DNA from: Arthrobacter sp. MYb229
Lineage (GTDB): Bacteria > Actinomycetota > Actinomycetes > Actinomycetales > Micrococcaceae
Length of the DNA stretch: 64,000 nt
Reading direction: 5' to 3'
Assembly: GCF_002975405.1 (NCBI RefSeq)
Contig: NZ_PCPS01000002.1
Coordinates: 310,001 to 374,000 of the forward strand
The notes under the pieces are model-generated. The model made no database searches. It had not been told where the DNA came from and saw only the letters and a program-made list of their open reading frames with translations. Positions 1 to 64,000 of this stretch are shown piece by piece (within the stretch, counting starts at the first letter, position 1; every line of letters begins with the position of its first letter). Position numbers and translations under genes: made by a program.

Positions 1-1097
1 TGGCCGCCGCCGGCTTCGGCGCATTGCGCGTCCCGGTCTCCCACGGCGGGGCAGGGGCCACCTTGGCCGAGCTCTTCGAATTGCTCGTGGACTTGGCCGC
101 CGCGGACTCCAGCATCGCCCAGGCCTTGCGCGCCCACTTCGCTTTCGTCGAAGACCGCCTGGTAGCCGCCCCGGGGCCGGGGCGCGACAAGTGGCTGGCC
201 CGCTTTGCCGCCGGGGAGCTGGTGGGGAATTCCTGGACCGAGATCGGCACCGTGAAGGTGGGCGAGGTGATCACCAAGGTCACCCCGGATGGCGAGGGAG
301 GGTTCCTGGTCAACGGCACCAAGTACTATTCCACCGGCTCGATCTTCGCCGACTGGCTGGATACCTACGCCGAGCGCACCGATACCGGCAAGCGCGTGAT
401 CGCCGCGGTCAACCGGCACCAGCCCGGCGTGGTGCTGGCCGATGACTGGGACGGCTTCGGACAGCGCACCACCGGCACCGGAACCTCCACCTTCACCGAC
501 GCGGTCGTCGCCGAGGAGGACCTGATCGACTTCGACACCCGCTTCAAGTACCAGACCGCCTTCTACCAGCAGGTGCTGCTGGTGGTGCTGGCCGGGTCCG
601 CCAAGGCCGCCGAACGCGACTTCGCCGCCGAGCTGAAGGCCCGCAAGCGCACCTTCAGCCACGGCGCCGCCAACGTGGCCGCCGAGGATCCGCAGCTGCT
701 GCAGGTCATCGGCGAGGTGTCGGCGGCTGCGTTCGCGGCGGCCGGAACCGTGGAACGCGTGTCGCAGTCCCTGCAGGGAGCCTATGAAACCGCGCTGGCG
801 CTGCACGAGGGCGAGGTGACGGTGGAGGAAGACGAGGCGGCCAATGATGCGGCCGAGCTGGCCAGTGCGCAGGCCCAGGTGGTGCTCACCCCGCTGGTGC
901 TCAACGCGATCACCCACGCCTTCGACGCGCTGGCCGCTTCGGCCACCAGCGTTTCGAAGAACCTGGATCGGCACTGGCGCAATGCCCGCACCGCCGGCAA
1001 CCACAACCCGTGGGTGTTCAAGGCCCGGCTGATCGGCGACCTGGCGGTCAACGGCACCGAGCTGCCGCGGGTTTGGGCCATCGGCGCCTCGAAGTAG
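1..1097 (+). CDS. Acyl-CoA dehydrogenase-like flavoprotein, 5' partial
   Basis: The gene enters from the left edge; the reading frame is open from base 3, so the true start lies outside the window and the TTG at 24 is only an internal codon. The protein resembles the acyl-CoA dehydrogenase superfamily branch that includes flavin-dependent monooxygenases such as DszC/SfnC: a mid-domain with NGTKYYSTGS (the substrate/FAD beta-domain, around residue 95 of the visible part) and a helical C-terminal domain ending in HRxxRTAGNHNP-type sequence (HWRNARTAGNHNPW), typical of the monooxygenase-like group rather than fatty-acid dehydrogenases. The substrate cannot be named. A hairpin follows the stop at 1112-1146. 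Confidence 0.8.
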   Translation, partial: AAAGFGALRVPVSHGGAGATLAELFELLVDLAAADSSIAQALRAHFAFVEDRLVAAPGPGRDKWLARFAAGELVGNSWTEIGTVKVGEVITKVTPDGEGGFLVNGTKYYSTGSIFADWLDTYAERTDTGKRVIAAVNRHQPGVVLADDWDGFGQRTTGTGTSTFTDAVVAEEDLIDFDTRFKYQTAFYQQVLLVVLAGSAKAAERDFAAELKARKRTFSHGAANVAAEDPQLLQVIGEVSAAAFAAAGTVERVSQSLQGAYETALALHEGEVTVEEDEAANDAAELASAQAQVVLTPLVLNAITHAFDALAASATSVSKNLDRHWRNARTAGNHNPWVFKARLIGDLAVNGTELPRVWAIGASK

Positions 1098-1111
1098 CAT
1101 CCACAGAGCGG

Positions 1112-1146
1112 GCAGGCCCAGCCCTCATCTTGAGCGCCGGGCCTGC
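1112..1146 (+). terminator. Rho-independent-like hairpin after the flavoprotein gene
   Basis: Eight-base inverted repeat GCAGGCCC (1112-1119) / GGGCCTGC (1139-1146) with a 19-nt loop, 15 bases after the stop at 1097. There is no clean T-run, so termination is inferred from position. Confidence 0.5.
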
Positions 1147-1149
1147 TGC

Positions 1150-1578
1150 GTGTAGCGCAACAATCACCGAGCAGCTCGCCGGTACCCCCTGGATGCACCT
1201 CGCCCACAACAACTCGCTGCAGATAAAGCACTGGTAACTCGCGGTCCGCGGTGTCCTTCCGATAGTAGGCGGCGCTCGGACTCGGCGATTGCATGATTCC
1301 GTAGCGCATGTTCCCTGCAGAATCCGTGGCATATGGTGCCAGAAATGAACGCGCCAGGTAGAGGATGTCTCCAGCGGCAATCCGATGCTCGCCGCAGTCG
1401 AAAACACCGCGGGTCTCCCAGCTGACCTCGATGCTTGAAAGCTCTTGTTCGAGCCTGTAGCACTGGCGCTCGTCGGCCACGACCGCGATGATCGGTTCGA
1501 TGAAGTCCAGCTCGGGATAGGGGCTGGGCTGCTCCCCTCCCGAAAAGGATCCTCAGCGTATTTCTGAAAGTTCTGCAT
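1150..1578 (-). pseudogene. Hypothetical protein gene with an apparent -1 frameshift
   Basis: On the minus strand an ATG at 1578 opens a frame reading MQNFQKYAEDPF. At a run of four T (A4 on the plus strand, 1543-1546) the sensible reading jumps frame and continues as SGGEQPSPYPELDFIEP and then about 110 residues of ordinary-looking protein (ending around YLQRVVVGEVHPGG). One extra T in that run would join the two parts. The downstream frame has no natural stop before the flavoprotein gene and runs into its terminator and antisense strand, so the 3' end also looks lost; the left boundary given is approximate. I do not recognise the family. It could be a decayed gene or a sequencing error in the homopolymer. 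Confidence 0.4.
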
Positions 1579-1750
1579 CGCGGCAACTTATATCCTCTTC
1601 AATAAGCGGGCATGCCTGAAGATAACGGGCATTTCGATTGTAGGTGTCCGCTCCAAGACGCCTCCGACCAGGTTGTTCCGAACGGCTGTGCGCAGCGTGC
1701 TTCATGGAATCCGCTTCGGCGGGTTTTAGGCCGCTGGCTAGACTGAGTGG

Positions 1751-2668
1751 GTGATCAACTACACCCTGCGTCAAATACAGTATTTTGTCGCCGTCGCCGA
1801 AACCGGGTCCATCTCTGCGGCCGCCGGCGCCTGCCATATTTCGCAGGCCGCCATGTCGCAGGCGATGGACGAACTTGAACGGGTGGTGGGATCGCAGCTG
1901 CTGGTGCGGCGCCGGGCGCGCGGCGTGGTCCTCACCGCGGTAGGTACGGACTTCCTCCACGATGCCAAGCAGCTGGTGCGCCATGCCGAAGAGGTGCAGG
2001 ATCAAATCGTGGAACGCCAAACCAAGCTCTCCGGACCGCTGGTCATCGGCTGCTACTCCTCGCTGGCGGCCTTCTGGATTCCGGTGATCTGCGAACGCTT
2101 CACCAACGTGCACCCGGACCTGCAGGTGACCCTCCTCGAGGGAGATGGCGCCGAGCTGCAGGAGCGGATGCTGCAGGGGCATCTGGATGCGGTGCTCACG
2201 CACACTCGGCATCTCCTGCCGCACGTGGGGTGGCGCCGCGTCATGTCGGGGCGGCCATATGTCCTGGTCGGAGGCAACCACCGTCTGGCCAAGCGAGGCA
2301 GTGTGGCGCTGTCGGAATTGGCGGAAGACGATTTCGTGTCCCTGGACATTCCGACGGTGCGCGATAACCAGCTGGTGAATCTGCGGATGTCGGGCCTGGA
2401 TCCCAAGGTGCGTTGGAGTTCGCAGAGCTTCGAGGCCGTGCGCGGTTTGGTTGCCCGGGGTTTGGGCTACACGGTGCTGGTGCAGCGGCCCCCGGTCAAT
2501 CTCAGCTATGACGGACTGCCGCTGGCGATCCTGGAAATTGAGGGTCCGGTCGGCGAGAGCGATATTTGTGTCGCCTATACTGCATCAAACCGTCCGAGCC
2601 TGCGGCTGCGCGCATTCCTCGACTTCTGTGAAGAGGTTGGAGCCGAAAAAGAAAACAGGGCTGGCTAG
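1751..2668 (+). CDS. LysR-family transcriptional regulator
   Basis: The 305-residue protein has the normal LysR length. The N-terminal winged helix-turn-helix (about residues 4-62: LRQIQYFVAVAETGSIS, then SQAAMSQAMDELERVVG) is followed by a periplasmic-binding-like effector domain. A GTG at 1751 gives the standard LysR N-terminus. It is convergent with the MFS/metallo-hydrolase pair and shares a bidirectional terminator with it, so it may control either that pair or another locus; the sequence does not decide. The effector is unknown. Confidence 0.85.
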   Translation: MINYTLRQIQYFVAVAETGSISAAAGACHISQAAMSQAMDELERVVGSQLLVRRRARGVVLTAVGTDFLHDAKQLVRHAEEVQDQIVERQTKLSGPLVIGCYSSLAAFWIPVICERFTNVHPDLQVTLLEGDGAELQERMLQGHLDAVLTHTRHLLPHVGWRRVMSGRPYVLVGGNHRLAKRGSVALSELAEDDFVSLDIPTVRDNQLVNLRMSGLDPKVRWSSQSFEAVRGLVARGLGYTVLVQRPPVNLSYDGLPLAILEIEGPVGESDICVAYTASNRPSLRLRAFLDFCEEVGAEKENRAG

Positions 2669-2694
2669 AGTCTTTGCGACTCCAGCCAACCCTG
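2656..2694. terminator. Bidirectional terminator between lysR and MFS genes
   Basis: Imperfect inverted repeat, CAGGG-c-TGGCT-a-GAGTC against GACTC-c-AGCCA-a-CCCTG around a TTTGC loop, overlapping the end of the lysR gene and just before the stop of the minus-strand MFS gene. Confidence 0.65.
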
Positions 2695-2710
2695 GATCTG
2701 TTCAGCGAGG

Positions 2711-4060
2711 CTACAGGTTCTCCGCTTCGAGATCCGCCTCGCGGCCCTCTTTCACCCCACGTATGGCAAGCCCGGCGACAATGAATGCGCCCGCCCAGAC
2801 GGCGCCGGCAATCCACAGCGTTCCGCCACCGAGTAGCACCAAGCCGGTAACGATCATCGGGGTGAAGCCTGCCCCCACGGTGGAGGAGAGCTGGTACACC
2901 AGCGAAGCGCCGGTATAGCGGATCCGGGTGGGGAACAGCTCGGCGGTGAAAGCGCCGAAGGGTCCGAAGATCGTGGCCTGGATGATGCCGTTGGCGATGA
3001 ACAGGGCGATGGCGAAGAGCCACAGCTCGCCCATTTCCAGCATCCACATGATCGGCAGGGCCATTACCGCGCCGGCGGCGATGCCAACCATCATGACCGG
3101 GCGGCGACCGAGCTTGTCGGAGTAGCGGGCGGCGAACCAGATGCCGATAACGGTCAGCGTAGCGCCGATGGCCTTCACATTCAGCACGGCCGTGCGGTCC
3201 ATGCCGACCTCTTCAACCACATAGGCGACGGCCCAGACGGTCATCAGGCCCTGCACCGTGTAGGAGCTCATGCCGACCAGCGTTCCGCGGATCACCGAAC
3301 CGGGGTACTTGGTGATGACCTCCAGGAAAGGGGTTTTGCGTTCTTCGGCTTTGCCTTCCAAGGCGAGGAAGAGCGGGGACTCGGCAACCTTGAGCCGGAT
3401 GATCAGGCCGATGCCTACCAGCGCGATGCTGATCAGGAACGGGATTCGCCAGCCCCAAGCCAGGAACTGGTCATCGGGCAGGATGGAGATCGCGGAAACT
3501 GCGAGGGTCGCCAGCACCGCACCGGCCGGTCCACCCATATTCGCGAAGCTCGCGGCGAAGCCGCGGCGTTCCTTCGGGGCGTGCTCCAGTGCCATCAGCA
3601 TGGCGCCTCCCCATTCGCCGCCCACGGCCAGGCCCTGGACGATGCGCAGCGTGATCAACGCGATCGGCGCGATCATGCCGATTTGAGCGGCCGGAGGCAG
3701 CAGGCCGATCAGCGTCGATGCGCCGCCCATCATTGCCATCGAGGTAATCAGCACGCCCTTGCGGCCCACCTTGTCGCCGAAGTGGCCGAAGACGATTCCG
3801 CCCAGCGGGCGGGCCAGGTAGCCAACGGCAAGAGTGGAGAAGGAGGCGAAGAGCGCCACGCCGGGGGTGAGCCCGATGAAGAACACCTTGTTGAAGACCA
3901 GCGAGGCGGCCGTGGCGTAGAGGATGAAGTCGTAGAACTCGATCGCGCTTCCAATGAAGCTCGAGGCGAGGATGCGACGCATCTGCGGGGAATTGAGCGA
4001 GGGAACTTTGAGCTCACCATCGCCCGTCGGCTGGTTTTGTGGCTTCACTGCATTGCTCAT
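2711..4060 (-). CDS. MFS metabolite:H+ symporter (MHS family)
   Basis: This 449-residue protein is a 12-helix major facilitator of the metabolite:H+ symporter family (relatives include ShiA, KgtP and ProP). It shows SSFIGSAIEFYDFILYATAASL at about residues 33-54, the MHS hallmark, then the loop 2-3 motif GHFGDKVGRKGVL. The family imports organic acids, shikimate, or betaine-like compounds with protons; which one is not visible. Its ATG overlaps the stop of the upstream metallo-hydrolase by four bases (ATGA at 4057-4060), so the two are translated from one mRNA and may take up and hydrolyse the same compound. Confidence 0.85.
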   Translation of the reverse strand: MSNAVKPQNQPTGDGELKVPSLNSPQMRRILASSFIGSAIEFYDFILYATAASLVFNKVFFIGLTPGVALFASFSTLAVGYLARPLGGIVFGHFGDKVGRKGVLITSMAMMGGASTLIGLLPPAAQIGMIAPIALITLRIVQGLAVGGEWGGAMLMALEHAPKERRGFAASFANMGGPAGAVLATLAVSAISILPDDQFLAWGWRIPFLISIALVGIGLIIRLKVAESPLFLALEGKAEERKTPFLEVITKYPGSVIRGTLVGMSSYTVQGLMTVWAVAYVVEEVGMDRTAVLNVKAIGATLTVIGIWFAARYSDKLGRRPVMMVGIAAGAVMALPIMWMLEMGELWLFAIALFIANGIIQATIFGPFGAFTAELFPTRIRYTGASLVYQLSSTVGAGFTPMIVTGLVLLGGGTLWIAGAVWAGAFIVAGLAIRGVKEGREADLEAENL

Positions 4061-5103
4061 CGGGATGCCGCCATTTCACTGTGGATGCGGGAGAAGGATA
4101 TTTTATCGAGGTCGTCGGGGACCAAGTAGGTACCGGAGAACTTATCGGCGTGCGAATGCCAGACGGATAGCGGGGTCGTGCCCGGCACCAGGTGGTGCAG
4201 GGCCAGGGTGCGTGCCCCGGCTTGGGCCGCGATCTCGATGGCCTGTTCGGCCGAGGTGTGGGCCCGTCGGTGATGGTCCATGGAGGCTTGGGATTCCAGC
4301 GTTCCAATCGAACCGTAGGTGCGCTGGACCCATTCGAAATCGATGGCTTCATGCAGCAGCAGGTCCGTGTCCCGGGCCAGCGTGACAAGGTTCTGGCAAG
4401 GCGAGGTGTCTCCGGAAATGGTGACCGAGCCTTCGCTGGTGTCGAAGCGGAATGCGAAGGCCGGCGCAATCGGCGGATGCTTCACCAGCGTGGCGCTCAC
4501 TGTCACCAATTCATCTTGGTAGATCACGAATGGCTTGAATGCCTCCGGCGTCGGGTTCTCATTCGGGTGATAACCGGTGCCCGCAGGAATCTGGATGTCT
4601 TGGGCCGAGAAGTGATCCAGCGGGGAGGGGCGCAAGGCGTTGATCACCCGGTCGTTGAGGTCCGTTGCGTAGGCCTGCATCAGATGATCGAACATCGAGG
4701 CGGTGCCCGGCGTTGGATTCTGCGGGTAGAGCGCCTGCGGCGGAACGCTCGCCCTCGGGGAGGCCGGTGGCAAGGCGCCGCGCTCGCCGGGGCCGACAAT
4801 GGCGATGGGTTCCTTATCGGCGGGCAGCGTGAACAGCCCGAAGATGGCTAGCGAGGCCAGGTCGATGCTGTGGTCGGAGTGCAGGTGGGTGAGGAAGATG
4901 CCGCGCAGGTTCGCCGGGCTGTAGCCCGCCTTCATCAGCTGGTTTCCCACGCCGGTGCCGGCATCTACGAGGTAGACGCTGTCACCGACGACTACCGCGG
5001 TGGAGATTCCTGCACGCTCGCCGGCGTGCTCGCCGGTCCACCAGCGTGGACCGCCTGCGGTGCCGAGGGTGACGACGTGGGGATTCAAATTGGTGGAGGC
5101 CAT
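4057..5103 (-). CDS. MBL-fold metallo-hydrolase
   Basis: The metallo-beta-lactamase fold is shown by the zinc motif THLHSDH (H73, H75, D77, H78) after a beta-rich N-terminus, with further histidines downstream (SGDTSPC and HHRRAHTSAEQA). I place the start at the ATG at 5103 because an AAAGG ribosome site precedes it; a longer reading to 5139 has no such site. The length, 348 residues, and layout resemble RNase Z/arylsulfatase-like members. It is the first gene of a two-gene operon with the MFS symporter, suggesting hydrolysis of an imported ester or lactone, which is inference. No signal peptide is evident. Confidence 0.8.
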   Translation of the reverse strand: MASTNLNPHVVTLGTAGGPRWWTGEHAGERAGISTAVVVGDSVYLVDAGTGVGNQLMKAGYSPANLRGIFLTHLHSDHSIDLASLAIFGLFTLPADKEPIAIVGPGERGALPPASPRASVPPQALYPQNPTPGTASMFDHLMQAYATDLNDRVINALRPSPLDHFSAQDIQIPAGTGYHPNENPTPEAFKPFVIYQDELVTVSATLVKHPPIAPAFAFRFDTSEGSVTISGDTSPCQNLVTLARDTDLLLHEAIDFEWVQRTYGSIGTLESQASMDHHRRAHTSAEQAIEIAAQAGARTLALHHLVPGTTPLSVWHSHADKFSGTYLVPDDLDKISFSRIHSEMAASR

Positions 5104-5311
5104 GTCTCTGCGACCTTTCGTTGTTCTAGTATCTACCAACCATTCTTATGCGCTGGCTCACATTCGTAAAACTGTTTTTATCTACCATTAACAATGGTTT
5201 TACTTATGAATGGGTCTGTAGACTTCAACGCGACGCGAAGCATCCTCAGGCGATGAGGGAGCATTGCGCATGATGTACTGAGTGGAAGCAACACGTACCT
5301 GTAGGAGTGGC

Positions 5312-5692
5312 ATGTCTGATCACGAACGAAGCCGCCTCTCGCGCTGGGTCCTGCCTCATGGCGCGGAGCCGGATCCCCGGTTTACGCTAGCCAACGAACG
5401 CACCTTCCTGGCGTGGATCCGCACCTCACTGGCATTCCTTGCCGGTGGTACCGCGCTTGAGGCCTTCGCCGCCGAGGCTTTCCCCTCGCCGCTGCGCACT
5501 TGGCTCGCGGTGCTGATCATCGGCGTGGGAATTCTGATTGCCGCAGGTGCCGCGGTCCGCTGGGTCCGCGTGGAGCGCAGCATGCGCACCGGACGCCCGC
5601 TGCCGATACCTGCCATCGTTCCGCTCCTGGGCTTCGGCGCAGTGGCCGCTTCCATCGCGGCCGTGGCGATGATTGTCGGTTCGCGAGCCTGA
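5312..5692 (+). CDS. DUF202 family membrane protein (first of pair)
   Basis: The 126-residue protein carries the DUF202 signature near its N-terminus (DPRFTLANERTFLAWIRTSL) and about three transmembrane helices. The start is the ATG at 5312, preceded by AGGAG at 5303-5307; an upstream GTG at 5282 lacks a ribosome site. It overlaps the second DUF202 gene by one base (TGATG at 5690-5694). DUF202 pairs are common in actinobacteria and their function is not established, though the fold is related to small membrane proteins of the YidH type. Confidence 0.8.
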   Translation: MSDHERSRLSRWVLPHGAEPDPRFTLANERTFLAWIRTSLAFLAGGTALEAFAAEAFPSPLRTWLAVLIIGVGILIAAGAAVRWVRVERSMRTGRPLPIPAIVPLLGFGAVAASIAAVAMIVGSRA

Positions 5693-6021
5693 TGCGCGAG
5701 CCCATCCAGATCGCCGACCCGGGGCTGCAACCAGAGCGCACGGTATTTGCGTGGAGCCGTACCCTGGTGTCATTCCTTGTGGTCAGTGCCGTCTTCTTGC
5801 GCTGGCTGCCGCACTATGGCGTGGGTATCGTGTTGATGATCGCAATTTCCGCGACCATGGCGCTGGGAATCTTTGCCTCGCAGCGCGCTCGCTACCGGCG
5901 CATGGCCCTCGGCGTGAAATCCGAGCGGGTCAGGCCGGATATCGTCGCGGTGCTCATGACCACCCTGGTGCTGATCGCCATCGGCGTGTTCGGAATGATC
6001 TTGGTGCTCGGCCCGAGCTGA
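5692..6021 (+). CDS. DUF202 family membrane protein (second of pair)
   Basis: A second, shorter DUF202 member (109 residues) with the same core near the start (DPGLQPERTVFAWSRTLVSF) and three predicted helices. Translation is coupled to the upstream gene through the TGATG overlap, so the two products probably act as a heteromer in the membrane. The function is unknown. Confidence 0.78.
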   Translation: MREPIQIADPGLQPERTVFAWSRTLVSFLVVSAVFLRWLPHYGVGIVLMIAISATMALGIFASQRARYRRMALGVKSERVRPDIVAVLMTTLVLIAIGVFGMILVLGPS

Positions 6022-6168
6022 GGGCTGCGCGTACGGCTGTAGCCCCCTTTGGCTTTTCGCCGGCGCATGGGTGTTGCGGATTTCACTGGCAAGTGAGACG
6101 CGCGGAACGCGGGTCAGGTTCTAGACTTAGTTGGATAAAATCAACTATTTAGAGGAGCGCTCCGGCTC

Positions 6169-6585
6169 ATGAACGCTGAGACTCAACCCAAAAGCCCGTT
6201 TAACTTCGTTCAGGTCCTGATTGCCGCCGCTGGTACTGGCTTCCTCAACGTCATCACCTACTTCATTGGCAGTTCCGCAGGAGCCACCATGGTGCTCGGT
6301 GAGAACACCGGTGAGCACATTGGCTTCGCTCAGGTCTACGGTTTCACCTTGCTGCCGATCCTCATCCTCGGGGCGGTGGTCTTTGTTATCGGCCGCGCCA
6401 AGCCAGCATTCTGCAAGGTCGCCCAGTGGTTGGGTCTGGTCGTTGCGGTTGTTTCGATCATCTTGCCAATCATGGCCGCCGGCGACATCGCTACCGCGCT
6501 CACCTTAAGCATCATTCACCTCTTCGTGGGCCTTGGCTTGTTCTTCGCGGTGCACTACGGCAACAAGAGCCTGCACACGAACTAG
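6169..6585 (+). CDS. Small four-helix membrane protein, DUF6069-like
   Basis: The 138-residue protein has four hydrophobic helices (about residues 14-35, 56-76, 85-105 and 110-130) and a short polar N-terminus. The layout resembles the actinobacterial DUF6069 group from memory, without a known function. An AGAGGAGCG ribosome site lies just upstream of the ATG at 6169, and an AT-rich stretch at about 6128-6150 could be its promoter. A 21-bp perfect hairpin ends the transcript. Confidence 0.7.
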   Translation: MNAETQPKSPFNFVQVLIAAAGTGFLNVITYFIGSSAGATMVLGENTGEHIGFAQVYGFTLLPILILGAVVFVIGRAKPAFCKVAQWLGLVVAVVSIILPIMAAGDIATALTLSIIHLFVGLGLFFAVHYGNKSLHTN

Positions 6586-6611
6586 CAACCGAGCTCCTGC
6601 AACTCGACGCA

Positions 6612-6657
6612 AAATGCCTGCTGCCCACGGATAGAAATCCGTGGGCAGCAGGCATTT
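6612..6657. terminator. Strong 21-bp hairpin terminator
   Basis: Perfect inverted repeat, arms 6612-6632 and 6637-6657, with a four-base AGAA loop. It starts with A-rich and ends with T-rich sequence, so it can work in both directions. Confidence 0.85.
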
Positions 6658-6696
6658 GTGAGCTCGTAGTTATTGAGTAGTGCTCTAGAACTGCAA

Positions 6697-6740
6697 GGCC
6701 GCGGGCCGGGACAATCCCAAGATTGTCCCGGCCCGCGGCC
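6697..6740 (-). terminator. 20-bp hairpin terminator of the tct operon
   Basis: Perfect inverted repeat, arms 6697-6716 and 6721-6740, loop CCAA, 24 bases beyond the tctA stop on the minus strand. It is the second strong hairpin between two converging units. Confidence 0.8.
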
Positions 6741-6763
6741 CTTAGTTGATGGAGTCAGTCGGT

Positions 6764-8296
6764 CTACGAATCCTGCAGGACCATCGCCTCGGAGCGCAGC
6801 TTGCGACGGCTCGCCGCATGCTTGACCATGGTCAGCGCCACCGCGGCGATCAGCAGAAGATACATGATGATCGTGGTCGGCGAGGAGACCAGGTAGCCCA
6901 GGTCGCCCTCGGACACGGTCAGCGCCCGGCGCAGGGAGGTTTCGGCCAGCGGCCCGAGGATCACGGCGATCAGCACCGGGGCTACCGGGAACTGGTAGCG
7001 GCGCATGATGAAGCCGAGGATGCCGATGGCCAGCAGGAACCAAAGGTCGATCACCGAGGAGCTCACCGCATAGACGCCCAGCATGGAGAGCACGGTAATT
7101 CCTGCATACAGGTAGTGCCGTGGCACCAGCAGCAGCTTGGCCCAAAGCCCGGCAAATTGCATGTTGATGATCAGCAGCATCACCAAGCCCACGAAGAGCG
7201 AGGCGAGCAGGGTCCAGACCATGTCGCCCGAGCGTTCGAAGAGCAGCGGGCCTGGCTGCATGCCGTACTGCTGGAACGCGGCGATCATCAGCGCCGCGGT
7301 CGCCGAGACCGGAAGCCCCAGGGCCAGCAGGGCGCCCATGGCCATGCCGGCGGTCGCGTTTCCGGCGGCCTCCGGGGCGGCCACGCCGTTGATGGAACCG
7401 GTGGTTCCGAACTCCGGATCCTTCCGCTTGGCGGCCAAGCGCTTCTCGGTGCCGTAGGCAAGGAAGGTCGGGATCTCCGCGCCGCCGGCCGGGATGACGC
7501 CGAAGGGAACGCCGAAGGCGGTGCCGCGCAGCCAGGCTGGCAGGGCCTTGCGGAAGTCCGCGCCGCTGAGCCTGATCCGGCCGCTGGCCGGGATCCGCAG
7601 GGCGCTGGGGTCGCGGTGGATCCGCGAGGCCACATGGATGACTTCACCCAGGGCCAGCAGGCCCACGGTGATGACCACGATGGACAGCCCGTCAAAGAGC
7701 TGCGGCAGGCCGCCGGTGAAGCGCACGGAACCGGAGATTCCATCCACCCCGATCAGCGCCAGGACCAGGCCGATGGACAGCGCGCCCAGCCCCTTGATGA
7801 TCGATTCGGAGACCACCGAGGAGATGGCGACGAAGGCGAAGACGGCCAAGGCGAAGTATTCGGCCGGGCCGAAGGCGGTCGCCAGTTTCACCAGCGAGGG
7901 GGCGAAGAACACCACCAGCGTGGTGGCGATCAGCCCGCCGATGAAGGCGCCCATCGCGGCGGTGGCCAAGGCCCGGGCCGCCTGCCCGCTCTTGGCCATC
8001 TTGTGGCCCTCGAAGGTGGTGGCGATGGCCGAGGAGGCCCCGGGCGTATTGAGCAGAATTCCGGCCGTGGAATCGCCGAACATCCCGCCGAAGTAGACTC
8101 CGGCGAACATGATGAACGCGGCCGTGGGGTCCAGGCTGAAGGTGACCGGCAGCAGCAGGGCGACGGCCATCGAGGAGCCGAGGCCCGGCAGCACGCCGAC
8201 CGCCGTGCCCAGCAAGGCGCCGATGAGCACCCACATGAGGTTCACGAGCGTCAACGCACCGGCGAAACCCGCCATTAAGTGACTGAGCTGATCCAT
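6764..8296 (-). CDS. tctA: Tripartite tricarboxylate transporter, large permease TctA
   Basis: At 510 residues the protein has the standard TctA length, with about twelve helices and the family's conserved N-terminal segment (GALLGTAVGVLPGLGSSMAVALLLP, about residues 27-51) and internal repeats such as FGDSTAGILLNTPG. It is the main permease of a secondary transporter for citrate or related carboxylates, working with TctB and the extracytoplasmic TctC. It directly follows tctB: the tctB TAA at 8297-8299 abuts the tctA ATG. A long ORF on the opposite strand is a GC-rich shadow. Confidence 0.93.
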   Translation of the reverse strand: MDQLSHLMAGFAGALTLVNLMWVLIGALLGTAVGVLPGLGSSMAVALLLPVTFSLDPTAAFIMFAGVYFGGMFGDSTAGILLNTPGASSAIATTFEGHKMAKSGQAARALATAAMGAFIGGLIATTLVVFFAPSLVKLATAFGPAEYFALAVFAFVAISSVVSESIIKGLGALSIGLVLALIGVDGISGSVRFTGGLPQLFDGLSIVVITVGLLALGEVIHVASRIHRDPSALRIPASGRIRLSGADFRKALPAWLRGTAFGVPFGVIPAGGAEIPTFLAYGTEKRLAAKRKDPEFGTTGSINGVAAPEAAGNATAGMAMGALLALGLPVSATAALMIAAFQQYGMQPGPLLFERSGDMVWTLLASLFVGLVMLLIINMQFAGLWAKLLLVPRHYLYAGITVLSMLGVYAVSSSVIDLWFLLAIGILGFIMRRYQFPVAPVLIAVILGPLAETSLRRALTVSEGDLGYLVSSPTTIIMYLLLIAAVALTMVKHAASRRKLRSEAMVLQDS

Positions 8297-8923
8297 TTAG
8301 AGCAAACCTCCCAGGAGCCCGGCGGGCAGGCTGAGGCCCAACCCGAGGCCGAACGCCAAATAGCTGATCGAGGAAACCATGGCGGCGACCCCGATGTCGA
8401 AAATCGGGCGGGTGCTGCCCAGCGCCTTGCAGATGGCCCAGAACAATCCGGCCGCGGAAATAATCCAGCCCAGCACCGGAAGCACGAGGATGAAGCAGGC
8501 GATGCCGCCGACGATCCAGGCGATCGTGGCCCAATCCGAGTACAGACGCACCCGGCCGGTGCGGCGCGGACGCTGTGCGCTGGCCCCGAGCACCTCGGTG
8601 CGCTGGGTGTCGCCCAATTCGGCCAGCATTTCGGCGGAGAAATCGGGGTTGCCGCTGTCGGTGCCCTGCGGGAAACGCCGGGTGCGCAGCACGGAAAGGC
8701 CATGCAGCACCGTCAGCGCATAGAGCACGATGCAGATGATCCAGGGGAAGAACTGCGGACCGGGCACGGTATCGCCCATGACGTTCATGGAGGCCGTGCC
8801 GATGGTCAGTGCGACGGCCAGGGCCAGCAGCAGCGCGGTAACCACCAGCTCGCTGCGGCCCGAGAAGAAACCGGTAATGCGTACGGTGTCTTCGGTGGTT
8901 TCTCTGCTCTGGGTGGTGCTCAT
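8297..8923 (-). CDS. tctB: Tripartite tricarboxylate transporter, small permease TctB
   Basis: A 208-residue protein with four to five hydrophobic helices, in the invariant C-B-A gene order; TctB sequences are poorly conserved, so the call leans on length, topology and position. The ATG overlaps the end of tctC (ATGA, 8920-8923). A polar loop at about residues 80-120 separates the helical halves. Confidence 0.85.
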   Translation of the reverse strand: MSTTQSRETTEDTVRITGFFSGRSELVVTALLLALAVALTIGTASMNVMGDTVPGPQFFPWIICIVLYALTVLHGLSVLRTRRFPQGTDSGNPDFSAEMLAELGDTQRTEVLGASAQRPRRTGRVRLYSDWATIAWIVGGIACFILVLPVLGWIISAAGLFWAICKALGSTRPIFDIGVAAMVSSISYLAFGLGLGLSLPAGLLGGLL

Positions 8924-9903
8924 AGTCCGAGTCCTTCCACGAGATCCGTGGTCGTGGCGATCTCCGCGTCGATGAATGCGTCGAGCTCATCGCCGACCAT
9001 GTAGCTGTCGGTCCAGTTATTCCGGGCCACGGCGTCCTTCCACTGCTCCGTGGCATGGAATTCGGCCACGATCTGCTGCAGTTCGGCCTTCTGCTCGGCG
9101 GTTATGCCCGGGGCGGCGACGTAGCCGCGCCAATTGGCCATGGCCGCGTCGACCCCGGCCTCCTTGAAGGTCGGCACATCCACGCCGGGCAGGCGCTCTT
9201 CGGAGGAGATCGCCAGGGCGCGCAGGCTTCCGGTCTCGATCTGGTCGGAGAGCTCGTTGTAGCCGGAAACGGCCGCGCTGGTGGTGCCCGAAAGCACCGA
9301 GGTGATCGCCTCGCCGCCGCCGGAGTAGGGAATGTAGTTGACCAGCTGCGGGTCGATGCCCACCTCGCGGGCGGCCATGCCCATCAGCAGGTGGTCGATG
9401 CCGCCGAGCGAACCGCCGGCGATGGAGGTTCCGCCCGGGTCTTTCTTCCAGGCTTCAACGAAGTCCGCCAGGGTCTCCAGCTCGGAGTCGCCGGGGACCA
9501 CGATCACCGCATAGTCATCGGCCAGCCGGGCAATCGGGGTGACGTCTTCCAGCGAGGTGCCCGAGTCGGCGAGTTCGATCGCGCCGATCATCACCCCGCC
9601 GGTGACCATCAGCATGTCCGAGCGGCCGGTCATCTGCGCGAACTGGCTCAGCCCGATGGTGCCGCCGGCACCGGGGACATTGACCACCTGCACGTTGTTG
9701 CTGATGCCATCGGATTTGATGGCCTGCTGCGCTTCGCGGGCAAAGCCGTCCCAGCCGCCGCCGGGAGAGGCCGGGGCCATGATCACGAGTTTCGCGCGCA
9801 CCGTGTTCTCGCCGCCCGAGGCGGCCGAGGTCACCAGCGCGAGCGTGGCGATCAGAACGCTGGCGACCAGGAAGGCCACGTTCTTAAAATTGAGTTTGCT
9901 CAT
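8920..9903 (-). CDS. tctC: Tricarboxylate-binding protein TctC
   Basis: The 327-residue protein has an N-terminal signal sequence (hydrophobic residues about 9-28 followed by TSAASGGE) and the Bug/TctC binding-protein fold: the PASPGGGWDGFAREAQQ loop and VVNVPGAGGTIGLSQFA are typical ligand-pocket segments. It captures a carboxylate outside the membrane and delivers it to TctAB. It heads the operon and is divergent from the sensor kinase gene, separated by a 152-base region with an inverted repeat that may bind the response regulator. Confidence 0.92.
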   Translation of the reverse strand: MSKLNFKNVAFLVASVLIATLALVTSAASGGENTVRAKLVIMAPASPGGGWDGFAREAQQAIKSDGISNNVQVVNVPGAGGTIGLSQFAQMTGRSDMLMVTGGVMIGAIELADSGTSLEDVTPIARLADDYAVIVVPGDSELETLADFVEAWKKDPGGTSIAGGSLGGIDHLLMGMAAREVGIDPQLVNYIPYSGGGEAITSVLSGTTSAAVSGYNELSDQIETGSLRALAISSEERLPGVDVPTFKEAGVDAAMANWRGYVAAPGITAEQKAELQQIVAEFHATEQWKDAVARNNWTDSYMVGDELDAFIDAEIATTTDLVEGLGL

Positions 9904-9977
9904 AGCTATCCGTAGGGTTCGAGTGATGAGGGGGATTCCGGCAGGCCGGAAGCGTCTTAGCTACGATCCCATGCAGT

Positions 9978-10011
9978 GATCCAAACCACTATCGAAAACG
10001 TGGTTTGGGTC
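9978..10011. promoter_or_regulatory. Inverted repeat between tctC and the two-component system
   Basis: Arms GATCCAAACCAC (9978-9989) and GTGGTTTGGGTC (10000-10011) pair over 12 positions with one mismatch, around a 10-base spacer, one helical turn. It lies centrally in the divergent region, a good candidate site for the DcuR/CitB-type regulator encoded at 11637. Confidence 0.6.
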
Positions 10012-10055
10012 ATAGGTGCCATAAGAAAAATAAAGTTAACGCCGGAAGGCAGGCC

Positions 10056-11633
10056 ATGAGACCCACCGCCACTCCGCTACCGCGCCGCCGTCGATTGCGC
10101 CTGCAGCTGGCCGGGCTGCAGGTGGTCATCGTCCTGGCCGTCGTGCTCGCGGTGGCGGTCGCGGTGATGGTGGTCGAGGACCAGCGGGTGCAGGACCAGG
10201 CCTATGCGCGGGTCGGCACGGTGGCCAGCCATGTGGGCAACGAGCCGGCGGTGATCGCCGCGCTGAACACCGAGGACGCCGCGCAGGTTATCGCGCCGAT
10301 CGCCCAGCTGGCCCGCGAGGTGTCCGGGGTGGACTACGTCGTGGTGGTGGGGCTGGATAACATCCGCCTTTCGCACCCGGACCCGGAGCAGATCGGCCGG
10401 CCGGTGTCCACCGATCATTCGCTGATGCGCCAGGGGGAGAGCTTTTCCGGGATCGAATCCGGAACGCTGGGCCCCACCCTGCGGGTGAAGGCGCCGATCC
10501 GCGCCGACGGCCAGATCATCGGCACGATCTCCGTGGGGATCCTGCAAAGCGAGGTGCGTGCCCAGCTGAACTCCATCGTGGTGGGCTTCGCCCCGTGGAT
10601 TCTGGGCGCCGCCGGCCTGGGCACGCTGCTCAGCCTGTCCGCGGCGCGCGCCATTCGCCGCCGCATCTTCGGGGTGGAGCCCGATGAGGTCCCGGGCCTG
10701 CTCCAGTCGCAGAATGCGCTGCTCTACGCGGTGAGCGACGGGGTGCTCGGCGTGGGACCCGCGGGGCGGATCACCCTGTGCAACGGGGAGGCCGAGACGC
10801 TGCTCGGATTGCGCGAATCGGTGGTGGGCCGCATCGCCGAGGAGGTGCTGGACCCGCTGCTCGGCACGATGCCCGAGGAGGGGGCCCGGCAGGTGCTGGT
10901 GGGCGAACGGGTGCTGGTGGTCTCGCGGCGCAATGCGGTGGCCGGAGCTGCCCGGGCCGATGCAGGTTATACGCTGACCCTGCGCGACCGCACCGCGCTG
11001 GAGGCTTCGCTGCGCGAGCTGGCCGGCCAGCGCGGACTGGCCGATGCCCTGCGCGCGCAGACCCACGAGTTCGCCAACCGGCTGCATGTGCTCTCCGGCT
11101 ACCTGTCCGTCGGCGCGCACCAGAAAGCGCAGGAATACATAACCCGGATCGCCGGTCCGCAGGAGCGCACCGCGGTGGAACTTCCGGACCCCGGGTTGGC
11201 CGGGGTGCTTTCGGCCAATGCCGCGGTGGCCCGGGAACATGGGGTGTCCTTCGAGGTGTCGGCGCAGTCGCTGGTCGCGGCGGGCGCCGGGGCCGACGGC
11301 GACCTGCTGACCGTGCTGGGCAATCTGCTCAGCAACGCGATCGAGGCGGCCGGCGACGGGGGCCGGGTCGAGGTCTTTGTCCGGCTGGCCGGGCAGCAGG
11401 CCGAACTGCGGGTGGAGGACAGCGGCCCCGGGGTGCCCCCGGAGCAAGCCGAACGCATCTTCACCCGCGGAGTCAGCGCCAAGGATCAAAGCACGCAGCC
11501 CCATGGGATCGGGCTGGCCCTGGTCCAGCGGATTATCCAGCGCAGAGGTGGGACAATCGAGGTTGGAGACTCCGCGCTGGGTGGCGCGCAATTCGCCGCC
11601 CGGTGGCCGGCGGCAACAGGGCAGGGGAACTAA
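10056..11633 (+). CDS. DcuS/CitA-type sensor histidine kinase
   Basis: The 525-residue protein has a first helix at about 15-40, an extracytoplasmic PDC/CitAP sensor domain to about 175 (with GVDYVVVVGLDNIRLSHP), a second helix at about 178-198, a PAS domain, and a SpoOB-type kinase core: RAQTHEFANRLH supplies the phospho-histidine, LLSNAIEAA the N-box, DSGPGVP and GIGLALV the ATP lid. I choose ATG 10056 because GGAAGG lies before it. It sits in one operon with the response regulator (3-base gap) and is divergent from tctCBA, so it probably senses the carboxylate imported by that system. Confidence 0.9.
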   Translation: MRPTATPLPRRRRLRLQLAGLQVVIVLAVVLAVAVAVMVVEDQRVQDQAYARVGTVASHVGNEPAVIAALNTEDAAQVIAPIAQLAREVSGVDYVVVVGLDNIRLSHPDPEQIGRPVSTDHSLMRQGESFSGIESGTLGPTLRVKAPIRADGQIIGTISVGILQSEVRAQLNSIVVGFAPWILGAAGLGTLLSLSAARAIRRRIFGVEPDEVPGLLQSQNALLYAVSDGVLGVGPAGRITLCNGEAETLLGLRESVVGRIAEEVLDPLLGTMPEEGARQVLVGERVLVVSRRNAVAGAARADAGYTLTLRDRTALEASLRELAGQRGLADALRAQTHEFANRLHVLSGYLSVGAHQKAQEYITRIAGPQERTAVELPDPGLAGVLSANAAVAREHGVSFEVSAQSLVAAGAGADGDLLTVLGNLLSNAIEAAGDGGRVEVFVRLAGQQAELRVEDSGPGVPPEQAERIFTRGVSAKDQSTQPHGIGLALVQRIIQRRGGTIEVGDSALGGAQFAARWPAATGQGN

Positions 11634-11636
11634 GCT

Positions 11637-12338
11637 ATGCGCCAGATCGAAACGCTGATCGTCGACGACGACCCGGATGTGCTGGCCATGCACGAACTTT
11701 TTGTTGCATCCACCGACGGATTCCGTGTCGCGGCCACCGCCACCCGCGCCGCGGAGGCGCTGGCCTGCCTGGAGGCGAATGCGGGAATCGAGCTGATCCT
11801 GCTCGACGTGCACCTGCCGGACGGAAATGGCGTCGAGGTCCTCGCCGAGGTGCGCGCCCGGTTCAGCCAGGTGGGGGTCATCATGATCACCGCAGCCGCC
11901 GATGCGCCCACGGTGCGCGGAGCCATCGGCCAGGGGATCGACGGGTACCTGGTCAAGCCTTTCGCCGTCGGGGAATTCCGCAGGCGGCTGGACCTGTTCC
12001 GCCAGGCGCGGATCGCCGCGCCGGAACGCTTGGCCCAGTCGGATATCGACGTGCTGCTGCGCGAAGAGGCCGAATCGACGGGATCCGGGCCGGCGCCGGC
12101 CCCGACCGGCAGCCTGCCCAAGGGCTACGCGCAGGCCACCCTGGATCTCATCGCCGACGCGGTGCGCGGGGTGGACGCGGATATTTCGGCGGCCGAGGTC
12201 GCCGAGGCCTGCGGGGTCTCCCGGGTCAGCGCCCGGCGGTATCTGGACCTGCTGGAGCGGCGCGGACAGGTGGAACTGCGCCCGCGCTATGGTTCGGCGG
12301 GGCGCCCGGAACACCGCTATCGCTGGGTTCGCCGCTGA
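11637..12338 (+). CDS. CitB/DcuR-family response regulator
   Basis: A 233-residue regulator: an N-terminal receiver domain with the acidic pocket (D10-D12), phospho-acceptor D57 and conserved K107 (YLVKPF), then a C-terminal helix-turn-helix of the CitB type (about residues 165-215, ADISAAEVAEACGVSRVSARRYLDLL). Likely target is the inverted repeat at 9978-10011 upstream of tctCBA. The stop overlaps a 16-base palindrome at 12337-12352. Confidence 0.9.
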   Translation: MRQIETLIVDDDPDVLAMHELFVASTDGFRVAATATRAAEALACLEANAGIELILLDVHLPDGNGVEVLAEVRARFSQVGVIMITAAADAPTVRGAIGQGIDGYLVKPFAVGEFRRRLDLFRQARIAAPERLAQSDIDVLLREEAESTGSGPAPAPTGSLPKGYAQATLDLIADAVRGVDADISAAEVAEACGVSRVSARRYLDLLERRGQVELRPRYGSAGRPEHRYRWVRR

Positions 12339-12352
12339 GCCGCCGGCGGCTC
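12337..12352. terminator. Short GC palindrome between convergent genes
   Basis: Perfect 16-base palindrome (GAGCCGCC and its complement) starting inside the response-regulator stop codon and ending eight bases before the converging gene's stop. It has no loop or T-run, so a terminator role is uncertain. Confidence 0.35.
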
Positions 12353-12359
12353 GCGGCTG

Positions 12360-12938
12360 TCAGCTGCCCTCGTTCCCATGTTTCTTTGACTCCCCGCGGG
12401 CTTTCTTCTTGTAGTACCGCTCCCGTGCCTTGTGGCCAGCTTGGCGTTTGATCTCCGCGGCATCTTCCGCGAAATATTCACTAGTCATCGCCTTGAAATC
12501 CTGGAACTTGGCTTGCTCCTCTTCCGGGGTTGGCCCGGGCTCCCAACTTCGCAGCCAGAGCACTTCGCTGGTGTTGATCACCGCAACGATGGCAGTTATC
12601 AACACGGCTGCATCCATGGCTCCGGTGACTGCGAACGCAGAAGCGAACGCGATCAACACCGACGCCGACAGCGGGAGCAGCACGTAGCCGAGCCCGCCGG
12701 GAGCGGCCCGATATTCCCGCACAACTATTGGGCGCTCGATGACGGCGCCGAGCACCTCCGAAACCACGAACGACACGATCAAGGCAATAACGAGTTTGCC
12801 GAAGGTCGCGTCCACGCTGATGAACCATGTGCACAGCCAGGCAACGGCCAGGGCCAGAAGTCCTTTCACCGCACCCGTCGTCAGTCGTCCCGCGATGGCG
12901 TTCCCGAGCGTCGGAAACCTGATTTCATCTGCACTCAT
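12360..12938 (-). CDS. Hypothetical membrane protein
   Basis: A 192-residue protein of no family I recognise. It has two helices early (about residues 25-45 and 50-70), two more after a GGLGYVLLPLSAS segment (about 85-125), and a charged cytoplasmic-looking tail rich in K, R and E (ERYYKKKARGESKKHG). The start at ATG 12938 has AGGA upstream; a longer reading to 13250 would run through the decayed gene before it in a different frame. The decayed gene's TAA lies one base before this ATG, so the two were probably once coupled. Confidence 0.65.
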   Translation of the reverse strand: MSADEIRFPTLGNAIAGRLTTGAVKGLLALAVAWLCTWFISVDATFGKLVIALIVSFVVSEVLGAVIERPIVVREYRAAPGGLGYVLLPLSASVLIAFASAFAVTGAMDAAVLITAIVAVINTSEVLWLRSWEPGPTPEEEQAKFQDFKAMTSEYFAEDAAEIKRQAGHKARERYYKKKARGESKKHGNEGS

Positions 12939-12939
12939 T

Positions 12940-13324
12940 TTAATCCTGCCTACTACTTTTCTTACGCGGAACAGGCGGTGGCAGCGCCATCTGGGCCAAG
13001 AACTGCTTGCTGGCATCTGCAGTTCCTTGGCCCATCTGCGCGCTGAATGAACCACCGCGAATCGCGCCCCAGATTCCTTTGGCCCGCGCGTTGGCTCGTG
13101 GGGTCGGCTGTTTCTGGATCTTCTGGCAGGGATTCCAATGTCCGGATAAGTGCGCCTAACCCGGCAGCTGGCATTGCAGCAGCTCCTGCTTGCGCATGCC
13201 GAAGCAGGAGTGGCAACCGTATCGGCAATCGACGCCCTGGCTTCCTGCACAAGGTAGATTCCCCGTCAGCGAGTTTTTGCGCTTCAACAAAATGGCAGCG
13301 CCCAACTACCGGTGTTCGTGACAT
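12940..13324 (-). pseudogene. Decayed gene upstream of the membrane protein gene
   Basis: Coding-like pieces occur in different frames along the minus strand. The last part, ending at TAA 12940-12942, reads KGIWGAIRGGSFSAQMGQG then ADASKQFLAQMALPPPVPRK, clearly protein-like. Further upstream, plausible pieces are AGLGALIRTLESLPEDPETA (another frame) and IYLVQEARASIADTVATPAS (a third frame), preceded by FVEAQKLADGE. At least two or three frameshifts would be needed to join them. I cannot name the family. Its tail abuts the membrane protein gene, suggesting an old two-gene unit. Confidence 0.45.
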
Positions 13325-13378
13325 GTTGGTGCATTGCGCATTCGAAAGTTTCCTTGTCGATTAGTCTCCTTTAAGACC

Positions 13379-13585
13379 CTAGCCCTGATTAATTACCCTA
13401 GTCAACGAGCCGCCCTCATCCTTTAGTGGGAAGGGAGGCTGAAACTCGCACCGCTGATTCATGGATCCTGCGGAAAAGATGACGCATCCACCGGAGAGGA
13501 GGGATTGCAGCAAAAGCGAGAGGACCACCACAATGCGGGCGTATTGCCGGTGCAGTGGGTGGTCCTGATCGGTGACTTGATCCAT
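13379..13585 (-). CDS. Small hypothetical ORF with one hydrophobic segment
   Basis: A 68-codon ORF with a hydrophobic stretch (about residues 17-37, IVVVLSLLLQSLLSGGCVIF) that could be a membrane anchor or a weak lipoprotein signal (SGGC). No convincing ribosome site lies before its ATG, and the surrounding DNA is decayed, so it may not be expressed. The rest of 13325-13702 shows nothing else I can support. Confidence 0.25.
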   Translation of the reverse strand: MDQVTDQDHPLHRQYARIVVVLSLLLQSLLSGGCVIFSAGSMNQRCEFQPPFPLKDEGGSLTRVINQG

Positions 13586-13702
13586 CCGAGGCGAGGCTTG
13601 CCTGGAACCCGCTGGGCTGGAGTGCGTGGATTCGTCCCCTGCGCTGATCGTGATATCGCACTTCTGCGCCTGCTCTGGTGGTTTGCGAGACGCTGAGTTT
13701 GC

Positions 13703-14524
13703 CTAGCCGTCTTCGAGATGCTTGGCGGCGGCCAGCGTTACCCGTGCCTGGCGCAGTAGCGGTTCATCGACCATCTGGCCTTCAAAGGCGAAGACCCCCG
13801 GATTGGTTTCGGCCGCGGCGAGGATCCGTTTGGCCCGCTCGAGCTCGGCCTGGCCGGGCCGGAAGGCTGCACGGATCACCGGCATCTGATTCGGATGGAT
13901 GGAGGCCTTGGCGGCGAAGCCCGAGGCCTTGGCATCTCGCGCTTCGGCCAAGAGCCCCGCGGTATCCGGAATATCCAGGTAGACCGAGTCGATCGCTGCC
14001 TTGCCCTGGGCTACCGAGTGCAGCAGCACCTGGGAACGGGCGAAGCGTGCCACCTCGCGGTAGTTCCCCGCTTCCGTGCGCGAAGAGGTTCCGCCCAGCG
14101 AAGCCATGAGATCTTCGGCCCCCCACATCACCGCGACCACATTGCGAGCCGCCGCGATCTCGGAGACGCTGGTGATGCCCTTCGCTGTTTCGCACAGCGC
14201 AACCACCTCGTAGCCTTGCAAGCGCGCCGGATCGGCGGCCGATTCGCTCTTGGGCAGCATCACCGTGCGGTAGGCGGTCAGCCTCAGCGCCGCCAGATCC
14301 GCAGTGAAGAACTCGGAGTCCGCCGGATTGACCCGCACGATGGTCCGTGCCGGATCCAGGGCGCTGTCCAGCAGCGCCCGGCGGGCGGAGTCCTTGCTTT
14401 CCGGCGCCACGGCATCTTCCAAGTCGATGATGACCGCGTCGGCGCGTGCGGCGGCCTTGGCATAGCGCTCGGGGCGGTCCGCCGGGCAGAAGAGAATCGC
14501 GGGGCCCATGGCGAAGCTACTCAT
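13703..14524 (-). CDS. CitE-like HpcH/HpaI aldolase (acyl-CoA lyase)
   Basis: This 273-residue TIM-barrel protein has the CitE family markers: LFCPADRPERY, ADAVIIDLEDAVAP (metal-binding acidic residues) at about 30-43, RVNP, LPKSES and ALCETAKG. It is last in an operon with a biotin-dependent carboxylase and a MaoC hydratase. The same association in Mycobacterium tuberculosis (accA1/accD1, Rv2499c, Rv2498c) has been linked to leucine catabolism, with Rv2498c described as a stereospecific 3-hydroxyacyl-CoA lyase; I infer a similar role, cleaving HMG-CoA or a relative. It overlaps the maoC stop by eight bases. Confidence 0.82.
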   Translation of the reverse strand: MSSFAMGPAILFCPADRPERYAKAAARADAVIIDLEDAVAPESKDSARRALLDSALDPARTIVRVNPADSEFFTADLAALRLTAYRTVMLPKSESAADPARLQGYEVVALCETAKGITSVSEIAAARNVVAVMWGAEDLMASLGGTSSRTEAGNYREVARFARSQVLLHSVAQGKAAIDSVYLDIPDTAGLLAEARDAKASGFAAKASIHPNQMPVIRAAFRPGQAELERAKRILAAAETNPGVFAFEGQMVDEPLLRQARVTLAAAKHLEDG

Positions 14525-15041
14525 TTGCGGCGGCTTCAGTGGAATCCAGGGAGTCCAAGTGCGCTTGCCGGGTCCACATCAGGCAGGTGCGGGTCGCGGT
14601 GGCGACGATGTCCCCGTGCTGGTTCCGCCCGGTGTGGGTCATCGAGGCCAGACCTTGTCCGGGGCGGGACTTCGACTCGCGCAGGGCGGTGACCTCGGTT
14701 TCGGTGTAGAGGGTGTCCCCGTGGAACATGGGGTGCGGGAATTTCACATCATTGATTCCCAGCTGCCCCACGATGGTGCCCTCGGTGAGCTGCCCCACCG
14801 ATTGGCCGATCATGGTGCTCAAGGTCAGCAAGGAATTCACCAGCGGCTTGCCGAACGGCTGGGTTGCGGCCCACGCCGCGTCGAGGTGCAAACCTTGATT
14901 GTTCATGGTCATGGTGGTGAACTGCACGTTGTCGGCCTCGGTGAGCGTGCGCCCGGGCTTATGCACATATGCGGCCCCGAGCTTCAGCTCATCGAAGTAC
15001 AGTCCGCGCTGTTCGAAACGTTGTTGCGTAGGCTCGCTCAT
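14517..15041 (-). CDS. MaoC-family acyl-CoA hydratase
   Basis: A 174-residue hot-dog-fold protein with MaoC features: TLTEADNVQFTTMTMN near residue 33 (the hydratase aspartate region) and FPHPMFHGDTLYTETEV. ATG 15041 overlaps the carboxylase stop (ATGA, 15038-15041), which excludes a longer start. In this operon it would hydrate the product of the carboxylase, 3-methylglutaconyl-CoA or a related enoyl-CoA, before the CitE-like lyase acts. Confidence 0.85.
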   Translation of the reverse strand: MSEPTQQRFEQRGLYFDELKLGAAYVHKPGRTLTEADNVQFTTMTMNNQGLHLDAAWAATQPFGKPLVNSLLTLSTMIGQSVGQLTEGTIVGQLGINDVKFPHPMFHGDTLYTETEVTALRESKSRPGQGLASMTHTGRNQHGDIVATATRTCLMWTRQAHLDSLDSTEAAANE

Positions 15042-17074
15042 GCGTTTTGCTCCTGAATTTGTGGTTCCACCGTGGCCACCAGCTGCTTGGCCTTCACCAG
15101 ATCGCCGACGTTCAGCCCGGTCATGCGCACCGTGCCGGTCGCCGGGGAAAGCAGCTGGTGCTCCATTTTCATTGCCTCGATGCTGACCAGCAGCTGCCCC
15201 TCGGACACCTGTTCGCCGTCGGCTACCTGGACCGAGATCACGGTGCCGGGCATCGGGGTCTCGACATGCGGGGAGAACGTGCCCGACGCCTTGGCCAGCG
15301 TGGCCAGGTGCCGTTCGAGCACCTCTTCGCGGGGGAGCTTGCGCACCGCTCCGGTCCACCCGTCTTCGCTGAGCCACAAGGTGCCGTCCGCGGCGAACGC
15401 GTGGTGAATCCCGGTGCGCTGCCCGTTGATGGAGTAGTTCCCGGAGCCCAGATCCCGCACCGCATACTCGTCCCCGGCAAGCAGAATGCGGCTTGAGCTG
15501 TCCCCGCCGTGCACGGTGAGCGCAACTTGCTGCTCTTGCACTTCATAGTGCTGCGGTGTCCCGTGGTTGTGCTGCGCCCGCCAGCCGTCGCGGCGGGTCC
15601 ACGGGGTATCCGCGGTGTGCAGCCGGCCGTGCTCCAAATGGGCCGCCAGCGCCAGCTCGCGCGCGCCGGGGGACCGGAAGGAGAACTCGTGCATCTTCCG
15701 TTCGATCAGGTTCGTGTCCAGCCGCCCGGCCGCCACGTCCGCGTCGGCCAGCAGCAGGCGCAGGTATTCGCTGTTGGTCAGCACGCCGAGCACCACGCAT
15801 CGGGACAGGGCGCGGTCAAGCCGGGATAAGGCCTCGGTGCGGTTTTCGCCCCAGGCGATGAGCTTGGCCAGCATCGGGTCGTAGTGCGCGCTGATTTCGA
15901 GTCCATCGCGCAGCGAGCTGTCCACGCGCAAGTGTTCGCCGGCCGGTTCGCTGACCCGCAGGATGGTTCCGACCGAAGGAAGGAACCCTTCCGCGGGGTC
16001 CTCGGCGTAGAGCCGTGCCTCGATGGCATGCCCGGTGAGCGTGACATCGCGCTGGGCGAAGTCCAGTCGCTGCCCGGCGGCGATGCGCACCTGCCAGTCC
16101 ACCAGGTCCAGCCGGTTGCCGTTGACCCTGGCGACCTCTTCGGTGACCGGATGCTCCACCTGCAGCCGGGTGTTCATTTCCATGAAGAAGAACTCGTCCG
16201 GGTTCTCGTCGCTGACCAGGAATTCGACGGTTCCCGCACCCACGTAACCCACCGACTCTGCGGCGGCCACGGCCGCCGCCCCGATGCGTGCGCGGATTTG
16301 CGCGCCCTGCTCGAGGTTCTCGAACAGCGGAGCCGGAGCTTCTTCGATCACCTTCTGATGCCGGCGCTGCAGCGAGCATTCACGTTCGCCCAGGTGCACG
16401 GTATTGCCGTGCGCATCGGCCAGGATCTGCACCTCGATATGGCGCGGGTTGCGCACCAGGCGTTCGAGGAACAAGGTTTCGTCTCCGAAGGCGTTGCGCG
16501 CGGTTCGCCGCGCGCTGGCCAGTGCTTCGGGAAGCTGGTCCGGGGATTCGACGGCGAACATTCCCTTGCCGCCGCCGCCCGCGGAGGGTTTGATCAGCAG
16601 CGGGAAGCCTACCTGTTCGGCGGCCTCGTGCAGCTGGGCATCGCTCAGCCCGGGCTCGGCGATGCCCGGCACGACGGGCACCTGGTGGGAGAGCACGTGA
16701 TTCTTCGAGCGGATCTTGTCGCCCATGAGGTTGATCGAGTTCACCGGAGGCCCGATAAAGGTGATTCCGGCGTCCTGAAGGGCGCGGGCGAACTCCACGT
16801 TTTCGGAGAGGAAACCGTATCCGGGGTGGACCGCCTGAGCGCCGGTGTCCTTGCAGGCTTGGAGCACCGCGGGGATGCTGAGGTAGCTCTCATTGGCAGG
16901 GGAAGCCCCGATGCGCACGGCGGTATCGGCCTCGCGCACGTGCAGCGCCCCGGCATCCGCGTCCGAGTACACCGCCACCGAACGGATCCCCAGGGTGCGC
17001 AGGGTGCGGATGATGCGTACGGCGATTTCGCCGCGGTTGGCGATGAGGACCGTGTCAAATAGTTTTGTATCCAT
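15038..17074 (-). CDS. Acyl-CoA carboxylase alpha subunit (biotin carboxylase + BCCP)
   Basis: At 678 residues it fuses a biotin carboxylase (about 1-450: ANRGEIAVRIIRTLR, the ATP-grasp glycine loop KPSAGGGGKGM, EMNTRLQVEHPVTE) to a BT linker and a C-terminal biotinyl domain with EAMKMEH, biotin lysine about K636. Paired with the carboxyltransferase 15 bases upstream, a TetR gene, MaoC and CitE-like lyase, it is best read as methylcrotonyl-CoA carboxylase (AccA1/MccA type) of leucine degradation, although geranyl- or propionyl-CoA specificity cannot be excluded. Confidence 0.9.
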   Translation of the reverse strand: MDTKLFDTVLIANRGEIAVRIIRTLRTLGIRSVAVYSDADAGALHVREADTAVRIGASPANESYLSIPAVLQACKDTGAQAVHPGYGFLSENVEFARALQDAGITFIGPPVNSINLMGDKIRSKNHVLSHQVPVVPGIAEPGLSDAQLHEAAEQVGFPLLIKPSAGGGGKGMFAVESPDQLPEALASARRTARNAFGDETLFLERLVRNPRHIEVQILADAHGNTVHLGERECSLQRRHQKVIEEAPAPLFENLEQGAQIRARIGAAAVAAAESVGYVGAGTVEFLVSDENPDEFFFMEMNTRLQVEHPVTEEVARVNGNRLDLVDWQVRIAAGQRLDFAQRDVTLTGHAIEARLYAEDPAEGFLPSVGTILRVSEPAGEHLRVDSSLRDGLEISAHYDPMLAKLIAWGENRTEALSRLDRALSRCVVLGVLTNSEYLRLLLADADVAAGRLDTNLIERKMHEFSFRSPGARELALAAHLEHGRLHTADTPWTRRDGWRAQHNHGTPQHYEVQEQQVALTVHGGDSSSRILLAGDEYAVRDLGSGNYSINGQRTGIHHAFAADGTLWLSEDGWTGAVRKLPREEVLERHLATLAKASGTFSPHVETPMPGTVISVQVADGEQVSEGQLLVSIEAMKMEHQLLSPATGTVRMTGLNVGDLVKAKQLVATVEPQIQEQNA

Positions 17075-17089
17075 GATTGTCTCCTCGCG

Positions 17090-18700
17090 CTACATCCGGA
17101 ATAGGCCGAAGGAGGTCTCCGGCAATGGTTGACGGGCGCAGACGTCCAGGGCCAGGCCCAGGACCCGGCGGGTATCGGCCGGATCGATGACTCCGTCGTC
17201 CCACAGGCGTGCGGTGGAGTAGTAGGGGTTTCCCTGGCTCTCGTACTGCTCACGGATGGGCGCCTTGAAGGCCTCTTCGTCTTCGGCGCTCCAGCTTCCG
17301 CCCGAGGCTTCGATGCCGTCGCGTTTGACCGTGGAGAGCACGGAAGAGGCCTGGTTTCCGCCCATCACCGAGATGCGCGCCGCCGGCCACATCCACAGGA
17401 AGCGCGGGGAGTAGGCCCGGCCGCACATCGAGTAATTTCCGGCGCCGAAGGATCCGCCGATCACCACGGTCAGCTTGGGCACGCGTGCGGTGGCTACGGC
17501 GGTGACCATCTTGGCTCCGTGCTTGGCGATGCCATCTGCCTCGTAGTCGCGGCCCACCATGAACCCGGCGAGGTTCTGCAGGAAGAGCAGCGGAATGCCG
17601 CGCTGGTCGCAGAGCTCGATGAAGTGCGCGCCCTTCAGCGCGGACTCGGAGAACAGCACGCCGTTGTTCGCGATGATGCCCACCTGGTGGCCGTGGATAC
17701 GGGCGAAGCCGGTGACCAGGGTGGTGCCGTACTCGGCCTTGAATTCATGGAATTCACTGCCGTCGACCAACCGCGTGATGACTTCGCGGACGTCGTAGGG
17801 GGCATTGACGTCTACCGGCACGCAGCCGGCCAATTCGCTGGCCGGGTAGCGCGGCTCGGCCACCTGCTCGGCGATTCTCCAGGCCGGGGCGGGATTCTCC
17901 GGGAGCGTGGAGAGGATGTCGCGGACGATCATGAGCGCATGTTCGTCGGTTTCGGCCAGGTGGTCCACCACTCCGGAGGTTTTGGCATGCAGATCCCCGC
18001 CGCCCAGCTCCTCGGCGGTAACGATTTCGCCGATGGCGGCCTTCACCAGGGGAGGGCCGCCGAGGAAAATGGTTCCCTGGTTGCGCACGATCACCGTTTC
18101 ATCGCTCATCGCCGGGACGTAGGCGCCGCCGGCGGTGCAGGAGCCGAGCACCGCGGCGATCTGCGGGATCTTCTTGGCCGACAGGTTCGCCTGGTTGAAG
18201 AAGATCCGGCCAAAATGCTCGCGGTCCGGGAAGACCTCGTCCTGCATGGGCAGGAACGCTCCGCCGGAGTCGACCAGATAGACGCAGGGCAGGCCGTTTT
18301 CCAGCGCGATCTCCTGGGCGCGCAAATGCTTCTTGACGGTGATCGGAAAGTAGGTGCCGCCCTTGACCGTGGCGTCATTGGCGATGACCAGCACATGCCG
18401 GCCGTGCACCAGCCCAACGCCGGCGATCATGCCGGCGCCCGGGCTCGCCCCGTCGTACATGTCCTCGGCGGCCAGCGGGGCGATTTCCAAGAAGGGGGAG
18501 CCGTCGTCCAGGAGCTGGTTGACGCGGTCCCGGGGCAGCAGCTTGCCGCGGTCCACATGGCGCTGGCGGGATTTCTCGGATCCGCCGCGGGCGGCGCGCT
18601 CCAGGCGGCGGTGGAGCTCATCGGTGAGCGCCGTGTATTCGGCCGCGTTGCGCTGGTAGGCAGCGGAGCTGGTGTCGAGCTGTGAGTGCAGGGTCTTCAC
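17090..18700 (-). CDS. Acyl-CoA carboxylase beta subunit (carboxyltransferase)
   Basis: A 536-residue carboxyltransferase of the AccD1/MCC-beta type: [14 protein letters not shown] near the start, the acyl-CoA half with [35 protein letters not shown], and the carboxybiotin half with [26 protein letters not shown] and [15 protein letters not shown], all typical of methylcrotonyl-CoA carboxylase. The catalytic oxyanion glycines are present. It follows the TetR gene by eight bases and precedes the alpha subunit, so the holoenzyme is co-expressed. Confidence 0.92.
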
Positions 18701-18708
18701 TGGGTTCC

Positions 18709-19362
18709 TTAGCTGACGGTCTGCTGGGCTTGGATGGTGGCCGGTTCGCTCGCGAGTCGGCGTGGAATGGCCAATAGGTCGCCGAGTTGCTGCGGCGCTT
18801 CGGTGACCGCAAGAATTCTGTAGGCCATGGCAACGAAGTTTTGCTGGACTTGGCTCAGGCTGAGCCTGCCGTCCGGGCGGTACCAGTGGGCCACGCCGGT
18901 GCCCATTTCCATCACCGCAAGTCGTGCCATGGTCAGGTCATCGGTGGCGAATTCGCCGGCCGCCTGGCCGGCAGCCAGCACCTTGGAGAAGAGCGATTCG
19001 TAGTGGTCCCGGAGTGCTTGCATTTGTTCCTGCGCCGGACCGGTCAAGGCGCGCATCTCGTATTCGGCGACACGCGCGGTGAGCGGATTGGTGGCGGTGA
19101 ATGCCACATGGAAAGCGATCAGCCTCGCGAGCTGCCGGGTGGGTTGTTGCTCGCCGGCGATTGCTGCGCGGCCGCCGGCGATCATGGCGTTCAGGCAGTC
19201 GGAGATGATCCGCATGAGCAGATCCTGCTTGCTGCCGACATAGTGATAGAGGGTGGCCGAGTTGATGCCGGCCGCGGTGCCCAGTTCCCTGATTCCCGTG
19301 GCGGCGAAGCCCTGCTGGGCGAAGCGTGCGACGGCCGCTCGCTGTACCTGGTCGATGTCCAT
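18709..19362 (-). CDS. TetR-family regulator of the carboxylase operon
   Basis: The 217-residue protein starts with a TetR DNA-binding domain (about residues 8-55: [20 protein letters not shown] then [18 protein letters not shown]) followed by a helical ligand-binding domain. It is the first gene of the operon and begins 25 bases after a large palindrome (19387-19428), which is its probable operator. The expected ligand is an acyl-CoA of branched-chain catabolism, by analogy with similar operons; that is inference. Confidence 0.88.
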
Positions 19363-19386
19363 GCTCTTGAATCGCTTTCGCCCAAA

Positions 19387-19428
19387 GACTGAGAGTCAAT
19401 CAATCAATCGATTGATTGACTCTCAGTC
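19387..19428. promoter_or_regulatory. Large palindrome, probable TetR operator
   Basis: Perfect 19-base inverted repeat, arms 19387-19405 and 19410-19428, spacer AATC. The inner sequence also forms a second dyad centred three bases away (10-bp arms made of CAATCAATC and its complement, meeting at 19409/19410), because of the ATCA repeats. It lies 25-66 bases upstream of the tetR start. Confidence 0.8.
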
Positions 19429-19484
19429 AAGTCGGAAATGCGAGCTGTGTCAAGGGTCACTTTAGCCAGTGCGGGGAGAAGGCT

Positions 19485-19524
19485 GCGGGCCGGGCCAAAT
19501 GCTTGCGCATTCGGCCCGGCCCGC
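19485..19524 (-). terminator. GC-rich hairpin after the alpha-glucosidase gene
   Basis: Twelve-base inverted repeat GCGGGCCGGGCC (19485-19496) / GGCCCGGCCCGC (19513-19524); the loop can pair further through AATGC/GCATT. It lies just past the stop at 19548 on the minus strand. Confidence 0.75.
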
Positions 19525-19547
19525 GGATTTGTCGGAAAGCTCCTCGT

Positions 19548-21209
19548 TTAGCGCTGGCGCAACCACACGGTGGTTGCCGCGGGAAGCTGGCCTGCTGCAT
19601 CCAGCGGACCGCTCGCCAGCAGGACTTCACCGGCCGGCAGCTGCTGAGCCTGCGCGGTGAAGTTGGTGAAGCTCACCCAACCATTCGGCCGGGAAAAGCC
19701 GAGCGTGCCGGACTCGGTCGCCAGCCAGGAGAGCGATTCGTCGCTTTGCAGCTCGCGGCGCAGCTTCAGTGCCTCGCGGTAGAGTTCCAGCGTCGAGCCC
19801 TCGACCCCGGACTGTGCCGCTACCGCGTACCGGCCAAAATCCTTTGGCTGCGGCAGATGCGCTTCGCCGGAGCCGAACCCGAAGGAGGAACCGCTCGCTT
19901 CCCAGGGCAGCGGGACGCGGCACCCGTCACGGCCGACTTCCACTGCCTTATTCCTGAAGAATGCGGGATCCTGGCGCTGCTCATCCGGAATGCCTGTCAC
20001 CTCCGGAAGTCCCAATTCCTCGCCCTGGTACAGGTAAGCGCTGCCGGGCAGCGCCAGCTCCAGCAGGGTCGCCGCGCGAGCGCGGCGCAGCCCCAGCTCC
20101 ACATCCACCCGGGCGGGATCCGCACCCTGCAGCAGCCAAGTCTTCGCTGCGTCCGGATCGCCGGTTGCTTCCAGCCCATAGCGGGTGGCGTGGCGAACCA
20201 CATCGTGGTTCGAGTACACCCACGTGGTCGACGAGCCGGCGGCGGAAGCCTGAGCGAGGTTGAAGGAGATGATCTTCTTGAACGCCTCGGCTTCGAAGTC
20301 CGCCTGCAGCAGATCGAAGTTGAACGCTTGGCCCAACCCGGTGGCCCGGGCATAGGCAGGGCGGCGGTCGGCATTGGTCCACGCTTCGGCGACCGCAATG
20401 CGCGGTGGCTCGTATTCGTTGAAGACCTCACGCCATTCGGCGTAGACCTCATGCACCTCGTCGCGATCCCAGATCGGATGGGTGCCGTCCCATGGGTGGG
20501 CGTCGAGTTGTGCCTTATCCGGCAGCTCGGTCAACGGGATGTCCTTGGTCAGCGCGTGGGCCACATCCACGCGGAAGCCATCCACCCCGCGGTCGGACCA
20601 GAATCTCAAGGTCTTGCGGAAGTCTGCGCGGACTTCTTCATTGGACCAATTGAAGTCCGGCTGTTCCTTGGCGAAAAGATGCAGGTACCACTGGCCGTCG
20701 CCCACGGCGGTCCAACCCGGTCCGCCGAACAAGGATTCCCAATCGGCCGGCGGCAGCTCGCCATCCTGGCCCAGGCCGTCACGGAAAATATAGCGCTCGC
20801 GCTCGGCCGATCCCTTCGGTGCGGCGAGCGCCGCCTTGAACCACTCGTGGCGGTCCGAGGAATGATTCGGCACGATATCCACGATGACCCGAATGCCTGC
20901 AGCGTGCAGCGCAGCGGCCATCCGGTCAAAATCCTCCAACGTGCCCAGGCGGGGATCAACATCGCGGTAGTCGTCCACGTCATAGCCGCCGTCGGCGAGG
21001 GCCGAGGGGTAGAACGGGGAGAGCCAGACGGCATCGATTCCGAGCTCCTTCAGGTAGGGGACCTTGGAGGTGATGCCGGGCAGGTCGCCCAGGCCGTCGC
21101 CGTTTGCGTCGGCGAAGCTGCGCGGGTAAATCTGATAGACGGCGGCCTGGCGCCACCAGTTGGCATCCGGCGAAAGGCCGGCGGAGTTCTGCATATCTTG
21201 CAAGGTCAT
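19548..21209 (-). CDS. Alpha-glucosidase, GH13
   Basis: A 553-residue GH13 enzyme with YQIYPRSFADANGDGLGDL, DIVPNHSSD, the nucleophile in DGFRVDVAH (D215), acid/base in VAEAW (E275) and NHD at 334-336. This pattern fits alpha-1,4/1,6-glucosidases of the oligo-1,6-glucosidase/AglA type acting in the cytoplasm on imported maltose, isomaltose or similar alpha-glucosides. GGAAGGAAG precedes the ATG. It is last in an operon with a binding protein and two permeases, consistent with hydrolysis of the transported sugar. Confidence 0.92.
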   Translation of the reverse strand: MTLQDMQNSAGLSPDANWWRQAAVYQIYPRSFADANGDGLGDLPGITSKVPYLKELGIDAVWLSPFYPSALADGGYDVDDYRDVDPRLGTLEDFDRMAAALHAAGIRVIVDIVPNHSSDRHEWFKAALAAPKGSAERERYIFRDGLGQDGELPPADWESLFGGPGWTAVGDGQWYLHLFAKEQPDFNWSNEEVRADFRKTLRFWSDRGVDGFRVDVAHALTKDIPLTELPDKAQLDAHPWDGTHPIWDRDEVHEVYAEWREVFNEYEPPRIAVAEAWTNADRRPAYARATGLGQAFNFDLLQADFEAEAFKKIISFNLAQASAAGSSTTWVYSNHDVVRHATRYGLEATGDPDAAKTWLLQGADPARVDVELGLRRARAATLLELALPGSAYLYQGEELGLPEVTGIPDEQRQDPAFFRNKAVEVGRDGCRVPLPWEASGSSFGFGSGEAHLPQPKDFGRYAVAAQSGVEGSTLELYREALKLRRELQSDESLSWLATESGTLGFSRPNGWVSFTNFTAQAQQLPAGEVLLASGPLDAAGQLPAATTVWLRQR

Positions 21210-21270
21210 CTTGCTTCCTTCCGGAAATGTTGTCTGCTTCTAAATGTAGATGGTTCAGGGGAGGGGCGGC

Positions 21271-22146
21271 TTAGGATTTCACCGCCCCTTGGGTGAGCCC
21301 GGACATGACCCAGCGTTGGGTGAACAGGTAGGCCACGATGCTTGGCGCCATCGCCATCAGGTAGGAGGCGAAGGAGACGTTGTAGTTATTTGAGAACTGG
21401 GTCTGGAAAAGCTGCTGGACTACCGGCAGGGTCTGGTCGGCCTGTTCGGCAATGATCAGCGAAGGCATCATGAAGTCATTCCAGGAGGCCAGAAACGCGA
21501 AGATCGCCACGGTGGCACTCATCGGCGCCATCATCGGGAAAATGATCCGCCAGTAGGTGGTCCAGGTGCCTGCGCCGTCGATGCGGGCGCTTTCCTCCAG
21601 CTCTCCGGGCAGGCCGCGCAGGAAGGCGGTGAAGAGCAGGACGTTGAAAGACAGCCCGAACATCACGTGCAGAATGGCTACGCCTACCGGGTTATCCAGC
21701 CCGAAGAGTCCGGTGAGCTTCACCTGGGAGAGCGCGAGCACCGGAAACGGGAGGAACATCGCGGCCAGCAGGTAGTAGAAGCTGAGCCGGTAGAGGCGCT
21801 TATGCCAGTTGCGGTGAATCGCATAGGAAGCCATGGAAGCGAGCATCACTCCGCCGAGCACCGTGGCCAGGGTGATCAGCAGCGAGATGGTGAAGGCGCG
21901 GGGGAAATTGACCAGCTCCCAGGCCGCGGTGAAACCCTCGATGGAGAACGGGCGCGGGAGCGAGAAGGCTTTCCCGTCAACTGCTTGAGCGGCCGACTTG
22001 AACGCCATGGAGACGGTCACGAACAAGGGGATGAGCACCGTGAGGGCGCAGGCCACCAGCACTCCGGTGGCCCACCAATTGATGCGTTCGCGTCCAATTC
22101 GTGCGCGGGAACGCTTGTTCAGCCGTTGCTGGAGGGTAACGCTCAT
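21271..22146 (-). CDS. Sugar ABC transporter permease, MalG type
   Basis: A 291-residue permease with six helices and the EAA loop near its C-terminal third (ELEESARIDGAGTWTTYWRIIFPMM, about residues 183-207) that contacts the ATPase. It belongs to the MalG/CUT1 group. Its start overlaps the other permease by four bases (22143-22146). No ATPase gene is in the operon; actinobacterial CUT1 systems commonly share an MsiK-type ATPase encoded elsewhere. Confidence 0.9.
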   Translation of the reverse strand: MSVTLQQRLNKRSRARIGRERINWWATGVLVACALTVLIPLFVTVSMAFKSAAQAVDGKAFSLPRPFSIEGFTAAWELVNFPRAFTISLLITLATVLGGVMLASMASYAIHRNWHKRLYRLSFYYLLAAMFLPFPVLALSQVKLTGLFGLDNPVGVAILHVMFGLSFNVLLFTAFLRGLPGELEESARIDGAGTWTTYWRIIFPMMAPMSATVAIFAFLASWNDFMMPSLIIAEQADQTLPVVQQLFQTQFSNNYNVSFASYLMAMAPSIVAYLFTQRWVMSGLTQGAVKS

Positions 22147-23069
22147 TTGGCCACTCCCTTACTTGTCAGGCGCAGCTGGAGCAGCGCGATCATCAGCGAA
22201 ATGAGGAAAAAGACGGTGGCGTTGGCCATCTGGTAGGCGTAATCGCCGCGTTCAAATCCGGTGAAGATGGTCATGGCGATGGAGCGTGTGGCTACTCCCG
22301 GTCCGCCATTGGTCAGGCCGACGATGATGTCATAGGCACCGAGGAAGTTCTTGAAGCCAATGATCATGTTGATTCCGATGTACCCCACCATGAGCGGCAA
22401 GGTCACCGCCTTGAGCTGCCCGAAGGCGCTGGCTCCATCGAGCGAGGAAGCCTCGTAGAGGTCATAGGGAATCGCCATCAGCCCGGCTATGTAGATCAGC
22501 ATGGCCGACGGGATCGCCTGCCAGGCGGTGACGATCACGATGGAGATCCAGGCGTAGTCGGGGTTGGCCAGAATTGAGGACTTCAAGAAGTCCAATCCGA
22601 TGGTTTCTCCGAAGGCCGGCAAGGTGTTGGAGAAGACGAAATTGAAAACGTAGGCGATCACGATGCCCGAAATGACCATGGGCATCACGAAGATGGCCCG
22701 TAGCGCGACCCGCGCACGGATCTGCGCGGTCAGCCCGATGGCGAGCAGAAAGGCGATGAGGTTGGTGATGATCACGGTGATGAATGCGAAACCAAGGGTG
22801 AAGCCGTAGGCGCCGATGATGGCCGGGTCGGTGAACAGAGCCAGGTAGTTGGTCAGGCCAATGATCTGGTAGTCGCCGAAGCCGACCGAGTCGGTGAAGC
22901 TGAAGAACATGCCCATCAATGCGGGAACCGTAATGGCGATGGTGAAGCAGATCAGCGCGGGAAGCAGGAATGCCAGATAGGTCCATTCGATACGCCGGCG
23001 CCGTGGCGGGCGCGCAGGCGCGGCGGGTTGAGCTTCGGGCGTGGGTTTGATTGAGGTCGTCAGAGCCAT
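22143..23069 (-). CDS. Sugar ABC transporter permease, MalF type
   Basis: A 308-residue CUT1 permease with a positively charged N-terminus (PPRRRRIEW), six helices and the EAA-type loop (DLYEASSLDGASAFGQLKAVTLPLM, about residues 203-227). It forms the channel with the MalG-type partner. It lies between the binding protein gene and the second permease gene in an alpha-glucoside operon. Confidence 0.9.
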   Translation of the reverse strand: MALTTSIKPTPEAQPAAPARPPRRRRIEWTYLAFLLPALICFTIAITVPALMGMFFSFTDSVGFGDYQIIGLTNYLALFTDPAIIGAYGFTLGFAFITVIITNLIAFLLAIGLTAQIRARVALRAIFVMPMVISGIVIAYVFNFVFSNTLPAFGETIGLDFLKSSILANPDYAWISIVIVTAWQAIPSAMLIYIAGLMAIPYDLYEASSLDGASAFGQLKAVTLPLMVGYIGINMIIGFKNFLGAYDIIVGLTNGGPGVATRSIAMTIFTGFERGDYAYQMANATVFFLISLMIALLQLRLTSKGVAK

Positions 23070-23086
23070 GATTCGTCCTTAGCTGA

Positions 23087-24361
23087 CTAGCCGCGCTGGG
23101 CTAGTCGAGCCCAGTCCGCGTCGAGGGTGGCCAACGTCTGTTCTACGCTGCTTCCGGTCACGAGGCCCTGCATGTAGTTCTCGAAGGGGATGGTGCGCGG
23201 GATGGCGGTGGAAACTCCCTGGAAGACCTTGCCGCGATCGATATAGGGCTGCAGCTGCACCAGGCGTTTGTCCTTGGCCGGAGGGGAGTCCGAGCGCACT
23301 CCGAAACCGAGGGCCATCTCGTTATAGGGGTTCTGGACTTCGGGCCGGCAGAGGAATTCGAGCAGTTCACGCGCTTCATCCTGGTGCTCGGACTGTTCCG
23401 GGATCCAGAGCGCCAGGTCGATATTGACGCGGACCTTCAGATCGTCCGGATCCTCGGTCATGGGCAGCGGGAAGGTGCCGATATTGGCGCTGGGGTTGGT
23501 CTTGGAGATTTCGGGCAGTGCCCAGGGGCCTTGGAGGTACATGGCCGCTTGGCCGTTGGCGAAGGCGAGGTTGCCGTCGCCGTAGCCGCGGTTCGCCGCA
23601 TCCTTATTGGAGAACTTGGCCAGTTCCTGCATGCGCAGCAGCGGGTCGGTGAAGGCCTGGGAGAAGGACAGTTCGGAGCCGGGAGTGAAATCCGCGCCGA
23701 CGCTTCGCAGCGCGGCGAAGAATTTGTTGATGTCCACGGCTCCGCCCAGGGTGTAGTCCGCCAGTCCCTGGGATGCGGTCCACGCGTCCTTGAAGGTGGA
23801 GTAGATCGGGGTGACCTTCAGGTCCACGAGCTCTTCGCATAACGCCACGAATTCCGAGTAGCGCTGCGGGATGGCCAGGTTGTGCTTGGCGAAAATATCC
23901 TTGTTGTACAGGACAGCGGCACCCATCATCGAGTAGGGCAGCACCGAGGTGCGCCCCGGGTAATCCGGATAGAGCGCGAGCAGTTCGTTGACGAAGGGAG
24001 CGTTCATCTGGACCTGTGGCAGATCCGAAAGGTCCGATAGCGCGCCGCGTTCCTGGAAGCGTGCCATCTCATAGTTGTAGTTCAAGCAGCCAAGATCCGG
24101 CGGGTCGTTGCGGGCAAAGGCCGCCGAGAGTCCGGCCGTCACTTCGTGGACCGCGGATATGGAAGATTGGGCGCCGTTGAACTCGCTGAGCAGGTCGCGG
24201 AAGTAGGGGACGACCTCCGGCTTTGACTGGTTGAATCGAATCGAGGTGCGAGTGCTGGTAGCGCCGCAGCCCGCGAGCATCAGGGTCCCTGCGGCTGCCA
24301 AAGACGAGATGAATGTTCTGCGGGACAGGGCTCTGGACAGCGTGGTAGATCCTATGTTCAT
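23087..24361 (-). CDS. Alpha-glucoside-binding lipoprotein (ABC, family 1 SBP)
   Basis: This 424-residue solute-binding protein begins with a twin-arginine-like lipoprotein signal (SRRTFISSLAAAGTLMLAGC), the lipid anchor being the cysteine of LAGC at about residue 32. The mature part is a family 1 extracellular sugar-binding protein. The ATG at 24361 is chosen over the longer frame because GGAG lies seven bases before it. It heads the alpha-glucoside operon, divergent from the ROK regulator, with an inverted repeat in the 84 bases between. Confidence 0.87.
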   Translation of the reverse strand: MNIGSTTLSRALSRRTFISSLAAAGTLMLAGCGATSTRTSIRFNQSKPEVVPYFRDLLSEFNGAQSSISAVHEVTAGLSAAFARNDPPDLGCLNYNYEMARFQERGALSDLSDLPQVQMNAPFVNELLALYPDYPGRTSVLPYSMMGAAVLYNKDIFAKHNLAIPQRYSEFVALCEELVDLKVTPIYSTFKDAWTASQGLADYTLGGAVDINKFFAALRSVGADFTPGSELSFSQAFTDPLLRMQELAKFSNKDAANRGYGDGNLAFANGQAAMYLQGPWALPEISKTNPSANIGTFPLPMTEDPDDLKVRVNIDLALWIPEQSEHQDEARELLEFLCRPEVQNPYNEMALGFGVRSDSPPAKDKRLVQLQPYIDRGKVFQGVSTAIPRTIPFENYMQGLVTGSSVEQTLATLDADWARLAQRG

Positions 24362-24410
24362 GGGTATCTCCGACGGTCGAATGAAGTGGGTCACTTTATT
24401 TTCTCAGTAA

Positions 24411-24425
24411 ATTTAGCATCTAAAT
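24411..24425. promoter_or_regulatory. Candidate ROK operator
   Basis: Perfect inverted repeat ATTTAG-cat-CTAAAT in an AT-rich divergent intergenic region between the binding-protein gene and the ROK regulator gene. ROK repressors often bind AT-rich dyads of this kind. Confidence 0.5.
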
Positions 24426-24445
24426 AAATATCCGTCTATACTCAA

Positions 24446-25657
24446 ATGGTGAAATCAATGACCGATTCCAGCAACCAGCATTCCGCGACGGAGCCCGGCG
24501 CCACCTCCATGCGACGCCTGAATACCCAAAAGGTCCTCAAGGCGACCTGGGATCGCGGGCTGGTGACCGCCAGCGAGCTCATCGAGCTCACCTCGCTCAC
24601 CCGGGCAACCGTGCTGAACCAGGCAAAAGAGCTCGTGGCCACCGGCTGGCTGCGTGAAGCGGAGGACACCCGTGCCGCCGGAGCATACTCGAAAGGCCGT
24701 CCGGCCCTGCGTTATGAACTCGACGCCGCCAAATCGGTAGTCGCCGGAATCGATGCCGGCCAACACCGGATCTCGCTGGCGCTCGCCGACCTGCGCGGCA
24801 AGGAGATTGAACGCCGGTCCCTGAGCGTGGAGCCGGGCGCATGCGGGGAAGAGCGGCTTCGCATCACCGAGGAACTTCTTCGCGGAACCCTGGAGAAGCA
24901 CGGAGTTCAAAAGCTCGGCGCCCTGGTTATCGGGGTCCCCGCTCCGGTGGATTCCGGTGGTTTTTCGCCAAAGGTGGCCGATGGCTTCTGGGCCGCGATG
25001 AACCCGGACTGGCGTGCGCAGCTGGCGGAATATACCCACCTGTTCTCGGTTGAAAACGACGCGAACCTGGCGGCGGTGGCGGAACTTGGACTCGAAGAAT
25101 CCGATTCCTTCGCCGCGCTGATGGTCGGCGAACGATTCGGTGCCGGAGTGGTCATCGACGGGCACCTGTTGCGCGGAACCCACGGGCTAGCCGGAGAGAT
25201 GCGCTTCCTTTCGCATGTCACCGGGGTGGGCGATGCGCTGGGGCTTGGCTACCTCGCACGAGAACAAGCGAGGCATGCACTGGCAGGCGGGGCCGAAAGC
25301 TCGCTTCGGCGGATTCCCGCCGAACTGGTGCGCGCCGAGGATGTTTTCCAAGCGGCCGCGCAGCAAGATCCGTTGGCACTGGAAATCCTGGAATCGCTCG
25401 GGCGGCGGCTGGCAAAGGTCGTGGCCGTGATTTCCGGTTTCGCCGGGCTGCAGAAGGTCATTCTCTCGGGTGCCATGGCGGGAATCCTGCAGCCGGTGAT
25501 CGATATCGCCGACCGTGAATTAGCCAGGGAACCAGAGCTCACCTGTGTGCAGTTGGCCGTTTCCGAGCTGGGCGCGGAGGTGGCATTGCAAGGGGCCATC
25601 TCGCGCGGCATCGAATTGGTCCGGGCAACCGCGCCCTTCGAAACGCAGAACCGATGA
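24446..25657 (+). CDS. ROK-family transcriptional regulator
   Basis: The 403-residue protein has an N-terminal winged helix-turn-helix (about residues 25-75, LNTQKVLKATWDRGLVTASE then RATVLNQAKELVATGWL) and a C-terminal ROK sugar-kinase-like fold (VVAGIDAGQHRISLALADL, then GAGVVIDGHLLRGTHGLAGEM). It probably represses the divergent alpha-glucoside operon and senses a sugar. The ROK zinc-binding CxCGxxGC motif is not evident after GLAGEM (the sequence continues RFLSHVTGVGD), so the fold's metal site looks lost. ATG 24458 is an alternative start. Confidence 0.85.
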   Translation: MVKSMTDSSNQHSATEPGATSMRRLNTQKVLKATWDRGLVTASELIELTSLTRATVLNQAKELVATGWLREAEDTRAAGAYSKGRPALRYELDAAKSVVAGIDAGQHRISLALADLRGKEIERRSLSVEPGACGEERLRITEELLRGTLEKHGVQKLGALVIGVPAPVDSGGFSPKVADGFWAAMNPDWRAQLAEYTHLFSVENDANLAAVAELGLEESDSFAALMVGERFGAGVVIDGHLLRGTHGLAGEMRFLSHVTGVGDALGLGYLAREQARHALAGGAESSLRRIPAELVRAEDVFQAAAQQDPLALEILESLGRRLAKVVAVISGFAGLQKVILSGAMAGILQPVIDIADRELAREPELTCVQLAVSELGAEVALQGAISRGIELVRATAPFETQNR

Positions 25658-25664
25658 ATTCCCG

Positions 25665-26873
25665 GTGACCCCGACCTCCATCGATAGCGCCGACCGCCGG
25701 GCGCGCGGCGCGGTATCGGCCTTGTTTCTGACCAATGGTGCGTTGTTCGCAAATATGGCGCCGCGCCTTCCCGAGCTGAAGGACACTTTCGGGCTGGGCG
25801 AAGCGGCCTACGGTTTTCTGGTGATCGCCTGGCCGGTAGGCGCAATCATTGCCGGCCTGGCGGCCGGCTGGCTCATTCGCCGCTTTGGCTCGGCGCTTGT
25901 GGCCGTGGCCGGAACCATGCTCACCGGAGCTGCGCTGCTCGGCGCCGGCTCGGCCCCGAGCCTCGCGCTGCTCGCCGCGGGCTTCCTACTCGGCGGCGCA
26001 ATGGATGCCATCACCGATGTGGCGCAGAATTCCCACGGGCTCCTTGTGCAGCGACGCTATGGACGCTCGATCCTCAATTCTTTCCATGCATTGTGGTCGG
26101 TGGGCGCCGTCCTTGGCGGTTCCATGGCCGCCGGAGCCATGGCGTTGAACCTGTCGCTGAGCGTGCACTTGGGCATCTCGCTGCTGATATTCGCGGCCGT
26201 CGCCTTGACCGCCCTCAAATTCTGCCTTCCCATGGGAAAACCGCAAGCCGGACTCGAAGAGGTATCCGAGGACCGCCCTGCCGATCCCTCCCCGGGCACC
26301 GCGCGCACGGCGCGCAACCACACCCTGTGGATCATGGTCGCGTTGGTGCTGATTTCCACCGCGGGGGTCATGACGGAGGACGCGGGCAACTCCTGGGCCG
26401 CGCTGTATCTTGCCGATTCGCTGGGGACTTCGGCCTCTTTCGCGGCGCTTGGCTATATTTCGCTCGTCGGCGCCCAGTTTGTGGGTCGAATTCTTGGCGA
26501 CGGCATGGTTGACCGCTTCGGACAGCGTTTGGTCGCCCAAATGGGTGCCGTCTGCCTCATCCTCGGCATGGGGTTGGCGCTCGCCTTCCCGTCGGTGCCG
26601 GGAAGCGTGCTGGGTTTCGCGGCTGCCGGATTTGGCGTGGCGACCCTGGTTCCGGCCGCGATGGAACATGCAGACAGGCTGCCGGGCCTTGCCCCAGGCA
26701 CCGGGTTGAGCGTGGTCTCGTGGCTGATGCGTCTGGGATTCCTGATCTCGCCGCCGCTGGTTGGATTTGTTGCCGAGGGCTGGGGGCTTCGAGCCGGGCT
26801 GTTGCTCGTCCCGCTGGTGGGCGTCATCGTGCTGTTGTGCTCGCCGGTGCTGCGGGCAAAAGCACCGCGCTAG
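25665..26873 (+). CDS. MFS transporter, probable sugar or drug efflux type
   Basis: A 402-residue twelve-helix major facilitator (ALFLTNGALFANMAPRLPELKDTF at the start, GRILGDGMVDRFGQRLV as the central loop motif). The GTG at 25665 begins seven bases after the ROK stop; the longer frame upstream overlaps the ROK gene and is unlikely. Co-transcription with the ROK gene suggests a sugar-related role (related proteins include fucose/YbjJ-type permeases), but the substrate is not visible. Confidence 0.8.
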   Translation: MTPTSIDSADRRARGAVSALFLTNGALFANMAPRLPELKDTFGLGEAAYGFLVIAWPVGAIIAGLAAGWLIRRFGSALVAVAGTMLTGAALLGAGSAPSLALLAAGFLLGGAMDAITDVAQNSHGLLVQRRYGRSILNSFHALWSVGAVLGGSMAAGAMALNLSLSVHLGISLLIFAAVALTALKFCLPMGKPQAGLEEVSEDRPADPSPGTARTARNHTLWIMVALVLISTAGVMTEDAGNSWAALYLADSLGTSASFAALGYISLVGAQFVGRILGDGMVDRFGQRLVAQMGAVCLILGMGLALAFPSVPGSVLGFAAAGFGVATLVPAAMEHADRLPGLAPGTGLSVVSWLMRLGFLISPPLVGFVAEGWGLRAGLLLVPLVGVIVLLCSPVLRAKAPR

Positions 26874-27090
26874 CAACGCTAATTCACGGCCCGCATGCCC
26901 CTCGGACGTCATCTTGGTTCGATGCCGGCGAAATATGACACCTCATTTTTAATGAATCAATTAGGCCACCGTAGAATACAAGTCACTATTTAGAACGGAA
27001 ACCGATCTAACTCACCACATCGAGAGCATGGTCGGTGCTGGCTCGACTTATCCGGGTGGGGTTGGCCAGAGCGTGCCGAGGGGATAACAC

Positions 27091-27906
27091 ATGTCTAAAT
27101 CCGCCAACTCCGTAGCCGGCACAGCGTCTTCCAAACAGGAAGATCCGGTTCAGCTGAACAGGCGCCGATTCTTTTCGGCGGCGGGTGGAGTACTTGCCCT
27201 GGCCGGCCTTGCAGCCTGCACATCGCCGCAGAATTCCGCGACGGCTCCGAGCCCGGTAGGTGATCACGCCCCGGCCGCCGCCAAGGCACCTAGTACCCCC
27301 GGCCAAGCCCTTGAAATGCTCAAGACCGGCAACAGCAGATTCGCCGAAGGCCGGCCAAAGCACCCGAACCAAACAAGCCAGCTGCGAAGCGACCTTGCAG
27401 AGCACCAAGAACCATGGGCCTTGGTCCACGGATGCGTTGATTCTCGGGTTGCCCCCGAGCTCGTCTTCGACCAAGGGATTGGCGACCTCTTTGTCACGCG
27501 AACCGCTGGTGCGGTACTCGACGACACCCTCGTGGGGAGCATGGAGTTTGCGGTCAGCAGCCCCTATGAGGTCCCGGTCATCGTGATCCTCGGGCACACC
27601 GCCTGCGGAGCGGTGACCGGCACGGTCGAAGCCCTCGAGAAGAACGCAAAAACACCGAAGGCCCCGGGAGAAATGATCGATTTCATCAGCGAGATCGCGC
27701 CGGCGGCGCGTGAGGCGGAACCGGTGCCGGACAAGTCAGAACACATCAACAACGTGGTCCGGATGAATACCGTCGCGGTCGCCGCCGCGCTTGTTGAACG
27801 CTCGGAGATCATCCGTGCGGCGGTCAACGCCGGGCGCACCGAAGTCATTGCGGCCGTCTATGATCTGCAGACCGGGTTGGTTGACTGGAATCCCGTCGTC
27901 GCCTAG
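27091..27906 (+). CDS. Exported beta-carbonic anhydrase (Tat lipoprotein)
   Basis: A 271-residue protein with a twin-arginine signal (NRRRFFSAAGGVLALAGLAAC, lipid cysteine C43), a low-complexity linker to about 70, then a complete beta-carbonic anhydrase: C115-x-D-x-R119 (GCVDSR) and H169-x2-C172 (GHTACG) supply the three zinc ligands and the Asp-Arg dyad. It should interconvert CO2 and bicarbonate outside the membrane. AGGGGATAAC precedes the ATG; a -10-like TAGAAT lies near 26972. Confidence 0.92.
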   Translation: MSKSANSVAGTASSKQEDPVQLNRRRFFSAAGGVLALAGLAACTSPQNSATAPSPVGDHAPAAAKAPSTPGQALEMLKTGNSRFAEGRPKHPNQTSQLRSDLAEHQEPWALVHGCVDSRVAPELVFDQGIGDLFVTRTAGAVLDDTLVGSMEFAVSSPYEVPVIVILGHTACGAVTGTVEALEKNAKTPKAPGEMIDFISEIAPAAREAEPVPDKSEHINNVVRMNTVAVAAALVERSEIIRAAVNAGRTEVIAAVYDLQTGLVDWNPVVA

Positions 27907-28074
27907 GGGCACCAGTAGCGCAGCTGCAAGCGCGGCAAACGCACGTGCCGATCGGACTTCAGGAAACACGTTGGTTCACCTTTCCGATGCGGCCAGGGCA
28001 ATAGCTGGCAGCAATGACCTCAAGCGGATCATCATCTCGGCTATCCGGCGTTGAACCGAATCGCCGGATCTCGT

Positions 28075-28830
28075 TTAGTAGTACACCGCCAGCGGGCCGT
28101 TGGGTCCGGCGATCACCTGTACCGGAGTTTCGAAAACCTCGGACAGGATTTCGTCATTCATGATCCGTTCCGGGGAACCGAACTGGACGACCTTGCCGTG
28201 CTTCATCGCGCAGATGTAGTCCGCGTAATGGCCGGCGAAGTTGATATCGTGCAGCACAATCACGATGGTGCGGTTCAGCTCTTGGGCCGCCCGCTTCAGG
28301 TGCTGCATCATCAGCACGGAGTGCTTCATGTCCAGGTTGTTCAGCGGCTCGTCCAGCAGCACCGTTTCGGTGTCCTGCGCCAGCACCATGGCAACGTAGG
28401 CGCGCTGGCGCTGGCCGCCGGAAAGCTGGTCCAGGTAGCGGCCCTCCAGCTCGGACAGGTCAAGGAAGTCGATGGACCGCGAGATGATCTCTTCATCCGC
28501 CGGCGTCAGCCGTCCCTTGGAGTGCGGGAAGCGTCCGAAGCCGACCAGCTGGCGCACGGTCAACCGGGTGACGAAATGGTTCTCCTGGCGCAGGATCGAC
28601 ACGATCTTCGCCAGATCCTTGGAAGCGGTGGAGGCCACGTCGTAGCCGGCGACCTCGATGCTGCCCGAATCGATGCCCAGCAGGCGTCCGACCATGGTGA
28701 GCATGGTGGACTTTCCGGCCCCGTTGGGGCCCACCAGAGCGGTGATGCCGCCGGTTGGGATCTCGAGCGTGACCGGTCCGATGGCCACCTCGGAGCTGTA
28801 CTTCTTGTGCACTTCTTTGAGGGTAATCAC
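28075..28830 (-). CDS. Iron-siderophore ABC transporter ATPase
   Basis: A 251-residue ATPase: Walker A GPNGAGKST (34-42), signature LSGGQRQRAYVAMVLAQ, Walker B TVLLDEPLNNLDMKHS. The DEPLNNLDMKHS sequence is characteristic of the YclP/CeuD/VctC group, which powers uptake of petrobactin and catecholate iron complexes. It overlaps the upstream permease by four bases and is last of four genes: binding protein, permease, permease, ATPase. Confidence 0.92.
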   Translation of the reverse strand: MITLKEVHKKYSSEVAIGPVTLEIPTGGITALVGPNGAGKSTMLTMVGRLLGIDSGSIEVAGYDVASTASKDLAKIVSILRQENHFVTRLTVRQLVGFGRFPHSKGRLTPADEEIISRSIDFLDLSELEGRYLDQLSGGQRQRAYVAMVLAQDTETVLLDEPLNNLDMKHSVLMMQHLKRAAQELNRTIVIVLHDINFAGHYADYICAMKHGKVVQFGSPERIMNDEILSEVFETPVQVIAGPNGPLAVYY

Positions 28831-29888
28831 AGCCGGCCCTTTCGCAGGATGAAGATCAAGAATGTCACGCCGCCCACGGCCTCGATGATGATGCCCACCA
28901 CGCCCTGGGCGTAGAAGATATTTTTCATCACGAAGTACGCCCCGGCGAGCACCACGAAGCCGGTCAGGAAGGCGATAGGGAAAATGAAGCGGTGGTCATA
29001 GGTGTCCGCCAGCTGGTAGGCCAGGGTTGCCACGAGGAAGCCGAGGAAGGTCATCGGGCCGACCAGCGCGGTGGATACGGCCATCAGGATCGAGACGAAG
29101 AATAGTGTGCGCATCACCTCCGAGCGGTGATTGATGCCAAGGTTCATGGTGGTATCGCGGCCGAGGGACACGATATTCATTTTCCGGGAATTTGAGATCA
29201 GGAAGAACCCGGCAATGAGGATCAGCGGGATGGCCACCGGCAGGTAGCTCATATCCGCATTGTTCATCGAGCCGAACAGCTTCGCGGTCAGGATGTCGAA
29301 CTCGCTGGGGGAGAGCATGCGCTGCATGAAGGTGGAGATCGATCCGAGGCCAGCGCCCAGGATGATGCCGATCAGCAGCATGATCTGGATATTGCCCAGC
29401 TTGCCGGACAGCAGCCAGCCATAGAGCAGGCAGGCGAGGACCACCATGATCGCTACCTGCAAGCTGAACTGCCACAGCCCCTGCAGGGCGACCACGCCGG
29501 CGGCTCCCATGAAGAACACCGAGGCGGTCTGCACCGCCACGTAGAGGGACTCGAAGCCCATAATCGATGGGGTGATGATGCGGTTGTTCGTGACCGTCTG
29601 GAATGACACCGTCGCTACTGCCTGGCAGAAGGCGACGATGGCCATGGTCAGGATATTGCTGGCGCGCATCTTCGCGATCAGCCAGAACCCGTCGGAGCCC
29701 ACCGGCATCGGGTTGTCCCAGGCGAGCAGCCCAAAGCTGAAGCTCAGCGCCAGGGCCAACATGATGGAGAAGATGATCCAGTAGCGACTGCGGATCTTCT
29801 TCGTTGGCAGTGCGCCGGAGGCACGGCCAAAGACCGGCGGCGAGGGCAGCTTGGGTGTGGTGCGCGGGGGAGTCATGAGCTTAGCCAA
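28827..29888 (-). CDS. Iron-siderophore ABC permease (second)
   Basis: A 353-residue FecCD-family permease with about nine to ten helices; family features include GAGLGSISTFMQRM, SLGRDTTMNLGINHRSEVMRTLFF and GPMTFLGFLVATLAYQLADTYDHRF. It overlaps the upstream permease gene by eight bases (29881-29888) and the ATPase gene by four, showing tight coupling. It is the YclO/CeuC-type subunit. Confidence 0.9.
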   Translation of the reverse strand: MAKLMTPPRTTPKLPSPPVFGRASGALPTKKIRSRYWIIFSIMLALALSFSFGLLAWDNPMPVGSDGFWLIAKMRASNILTMAIVAFCQAVATVSFQTVTNNRIITPSIMGFESLYVAVQTASVFFMGAAGVVALQGLWQFSLQVAIMVVLACLLYGWLLSGKLGNIQIMLLIGIILGAGLGSISTFMQRMLSPSEFDILTAKLFGSMNNADMSYLPVAIPLILIAGFFLISNSRKMNIVSLGRDTTMNLGINHRSEVMRTLFFVSILMAVSTALVGPMTFLGFLVATLAYQLADTYDHRFIFPIAFLTGFVVLAGAYFVMKNIFYAQGVVGIIIEAVGGVTFLIFILRKGRL

Positions 29889-30861
29889 GTTTGCGCTGCC
29901 TTAGAAGCAAGGAAATGAAGACTACCGCGCCGAGCACGCCGAGGATCAGGGAAACCGGAATCTCGAAGGGCATGATGATGGTGCGGCCAATCAGGTCGCA
30001 GACGGTGGTGATGGCAATGCCCAGCAGGCACACCCACGGCAGGTTGCTGCGCAGGTCATCTCCGCGGAACATGGACACGATATTCGGCACGATCAGCCCC
30101 AGGAAGGGAAGGTTGCCGATGACCACGGTGACTACACCGGTGGCAATCGCGATCAGGCCGGTGCCCAGAAGCATCACCTGGCGGTAGTTCAGCCCAACGT
30201 TCGTGGCGATCTCTTCGCCGAGCCCGGCCACGGTGAATCGGTCGGCGACGATGAAGATCGCGATGGCCACCAGCGCCACGATCCACAGCACCTCGTACTG
30301 TCCGCGGATCACCGAGGTGAAGGACCCGGCAAACCAGATGCCAAGGGATTGGAGCATGTCGGTTTGCAGGGCAATGAAGGAGGAGAAGGCGCCCACCACG
30401 GCGCCGAGCATGATCCCCACGATGGGCACCGTCAACGAGGCCTTCAGCGAGACTCGCTGCAGGAAGAGGAAGAAGACCATGGTGCCGATGAAGGCGAAGA
30501 TGATCGCCACGGTCATCTTGGCCAGCAGCGAGGCTTCGGGGTTGATGATCAGCACCGTCAGCAAGCCCAGTCCGGCCCATTCGGTGGTGCCGGTGGTGGT
30601 CGGCTCCACGAAGCGGTTCTGCGTGAGCAGCTGCATGACCAGCCCGCTCATGGCCATCGCGGCTCCGGCGAGGACCAGCGCGATGGTGCGCGGGATGCGG
30701 GTCACGGCGAACATCGCCGACCCGTCATCGGTGCCGAAGATGTCATAGACACCGGTGAACAGGGAGAAGCCCAAGAGGACGAGGACGCCGAGGATGCCAA
30801 GCATCAGCTTGGGTTCAAGGAGCCTGCCCTTGGGCTTGACCGCGGGGGTCGTAGTAGTCAT
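29881..30861 (-). CDS. Iron-siderophore ABC permease (first)
   Basis: A 326-residue FecCD-family permease with FAVTRIPRTIALVLAGAAMAMSGLVMQLLTQNRFVEPTTTGTTEWAGLG, the typical N-terminal transport segment, and GNLPFLGLIVPNIVSMFRGDD near residue 230. It is the YclN/CeuB-type partner of the next gene. A strong hairpin at 30895-30935 lies between it and the binding-protein gene. Confidence 0.9.
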   Translation of the reverse strand: MTTTTPAVKPKGRLLEPKLMLGILGVLVLLGFSLFTGVYDIFGTDDGSAMFAVTRIPRTIALVLAGAAMAMSGLVMQLLTQNRFVEPTTTGTTEWAGLGLLTVLIINPEASLLAKMTVAIIFAFIGTMVFFLFLQRVSLKASLTVPIVGIMLGAVVGAFSSFIALQTDMLQSLGIWFAGSFTSVIRGQYEVLWIVALVAIAIFIVADRFTVAGLGEEIATNVGLNYRQVMLLGTGLIAIATGVVTVVIGNLPFLGLIVPNIVSMFRGDDLRSNLPWVCLLGIAITTVCDLIGRTIIMPFEIPVSLILGVLGAVVFISLLLRQRKLG

Positions 30862-30894
30862 GGTGCCGCCGTGTATTCGATATGTGGTGGATAC

Positions 30895-30935
30895 GACTAC
30901 GTGGCGGGGCCGGTTATCGGCTCCGCCACGTAGTC
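30895..30935 (-). terminator. Intercistronic hairpin after the siderophore-binding protein gene
   Basis: Eighteen-bp stem with one G/T mismatch, arms 30895-30912 and 30918-30935, loop GTTAT. It lies within the 91-base gap between two co-directional genes of one operon. It has no T-run, so it may protect the 3' end of the binding-protein mRNA or cause partial termination. Confidence 0.6.
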
Positions 30936-30952
30936 GCTATTCAGCGTTCTGG

Positions 30953-31936
30953 TTACTTGGCTTCCAGCGCTTCTGCAAAATCATTGAAGAACTCGGTGTA
31001 GGTCTGGATGCCTTCGTTGGTGTAGGTATCTGCGGGCATGACCACGACGTTTCCTTCCTTGGCAGCGGTGACGTTAGCCAGTGCTTCGGACTTCTTCAGC
31101 AGGTCGGCCGCCGGGGTGTAGCCGGCTTCATCGCTGGCAACTGCGCCGTCGCGGTCAAGGACGAGAATCCAATCGGGGTTCGACTTGGCGATTGCCTCTA
31201 CCGAGATATCGTCGCCCTCGTGATCGGTGGAGGCGTCCTCGACGACCAGTGTCGGGGTGAGGCCCAGAATGTCGAAGGCCGGGCCGACGCTGCGTCCGCT
31301 ACCCGGAGCGGAGTAGTTGATCTCGCCGCCGGAGGTGATCAGGCCCATGACGGTCGCGTCCTTGTTGTACGCGGCCTTGGCGCGTGCAACGGCCTTGTCG
31401 AAGTCATCGGTCAGCGCCTTGGCTTCTGCCTGCTTGCCGAAGATTTCACCCAGTACGGTGGTCTGGCGCTTGAGCTCCGCGTCGAAGGCCTCGCCTTCGC
31501 GCGGGTCGAGGTTCACAATGGTGGCTTCGGGAGCCAGCTTGGAAAGCTCTTCTGCGTGCTGGGTGAATCGCTGGCCGTTGATGATCAGGTCCGGGGCCAC
31601 TTCGACAATTGCTTCGAGGTTCGGCTCGCGGTGGCTGCCGAGATCGATGACCTTTTCGTCCTTGGCGTAGTCGATGGTGTCCGGCATCAGCGCCACGGCG
31701 CCGGCGGTGAGCTCGATGCCCCAGGCCTCAAGAGTTTCGAAGGTGCGGTTGTCGGTTGCGACCACTGACTTCGCTGGGGTGTTGATGGTGTGTTCGCCAT
31801 TGTTATCGGTGAAAGTCACCGTGGAGGTAGCCGCTGGTGCGGACTCTGCCGGGGCTTCGGCGTTGGAGCCGCAAGCTGTCAGGGAGAGTGCTGCAACGCC
31901 CAGCAAAGCTGCGGCGCGAAGTTTCATGGAAGCCAT
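30953..31936 (-). CDS. Iron-siderophore-binding lipoprotein
   Basis: A 327-residue lipoprotein: signal with MKLRAAALLGVAALSLTAC (lipobox LTAC), then a Fep/CeuA-type binding fold (TFTDNNGEHTIN, IVNLDPREGEAFDAELKRQ, VMGLITSGGEINYSAPGSGRSVGPAFDILG). The ATG at 31936 has AAGGA just upstream; the frame extends to 31975 without a ribosome site. The promoter region (31937-32266) has iron-box-like repeats. Petrobactin or catecholate specificity is inferred from the ATPase type. Confidence 0.88.
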   Translation of the reverse strand: MASMKLRAAALLGVAALSLTACGSNAEAPAESAPAATSTVTFTDNNGEHTINTPAKSVVATDNRTFETLEAWGIELTAGAVALMPDTIDYAKDEKVIDLGSHREPNLEAIVEVAPDLIINGQRFTQHAEELSKLAPEATIVNLDPREGEAFDAELKRQTTVLGEIFGKQAEAKALTDDFDKAVARAKAAYNKDATVMGLITSGGEINYSAPGSGRSVGPAFDILGLTPTLVVEDASTDHEGDDISVEAIAKSNPDWILVLDRDGAVASDEAGYTPAADLLKKSEALANVTAAKEGNVVVMPADTYTNEGIQTYTEFFNDFAEALEAK

Positions 31937-31991
31937 GTCATCCTTCGGAACAGGCGACCGACATTGGCCGCGCAAATGAGTGATCTGATAA

Positions 31992-32015
31992 TTAGCCTAG
32001 CCTAAGCTGACCTAA
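31992..32015. promoter_or_regulatory. Iron-box-like repeats upstream of the siderophore operon
   Basis: TTAGCCTAGCCTAAGCTGAC (31992-32011, continuing CTAA) contains overlapping TTAG/CCTAA units resembling DtxR/IdeR boxes (consensus TTAGGTTAGGCTAACCTAA, from memory), with several mismatches. Confidence 0.5.
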
Positions 32016-32106
32016 ATCGAATAAGCCAGACCGTTGTTACTTAGCTCACTCAACTCCGGCAAGTTCGTCGAAAAAAAGGATTTCATGAGGGATTTTCCGC
32101 GTTTAG

Positions 32107-32125
32107 TTAGGTGAGGCAAGCTATT
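32107..32125. promoter_or_regulatory. Second DtxR/IdeR-like iron box
   Basis: TTAGGTGAGGCAAGCTATT matches the iron-box consensus well in its left half (TTAGGTnAGGC) and partly in the right. It lies 171 bases upstream of the siderophore-binding protein start, in the same intergenic region, whose remainder shows nothing else clear. Confidence 0.5.
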
Positions 32126-32266
32126 TGCGCAAGGAATATCGTGCAGCGAAGCGTTGCTAAATTATTCATTTTCAGGCGATGCCGGTCGTCTTTGGATGTT
32201 CATTTACCGTCATGAACTGCGCGCTCCACGGCAAAAAGGCGCGAAGCACCGCACTAGGATACGAAG

Positions 32267-32863
32267 ATGAGTGACTCTCTCGACCGAATTAACTGGCCCG
32301 TGGCTACTCGGCGGCTCTCGCTGCGACGACTCGAAGTTGCCGATGCCCAAGCGACGTGGGACTACCGGAAACTACCCGAGGTGCAACGCTGGATCACCTC
32401 GCGCGCGGATGATTTCCCGCAGTATCTGGAGCAATTCATGAAGGGCAAGCGGTATTCCCGTGATGTCGCGGTTCAGCTGCTGGATGCGCAAGGGCAGCCG
32501 CAGTTGATCGGGACGGTCATGGTGAAGGTGAAAGATGGTTGGGGCCAGAGCGAGATTGAAGACGCGGCTCGCGGGGTCGAAGCCGAAATCGGCTGGAGCT
32601 TCAACCCCGAATACGGTGGTCTCGGCTATGCCACCGAAGCGGTCCGTGGGGTTATCGACCTGTGCTTCGGGCCGTTGGGACTACGACGGGTTGTTGCCGA
32701 ATGCTTCGCCGCGAACGAGCCATCGTGGAGGCTTATGGAACGAATCGGCATGAGGCGTGAGGGGTACAGCAAACGCGATGCGCTGCACCGCGACGGTCAA
32801 TGGCTGGACGGCATGAGCTACGCGCTCCTAGCCGAGGAGTGGCCAATCCGGTCCGAAGCCTGA
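32267..32863 (+). CDS. GNAT-family N-acetyltransferase (RimJ/RimL-like)
   Basis: A 198-residue GNAT protein: TRRLSLRRLEVADAQATWDYR at the start, ending in the acetyl-CoA-binding segment GWSFNPEYGGLGYATEAVRGVIDLCFG and LRRVVAECFAANEPSWRLMERIGMRREG. This layout is that of RimJ/RimL-type enzymes that acetylate ribosomal N-termini or small amines. The acceptor is unknown. A clean terminator follows at 32882-32914. Confidence 0.85.
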   Translation: MSDSLDRINWPVATRRLSLRRLEVADAQATWDYRKLPEVQRWITSRADDFPQYLEQFMKGKRYSRDVAVQLLDAQGQPQLIGTVMVKVKDGWGQSEIEDAARGVEAEIGWSFNPEYGGLGYATEAVRGVIDLCFGPLGLRRVVAECFAANEPSWRLMERIGMRREGYSKRDALHRDGQWLDGMSYALLAEEWPIRSEA

Positions 32864-32881
32864 AAGACCCTGAACATGAGT

Positions 32882-32914
32882 GAACCCTCCAACGCTTGCC
32901 GCGTTGGAGGGTTC
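32882..32914 (+). terminator. Rho-independent terminator after the GNAT gene
   Basis: Perfect 14-bp stem GAACCCTCCAACGC / GCGTTGGAGGGTTC around TTGCC, followed by TTGTC. Confidence 0.85.
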
Positions 32915-33020
32915 TTGTCATCACTCGCACCTTCAAGAGGTACTTACGACTCTAGGCGGGCACTCTGGGAATAGACTGAGTTGCGCCTTGGGCTTTACCG
33001 TGCAAATTGGGCGCCCGGCC

Positions 33021-33764
33021 TCAGACGGGCAAACCACTTTTTACTCGGCTGATCGGCCATCCGGTAATGCTCTTCGGGCGCGGGGTTGCATAGGTGCGCA
33101 CCTTTGAAGTGCTCAAGCACATGCGCACCAAAGACTCGGCAATGGTCACCGCGGCACGCACCCCATCAACAATTGGCACGCCGGTGGCCTCGCTGACCTT
33201 CGCCTCCAATTCGGCCATGCCGCCGCAACCTAGGCAGATCACTTCCGCCTTATCGACCTGCACCGCCTGTCTTGATTGCTCCACGATGGCCGCGACGGCT
33301 CGTTCGGGATCGGATTCCAGCTCCAGGACTCCCAGGCCGCTGGCACGCACCGAGGCCAGCCGGTCGGTGAGTCCTGCGAGTTTCAGGCGGTCCTCAATCA
33401 GCGGAACGGTCCGGTCCAAGGTGGTCACGACCGAATACTTGTGCCCTAAGAATTGTGCGGTGGAGGCGGCGGCCTCGGTGATGTCAACGACCGGGACTTC
33501 CAGCAGTTCCTGCAGTCCTTCCCGTCCGTGCTCTCCGTAGCCGGCCTGGATGACCGCGTCGAAGTCTCCGGGGTAGTTGACGACCTTGTCCATCACGGCG
33601 ATGGCGGCGAGGTAGCTTTCGAAGTTCCCCTCGCAGGAGTCCGCGCCGAAATCGGGAGTCAGCTCGATGATTTCGGTGCCCGGCGAGGCGACTTTGCGAG
33701 CCGATTCGCCGATTGCGTGAGTCATCGAGGCGGTCGTGTTCACATTAACAATGAGAATGCGCAT
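33021..33764 (-). CDS. Asp/Glu/hydantoin racemase-family protein
   Basis: A 247-residue member of the Asp/Glu/hydantoin racemase superfamily: RILIVNVNTTASMTHAI at the start, ITEAAASTAQFLG, and the C-terminal cysteine site ICLGCGGMAELE. In hydantoin and allantoin racemases the first catalytic cysteine lies in a segment like IACFGDPGL; here the matching segment reads IQAGYGEHGREGL, without cysteine. A one-cysteine enzyme might not racemise by the usual two-base route. It is directly downstream of an NCS1 transporter (17 bases), so hydantoin or allantoin is the likely substrate class. Confidence 0.78.
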   Translation of the reverse strand: MRILIVNVNTTASMTHAIGESARKVASPGTEIIELTPDFGADSCEGNFESYLAAIAVMDKVVNYPGDFDAVIQAGYGEHGREGLQELLEVPVVDITEAAASTAQFLGHKYSVVTTLDRTVPLIEDRLKLAGLTDRLASVRASGLGVLELESDPERAVAAIVEQSRQAVQVDKAEVICLGCGGMAELEAKVSEATGVPIVDGVRAAVTIAESLVRMCLSTSKVRTYATPRPKSITGWPISRVKSGLPV

Positions 33765-33781
33765 GATCAGTTCCTTAGAAA

Positions 33782-35311
33782 TCAGTGCTTTGGGGTGACT
33801 GCGATGGCTTCGCCGTCAATATCTGTCAGGTCAAGGCGTCGCTTGGCGAGTATCAGGTAGGCAACTGCGCCGGCTCCGGAACCGAGGAACCACGCGAACG
33901 GCCCGACAACGTGCAGTGCGGGCAGGAATGCCAGGAGCAAGGCGACGACCGAGCTGACCGCCAGGGCAGCCACTGCGCGGTAGTTGACGCCGCGAGTGAA
34001 GTAGTAGGTGCCTTCCGGATTGGTGCGGTAAAGGTCCAAGACATTGATTCGGGCCCGGCGCACGAGCCAGTAGTCGGCCATGATGATGCCGAATAGCGGG
34101 CCGAGCAGCGCACCGAGCCCACCGAGGAAGTAGTTGATGATCTCCGGGGAGTTGTACAAGTTCCAAGGCAGGATCACCAAGCCGATGAAGCCGGAAATCA
34201 GGGCGGCGGCGCGGAAGTTCAACCGCTTGGGGAAGAGGTTGGTCAGCGCGTAGGTCGGGGCCACGAAGTTTGCCATCAGGTTCACCGCGATGGTCAGGAT
34301 CAGCAGCGCACCGGAGGCCAGGACGAGCAGCAGCGTGTTGGGGATGGCCTCGACGACATCTGAAGGCGAGGTGATGACCGCGCCGTTGATGGAGAATTGG
34401 GTTCCGGTGAGAACCACCACGATGGCCCCGAAGAACAGCATGTTCAGTGGAATGCCGAAGAAGTTTCCGCGCACGATGGCGTTCTTCGAGGTGGCGCCGC
34501 GGGTGAAGTCGCAGAAGTTCAAAACGAAAGTTCCGTAAATCGAAACCCACAAGGCGGCGGCTCCGAAGATGCCGACCCACATGTCCAGACCTGACCTTGA
34601 TTCGCCGGTGCTCATGGAGACGCTGAATCCCGATTCAAAGAGCATCCAGATGGCCAGCGCCAAGAAGGTGACGAGAATGACCGGGCCGGCAAAGGCCTCG
34701 TACTTGCGAATCATTTCCATTCCGTAGCTGACAATCACCAGCTGGATGGCCCAGAGGGCTACGAAGCAGATCCAGCCAAGGGTGTCGAGTCCCAGGAAGC
34801 TCGTCTGCTGCAAGCCGGCTGCGCTGGGCGCCAATGCGATGACCATGACGCTCAGCACCTGGGAGGCCAAGAACGTTTGAATCCCGAACCAGGCGATGGC
34901 CACGGCGCCACGCAACAGCGCCGGGATCTGCGCACCGTTGACGCCGAAGGCGATGCGGCTCATGACAGGGAAGGGCACGCCGGTCTTCTCGCCCATGAAT
35001 CCCGAGAGGGTCAGCAGGGCGAAGAGCAGGATTGCCCCGATGCCTAGGGCACCGAGAATTTGCCAACCGCTCATCCCCAGGGCGAACAGGCCGATGGCGA
35101 AAGCGTAGTTGCCCAGCGAGTGCACGTCGTTGGCCCAGAGGGTGAAGATGCTGTACGAGTTCCAGGTGCGTCCGGCACGGGTAGTCGGCGCGAGGTCCTC
35201 GTTGTACAGCGTGGCGCTGAGCTCATGCGGGTTGGAACGGTCAATGCGTTCGTTGTGCGATTGGGTAATGATCGTCGGCGCGGAGGTGGTCTCCGGAGTT
35301 TTTTGCCCCAT
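33782..35311 (-). CDS. NCS1 allantoin/hydantoin-type transporter
   Basis: A 509-residue permease with twelve helices and NCS1 signatures: SNPHELSATLYNEDLAPTT at the N-terminus (NxDLxP motif), FWxxxxxH-like NSYSIFTLWANDVHSLGNY, and GxxxGxIxxxYW-like FGIIMADYWLVRR near the end. Family members import allantoin (PucI), uracil, or hydantoins (Mhp1) with sodium or protons. Position beside the racemase-like gene and upstream of allB/gcl supports allantoin. GGACC precedes the ATG. Confidence 0.88.
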   Translation of the reverse strand: MGQKTPETTSAPTIITQSHNERIDRSNPHELSATLYNEDLAPTTRAGRTWNSYSIFTLWANDVHSLGNYAFAIGLFALGMSGWQILGALGIGAILLFALLTLSGFMGEKTGVPFPVMSRIAFGVNGAQIPALLRGAVAIAWFGIQTFLASQVLSVMVIALAPSAAGLQQTSFLGLDTLGWICFVALWAIQLVIVSYGMEMIRKYEAFAGPVILVTFLALAIWMLFESGFSVSMSTGESRSGLDMWVGIFGAAALWVSIYGTFVLNFCDFTRGATSKNAIVRGNFFGIPLNMLFFGAIVVVLTGTQFSINGAVITSPSDVVEAIPNTLLLVLASGALLILTIAVNLMANFVAPTYALTNLFPKRLNFRAAALISGFIGLVILPWNLYNSPEIINYFLGGLGALLGPLFGIIMADYWLVRRARINVLDLYRTNPEGTYYFTRGVNYRAVAALAVSSVVALLLAFLPALHVVGPFAWFLGSGAGAVAYLILAKRRLDLTDIDGEAIAVTPKH

Positions 35312-35475
35312 GGTGAGGTCCTATTCTCAGGTGCGTGCTGAGGATCGAAGTCTGTTCTCGACAGTGAGAAGCTTTAGGGACAACGAATTATCGACAGCGC
35401 GCATGTATGAATCATGCTGGTCTATGCGTATGGAAGAAGCTGCGTGTATGTCCGCTGAGGGGACGAGATGACGCG

Positions 35476-35601
35476 TTACGGATAGATCGGCTGGCCGAAG
35501 TTCAGATAGAACTCGGTTGGTGTGCCCACCACGGGCTGGGCTTCGTGCTGCAGTCGCCAGGCTGGCTTTACTGCGCGAGTCCCTATGAGTTGTGTGCTCA
35601 T
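35476..35601 (-). CDS. 41-residue hypothetical ORF with strong ribosome site
   Basis: An ATG at 35601 preceded by CAGGAG (five-base spacing) opens a 41-codon frame (MSTQLIGTRAVKPAWRLQHE, then QPVVGTPTEFYLNF). No membrane segment is evident. It lies 164 bases upstream of the NCS1 gene on the same strand, so it could be a small subunit, leader peptide or the remnant of a larger gene. I do not recognise it. Confidence 0.5.
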   Translation of the reverse strand: MSTQLIGTRAVKPAWRLQHEAQPVVGTPTEFYLNFGQPIYP

Positions 35602-35693
35602 GGCTGCTCCTGAGTTAGAGAAATTCACTCCGAGATGTGTGCCACATCGATTGTCCACCAACTGTATGCCGTGGATCACATTACCGCAATAGA

Positions 35694-35705
35694 AAATCTA
35701 GATTT
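35694..35705. promoter_or_regulatory. AT-rich palindrome upstream of the small ORF
   Basis: AAATCTAGATTT is a perfect 12-base palindrome, 92 bases upstream of the 41-codon ORF, in the region between dctA and the NCS1 unit. It is a possible operator. Confidence 0.35.
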
Positions 35706-35865
35706 CACTTTGTGGAAGTTATGGCCTTGCGTGCTGACTAGTGCCTAGGGTCAAAAGAAATTTCCGGGCGACATTCTGAGAGCCGCACCGGTGCCCGCGA
35801 AACCAGTTTGCCTGCCCGGTCGGAAGGCGGCTGCAGCGTTTGGTCAACAATTCCGCCGACCTGGT

Positions 35866-35897
35866 TCCGGCCCGGTGCGTACACGCGCCGGGCCGGA
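35866..35897 (-). terminator. Terminator of dctA
   Basis: Fourteen-bp stem with one mismatch, TCCGGCCCGGTGCG (35866-35879) / CGCGCCGGGCCGGA (35884-35897), loop TACA, 19 bases past the dctA stop. Confidence 0.7.
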
Positions 35898-35916
35898 TCT
35901 TGGGGACGGGGCGCAG

Positions 35917-37368
35917 CTACTGGCGCTTATGCAGGGTGATCTCGGGAATGTCATCTGCGGTCGGACCGCCGCCGAACTTCGGCGAGGGCTTTTCGCCAGA
36001 GGCCAAGCGGGCAAGTTCGGCCGCTTCGTATTCCTCTTCCTTGCCCAGCATGCGGGCCGTGTCCTCATTGGTGATTTCTCCCGCGAAGGCTCTCTTCATA
36101 TTTTCACGGTCGAACTGGCCCTCCCACTTGGCGACCACGAACGTCGCCACGCAATTGCCCAGCAGGTTGACTACCACGCGCATGGAATCCATGATGCGAT
36201 CGGCGCCCAGCAACAGGGCCACCCCAGCCACCGGGAAGATGCCTAATGCCGCGGCGGTGGCTGACAGCGCCAGGAACGAGGAACCCGGGACGCCGGCCAT
36301 GCCCTTGGAAGTCAGCAGCAGGACGCCCAGTGCGGCCAGCTGCTGCCCGAAGCTCAAGTCATGCCCGAAAGCCTGGGCCAGGAAGAGCAGGGAGATGGAA
36401 AGATAAATAGCTGCGCCGTCCAGATTGAACGAGTAGCCGGTGGGTACCACCAGCCCGGTGGTGGCGCGCGAGCAGCCGGCATTGGTCAGCTTGGTCATAA
36501 TGCGCGGCATTACCGATTCGGTGGATGCCGTGCCCAGCGCCAGGAGAAATTCTTCGCGGGTGTAGCGAATGAACTGCCATAGCGGTACTCGGGCGAAGGT
36601 CCAGGCGATGATGAACAGCACGCCGATGAACAGCAGTGCTGCAACATAGCAGGCGATGATCAATTTGGCGTAGGTGCCCAAGGTCGCGATGCCGTACTGG
36701 CCGATGATGAAGCCCATGGCGCCGAAGGCGCCAAGTGGGGCGACCTTCATAACCCAGCTCATGACCTTGAAGATCAATTCGAGGATGTTCTCGAAAACCG
36801 CCAGGAGCGGCATGCATCGTTCTTTGCCGACAACGACGATCGCCGCTCCAAAGAATACCGAGAAGAAGAGGACCTGCAGCAGATTGTTCTCGGCGAAGGC
36901 GCCGATTACGCTGACCGGGATGATGCCGAGAATAAAGTCGGCAGCACCCTTGGCTTCGCCTGTTTTATCCTGAAGTGATGAGTCGTCCAACGTGGACGGG
37001 TCGATATTCAATCCTGCCCCGGGCTGGAAGACGTTGGCGATGATCAATCCGAAGACCAGGGCGAACAGCGTTGCGCTGGTGAAATACACCAGCGCCTTGA
37101 CTCCCACGCGGCCCACCGCCTGCACGTCGCCAACGGCGGCGATGCCGGTGACGATGACCAAGAAGATGAGTGGCGCGATGATCATCTTGATCAGCATGAT
37201 GAAGCCATCACCCAGTGGCCTGAGCTCCGAGCCGACCGCGGGCCAGAAGTGGCCGATGAGGACTCCGGCGAGGACCGCGACTCCGAGTTGGACGAACAAT
37301 GATTTGTAGAGGCGCTTCTTGGGTTTTTGCTTTGCCTTGGCAAAGTCTTTGGATGATGATTTTTTCAC
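35917..37368 (-). CDS. dctA: C4-dicarboxylate:cation symporter DctA
   Basis: A 483-residue DAACS-family symporter: KSLFVQLGVAVLAGVLIGH at the start, SSFLALSATAAAL, SFNLDGAAIYLS, and LLLGADRIMDSMRVVVNLLGNCVATFVVAKWEG, the C-terminal substrate/sodium site. It imports succinate, fumarate, malate or similar acids. The C-terminal tail is acidic and long. It is divergent from the hyi/glxR/gcl genes and could feed on carboxylates such as oxalurate or glyoxylate-related acids here, but that is only positional. Confidence 0.9.
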   Translation of the reverse strand: MKKSSSKDFAKAKQKPKKRLYKSLFVQLGVAVLAGVLIGHFWPAVGSELRPLGDGFIMLIKMIIAPLIFLVIVTGIAAVGDVQAVGRVGVKALVYFTSATLFALVFGLIIANVFQPGAGLNIDPSTLDDSSLQDKTGEAKGAADFILGIIPVSVIGAFAENNLLQVLFFSVFFGAAIVVVGKERCMPLLAVFENILELIFKVMSWVMKVAPLGAFGAMGFIIGQYGIATLGTYAKLIIACYVAALLFIGVLFIIAWTFARVPLWQFIRYTREEFLLALGTASTESVMPRIMTKLTNAGCSRATTGLVVPTGYSFNLDGAAIYLSISLLFLAQAFGHDLSFGQQLAALGVLLLTSKGMAGVPGSSFLALSATAAALGIFPVAGVALLLGADRIMDSMRVVVNLLGNCVATFVVAKWEGQFDRENMKRAFAGEITNEDTARMLGKEEEYEAAELARLASGEKPSPKFGGGPTADDIPEITLHKRQ

Positions 37369-37676
37369 GACTGCTCCAGAGGTTAATTACTCGCGAGATA
37401 TATGCCATGTCGAAGGACTGACCCAACTGTAATGTGCATCACAGGATTTCCGCAAGGAAAAATAGAAATTCCGATATGCGAAATGATTTCTTTCCATAAT
37501 GCGAAATAGGTGACCCGCCTATCCGCTTTCGCGCCCTTCCCTCCGGTGGCCCTCGTGCATTTTGCAAGGGCTGGCTCCCGTGGCGCGCTCCTGTTTGCGA
37601 TGCGCGAAACGAAGGGCCCTAGAGGGTTGACAGTGATCTGTGTCTCGACTTAGAGTTTTCGTAAAGCAAAACAAAT

Positions 37677-37693
37677 ATTCCATGAAGTGGAAT
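37677..37693. promoter_or_regulatory. Inverted repeat upstream of hyi
   Basis: ATTCCA-tgaag-TGGAAT ends 29 bases before the hyi start codon. The size and sequence suit an IclR/AllR- or PucR-type operator. The rest of 37369-37676 contains AT-rich direct repeats (ATATGCGAAAT and ATAATGCGAAAT near 37477-37508) but no gene. Confidence 0.5.
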
Positions 37694-37722
37694 CTTTGAA
37701 ATAGGTTTTGAAGGGAAATCCA

Positions 37723-38523
37723 GTGTCTTACACTCTGAACTGCTCGATTCTGCTCACCGAACTACCCATCAACCAGCGTGCCGAAGCGGCCAAGCAGGCG
37801 GGATTCGACAGCGTCGAATTCTGGTGGCCATTTGCCACCGCCGTGCCAAGCGACAAGCAGGTAGATGAGTTCGTTAGCTCGATCAAGAACGCGGGCGTGC
37901 AGCTGGACGGATTGAACTTCTTCGCCGGTGACATGCCTGCGGGGGACCGCGGACTAGTTTCCTGGGTCGGGCGCAGTGCAGAGTTCCGTGAGAACGTGGA
38001 CGTGGTCGCCGCTATCGGCGAGGCCACCGGATGCAAATCCTTCAACGCCCTCTATGGAAATCGTCTTGCGGAATCCACTGCGCAGGCTCAAGACGCGCTG
38101 GCCCTTGAAAACCTGTTGGTTGCCGCCGGGGGCATCGAACGCATCGAAGGCACCGTCCTGATCGAACCGGTCTCCGGCACCGAGGCCTACCCGCTGAAGA
38201 CCGCCGCCGAGGCACTGGACGTGGTCACTAAGGTCAAGGAAGCGGGCAAGAACAATATTGCCCTGCTGGCCGACTTCTACCACCTAGCGGTCAACGGCGA
38301 TGATGTCCCGCAGGTTATCGAAAGCCACGCGAAAGAATTCGGCCACATCCAGATCGCCGACGCGCCGGGCCGTGGGGCGCCAGGAACTGGTGATCTGCCC
38401 TTGCTTGCCTGGATTGAACGCTCCCGTCAGCTTGGATACACCGGCAAAGTAGCCCTGGAATACAAGCAGGACGCGCAGACCGCCTTTCAATGGCTTGCCA
38501 CCGCCGGTGCCGACGCCTCCTAA
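37723..38523 (+). CDS. hyi: Hydroxypyruvate isomerase
   Basis: A 266-residue TIM-barrel protein of the xylose-isomerase-like family: NCSILLTELPINQRAEAAKQAGFDSVEFWWPF at the start, FNALYGNR, LIEPVSG, LLADFYHLA and IQIADAPGRGAPGTG, all typical of Hyi. It interconverts hydroxypyruvate and tartronate semialdehyde. GTG 37723 is chosen, with GAAGGG before it. It is first in the run hyi-glxR-gcl. Confidence 0.9.
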   Translation: MSYTLNCSILLTELPINQRAEAAKQAGFDSVEFWWPFATAVPSDKQVDEFVSSIKNAGVQLDGLNFFAGDMPAGDRGLVSWVGRSAEFRENVDVVAAIGEATGCKSFNALYGNRLAESTAQAQDALALENLLVAAGGIERIEGTVLIEPVSGTEAYPLKTAAEALDVVTKVKEAGKNNIALLADFYHLAVNGDDVPQVIESHAKEFGHIQIADAPGRGAPGTGDLPLLAWIERSRQLGYTGKVALEYKQDAQTAFQWLATAGADAS

Positions 38524-38572
38524 ACTTCCACTCGCCCCTCGTGCGGGCCGCCAAAACACTTTGGAGAATCAC

Positions 38573-39457
38573 ATGTCACAGAATGTAGCTTTTATCGGTT
38601 TGGGAATCATGGGACTGCCCATGGCCAAGAACCTCGTCACCGCAGGCTTCAACGTCACCGGTTTCAACCGCAGTGAAAAAGCCACCACCGAGCTTGCGGC
38701 AGCCGGCGGCCACGCGGCAAAGTCGATCGCCGAAGCGGTCAAGGACGCCGACGTCATCATCACAATGGTTCCGGACTCTCCCGATGTCGAAGCGGTCACC
38801 ACCGGCGCAGAGGGCCTGTTCGCGCACGCAAAATCCGGGGCCATCTGGATCGATAATTCCTCCATCCGTCCCGACGTTGCGGTGAACCTTTCGAATGCCG
38901 CGCGTGAGGCCGGATTGCGTCCACTGGACGCGCCGGTATCCGGTGGCGAGCAGGGCGCCATCGACGCGGTGCTCTCCATTATGGTCGGCGGCGAACCGGC
39001 GGACTTCGCAGATGCCAAGCCGGTCCTCGAAGCGGTGGGCAAGACCATCGTCCTGGTCGGTCCCTCCGGATCCGGGCAAACCGTCAAGGCCGCAAACCAG
39101 CTGATCGTCGCGGCAAATATCCAGGCGCTGAGCGAAGCGGTGGTCTTCCTCGAAGCCTATGGCGTAGACACCGATTCGGCACTGAAGGTGCTCGGCGGGG
39201 GACTCGCCGGCTCCAAGGTGCTTGACCAGAAGGGCCAGAAGATCCTGGACCGTGAATTCGGACCGGGCTTCCGCTTGGCCCTGCACCACAAGGACATGGG
39301 CATCGTCACCTCGGCCGCCCGCGAAGCCGGCGTGGTGCTTCCGATGGGTTCGCTCGTCGCCCAGCTGGTGGGTTCCACCGTCGCCAGCGGCGACGGCTCG
39401 CTGGATCACTCGGGTCTCTTCCGCGGAGTGCAGCGCCTTTCGGGTCAAAGCGAGTAA
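38573..39457 (+). CDS. glxR: Tartronate semialdehyde reductase
   Basis: A 294-residue beta-hydroxyacid dehydrogenase: NAD(P) motif FIGLGIMGLPMAKNL (residues about 6-20), substrate motif DAPVSGGEQGA, catalytic lysine in KAANQLI. It reduces tartronate semialdehyde to glycerate. TTTGGAGAATC precedes ATG 38573; the frame upstream overlaps hyi and is not used. A 15-bp terminator follows. Confidence 0.92.
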   Translation: MSQNVAFIGLGIMGLPMAKNLVTAGFNVTGFNRSEKATTELAAAGGHAAKSIAEAVKDADVIITMVPDSPDVEAVTTGAEGLFAHAKSGAIWIDNSSIRPDVAVNLSNAAREAGLRPLDAPVSGGEQGAIDAVLSIMVGGEPADFADAKPVLEAVGKTIVLVGPSGSGQTVKAANQLIVAANIQALSEAVVFLEAYGVDTDSALKVLGGGLAGSKVLDQKGQKILDREFGPGFRLALHHKDMGIVTSAAREAGVVLPMGSLVAQLVGSTVASGDGSLDHSGLFRGVQRLSGQSE

Positions 39458-39523
39458 GTTTCTCTCCTGCTCTTCCCCTCAAACTTCCTGTGGCGGGTCC
39501 TGCGCCTGCCTTCGGTAGCCGGC

Positions 39524-39561
39524 CCATCGGCTGGCGAACAACTGTATTCGCCAGCCGATGG
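39524..39561 (+). terminator. Terminator after glxR
   Basis: Perfect 15-bp stem CCATCGGCTGGCGAA (39524-39538) / TTCGCCAGCCGATGG (39547-39561). It separates glxR from gcl, so gcl probably has its own promoter or is reached by readthrough. Confidence 0.75.
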
Positions 39562-39718
39562 AGTCCTTCGTTCCAGTTCGAGTCCGGCTTCCGGTGCTCG
39601 GGGTGGGCGTGAGGTCGATTCACTTCGTCGGCCCGCCACAGGTCATCCCCTCATAATCTTGTTTCTTCTTTCACCGCTCCATTCGGGGCCGAACCATCGA
39701 TAAGGATGTGTGATTTCA

Positions 39719-41512
39719 ATGCCTAAGATGCGCGCAGTAGATGCCATCGTGCTGATCCTGGAAAAGGAAGGCGCCACCGAAGCGTTCGGCTTGCCCGGCG
39801 CGGCAATCAACCCGCTGTACTCGGCGATGAAACAGCATGGCGGAATCCGCCATACGCTGCACCGCCACGTCGAGGGAGCCTCGCATGCAGCTGACGGCTA
39901 CTCGCGGGCCAGCGGCAAGATCGGCCTGTGCCTGGGTACCTCCGGGCCGGCCGGCACCGACATGATCACCGGCCTGTATGCGGCCATCGCCGACTCGATC
40001 CCGATGCTCTGCATCACCGGCCAGGCGCCAACCCACGTTTTGCACAAGGAAGACTTCCAGGCGGTGGATATTGAATCCATCGCGAAGCCGGTGACCAAAT
40101 ACGCGAGCACCGTGCTGGAGCCGGGGCTCGTTCCGGGAACCTTCGCCAAGGCTTTCCAGATCATGCGTTCGGGCCGCCCCGGTCCTGCGCTGATCGACTT
40201 GCCTATCAACGTGCAGTTGGCCGAGATTGATTTTGACATCGATGCCTACGAGCCGTTGGCGCCCACCAAGCCGGAGGCAACTCGCGGCCAGGCCGAGAAG
40301 ATCGTTGACCTGCTGCTGAGCGGCAAGCGTCCAATCATCGTTGCCGGCGGTGGCGTGATCAACGCCAACGCCAGCGACAAGCTCGTGCAGCTGGCCGAAG
40401 AGCTCAACATCCCGGTTTCGCCCACCCTGATGGGCTGGGGCGTCATTCCGGATGACCACCGTTTGCAGTCGGGCATGGTGGGCATCCAGACCCACACCAA
40501 ATACGGCAACGAATCCTTCTTGGCCTCGGATGTGGTGCTCGGCATCGGAAACCGGTGGGCGAACCGGCACACCGGTGGCCTCGAAACCTACCGTGCAGGG
40601 CGCAAGTTCATCCACGTGGATATCGAGCCCACGCAGATCGGTCGCGTTTTTGCGCCGGATCTGGGAATTACCTCGGATGCCGCGGCGGCGCTGGAATCAA
40701 TCCTGGAGATCGTGCGCGAACGCAAGAGCGCTGGGCTGATCCCCGACTACTCGCAGTGGGCCGACCAGTGCACGGCCCGCAAGGGAACGAACCACCGCAA
40801 GACCAACTTCGACAATATTCCGATCAAGCCGCAGCGCGTCTACCAGGAGATGAACGCGGTCTTCGGCCAGGACACCACCTACGTATCCACCATCGGGCTC
40901 AGCCAGATCGCCGGCGCGCAGATGCTGCACGTCTATGGACCACGCAAGTGGATCAACGCCGGCCAGGCCGGACCCTTGGGCTGGACCGGTCCGGCAGCCC
41001 TGGGCGTCGTGCGCGGCAAGCCAGGGGAAAAAGTTGTGGCGCTATCCGGGGATTACGACTTCCAATTCATGATTGAAGAGCTGGCAGTAGGCGCCCAGTT
41101 CAAGCTGCCTTACGTGCACGTGGTGGTCAACAACTCCTACCTCGGCCTGATCCGCCAATCGCAGCGTCCCTTCGAAATGGATTATCACGTCTCCCTGGGC
41201 TTCGATAACATCAACTCCCCGGAAACCGACGGCTACGGCGTGGACCACGTCAAGGTCGCCGAAGGGCTCGGATGCAAGGCCGTTCGGGTGAATGATCCGG
41301 CGAAGCTGGCCGAGGGATTCGCCGAAGCGAACCGGCTGGCCGACGAGCACCAGGTCCCCGTGGTGGTTGAAGTGATCCTGGAGAAGGTCACCAACATTTC
41401 CATGGGTGCGCAGCTGGATGCGGTTAATGAATTTGAAGATCTTGCACTGGAGATCGGGGACGCGCCTACCGCGCTAGTACCCATGAAATCCAGTGCCGGT
41501 GTGAGTGCCTGA
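39719..41512 (+). CDS. gcl: Glyoxylate carboligase
   Basis: A 597-residue thiamine-diphosphate enzyme nearly colinear with E. coli Gcl: [30 protein letters not shown] with V51 in place of the catalytic Glu of most ThDP enzymes (a known Gcl trait), [11 protein letters not shown], and GDYDFQF with the following NN as the ThDP/metal site. It joins two glyoxylates to tartronate semialdehyde and CO2. I choose ATG 39719, as in E. coli, with AAGGAT 11 bases before. Confidence 0.96.
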
Positions 41513-41553
41513 GGTCGGTCGTCGCTGCCACTGGCAACTCCCATAAATTGCGG

Positions 41554-41596
41554 GTGCGGTTATTTTCAAGATAGGAGATCATGGAAATAACCGCAC
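41554..41596 (+). promoter_or_regulatory. Hairpin overlapping a leader ORF before allB
   Basis: Twelve-bp stem GTGCGGTTATTT (41554-41565) / AAATAACCGCAC (41585-41596). The right arm lies inside a 15-codon ORF and the loop holds that ORF's ribosome site and start. No T-run follows, so this looks like a regulatory structure rather than a plain terminator. Confidence 0.45.
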
Positions 41597-41628
41597 CACG
41601 CACTACTGAATTTAGTCTCAAGCTTTAA
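41581..41628 (+). CDS. Possible 15-residue leader peptide before allB
   Basis: ATG 41581 is preceded by TAGGAGATC and opens MEITAPRTTEFSLKL followed by TAA, ending 23 bases before allB. The ribosome site spacing is short. The overlap with the hairpin at 41554-41596 would let translation open or close the structure. It is weak evidence for an attenuator-like leader. Confidence 0.35.
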   Translation: MEITAPRTTEFSLKL

Positions 41629-41651
41629 ACGTAACGAGTAGGGAACGACTC

Positions 41652-43031
41652 ATGAGCATCAACGAAGCTGTTGAACGCGAAACCAACGACAACGCAGATC
41701 TGGACTTCAATCTGGTTATCCGGGGCGAACGCATCTTGACTACCGCCGGCATGGCCGCCCGCGAGATCGGCGTCCGCGACGGAAAGATCGTAGCCATCGA
41801 GCCGCTGGGAAATAATCTGCAGGGCGCACGCACCATAGAGGTCGGCGACGACGAGGTATTGCTCCCGGGCCTGGTGGATACCCACGTCCACGTCAACGAG
41901 CCGGGGCGTACCGAGTGGGAAGGCTTCGAGTCTGCCACCAAGGCCGCAGCGGCAGGCGGTGTCACCACGATCGTGGACATGCCGCTGAACTCCATCCCGC
42001 CCACGGTGAACCTCGAAGCACTGGAAATCAAGCGCGAAGCTGCCAGCAAGAACGCGTATGTCAATGTCGGCTTCTGGGGCGGCGCCATTCCGGGTAACAA
42101 GAAGGACTTGCGTCAGCTGCACGAAGCCGGCGTCTTCGGCTTCAAGTGCTTCCTGCTTCACTCCGGAGTCGACGAGTTCCCCTCGCTGACCGTCGACGAG
42201 ATGGAAGAGGACATGGCAGAGCTTGCCTCCTTCGATTCGCTGATGATCGTGCACGCCGAGGACTCGGACATCATCGATAATTCGCCGAATCCTGTCGGCG
42301 GACAGTACGCCGGATTCCTGAACTCGCGTCCGCGTGATGCGGAGAATACCGCCATTGCGCAGGTCATCGAGCGCGCCCGCAAGACCGGGGTACGCGCCCA
42401 CGTGCTGCACCTGTCCAGCTCGGATGCCCTGGAGATGATCCGCGAGGCCCGCGCCGAAGGCGTGAAGCTCACCGTGGAAACCTGCCCGCACTATCTGACG
42501 CTGCTCGCCGAGGACATCCCGGACGGCGCCACGGCCTTCAAATGCTGCCCGCCGATCCGCGAGAACGACAACCGCGAACTGCTGTGGAAGGGCCTGGAAG
42601 AAGGCATTATCGACTGCATCGTTTCGGACCACTCCCCGTCCACTGTCGATTTGAAGGACGTGGAGAATGGCGACTTCGGCGTCGCCTGGGGCGGCGTCGC
42701 CTCGCTGCAGCTGGGCCTGCCGCTGATCTGGTCCGAAGCCAAGGGGCGCGGGCTGAAGCTGGAGCAGGTGGTGCAATGGATGGGCGTGAATCCTTCCAAG
42801 CTTGCCGGGCTGAGCGCCAAGGGCGGCATCGAGACCGGCAAGGACGCGGATTTCGCGATCTTCGCTCCGGAGGACACCTTCGAGGTGGATGTGGCCAAGC
42901 TGCATCACAAGAACCCGATTTCCCCGTACCAGGGCAAGACCCTGAGTGGCGTGGTCCGCCGGTCGATCATCGCGGGGGCCGACGTGGACTTCCAGACTCC
43001 TGGCGGAAAGCTGATCCGCCGCGAGCACTAG
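41652..43031 (+). CDS. allB: Allantoinase
   Basis: A 459-residue cyclic amidohydrolase: LPGLVDTHVHVNEPGRTEWEGFESATKAAAAGG (metal H-x-H and AllB-typical NEPGRTEWEG), KCFLLHSGVDEFP for the carboxylated lysine region, HAEDSDI, HVLHLSS and SDHSPS as further metal ligands. It opens allantoin to allantoate. TAGGGAACG precedes the ATG. It follows gcl by 139 bases containing a leader ORF and hairpin. Confidence 0.95.
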   Translation: MSINEAVERETNDNADLDFNLVIRGERILTTAGMAAREIGVRDGKIVAIEPLGNNLQGARTIEVGDDEVLLPGLVDTHVHVNEPGRTEWEGFESATKAAAAGGVTTIVDMPLNSIPPTVNLEALEIKREAASKNAYVNVGFWGGAIPGNKKDLRQLHEAGVFGFKCFLLHSGVDEFPSLTVDEMEEDMAELASFDSLMIVHAEDSDIIDNSPNPVGGQYAGFLNSRPRDAENTAIAQVIERARKTGVRAHVLHLSSSDALEMIREARAEGVKLTVETCPHYLTLLAEDIPDGATAFKCCPPIRENDNRELLWKGLEEGIIDCIVSDHSPSTVDLKDVENGDFGVAWGGVASLQLGLPLIWSEAKGRGLKLEQVVQWMGVNPSKLAGLSAKGGIETGKDADFAIFAPEDTFEVDVAKLHHKNPISPYQGKTLSGVVRRSIIAGADVDFQTPGGKLIRREH

Positions 43032-43048
43032 GAACTGGCTTTTGCCGG

Positions 43049-43081
43049 ACCCCTCTTCTGCCTTACTGGCGGGAGAGGGGT
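43049..43081 (+). terminator. Terminator after allB
   Basis: Stem ACCCCTCT (43049-43056) / AGAGGGGT (43074-43081), inner bases partly pairing, followed by TTT. Confidence 0.75.
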
Positions 43082-43312
43082 TTTCGCGTGCCGGACCGCG
43101 CGCTGGCCTCCAGGCAAGGCTGCATCGTAGCCTCAACTCCTCCAGATTCCAATGCTTCCAGGTGCATTCACTGTTATAACTGCCTGGTGTTCGGCTCACC
43201 TATAACAAAGAGGTATCGATTGGACGAGGCACGCGCGAATTGAGCCTCCCAGCTCATAGACTGTGAGCCATATGGGGATAGAGCAGTCGTAACTTCGAGT
43301 ACAGGAATGGTT

Positions 43313-43630
43313 ATGAACGCGAATACTGCTGCCTCGATAATGACCAAGAACGTCGATGACCTGGCTTTGGCCGAGGTGGTGCATGCTTCACTGGTCTTAG
43401 GCTCAATTGTCGTGGCTGTGCTCCTTGCTTTCGGGATCAAGACCTATGTCCATTGGCGGCGGCATCCCAAGACCTCCCAATCTTTCGAGCCATCGGCCGA
43501 AGAAGATGGCGCCAAGCAACCAGCACAGAGCTCGCGGCAACGTCCTGCACCGCGGATCGAAATACTGCCGACTCTCGGAGACCTGCGCGGAAGCGGACGG
43601 ATGAAGCGCGGCCTCGAAGACTCAGGCTGA
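43313..43630 (+). CDS. Small single-helix membrane protein
   Basis: A 105-residue protein with one hydrophobic helix (about residues 22-43, VVHASLVLGSIVVAVLLAFGI), then a basic, proline-rich cytoplasmic-looking tail. AGGA precedes ATG 43313. The family is unknown. A compound hairpin follows at 43654-43684. Confidence 0.6.
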   Translation: MNANTAASIMTKNVDDLALAEVVHASLVLGSIVVAVLLAFGIKTYVHWRRHPKTSQSFEPSAEEDGAKQPAQSSRQRPAPRIEILPTLGDLRGSGRMKRGLEDSG

Positions 43631-43653
43631 AGTCCCGGCGCAACGGCGTGGAG

Positions 43654-43684
43654 GGCCACGAACCACACGTGTGGAGGCGTGGCC
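43654..43684 (+). terminator. Hairpin after the small membrane protein gene
   Basis: Outer arms GGCCAC (43654-43659) and GTGGCC (43679-43684) enclose a perfect 12-base palindrome CCACACGTGTGG (43663-43674). Confidence 0.5.
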
Positions 43685-43834
43685 AATTAAGCGGCATCTT
43701 GGCTGGAGGCAATTCGTAGATACAATGACCAGTCTGGGCGCTATCCAGCAGCGCCGCCGGATAGCCCGAATTCTGCGGACGGGATCACCCGCATTTCTCC
43801 GAGACATCCCGACACCGCACCGGAAGGTGAACGA

Positions 43835-44257
43835 GTGACTGCCCAGTTCCAGCCGCACCCGGCGTTTCAGCGATTCGTAGGCTGGGCCAACCCCAGCGCA
43901 AGGTTGCTGCTTGTTCGTGCGGCTCAGGGCACGGGAAGATTCTGGTTCGCCAACTCCTGAATCGGCGACGGGACAGGAGAGGTCCATGATTTCTCCGCCA
44001 AGTCGCACAGCGACTGCTCCGAGTTGGCGATGCTTGATCAGCAGCTGGCAGAAGATCCGAACCTCCGTGCCGCAGTCATTCTTTCTCCCGGGCACACCGT
44101 ATGGCACTTGGCTCTGCATGCACCAGTTCAATTTGCAGAACAGCGAGATCTGTCGCTTAGCCTCGCTTGTGGGAACCGCACAGGAATTGGAGAGCAACAG
44201 CAATCGGAAAATGCGCCACCGGCGCAAGGTCCTCAACGAATGAGTAGTAGCCATTGA
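43835..44257 (+). pseudogene. 140-codon gene interrupted by an in-frame TGA
   Basis: A GTG at 43835 with GGAAGGTG upstream starts a coding-like frame (MTAQFQPHPAFQRFVGWANP, then LLLVRAAQGTGRFWF) that stops at TGA 43958-43960. The same frame continues at once as IGDGTGEVHDFSAKSHSD then ELAMLDQQLAEDPNLRAAVI and runs to TGA 44255-44257. Removing the one stop gives a normal 140-residue protein. There is no sign of selenocysteine machinery in the window. It is most simply a nonsense-mutated gene; readthrough or a base error are alternatives. I do not recognise the family. Confidence 0.5.
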
Positions 44258-44457
44258 TCGTGAAATGGGCTTTCTGTCATGAACAGATGGCATGAATTCC
44301 CTGGTGCATGACTAAGTCAGGCTGAGTGGCTAGGGGAGATTCAGCATAGCTTCGACTGGATTATTTTTCAGATCTTCCAGTTTGACAACCTGCCTAGACT
44401 CTAGAACTTGGGAGGCTGCCTGTTTCGACAAGCGGGGGTAAAAGTGGTGGGAAGCGC

Positions 44458-44504
44458 TACCGATGTGTTGATACAGAACAGTTACCGATGTCCCGATACA
44501 AAAC
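44458..44504. repeat. Two tandem TACCGATGT repeats, IS-end-like
   Basis: TACCGATGTGTTGATACAGA (44458-44477) and TACCGATGTCCCGATACAAA (44483-44502) are near-identical 22-base units separated by AGT. Multiple ACCGATGT-type repeats are typical of ends of IS21/IS481-like elements, but no transposase remains nearby. Confidence 0.4.
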
Positions 44505-44620
44505 AAAATTAAAAGAACTTGCCTAAACTCGCGTCATGATTCGGTGGTTGGGGACTCTTAACGTGTAGAGGCGATGAACCGGGTGCTTGGGGGACTCGAA
44601 TTCACGCCGTTCGCGTCGGC

Positions 44621-44660
44621 GACTGAATGGCTTGCTGCTTGGGGCGCAAGCCGTTCAGTC
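44621..44660. repeat. 15-bp inverted repeat
   Basis: GACTGAATGGCTTGC (44621-44635) and GCAAGCCGTTCAGTC (44646-44660) pair except for one position, around a 10-base loop. There is no gene immediately upstream for it to terminate except the interrupted one 360 bases earlier. Confidence 0.5.
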
Positions 44661-44859
44661 ACTGGAGCAATAAAGAGCAACCACTGGTTGGGATCTGTTG
44701 AGATCCTGTGAATATCGGAACGGATGGTCTGTTTGGAGCCCCTTGGTCCTTCTCGGTGATAGGGTCTACAAATATTAACTGGATAAGTGCGAGGTTTTGA
44801 AAAATCCGCCGGGGTGAATTCGGTTAGTGGACGCATCGTTTTCGAAGTATGGGGACTTT

Positions 44860-47205
44860 ATGGCAATTGATTCGGGAGCCGAAATTGCGGGGGCTAGCGA
44901 TTCGGAACTGATTCAGGGCGCACGCGTTGGAAGCCGGGTGTGCCAAGAGCGGCTGTACCAGCGCCACAAGCAAGTTGCGCTGGCAGTTGCCTATCGGCAT
45001 ACCGATAATCCGTCTGAAGCAGAGGATATTGTGTCCGAAGCTTTTTTGAGAGTTTTCGCAAGCCTCAAGCATGGGTCCGGGCCGACCGAATTCTTCCGCG
45101 CGTATCTGTTGACCTCGGTTTCCAGGGAGGCCTTCTCTAGAAACAGAGCTGCGCGGCGTGAAGCCGACATCGATGAGATCGCAGAGTTCGCGAGTGAAAC
45201 CCCGGATGCTGACGAAGTCATGCGGCGCGCCGAATCAAAGATCGTTATCCGCGCTTTCAAATCGCTGCCGGAGCGATGGCGTGCAGTTTTGTGGCATAAC
45301 GAAGTCGATGGGCTTCCTCCCCGCGAGATCGCGACGATTCTTGGTATCACTCCCAACGCAGCGTCTGCGTTGGCCGTTAGAGCCCGTGAGGGGCTACGTG
45401 AGTCTTACCTTGCTGCCCACCTCAAAGAACATGCAGGCCTCGTTGCCGACTGCGCGTCTGCGCGCAAGCAGCTTCCCGCGTTTATTCGAAATAACTTGAG
45501 TCCCAAGGCCACTCGATCCCTGAAGTCGCACCTTAAGAATTGCCCAGACTGTTCGCTTGTTTACGGCGAGCTTAAAAACATCGGCGCGCCCATGCGCAGC
45601 GTGGTGCTGCCATTGTTCGTTGGGGGAACCACTGTCTTAGGTATTTCAGCGTCAGGGGGACTGGCGCAACTCGGCGGCGGAATTACCGCCGCTACTGGTG
45701 GTTCCTCGGTTGCAGTATCGACTGCCGGTTCCGGGGCTGCAGCTGTGGTGACGGGAACCGTGAGTGCTTCGGCAGTTGCAGCTGGAGTGGGAGCTGGCCT
45801 AGCTGCGCTGGCGGTGGCCGCTTCAGCGGTCGGTATTTTGACGCCACTATTTGACGACCGTTCAACAGCACCCGTTGCATTGCCTCAGGAGCGGTCCGTT
45901 GAACAAGAGCCGGATAATGTAGATCCGATCGATGCGCCCTCCGCATTGGAGGACATCCTCATGGATCTCGTGTCATTTGAGTCCGCCACACCTGAATCGG
46001 AGGGCCGGGAGGGGCTGGACGACAGCCAAATGCGCTTGCCTCTGCAGAGCCCCGAGGGCCAGCGATCGGATCTCCCCGATAACGCCATTGCTGACTATCC
46101 TTTGAATTTGGGTAGTCCGGGCACTCCTACAATGCCTCCTGTAGAAGAAGCGTCCGATCTTCCGGCTTCTGCGCCTACGGTTGAACCAACGCCGGAGCCT
46201 ACGGTTGAGCCGACGGTGGAGCCTTCGCCGGAACCTACGGTCGAGCCTTCGCCGGAACCTACGGTCGAGCCTTCGCCGGAACCTACGGTCGAGCCTTCGC
46301 CGGAACCTACGGTCGAGCCTTCGCCGGAACCTACGGTCGAGCCTTCGCCGGAACCTACGGTCGAGCCTTCGCCGGAACCTACGGTCGAGCCTTCGCTGGA
46401 ACCTACATCGGAACCAACGCCAGTGCCTACGGTTGAGCCGACGGTGGAGCCTTCGCCGGAACCTACACCGGAACCTACACCGGAACCTACACCGGAGCCT
46501 ACGGTTGAGCCTTCACCGGAACCTACGGTCGAGCCGACCGTGGATCCTTCGTCGGAACCTACACCGGAACCTACACCGGAGCCTACGGTCGAGCCTTCGC
46601 TTGAACCTACGGTCGAGCCGACTGTGGAGCCTTCGTCGGAACCTACACCGGAACCTACACCGGAGCCTACGGTCGAGCCTTCCCCTGAACCAACGCTGGA
46701 GCCTATGGTCGAGCCTTCCCCTGAACCAACGCTGGAACCAACGCTGGAGCCGACGGTCGAGCCGACTGTGGAGCCTTCGTCGGAGCCTACGGATGAACCA
46801 ACGTCGGAACCTACCGTTGAGCCGACACCGGATCCATCCGAAGAACCGGTCGATCCAGAAGAACCCGAATCGACATCGAGTTTTGACGTGTCGGTTGAAC
46901 GAATTAGCGACCGCTTCCTACTGCAGTACGTTTTCACCGTCGACCCTGGAGCTGTAGCGCCCGGAGAGACCTTTGAGTTCAGCATGAAAATGGACCGCCG
47001 CTACTGGGGTTGGGCTAGCTTCGGACAGAACTGCTCGTCGAGTTCACGGTACTCGCAGCAGATGAACGTTGAATGCGTGGTCTCCGAGGACAGCCCTGTA
47101 AAACTGACGATCACGGTTCTACATGGACGCGGCAAGCTGGGTGTCCTTTTCGCGCAACCCGGAGCACCTGGATCAGGGGTCGAATTCGCTGTCCCTCGGC
47201 AGTAG
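44860..47205 (+). CDS. ECF sigma factor fused to ZAS zinc motif, membrane segment and PEPTVEPS stalk
   Basis: A 781-residue multi-part protein. Residues about 14-190 are an ECF sigma factor: region 2 ([38 protein letters not shown]) and region 4 ([41 protein letters not shown]). Residues about 195-240 carry C198 and the ZAS anti-sigma signature H224-x3-C228-x2-C231. A Gly/Ala-rich hydrophobic stretch (about 246-331) follows, then a linker, a 230-residue Pro-Glu-Thr repeat stalk (about 439-671), and a C-terminal beta-rich-looking domain (673-781) with two cysteines. This is a sigma/anti-sigma one-component design, with the tail presumably outside the cell. I choose ATG 44860, with GGGGAC upstream, over GTG 44827. 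Confidence 0.85.
46171..46860 (+). repeat. Coding tandem repeats, 24-bp PEPTVEPS units
   Basis: The stalk is encoded by tandem repeats. Seven identical 24-base units containing GGAACCTACGGTCGAG run from about 46228 to 46396; the flanks are diverged units with EPT, EPS and VEPT variants. The length is a multiple of 24, so copy number can change without a frameshift. Confidence 0.85.
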
Positions 47206-47225
47206 CACCGGGCGGACGGGTAGGA

Positions 47226-47256
47226 AGCGCGCATCCGCCGTAAGCGGGTGCGCGCT
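47226..47256 (+). terminator. Terminator after the sigma fusion gene
   Basis: Thirteen-bp stem with one G/T pair, arms 47226-47238 and 47244-47256, loop CGTAA, 20 bases past the stop. Confidence 0.7.
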
Positions 47257-47697
47257 AACGAAATCCCCGACGAGCAGATATCGCTTTGCGCCCGGCTATT
47301 GATTGGCTGATGGGCTCACCGATTACCGGTACGACATCATAAATATCGACCAGACAGTTCACTGCTGCTCTCATATGTTCAGGGTTTGCGGATGGCTCAA
47401 CGTATCCTTGCTAACTTTTCTTTTCCAGAGAGGATCAAAAACTCTTGACCTGCATTCGGAATGTGTTTTAGGCTTCAAGGTAACCTGATATACCAATTGG
47501 ATACTAAATGAAGATTTTGTGCTGGGCCCCAAGGAGGCACTTGATTCGCGCGAAATCCAACGGTCTTGAGGCCATACGAATAACCGTCACAAATGGCCGG
47601 CGCTGCACTTGCTTGCGGCTCCGACCCAGACGCAAAATCTTCTCTCCGGTTGGCCTAGGGATCCACAGCCAAGCATTCTGAGCGAGGGTAAAACCCA
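47257..47697. other. Intergenic/promoter region of fchA-folD
   Basis: About 440 bases without a convincing gene; a 61-codon frame at 47303-47488 has no ribosome site or recognisable sequence. It contains the 22-base motif at 47486-47507. Confidence 0.55.
47486..47507. promoter_or_regulatory. 22-bp operator-like motif upstream of fchA-folD
   Basis: Reads on the minus strand as TTAGTATCCAA followed by TTGGTATATCA. It matches the site before fdhA (57939-57960) at 19 of 22 positions. The core CCAATTGG is palindromic, with ATAC/GTAT-type flanks, as expected for a GntR-family dimer. Confidence 0.6.
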
Positions 47698-48321
47698 ATG
47701 ATCTCCAATGAAACAATCACCAGCTACCTTGAACGGCTCGCTTCTAAGGCGCCTACTCCGGGGGGAGGTGCTGCCGCGGCCTTGCACGCCGCCCAGGGCG
47801 CCGCGCTGGTGTCCATGGTTGCCGAGTTTACCTCCGGACCGCGATTCCGAGAGGTCGAGGACAAAGCTCAGCCGATCGCCAAACACGCACGCGTACTGAT
47901 GCGTTCGGCGCTGTTCGAGGCGCAGGAAGACGAACGATTGTTCGGGGCCTTAGGCGATGCATACAGGATGCCCAAGGAGGATGAAGAGCAGCAGGCAGCG
48001 CGCACCGCGGCCATACAAAGCGCCACCATTGCCGCGGCCGCACCGTTGGTCTCAACCGTTGAATCCTCCGCGGTGGTCATTGAGCTCGCCCAGCGTTTGG
48101 TCGAGATCGGAAACCGATCGGTGATCAGCGATGTGGCTGCAGCCGCCGAAGCGGCGCGAGCCGCCCTGGGTACCGCGCTGGTGACGCTGGAAATGAATAT
48201 TGCGGCAATACAGGAAGCCGAACAGCGCGAACGCTTGAGCCTCGTGGCCAGCCAAGCCGCCGACGCGATCGTGGCGGCAGAAGCACTCAGCGCGCAGGTC
48301 CGCTTGGTGGTGGCTGCATGA
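47698..48321 (+). CDS. fchA: FchA-like methenyl-THF cyclohydrolase / cyclodeaminase family
   Basis: A 207-residue single-domain protein of the formiminotransferase-cyclodeaminase C-terminal family: NETITSYLERLASKAPTPGGG, AAQGAALVSMV and a helical rest (VIELAQRLVEIGNRSVISD). The length and N-terminus closely match FchA, the methenyl-THF cyclohydrolase of methylotrophs, as well as cyclodeaminase. No formiminotransferase domain is attached. It is translationally coupled to a FolD paralogue (ATGA, 48318-48321) that lacks the cyclohydrolase lysine, so I favour the cyclohydrolase role over deamination. The symbol reflects that inference. Confidence 0.78.
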   Translation: MISNETITSYLERLASKAPTPGGGAAAALHAAQGAALVSMVAEFTSGPRFREVEDKAQPIAKHARVLMRSALFEAQEDERLFGALGDAYRMPKEDEEQQAARTAAIQSATIAAAAPLVSTVESSAVVIELAQRLVEIGNRSVISDVAAAAEAARAALGTALVTLEMNIAAIQEAEQRERLSLVASQAADAIVAAEALSAQVRLVVAA

Positions 48322-49205
48322 CCGCGCAACGCCTCGCCGGACAGCCGGTGGCCGCAGCCATCCGTGAACGCACCGGCCAACTCGTTTCGCGGCTGGCGAG
48401 CGAAGGGATCACCGCCCGGGTGGCGGTGGTGCTCGCAACCGACAACGAGGCAACGTCCTGGTATGTGCGCTCCATTGAACGCGCCGCCGAACGGCTCGGA
48501 GTTCACTGCCAGGTGCTCGACTTGGCCACCGGCACCCAGTCGGAGATTGCCCAAGCGATCCGGGCCTTGAACGCAGACGAGACGGTGCACGGCATCATTC
48601 TGCAGACGCCGCTGCCCGAATCGGTTGACCCGGCCTCCCTGGTGCAGCTGATTGACCCGGCCAAGGATATTGATGGAGCCAACCCGCTGAGCCTGGGCAG
48701 GCTCAGCGTGGGCCAGCCGGCCTTTGCGCCGGCTACGGCACGTTCGGTCATCGAAATCCTCGAACACTATCAAGTCCCACTCGCCGGAGAGCACGTTGCG
48801 GTGGTGGGCCGTTCCGCGGTGGTGGGCAAACCGCTCGCCCAGCTCTTGCTGCAGCGCGACGCAACGGTGAGCATCTGCCATTCTCGAACCACCAATCTCG
48901 CCGAGATTACCAGGGGCGCGGCGGTGACCGTTGTGGCGGTTGGCCGGGCGAACCTGCTTACCGGCAACGAGGTCAGCGATTCGTCGGTAGTCATCGATGT
49001 GGGCACCAATGTCACCGAGGATGGCCAGCTGGTAGGCGATGTTCACGCGGAGTCGGTGCAGCCACTGGTCCGGGCGATGAGCCCGGTGCCCGGGGGAGTA
49101 GGCACGGTAACCACCGCCCTGTTGATCCTGCACGCAACGCAGGCGGCGCTAGCCGCCCTTGAAAATGCCGCATCGAAAGGAGCTCCCATGGCCGGACGCC
49201 GGTAG
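48318..49205 (+). CDS. folD: FolD paralogue, methylene-THF dehydrogenase probably lacking cyclohydrolase
   Basis: A 295-residue FolD-family protein with the Rossmann half intact: VVGRSAVVGKPLAQLL, CHSRTTNL, VAVGRANLLTGNEV, and VPGGVGTVTTALL. In the substrate site Y49 (SWYVRS), Q96 (LQTPLP) and D119 (KDIDGANP) are present, but the position of the catalytic lysine (E. coli K54, YVASKRKA) is isoleucine I53 (YVRSIERA). In human and E. coli enzymes that lysine is needed for cyclohydrolase but not for dehydrogenase activity. The housekeeping FolD is presumably elsewhere. Confidence 0.88.
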   Translation: MTAQRLAGQPVAAAIRERTGQLVSRLASEGITARVAVVLATDNEATSWYVRSIERAAERLGVHCQVLDLATGTQSEIAQAIRALNADETVHGIILQTPLPESVDPASLVQLIDPAKDIDGANPLSLGRLSVGQPAFAPATARSVIEILEHYQVPLAGEHVAVVGRSAVVGKPLAQLLLQRDATVSICHSRTTNLAEITRGAAVTVVAVGRANLLTGNEVSDSSVVIDVGTNVTEDGQLVGDVHAESVQPLVRAMSPVPGGVGTVTTALLILHATQAALAALENAASKGAPMAGRR

Positions 49206-49642
49206 CTGTTCGCCAGCGTTTAGGGCACAAGTGCAAGGCAAGCCAGCCCGCATGGTTGCTTAGGACGTTGAACCGGCAGGTACAAGGCAACAATAGTATC
49301 TTCACGGTGCGCGTTGGCCTGGATCCGGAGTGGGATCTGGCGCCGGCGCCGCGCTGGAAAAAATAGCCGCTGCATCATCGCTTGGAAGGCCGATGATGCA
49401 GCGGCTTTCTTTGTGTTCCAGAGATATTTGCCGTTCGAGCGTTGGCGTGGCCTGCCCACCGCAAACGGCCCATGCCGTGTTGCGGGTGGTTCAGATCAAC
49501 GGGCAGTGCAATTCGAAGTGCCGCCACCTTGTAAATGAGCCAGGTGTATGCGGTTGAATGAGCTCCACGTAGAACTGGGACAAATTGGACACCAAGTCTC
49601 GAAGTCTACTGCGGTAGTGAGAGAGCTTCGCATCATCACGGC
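49206..49642. other. Intergenic region after folD
   Basis: Apart from the terminator at 49365-49406, nothing recognisable is seen in these 437 bases; short frames here have no ribosome site or familiar sequence. Confidence 0.5.
49365..49406 (+). terminator. Terminator of the fchA-folD unit
   Basis: Perfect 16-bp stem AGCCGCTGCATCATCG (49365-49380) / CGATGATGCAGCGGCT (49391-49406), followed by TTCTTTG. Confidence 0.85.
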
Positions 49643-50515
49643 TCAATGGTTGGGCCCAGTTGATGAAGAATGGGGGTTAGAAGTGGTAGATGGGGCGTGA
49701 TCGATCTGGGCGATGAATTCGTTGACCCATTGAACGGCGGAGATGACATCAGCGGCTACGTTGAGTCCATTTGCTGCTTCGGCATAGAGGGATTCCCAGT
49801 CGGTTTCTTCAACCGCTACAGGTGGCCAAGGGTGCGCTTTGCGGTAAGTGAAGAGTCGGACGCAGGTTGATCGTACTTGCGTGAGATCTAGTTGCTCTTG
49901 GGTGCCCAGCAGCTGAAGGTCTACGAGGTCCCGGGCTCGGTCACTTCCAGGAGCGGTAGATGCATGGATTTTCTGGGCGATTTGATGATCTGCTGGCATT
50001 ACCGGCACAGGAGCTGGGGATGGTAAGCCGAGAGAAGTGAACATGTCGATAAGGTTCTCAGCAAGAACCAGTACGGGGTGTTCCGCGTCGCCGATTTCAT
50101 TGTGGCCCAGTTCAAAGGGGACGGTGCACCATGCTTTACCCTTGTAGTCGAGCTTGACGTCGAAGGGTTTCATTACATAGGAAGCCGGGACTCCTGCGGG
50201 TTTCAGTTGCTTCTTTTCAACAAGACGTCCGGTGAAGCCCTCCCATCCTTCTAGGAGGCGATCTGCGAAATCATCGCGGAACTTTGCCAGTCCACTGGCC
50301 CGTGCGGCGTCGAGGTCACGCGTGAATCGTGTTCCAGTGCCATATCGCAATGCCATAGCACTTCCACCTTTTACGGATCCTCCGGGGAGCATTTGCCCGA
50401 CAATGACCAGTGCCATGGAGGTGCGTCGCCGGGTGACTAAGCTTTCCTCACCTTCTAAGTTTCTAATGCGCTGGTTGAGCGCTGTGAGATTTGCGGGTGG
50501 GGTTGGATACTTCAT
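49643..50515 (-). CDS. AbiEii-type nucleotidyltransferase toxin
   Basis: A 290-residue protein with the AbiEii/AbiGii nucleotidyltransferase core: KGGSAMALRYGTGTRFTRDLD, giving the GGS (50-52) and D67-x-D69 metal motif, and a downstream K in AQKIHA. Such toxins add nucleotides to targets such as tRNA and can abort phage infection. It overlaps the antitoxin gene by four bases (50512-50515). Lower GC content and codon use differ from neighbours, suggesting acquisition. Its tail is low-complexity (Ser/Thr/Pro/Asn). Confidence 0.87.
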   Translation of the reverse strand: MKYPTPPANLTALNQRIRNLEGEESLVTRRRTSMALVIVGQMLPGGSVKGGSAMALRYGTGTRFTRDLDAARASGLAKFRDDFADRLLEGWEGFTGRLVEKKQLKPAGVPASYVMKPFDVKLDYKGKAWCTVPFELGHNEIGDAEHPVLVLAENLIDMFTSLGLPSPAPVPVMPADHQIAQKIHASTAPGSDRARDLVDLQLLGTQEQLDLTQVRSTCVRLFTYRKAHPWPPVAVEETDWESLYAEAANGLNVAADVISAVQWVNEFIAQIDHAPSTTSNPHSSSTGPNH

Positions 50516-51048
50516 ACGGAAAGTTCCTTACGTACCTGGCGCCATTCTGCAGAGGTGAGAAGTCCTTCGGCGCGGGCCCTGGTCGCGGCGTCTCGTAGTC
50601 GTGATGCGGGTACTTGTCCGCGGCATTCAATGAGGGCTTCGGCAACCCGTTGCGCCGGAATCCCCTGATAGTGAGTCACTTTTGTGTCTACGGAAGCTCG
50701 AACGAGATTTATATAGCTAGGCATGGCTCGACGTACGCGATGGGTTGTACCAACTGTAATCTTTCGAGGGTTCACATCCGCCAGGCCCAGGAGGGCAAGG
50801 ACAGTTTCTCCTCGCAGGTGGGAATCGGCGCCCGCCCGCAAGGTGGCTTCCGCGAACTGATCGTGGTCAGTTGGTGGAATGTCGGTGACCCGGTAAAGGC
50901 GGTACCCGGTGTGTTCCAAACCGCCTCGGGCGGCAAGTTTTGGCAGCTCCACCGCCGGCACACCAGCGTCGGTGGCGCCGGTGACAGTGACGTAGCCATA
51001 GTTGTCGTAGGCGATCTCTCGCAAGATGTCTCTATAGCTTTGCTTCAT
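50512..51048 (-). CDS. AbiEi-type antitoxin (type IV)
   Basis: A 178-residue partner with an N-terminal winged helix (DILREIAYDNYGYVTVTGATDAGVPAVELPKLAARGGLEHTGYRLYRV) and an AbiEi-like C-terminal part. In type IV systems AbiEi neutralises the toxin without forming a stable complex and represses its own promoter. The promoter region has a dyad, TTATAC-N8-GTATAA, covering the -10 element, matching autoregulation. The mRNA looks leaderless. Confidence 0.85.
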   Translation of the reverse strand: MKQSYRDILREIAYDNYGYVTVTGATDAGVPAVELPKLAARGGLEHTGYRLYRVTDIPPTDHDQFAEATLRAGADSHLRGETVLALLGLADVNPRKITVGTTHRVRRAMPSYINLVRASVDTKVTHYQGIPAQRVAEALIECRGQVPASRLRDAATRARAEGLLTSAEWRQVRKELSV

Positions 51049-51075
51049 GTCAATATTATACCGTTAACAGTATAA
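51049..51075 (-). promoter_or_regulatory. Leaderless promoter and operator of the AbiE module
   Basis: On the minus strand a perfect -10 TATAAT (51060-51055) is followed by ATTGAC and then the start codon, so transcription would begin at or next to the ATG. The dyad TTATAC (51056-51061) / GTATAA (51070-51075), with GTTAAC at its centre, overlaps the -10 and is the likely AbiEi site. Confidence 0.6.
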
Positions 51076-51409
51076 AATTGACACCACTATCAGCGGGCAA
51101 AATCCCTGTGCTGTATTGCCGAAGGCCGTGACGACAGGACTCCTCAACCCAGCGAATCCTGCAGTATGCGCTCAATGATGCTCGCCCTAGGTCTATTCGC
51201 GAATGGCATGTTCAGGTAATGCCGCTGTTTCGTCGCCGGCGGAGTGAAGTTATTTGCTGAACGCCCTAACGTGCTCGGTAGCCCAACCCGCAGGATGCCA
51301 ACGACGAAGCCCGGTCTTGAGCTACCCAGGGTAGTTCCACTGATGATCAAACGAGGCGGAAACCAGAACACAGCGCGCGTCTCGTACTTATATATACGTA
51401 TATACGGCA
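51076..51409. other. Intergenic region between AbiE and the dimethylglycine oxidase terminator
   Basis: No gene is supported. A 14-base AT palindrome TATATACGTATATA lies at 51391-51404, just outside the dmg terminator. Confidence 0.4.
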
Positions 51410-51452
51410 AGAGGCCGGGAAGCTGTTCATAACGAACAGCTTCCCGGCCTCT
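51410..51452 (-). terminator. Terminator of the glycine-betaine operon
   Basis: Perfect 19-bp stem, arms 51410-51428 and 51434-51452, loop ATAAC, 17 bases past the dimethylglycine oxidase stop. Confidence 0.85.
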
Positions 51453-51468
51453 CGGTGGCTGGAAGCGG

Positions 51469-55447
<3,979 letters not shown>

Positions 55448-55451
<4 letters not shown>

Positions 55452-56752
55452 GCCAGGTGCTCCAAAACGCGCTGCGTGTACCAGTTGATGAATGCTTCGA
55501 CCTGGTATTCGCTCTTCATGTACGGGCCGGGTTCGTAGGCGGGGCTGTTGGCTCCGGACTGGCAGAGCTCGACAAAGGCCTTGTCCTGCAGATTCGTCTG
55601 CTTCCAGGTGTGGGTGAGCGTCTCCAGATCGTAGTCGTCGCCCTCCACGGCGTCGTCGGCCACGAGCCAGGTGGTGCGGACCAGGGTCTGGTGCTCGTTA
55701 ATAGGGAAGGCCGCGAAGGTGATCACGTGGTCGGACTGGAAATGGAACCAGCTATTGGGCTGCAGGTGCATGGAGCAGCGGCCCAAGCGGAAGTCGCGCA
55801 GCTCACCCAGCAGCTTCTTCGAGAGCCGGTGCCCGTCGGCGGAGAAGGACTCTCCGTCGCCATCCAGGGATTCGCGGGAAATGCGGATCCCCGCGACGCG
55901 GGTGTCCAGCTCCTCGACGACTTCGTAGGGGATCCCGTAGCGGCGGCAGCGCTCTTCCAGCCCGGCTTGGGCTTTCTGATTGCGTTCCCAGACTTCTTCG
56001 AGATGCGTGGGCACGGTCTCGTCGGTCAGGCCCCAGGTGGGGAACAGCGAACAGGCTAGTTCCGGGTGGCCATCGCAGTGGTAGCACTCGCGGTTGTTCT
56101 CCATCACCAGCTTCCAGTTGCCCTCTTCGATGATGTTCTGCTGGTAGGCGACCTTGGCGCGGGAAATATCATGCGGCGCCAGGTAGGGTTCGAAAATTTC
56201 GGCGACCTGGTCAAAATCGGCAGGTGGTTCCTTGGCCAGGGACACGAAGATCAGCCCGGCGTGGATCCGGCCGTGGGCGCGTTTGAGCGCAAAGCAATTC
56301 TTGTCAAAGGTTCCCTCGCCCGGAGCCGAGGCGTGGATCAAGTTGCCCTCCGGGGAATAGGTCCACGAGTGATAGCCGCACACCAGGTTGCCGGTGCTGC
56401 CCGAAGCTTCGGTCAGCACGCGGGCTCCGCGGTGCCGGCACACGTTGTGCAGCACATTGACGCCACCGTCATCGGTGCGCAAAACGATCAGCGAATGCGG
56501 ACCGTAGTCGAGGGTGACGTAGTCTCCGCCCTCCGGGATTTCGGCAACGCTGGCGGCAAAGAGCCAGTGGGTTCCGAAGATTGCCTGCATTTCGACCTTG
56601 AATACCGCAGGATCCGTGTACAACGGAGCCTCAAGCGAGTAGCCCTTGCGCCGATTCTGAAAGAGTTCGGTAATCTCGGCGAGTTGTTCATCGCTCACCG
56701 TTGAGGCGAGCTTGCCACGCGTCGAGTGCGGAGTGCTTACCGAAGCGGTCAT
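55448..56752 (-). CDS. gbcA: Glycine betaine monooxygenase oxygenase component (Rieske)
   Basis: A 434-residue Rieske oxygenase: C105-R-H107 and C125-x2-H128 bind the 2Fe-2S cluster, and NNRECYHCDGHPE (H225, H229) binds the mononuclear iron. The CNTA/GbcA-type sequence and the operon with gbcB and dmg indicate glycine betaine N-demethylation to dimethylglycine and formaldehyde. It is divergent from a LysR regulator gene. Confidence 0.9.
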
Positions 56753-56818
56753 GTTTTACTCCTAGAAGCCGGACGCCAGCGGGCGTCCACGAAGGGGGAA
56801 ATTGGGGAAGATCCTTGT

Positions 56819-56842
56819 GAGTCGAATCACCATATGAGTCGA
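56819..56842. promoter_or_regulatory. Direct repeat between gbcA and lysR
   Basis: Two copies of GAGTCGA (56819-56825 and 56836-56842), 17 bases apart, in the divergent promoter region, flanked by ATCACCATAT. It is a possible activator site for the LysR protein at 56908. Confidence 0.35.
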
Positions 56843-56907
56843 GACTAGAAACAATTTGCCAACAAGAAAAGCGCAAGAAAGTGAACGAAATCGTGCAGAA
56901 TGGGTGC

Positions 56908-57846
56908 ATGATCGATCCTCGCCTCATCACCCTTCGAGTCTTCTCCTCGGCGGGCACCATTGCACGCACCGCCGAACTCACCGGATACTCGCCTTCGGCG
57001 GTCTCCGCGCAGCTTCGTGAGCTGCAGCGTTCCCTGGGAATCAAGCTGATGATCAAGGACGGGCGCGGGGTGCGGTTGACCGTCGCCGGCCGGCACTTTG
57101 TGGCGGGACTCGACGACATTGTGACGCAATGGGAGCTGCTCAGGTCCTCGGCGCTGTCGACTGAAGGGCAGGTTCAGGGCGATTTCGGGTTGGGCGGTTT
57201 TTCGACGGCGGCCGCGCAGCTGCTGGCTCCGCTGGCTTCGACCCTGCGCAGAACGCGGCCGCATGTCGAGGTGCGGCTCATGGAGGCCCAGCCGCAGCGC
57301 TGCCTGGATCTATTGCTCGCCGAGCGGATCGACCTCGCCGTCATTGTGGCGTCGCAAACGCCTGGGTCAAGTGGCGGCAGCACAAAGTTTGAGCAGACCG
57401 TGTTGCTCGATGACCCGCTCGATGTGGTGCTGCCCGCGGAGCATCGGCTGGCGATGAATAAATCGGTGTCGCTCTCAGAGCTCGCCGAGGATCCGTGGAT
57501 CTCGGACTCGGAGCAATCGGTCTATCGAGCCCTGTTCGTTGCCGCCTTCACCTCGCTGGGGGTCACCCCGCATATTGCCCACGAGGCGGTCGAGTGGGAA
57601 ACGATGATCGCCTTCATCGGGGCGGGACTGGGAGTGGGGTTGATGCCGCGCTTGGCGACCTTGGGCAGTGCGGAGAATGTGGTGCGCCGCCGAATCTCCG
57701 GAGCAATCAAGCCATCGCGGCGAATCGTCGCGGTGACGCGCAAGGGCAGCAAGGGGGCGCCGCTCATCGAGGAATCTTTGACGGTTCTGCAGAGCACCGC
57801 AAAGAGCATTATTTCCCAGCGATTGACCGAGGAATTGGACGGGTAG
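56908..57846 (+). CDS. LysR-family regulator divergent from gbcAB-dmg
   Basis: A 312-residue LysR protein: winged helix (LITLRVFSSAGTIARTAELTGYSPSAVSAQLRELQRSLGIKLM, about residues 6-48) and an effector domain. The ATG at 56908 gives the standard N-terminus. Divergent placement suggests control of the glycine betaine operon, unlike the AraC-type GbdR used in Pseudomonas. The inducer may be betaine or dimethylglycine (inference). Confidence 0.85.
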   Translation: MIDPRLITLRVFSSAGTIARTAELTGYSPSAVSAQLRELQRSLGIKLMIKDGRGVRLTVAGRHFVAGLDDIVTQWELLRSSALSTEGQVQGDFGLGGFSTAAAQLLAPLASTLRRTRPHVEVRLMEAQPQRCLDLLLAERIDLAVIVASQTPGSSGGSTKFEQTVLLDDPLDVVLPAEHRLAMNKSVSLSELAEDPWISDSEQSVYRALFVAAFTSLGVTPHIAHEAVEWETMIAFIGAGLGVGLMPRLATLGSAENVVRRRISGAIKPSRRIVAVTRKGSKGAPLIEESLTVLQSTAKSIISQRLTEELDG

Positions 57847-57938
57847 CCCCTCCCTCTGGCATCGGCGGGAGCGCGAGTCAAGTTTCGGTTTCCTATTGAC
57901 ATAGATCACACTCATGAGGAGACTTGGCCTAATTCCAA

Positions 57939-57960
57939 TTAGTATCCAACTGATATTTCA
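57939..57960. promoter_or_regulatory. 22-bp operator-like motif upstream of fdhA
   Basis: TTAGTATCCAACTGATATTT, continuing CA, ends 15 bases before the fdhA ATG. It is 19/22 identical to the minus-strand reading at 47486-47507, and shares ATATCAGTTG with the gntR start region. An adjacent dyad CTAATT-cc-AATTAG lies at 57929-57942. Confidence 0.6.
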
Positions 57961-57975
57961 AGGGAAAGGTCCACC

Positions 57976-59190
57976 ATGGGCAACTTGGCAGTAAGCTACG
58001 CCGGCGCAGGCAAGGTCGAACTCATCGATTCGCCGTATCCGGAATTCGAATTGAAGGACGGCCCGGGAGTCCACCCGGCAAACATTGGCCGCCAGGTCCA
58101 CCACGGCGTCATCCTGCGCACCATCGCCACCAACATCTGCGGCTCCGACCAGCATATGGTCCGTGGCCGCACCACTGCCCCGGAGGGCCTTGTGCTGGGC
58201 CACGAGATCACCGGAGAAGTGATCGAAGTCGGCCGCGACGTGGAATTCCTCAAGGTGGGGGACATCGTTTCGGTGCCCTTCAACATCTCCTGCGGCCGCT
58301 GCCGCAACTGCAAGGTCGGACAGACCGGCATCTGCTTGAACGTCAACCCGGACCGTCCGGGTTCCGCCTACGGCTACGTGGACATGGGCGGATGGGTCGG
58401 CGGGCAAGCCGAATACGTGCTGGTTCCATACGCAGACTGGAACGCGCTGAAATTCCCGGACCGAGACCAGGCCATGGAGAAGATCCTTGACCTGACAATG
58501 CTTTCGGACATCTTCCCCACCGGCTACCACGGAGCCATTGGCGCCGGGGTAACCGTCGGATCGACCGTATATGTCGCCGGCGCCGGTCCCGTGGGCCTGG
58601 CGGCGGCCACCTCGGCACAATTGCTCGGCGCGGCAACCGTCATCGTCGCGGATCTCAACGCAGACCGGCTAGCGCAAGCGCGCAGCTTCGGATGCGAGAC
58701 GGTGGACGTCTCGCTCGGTGATCCGGGCGAGCAGATCGCACAGATCCTGGGCACGCCCGAGGTCGACTGCGGCATCGACGCCGTCGGCTTCGAGGCGCGC
58801 GGACACGGGCACGACGCCGGCAAGGAGCAGCCGGCCACCGTGCTGAACTCGCTCATGGAGATCACCCGGGCCGGCGGCAGCCTCGGCATCCCCGGGTTGT
58901 ATGTCACGGGAGATCCCGGAGCCAGCGACGAAGCGGCCAAGCGGGGCTCGCTTTCCATGCGCTTTGGGCTAGGTTTTGCCAAGTCCCATACCTTCGTCAC
59001 CGGCCAGTGCCCGGCGATGAAGTACAACCGAGGGTTGATGCAGGCGATTCTCTCGGACAAGGTTTCGATCGCCAAAAACGTCAATGCGACCGCCATCCCG
59101 TTGACCGACGCGCCCAAGGGATACGCGGCCTTCGACGAGGGCGCGGCGCAGAAGTTCGTGCTCGACCCGCACGGCCTGATCGGCGCTTAG
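57976..59190 (+). CDS. fdhA: Glutathione-independent formaldehyde dehydrogenase
   Basis: A 404-residue zinc alcohol dehydrogenase-family protein of the Pseudomonas-type formaldehyde dehydrogenase class: catalytic zinc residues in NICGSDQHM and GHEITGEV, structural zinc in CGRCRNCKVGQTGIC, NAD site GAGPVGLAAA. It oxidises formaldehyde to formate with tightly bound NAD and without glutathione. Formaldehyde released by GbcAB makes it part of the betaine pathway. AAGGGAAAGG precedes the ATG. Confidence 0.92.
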   Translation: MGNLAVSYAGAGKVELIDSPYPEFELKDGPGVHPANIGRQVHHGVILRTIATNICGSDQHMVRGRTTAPEGLVLGHEITGEVIEVGRDVEFLKVGDIVSVPFNISCGRCRNCKVGQTGICLNVNPDRPGSAYGYVDMGGWVGGQAEYVLVPYADWNALKFPDRDQAMEKILDLTMLSDIFPTGYHGAIGAGVTVGSTVYVAGAGPVGLAAATSAQLLGAATVIVADLNADRLAQARSFGCETVDVSLGDPGEQIAQILGTPEVDCGIDAVGFEARGHGHDAGKEQPATVLNSLMEITRAGGSLGIPGLYVTGDPGASDEAAKRGSLSMRFGLGFAKSHTFVTGQCPAMKYNRGLMQAILSDKVSIAKNVNATAIPLTDAPKGYAAFDEGAAQKFVLDPHGLIGA

Positions 59191-59205
59191 CCGGCGGAGC
59201 GCAGC

Positions 59206-59240
59206 GCGGGGAGGCAAGGTTTTTGCCTTCGGCCCCGCGT
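59206..59240 (+). terminator. Hairpin after fdhA
   Basis: CGCGGGG and CCCCGCG arms enclose a GGCAA/TTGCC pairing with bulges and a T-rich loop, just after the fdhA stop. Confidence 0.55.
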
Positions 59241-59265
59241 TTCCGGCGCAGCCGGTGCATCATTC

Positions 59266-59310
59266 GGCGACCGCCGTGCCCCTGCCAGTACATTGAGCAC
59301 GGCGGTCGCC
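59266..59310 (+). terminator. Second terminator between fdhA and the BCCT gene
   Basis: Perfect 14-bp stem GGCGACCGCCGTGC (59266-59279) / GCACGGCGGTCGCC (59297-59310), followed by TTTAATAT. Confidence 0.75.
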
Positions 59311-59423
59311 GCCTTTAATATAACCGAGCAACGACTTTGTTGCGCCCGTTTTCCGGTTGCGGGCAGGCCAAGCCGAGGAACCATCGCGGTAGGCCGTCAT
59401 GTTCCACCATCAAAGGAAAATCT

Positions 59424-61322
59424 ATGAATCGCAATGATCAACCAGTTCAAGATCTAGTCAGCGAGCTGCATTCGGCTCGCCGGCGCAGGCCGCGGAAATA
59501 TCCGTCGGGCGGGACCGACTATTGGGTTTTTGGAATTGCCGGCGCCCTGGCGCTGGCGTTCATCGCTTGGGGATTTTCCTCGCCGACCGGTCTGGGAAAC
59601 ACCGCGGGTAAGGCCTTGGACTGGGTGATCACGAATACCGGATGGATGTTCGTGATTGCGGCTACCGTCTTCACCATATTCGTGCTGGTTGTGGCGGCCA
59701 AGAACTTTGGGCGCATCCCGCTGGGCAAAGATGGCGAAAAGCCGCAATTCAGCACCATTTCCTGGATTTCCATGATGTTTGCCACCGGCATGGGCATCGG
59801 CCTGGTGTTCTACGGTGTAGGCGAACCATTGTTCTTCTACATGTCTCCTCCGCCGGGAACGGTGGAGGGCCAAAGCGCCGCGGCCGTCGGCACCGCCATG
59901 GGCACCACGCTGTTCCACTGGACGCTCTTCCCCTGGGCCATGTATGCGATTGTCGGCTTGGGCATGGCCTATGGAAGCTTCCGCTTGGGGCGGCCGCAGC
60001 TGTTCTCTGCGATGTTCAGCTCAATCTTTGGCGAGCGGGTGGTCAACGGCTGGGGTGGCAAGACGATTAACATCTTGGCCATCCTGGCGACGCTTTTCGG
60101 GTCGGCTTGCTCGTTGGGACTCGGTGCGCTGCAAATCGGCGGCGGAATACAGTCGGCCGGACTCCTGCCGACCGTGGGCTCCGGAGTTCTGGTTCTGATC
60201 ATCGCGGTTCTCACCGCCTTGTTCGTCGGTTCGGCGGTTTCCGGCATTGAGCGCGGAATTCAATGGCTTTCGAATATCAACATGATTCTTGCGGTCATCC
60301 TCGCGCTTATCGTATTCATCGGTGGGCCAACGTTGTTCATCTTGAACGTGATTCCAAACGCGGTGGGATCCTTTATCAGCGATCTGCCTGAAATGGCTTC
60401 GCGCACGGCCTCTTCCGGCGACGGAACCATGGCCACCTGGCTGTCGTCCTGGACCATCTTCTACTGGGCCTGGTGGGTTTCATGGACCCCGTTCGTCGGT
60501 CTCTTCATTGCCCGCATCTCGCGCGGCCGCAGCATCCGGCAATTTGTCACCGGCGTGCTGCTGGTGCCGTCCACGGTGACGTTGATCTGGTTCGCCATCT
60601 TCGGCGGCGGAGCGATCGGCCTGCAGGAGCGGGCGGAACGTTCCGGAGACATGGGCCAAGCCATGGCGCAGATGGTGGATGGGGTGCCGAATATCAACTT
60701 CAATTCGGTACTTTTCGATCTGCTTGGAAGCTTGCCCTTCCCCGCATGGTTTGGCACGGCGCTCATAGCGTTGACCGTGGTGCTGATCGCGATCTTCTTC
60801 GTCACCGGAGCCGACTCGGCCTCCATCGTCATGGGTGCGCTGAGCGAACGCGGTGCCGAGGAGCCGTCCAAGAAGTCGGTGATTTTCTGGGGTGTTTCGG
60901 TTGGTGCGGTGGCCGCGGTCATGCTGCTTGCCGGCGGGGACCACCCGGCTGCGGCCTTGAACGGGTTGAAGAACATCACCATCGTCTCGGCGCTGCCGTT
61001 CGTGCTGGTGATGCTGCTACTCTGCGTGGCGATTTGGAAGGATCTGAGCAAGGATCCCCTGGTGCTGCGGGGCAGGGTTGCGCTCGAAGTCCTCGAACAG
61101 GCCGTAGACGATGGGATTGATCGGCACGATGGAGAGCAGTTCTGCCTGATGACCACCGAGCAGGCAATCGTGACGGTGCAGAATGCGCCCTTGAACGGTG
61201 AAGCGAAGGACGCTTTTGTAGATTTGGACGAGGAGTACGTTGCGGAGTTGGGCTCCCCGAATGGCATGCCCGATTCCCTTGGCTCCGACGGGGATCTGGA
61301 AACCGAAAAGGCAACCAAATAA
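59424..61322 (+). CDS. BCCT-family betaine/choline/carnitine transporter
   Basis: A 632-residue twelve-helix transporter: GMGIGLVFYGVGEPLFF, and the substrate-site helix FYWAWWVSWTPFVGLFIARISRGRSIRQF (tryptophan box), both BCCT hallmarks. It has a charged N-terminus and a long acidic C-terminal tail. It imports glycine betaine or choline with Na+ or H+, feeding GbcAB. AAAGGAAAA precedes ATG 59424; the frame upstream is not used. It converges on the gntR gene. Confidence 0.92.
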   Translation: MNRNDQPVQDLVSELHSARRRRPRKYPSGGTDYWVFGIAGALALAFIAWGFSSPTGLGNTAGKALDWVITNTGWMFVIAATVFTIFVLVVAAKNFGRIPLGKDGEKPQFSTISWISMMFATGMGIGLVFYGVGEPLFFYMSPPPGTVEGQSAAAVGTAMGTTLFHWTLFPWAMYAIVGLGMAYGSFRLGRPQLFSAMFSSIFGERVVNGWGGKTINILAILATLFGSACSLGLGALQIGGGIQSAGLLPTVGSGVLVLIIAVLTALFVGSAVSGIERGIQWLSNINMILAVILALIVFIGGPTLFILNVIPNAVGSFISDLPEMASRTASSGDGTMATWLSSWTIFYWAWWVSWTPFVGLFIARISRGRSIRQFVTGVLLVPSTVTLIWFAIFGGGAIGLQERAERSGDMGQAMAQMVDGVPNINFNSVLFDLLGSLPFPAWFGTALIALTVVLIAIFFVTGADSASIVMGALSERGAEEPSKKSVIFWGVSVGAVAAVMLLAGGDHPAAALNGLKNITIVSALPFVLVMLLLCVAIWKDLSKDPLVLRGRVALEVLEQAVDDGIDRHDGEQFCLMTTEQAIVTVQNAPLNGEAKDAFVDLDEEYVAELGSPNGMPDSLGSDGDLETEKATK

Positions 61323-61381
61323 GCCAAGTGCCTCCGCACTAGGCCTGACGGGCCGAGCGACCCATCTGGTAGCTCGGTCTG

Positions 61382-62071
61382 TCAGGGTGCGCGGCGCAAG
61401 GCCTGTTCAAAGTGCGTGACGTGTGCCGACACCAACTGCGCCGCCAGCTCATCTTCGCCTTCGAGGATTGCGCGGAGCAAAGCCGTATGTTCGGTGATGT
61501 GCTCGGCGATCGGTGGCATTTGGTCAATCACCAGGCACCAGATCCGCGTCACCAGATTATCCAAGCGGACGAGGGTTTCCTCAAGGTGCTTATTGGCGCT
61601 GGCTTTGTAGATGAGCCGGTGGATTTGCACGTCTAGCAGCAGCAGCGAACGCTGATCGACGCTCCCATCCAGGGCATCGATCGTGTCCAGGTAGTTGGTG
61701 ATCTCGGCTCTGATTCCGGCATCTTTGTTAGCCGCCGCATTTCGGGCAGCCAGGGGTTCGAGGGTCTGGCGAATTTCGGAAATATGGTTCAGCTCGTGGA
61801 AGTCAACGGCCGTGGCAAAGGTGCCGCGGCGCGGGTAGGAGACCACCAAGTGATCCGTTTCCAGCCGTTTCAACGCTTCCCGAATCGGAGTGCGTCCCAC
61901 GCCGAGTTCTTCGGCTAGCTGCGGCTCATGAATTGGGTGGGTGGGAGCAATTTCGAGCAACACCAGACGATCGCGAAGTACGCCGTAGGCATGATCGGCC
62001 ATCGATTGGGTACCCATATCGGTGCCTGCGGTCTTAGGGGGCATCAAGTTTTCGCTCTCTTCACTGGTCAT
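61382..62071 (-). CDS. GntR-family (FCD) regulator, candidate C1 regulator
   Basis: A 229-residue GntR protein: N-terminal winged helix (ADHAYGVLRDRLVLLEIAPT, LAEELGVGRTPIREALKRLE) and an all-helical FCD effector domain with metal-type residues (HELNHISEIRQTLEPLAARNA, DVQIHRLI, EHITEHTALL). The ATG at 62071 lies within a dyad (TCATATATCA, 62068-62077), which together with ATATCAGTTG resembles the shared motif upstream of fdhA and fchA. It may therefore repress itself and those genes. Confidence 0.87.
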   Translation of the reverse strand: MTSEESENLMPPKTAGTDMGTQSMADHAYGVLRDRLVLLEIAPTHPIHEPQLAEELGVGRTPIREALKRLETDHLVVSYPRRGTFATAVDFHELNHISEIRQTLEPLAARNAAANKDAGIRAEITNYLDTIDALDGSVDQRSLLLLDVQIHRLIYKASANKHLEETLVRLDNLVTRIWCLVIDQMPPIAEHITEHTALLRAILEGEDELAAQLVSAHVTHFEQALRRAP

Positions 62072-62089
62072 ATATCAGTTGCCAATAAT
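62068..62089. promoter_or_regulatory. Partial copy of the shared motif at the gntR start
   Basis: TCATATATCAGTTGCCAATA (62068-62087) shares the ten-base core ATATCAGTTG and 14 of 22 positions with the fdhA site. It overlaps the gntR start codon, suiting autoregulation. Confidence 0.45.
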
Positions 62090-62700
62090 CAAAGGGTATC
62101 GCTCGAGTGCCAATCGGTCACTTCCTCAGAGCTGCGGAAGAGTCGTTGTGGGCTAGGTGCGAGCAGCTCGCTCACCGAAGCGGCGCCAGTTGGAAGGTGA
62201 GGCCGATCCGCGCTTCCGCCACAGGCGGCCCTGCAAGCCAAGCAGATACGCTCGTTTGCCTAGGGGTTCTAGGATTCTCGGGGTTTCAGAATCGGTTGAT
62301 TCAGCGGTTTTCGGGACAATAAAAAATCCCCTTAGATTCTTATTGACGCTGTGATGCAGCGAACATAGACTTGTGATCAGCTATTGATATATCAGGGATG
62401 GGGGTCCGGGATTGAGCTGTCGATTGCCGAAGTTGAAACGCAGAATACAACCTCCGCATTCGGAACGGGTCTTGGGCCCGTGCGGGATGCAGGCATTGGC
62501 TAAACCCCTAATCTAAATCTTTGCCCACAGCAGCGATACCCTGTTTGGGAGGGGTGCGGAACTTCTGGCATTGGTGAGCTAATGCTAGAAGAGGGGCGTG
62601 GTTGATCAACACAGCGCAGGCGTAGACCACATCGATTCCCCACGAAATGTACGAGGCATGACGGGACACTGTCATCTCGGTGAACCAAAGGAGCGGCAAA
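62072..62700. other. Long intergenic region gntR-purU
   Basis: About 630 bases without a supported gene. It contains a TGATATATCA palindrome (62385-62394), an 11-bp stem (62562-62572 / 62581-62591) and a strong purU ribosome site AAAGGAG. A transcribed leader is possible; I saw no known riboswitch consensus. Confidence 0.5.
62384..62395. promoter_or_regulatory. TGATATATCA palindrome upstream of purU
   Basis: TTGATATATCAG contains a perfect 10-base palindrome and the ATATCAG half of the shared motif, about 305 bases before purU. Confidence 0.35.
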
Positions 62701-63573
62701 ATGACCGAACTGAACAATAAATATGTCTTGACCCTCACCTGCGCAGAGCGCCCGGGGATTGTCCATGCCGTGACCGGTCTGCTGTTGAAGCACCACGGGG
62801 ACATCCGGGAACTGAAGCAGCATGATGACCAGCGTTCTGGAACGTTGTTCATGCGCATTGAGTTCGAAGTGTCCCAAACTTCCAACGTTTCTGCCGAAAT
62901 TGCCGAATTGGAGTCAAGTCTGACCGATCTGGCGACAGAGCACGACGCTACTTGGGGCCTGCGGGCCTCGGGCAAGAAGAAGCGCGTGGTGATCATGGTG
63001 TCAAAGTTCGGTCACTGCCTGCATGACCTGTTGTTCCGCGCACGCATGGGGGAACTGCCGGTCGAGATCGCAGCGGTCGTCTCCAACCACCCGGATCACC
63101 GGCAGCAGGTGGAATGGAACGGAATACCGTTCTTCCACGTACCGGTCACCGCCGAGACCAAGCCGGAGGCAGAGGCCCGGCTCATGGAGCTCGTTGACCG
63201 TTTCGACGTGGATTTGGTGGTGCTCGCCAGGTACATGCAGGTCCTCTCCGATGATCTCACCCGGCAGCTCACCGGGCGCGCGATCAACATCCACCATTCA
63301 TTCCTCCCGTCCTTCAAGGGGGCCAAGCCGTATCACCAGGCCTTTGAGCGTGGCGTAAAGACCGTGGGCGCGACGGCGCACTACGTGAACAGCGAATTGG
63401 ATGAGGGGCCGATCATTGCCCAGCAGGTCCAAAACGTTGATCACAGCTACGGGCCCGAGGATCTTGTTGCTGCAGGTCGGGATACCGAATGCAAGGCGCT
63501 ATCGGACGCGGTGCGATGGCACTGTGAAGACCGGATTTTCCTCAACGGTTCACGGACCGTGGTGCTGCGCTAG
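62701..63573 (+). CDS. purU: Formyltetrahydrofolate deformylase
   Basis: A 290-residue PurU: an ACT domain at the N-terminus (about 6-75, YVLTLTCAERPGIVHAVTG) and a formyltransferase-type hydrolase domain with MVSKFGHCLHDLL, ARYMQVLS, NIHHSFLPSFKGAKPYHQAF (catalytic N and H) and DEGPIIAQQ (catalytic D). It hydrolyses 10-formyl-THF to THF and formate, recycling folate for dimethylglycine oxidase. AAAGGAG lies before ATG 62701. Confidence 0.95.
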   Translation: MTELNNKYVLTLTCAERPGIVHAVTGLLLKHHGDIRELKQHDDQRSGTLFMRIEFEVSQTSNVSAEIAELESSLTDLATEHDATWGLRASGKKKRVVIMVSKFGHCLHDLLFRARMGELPVEIAAVVSNHPDHRQQVEWNGIPFFHVPVTAETKPEAEARLMELVDRFDVDLVVLARYMQVLSDDLTRQLTGRAINIHHSFLPSFKGAKPYHQAFERGVKTVGATAHYVNSELDEGPIIAQQVQNVDHSYGPEDLVAAGRDTECKALSDAVRWHCEDRIFLNGSRTVVLR

Positions 63574-63643
63574 GTTTTCCCGTACGCTAGCCTCTCGATG
63601 CCGAGAGCTCCGCGTGAAGGACCGTGCACTGTAAGGCATTGAA

Positions 63644-63686
63644 GAATGCTCGTGGACCGTTAGTGGTAATTGGTCCACGAGCATTC
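63644..63686. terminator. Bidirectional terminator purU / PucR gene
   Basis: Perfect 15-bp stem GAATGCTCGTGGACC (63644-63658) / GGTCCACGAGCATTC (63672-63686), between convergent genes. Confidence 0.8.
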
Positions 63687-63705
63687 TGCTGTCTATCGGG
63701 TCCCG

Positions 63706-64000
63706 TCAGTGGCGTTGGCTCTGCCGGTAAACGCTCAGGCTCAGCGTCAGAACCGTCAGCGTGCGCGCATCATTCAGATCCGCTTCAAGCAGTGATTCCA
63801 GCAGCGCGAGGCGCTGGTAGAACACCGAACGCGACAGCCGGCAGCGGGTTGCTGCCTGGGAGCGGTTGGTTGGCGAGGCCAGATAGGCTTCGAGCACGCG
63901 AAGGCACTCATCGCGCCGGTTGGCTTCCAAGGCCAAAATCGGCGCCAGCACTTGCTGTGGCAGGCGTTGCACGGCTGGTTCGTGGCGCAATTCATGGGTG
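63706..64000 (-). CDS. PucR-type regulator, C-terminal part (cut by window edge)
   Basis: Only the last part is in the window; the frame is open to the right edge. The visible 95 or so residues hold the PucR C-terminal helix-turn-helix (LRVLEAYLASPTNRSQAATRCRLSRSVFYQRLALLESLLEADLNDA then LTVLTLSLSVYR). Such regulators control purine or allantoin utilisation. Its target might be the NCS1/hyi/gcl/allB genes 20-30 kb away, which is inference. Confidence 0.8.
   Translation of the reverse strand, partial: THELRHEPAVQRLPQQVLAPILALEANRRDECLRVLEAYLASPTNRSQAATRCRLSRSVFYQRLALLESLLEADLNDARTLTVLTLSLSVYRQSQRH

Follow-up and report, generated by a model that had tools for sequence, protein, structure and literature searches.

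This study examined 64,000 nucleotides of DNA from Arthrobacter sp. MYb229, the whole stretch of which is referred to here as the window. An fchA-like gene and a folD paralogue were found side by side on the forward strand where the first-pass annotation had placed them (Table 1). The two reading frames share an ATGA stop/start, and we infer that their translation is coupled. The window also carries a dimethylglycine oxidase (DMGO)-type gene, the start of which was picked at MSQTSPRV, as well as a Rieske oxygenase and a flavin/2Fe-2S reductase, which are probably GbcA-like and GbcB-like, respectively.

Table 1. Genes and sequence features of the window discussed in the text (THF, tetrahydrofolate)
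Feature	Position	Strand	Remarks
fchA-like gene	47698..48321	+	FTCD_C family protein of 207 aa; putative 5,10-methenyl-THF cyclohydrolase
folD paralogue	48318..49205	+	295 aa; putative 5,10-methylene-THF dehydrogenase lacking cyclohydrolase activity
ATGA shared by the fchA stop and the folD start	48318..48321	+	putative translational coupling
ATT codon for I53 (K54 in E. coli FolD)	48474..48476	+	YVRSIERA versus YVASKRKA
DMGO-type gene	51469..53988	-	DAO, FAO_M, GCV_T and GCV_T_C domains; likely source of methylene-THF
Flavin/2Fe-2S reductase	54060..55451	-	probably partner of betaine demethylase
Rieske oxygenase	55448..56752	-	probably betaine demethylase
Zinc alcohol/formaldehyde-dehydrogenase-like gene	57976..59190	+	same cluster
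BCCT betaine/choline/carnitine-family transporter	59337..61322	+	
purU, 10-formyl-THF hydrolase	62680..63573	+	ACT and Formyl_trans_N domains

The fchA-folD pair runs toward the oppositely oriented DMGO gene, from which it is separated by an AbiEii/AbiEi-type toxin-antitoxin pair (49643-51048, reverse strand), and purU is 13.5 kb distant; these genes therefore do not form a single operon in the window. Two further observations concern the preceding part of the window. A forward-strand gene at 44827-47205 encodes a protein of 792 residues with regions 2 and 4 of an ECF-type sigma factor and a zf-HC2 zinc finger, which ends in a long repeat tail, unusual in appearance, and a C-terminal stretch. 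An allantoin/glyoxylate-type cluster occupies 37708-43031 on the same strand and comprises isomerase-like, reductase-like, carboligase-like and amidohydrolase genes, named from inspection or, for the amidohydrolase, from a domain search.

The 295-residue protein has the two-domain FolD fold (THF_DHG_CYH, PF00763, 99.1 bits; THF_DHG_CYH_C, PF02882, 180.7 bits) and is 35% identical to E. coli FolD. In the alignment, the site columns Y50, K54, Q98 and D121 of the E. coli enzyme correspond to Y49, I53, Q96 and D119. The catalytic lysine of the YxxxK motif is thus missing from a motif that aligns without gaps, while the other three residues are kept, which confirms the residue assignments made in the first-pass annotation. 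Lysine mutants of the FolD family keep the dehydrogenase activity. None of the NCBIfam models (best 25 of 33) reached its cut-off, the best score being 257 bits against the 445 required by the FolD equivalog. The AlphaFold model of the paralogue (mean pLDDT 90.7) was compared with known structures, as had been suggested, and its top PDB matches were FolD/MTHFD structures.

The 207-residue protein consists of one stand-alone FTCD_C domain, which scores above the Pfam cut-off (154.9 bits). The first-pass annotation regarded it as closely resembling FchA, which is somewhat strong, although its predicted fold is most like an FchA. The AlphaFold model (mean pLDDT 90.0) has as its best PDB match the FchA of Methylobacterium extorquens (7vg4, TM 0.91, about 36% identity), ahead of the cyclodeaminases 1tt9 and 1o5h (TM 0.80-0.84), and the predicted fold is thus closer to FchA than to cyclodeaminases. 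At the sequence level, identity to M. extorquens FchA is 36.6% over 191 residues, the score against the NCBIfam FchA equivalog NF045657 falls below the cut-off (135.5 versus 275 bits), and three formiminotransferase-linked FTCD_C members are 31-33% identical to the protein. A tree of FTCD_C sequences neither joins the window FchA to proven FchA nor separates FchA from cyclodeaminase.

Only two FolDs were found in the source genome by PF00763. The second (G000:C20:139830-140702) has the lysine (YVGGKHK) and is 33% identical to the paralogue, the nearest named relatives of which are from Glutamicibacter and Arthrobacter strains. Going by these relatives, the source organism is probably a Glutamicibacter. 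One formate-THF ligase is also present (C12:267248-268903). As a normal, lysine-bearing FolD has been kept, the fchA-folD pair is an extra module, and the proposal that it replaces a bifunctional enzyme does not hold for this genome.

A survey of the family, which the first-pass annotation had suggested for the Micrococcaceae, identified a full-length paralogue of the window clade (bits over 220) in 43 of 295 genomes, including the source genome. The lysine is missing in all 43 (38 isoleucine, 5 leucine) and fchA adjoins folD at every one of these loci, with a four-base overlap (-4) in 40; loss of the lysine and an adjacent fchA thus co-occur throughout. At a 44th locus (G229), the contig end falls before the lysine position. 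Each of a further 20 FolDs retrieved from the family, 18 of them from paralogue-bearing genomes, retains the lysine. Homologues of FchA, with E at most 3.4e-22, are also present in 34 of the 295 genomes in the absence of a lysine-less FolD of the window clade, and the 16 FolDs fetched from such genomes all have the lysine. FchA therefore does not require a lysine-less partner, and the dependence seems to be one-way. No FolD was found near six stand-alone FchA loci, five in paralogue-free genomes and one in the pair-bearing genome G163. Among the stand-alone Micrococcaceae homologues (L067-L072), one tested case adjoins a gene with an AlaDh/PNT domain.

The best 80 loci from named genomes, which partly represent the same strains as the family set, include representatives of Arthrobacter, Glutamicibacter, Kocuria, Streptomyces, Kitasatospora, Nocardiopsis, Geodermatophilus and Amycolatopsis, and A. 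globiformis NBRC 12137 (L129) has the fchA-folD pair. The lysine is missing in all 80 (79 isoleucine, 1 leucine), and 78 of them have an fchA upstream in the same orientation, once at a distance of 504 bases; the remaining two loci end at contig ends. Since every clade member of the family and all 80 of these loci lack the lysine, and the 20 other family FolDs have it, I53 is neither a sequencing error nor a matter of chance. The clade-wide isoleucine/leucine state likewise excludes a private loss in one strain and, together with the ungapped motif, an error of sequencing or alignment. A lysine-less FolD with isoleucine, annotated as bifunctional, was also observed, outside these 80 loci, on the Paenarthrobacter conjugative plasmid pYJN5-2 (L270:8001-8882), where no fchA was found within 8 kb on the plasmid, the replicon covered by the search.

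The gene order among these 80 loci bears on the route from DMGO through the pair to PurU that had been proposed from the window. At 53 loci, purU, the DMGO gene, fchA and folD follow one another in one direction (gene order only, irrespective of gaps), and four more have the order DMGO-fchA-folD-purU. Ten loci, some with short flanks, carry only fchA and folD among the five genes sought, and the other 13 show different arrangements or cut ends. Judging by this order, the relatives mostly carry purU and the DMGO gene together with fchA-folD in what appears to be one operon, which supports the proposed route; the window itself departs from this arrangement.

Across the phylum, 396 genomes were searched with both the FolD paralogue and FchA. 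All 50 FchA-linked FolDs outside the window clade, which belong to other actinobacterial lineages, lack the lysine (20 valine, 28 alanine, 2 isoleucine), and 49 of them have also lost Q98; as these 50 loci were picked for FchA, they speak for the rule that a linked FolD has no lysine and not for its frequency. Conversely, no fchA was found next to any of 44 lysine-bearing FolDs whose flanks were inspected, namely 26 from the phylum and 16 second FolDs from paralogue-bearing genomes (all 16 with the lysine), for which about 1.2-1.5 kb was examined, and two from catabolic operons. Seven of the genomes that these 26 phylum FolDs come from have an FchA-like match elsewhere, and ten further FchA-like loci of the phylum have no FolD within the stretch examined. 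FTCD_C genes adjoin a formiminotransferase at two loci and are likely, from this context, to encode true cyclodeaminases; in four other genomes, whose FTCD_C genes are unlinked, the FolDs fetched carry the lysine. A Fisher test of the association was set aside because it ignores relatedness and because some of the loci had been selected for a linked FchA.

Two side observations concern other actinobacterial families. In the FchA-linked FolDs of L272-L300, K54 is replaced by alanine (in one case by isoleucine) and Q98 by phenylalanine, leucine or methionine. At L316-L319, from another family, a second, lysine-less FolD has D121 replaced by glutamate, and nearby genes encode FchA-like proteins and formate-THF ligase, the latter checked with Pfam in L318.

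With regard to the history of the site, a tree of 82 FolDs built without two site columns places the 27 window-clade rows in one group (SH-aLRT 99), and the lysine-less rows form two groups. A single lysine-less clade is nevertheless compatible with the data and fits slightly better (p-AU 0.53), for which reason repeated independent losses were dropped as an explanation. The lysine-less sets also have departures in common at positions 99 and 266 of E. coli FolD. On this phylogeny the absence of the lysine is old and clade-wide and has been kept through deep divergence, so that the term "lost" used in the first-pass annotation is correct as to the absence and misleading if read as a recent event. 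The loss was perhaps a single event, and since the lysine-less FolDs possibly form one clade, the co-occurrence of lysine absence and fchA may rest on one old event.

Four genomes (G528, G343, Kitasatospora humi G692 and the metagenome-assembled genome G701) were found to have a lysine-less FolD as their single PF00763 match, and genome searches gave no formate-THF ligase match in any of them. In K. humi and G701, both of which are without completeness rating, fchA adjoins folD. G528 and G343, which belong to one genus and are rated 100% complete, have leucine in place of the lysine; no fchA occurs within the 20 kb around their folD, and each has an fchA elsewhere in the genome that groups with the window-type linked FchAs in the FTCD_C tree. 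From this gene content, 10-formyl-THF in the four genomes should come from the lysine-less FolD together with FchA. With such a FolD alone and no ligase match, FchA must therefore supply the cyclohydrolase, unless spontaneous hydrolysis suffices, and the prediction that follows is that FchA is essential there for 10-formyl-THF.

The observed gene layout, residue state, co-occurrence, gene order in relatives and predicted folds make it very probable that the two genes encode a FolD divided between two proteins, a lysine-less dehydrogenase and FchA, which are dedicated to betaine and dimethylglycine catabolism. The FolD paralogue would oxidise 5,10-methylene-THF to 5,10-methenyl-THF with NAD(P)+ and, having no site lysine, would be unable to hydrolyse methenyl-THF efficiently. 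The putatively co-translated FchA would then open methenyl-THF to 10-formyl-THF, from which PurU would release formate and regenerate THF. In this manner, the module would draw off the methylene-THF that DMGO produces as betaine is broken down. The first-pass annotation had offered the same reading of a split FolD/FchA module, and comparative genomics and the four genomes in which no other route was seen support it well. The pair is real and conserved and, as far as its sequence and context can tell, is well explained as such a module for N-methyl oxidation.

The pair could instead run reductively with formate-THF ligase, converting formate to methylene-THF for glycine and serine synthesis. 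The ligase is indeed present in the source genome, in another actinobacterium (L318), where it lies next to a lysine-less FolD and an FchA-like gene, and in all five genomes queried that have FchA-linked FolDs of the alanine type. We nevertheless regard this direction as unlikely, as the conserved neighbours PurU and DMGO drain and make these folates oxidatively and six genomes with the pair of the clade gave no ligase match.

It is rather improbable that the FolD paralogue is still bifunctional by way of another residue or a water chain, with FchA serving only as a booster. The excerpted text of PMC3338484 describes the lysine as the general acid/base of hydrolysis, whereas that of PMC9173628 doubts how far it acts as a catalyst as opposed to a binding residue and could not assign the base to it. 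The tyrosine, glutamine and aspartate of the site are intact, and in the family genomes with FchA and no lysine-less FolD of the clade, the 16 FolDs fetched have the lysine, so that a boosting role or some other function is all that is left for FchA there. Against this stand the 26 phylum FolDs and 16 second FolDs that all have the lysine and no neighbouring fchA, the 50 FchA-linked FolDs that all lack it, nearly always together with Q98, and the two unlinked lysine-less cases, G528 and G343, which still hold an fchA. That the 207-residue protein acts as a formimino-THF cyclodeaminase in the degradation of histidine or purines and lies next to folD by chance is most improbable, since its Pfam family, its score under the FchA cut-off and the near-equal similarity of formiminotransferase-linked members and proven FchA are outweighed by the absence of any formiminotransferase (PF02971) match and of a second FTCD_C match in the source genome, by the conserved coupling to a lysine-less FolD, by the formiminotransferase neighbours of the candidate cyclodeaminases and by a predicted fold nearest FchA.

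Returning to the two-protein version of FolD, we tentatively suggest, as a possibility that is open to considerable doubt, that a deep subfamily of lysine-less FolDs depends on FchA and forms a second, obligate two-component route of C1 oxidation across the Actinomycetota, which would be the sole route to 10-formyl-THF in some genomes. In betaine degraders, DMGO and PurU would join it in a coupled sequence leading from N-methyl groups to formate, in which the splitting of the two steps would let methenyl-THF pass between separate proteins. The best-matching annotation models are named bifunctional, although their cut-offs are unmet, and the pYJN5-2 relative, the one annotated lysine-less relative inspected, carries this very label; on lysine-less FolDs, such labels lead to wrong reaction assignments in metabolic models. 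These FolDs further allow the contested function of the lysine in FolD/MTHFD to be studied in a natural experiment.

Among the literature matches listed, from which subscription papers are mostly absent, no report of an fchA-folD pair in Arthrobacter, Actinobacteria or betaine catabolism was found, and the excerpts of PMC2991359, PMC3534580 and PMC3691474, on Arthrobacter and betaine/sarcosine catabolism, mention no FchA with FolD. The Arthrobacter dimethylglycine/sarcosine clusters of Meskys et al. 2001 represent the same pathway and family. The excerpts of PMC3584212 report that in acetate oxidisers both fchA and folD lie close to fhs, and those of PMC7219735 cite the work on FolD and FchA of Clostridium perfringens.

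Several known systems resemble the module in part. The nicotine operon of the pAO1 type (methylaminobutyrate oxidase, FolD, PurU) follows the same logic, in that methylene-THF from an oxidase is converted to formate, and its FolD is described as bifunctional in PMC6214936. The pNtRootA4 operon (FAD amine oxidase-folD-purU) and the Paracoccus sox-folD-purU operon both have a FolD with the lysine; the 12.8 kb examined of the former contain no fchA, and none lies near the latter. The bifunctional FolD of E. coli shares its fold and the tyrosine, glutamine and aspartate of the site with the paralogue, which has isoleucine in place of the catalytic lysine. M. extorquens likewise separates the dehydrogenase (MtdA) from FchA; MtdA, however, is not known to be a FolD, whereas the dehydrogenase of the window is a FolD-fold protein.

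The closest parallel is C. perfringens, in which FolD reportedly has one activity and FchA supplies the other. Aluri et al. in 2016 reportedly found its FolD to be a monofunctional dehydrogenase and both genes to be needed to replace E. coli folD. The window combines a FolD without the site lysine with an FchA in the same genome. C. perfringens is a Firmicute in which the two proteins have a housekeeping role alongside Fhs, whereas here the module is an additional, catabolic one, which is near betaine genes in a genome that also has a normal FolD. A split FolD/FchA is already known from C. perfringens, and what the module of the window and its relatives add is the breadth of its distribution, its catabolic dedication, the genomes in which it is the sole route and the bifunctional label given to its FolD.
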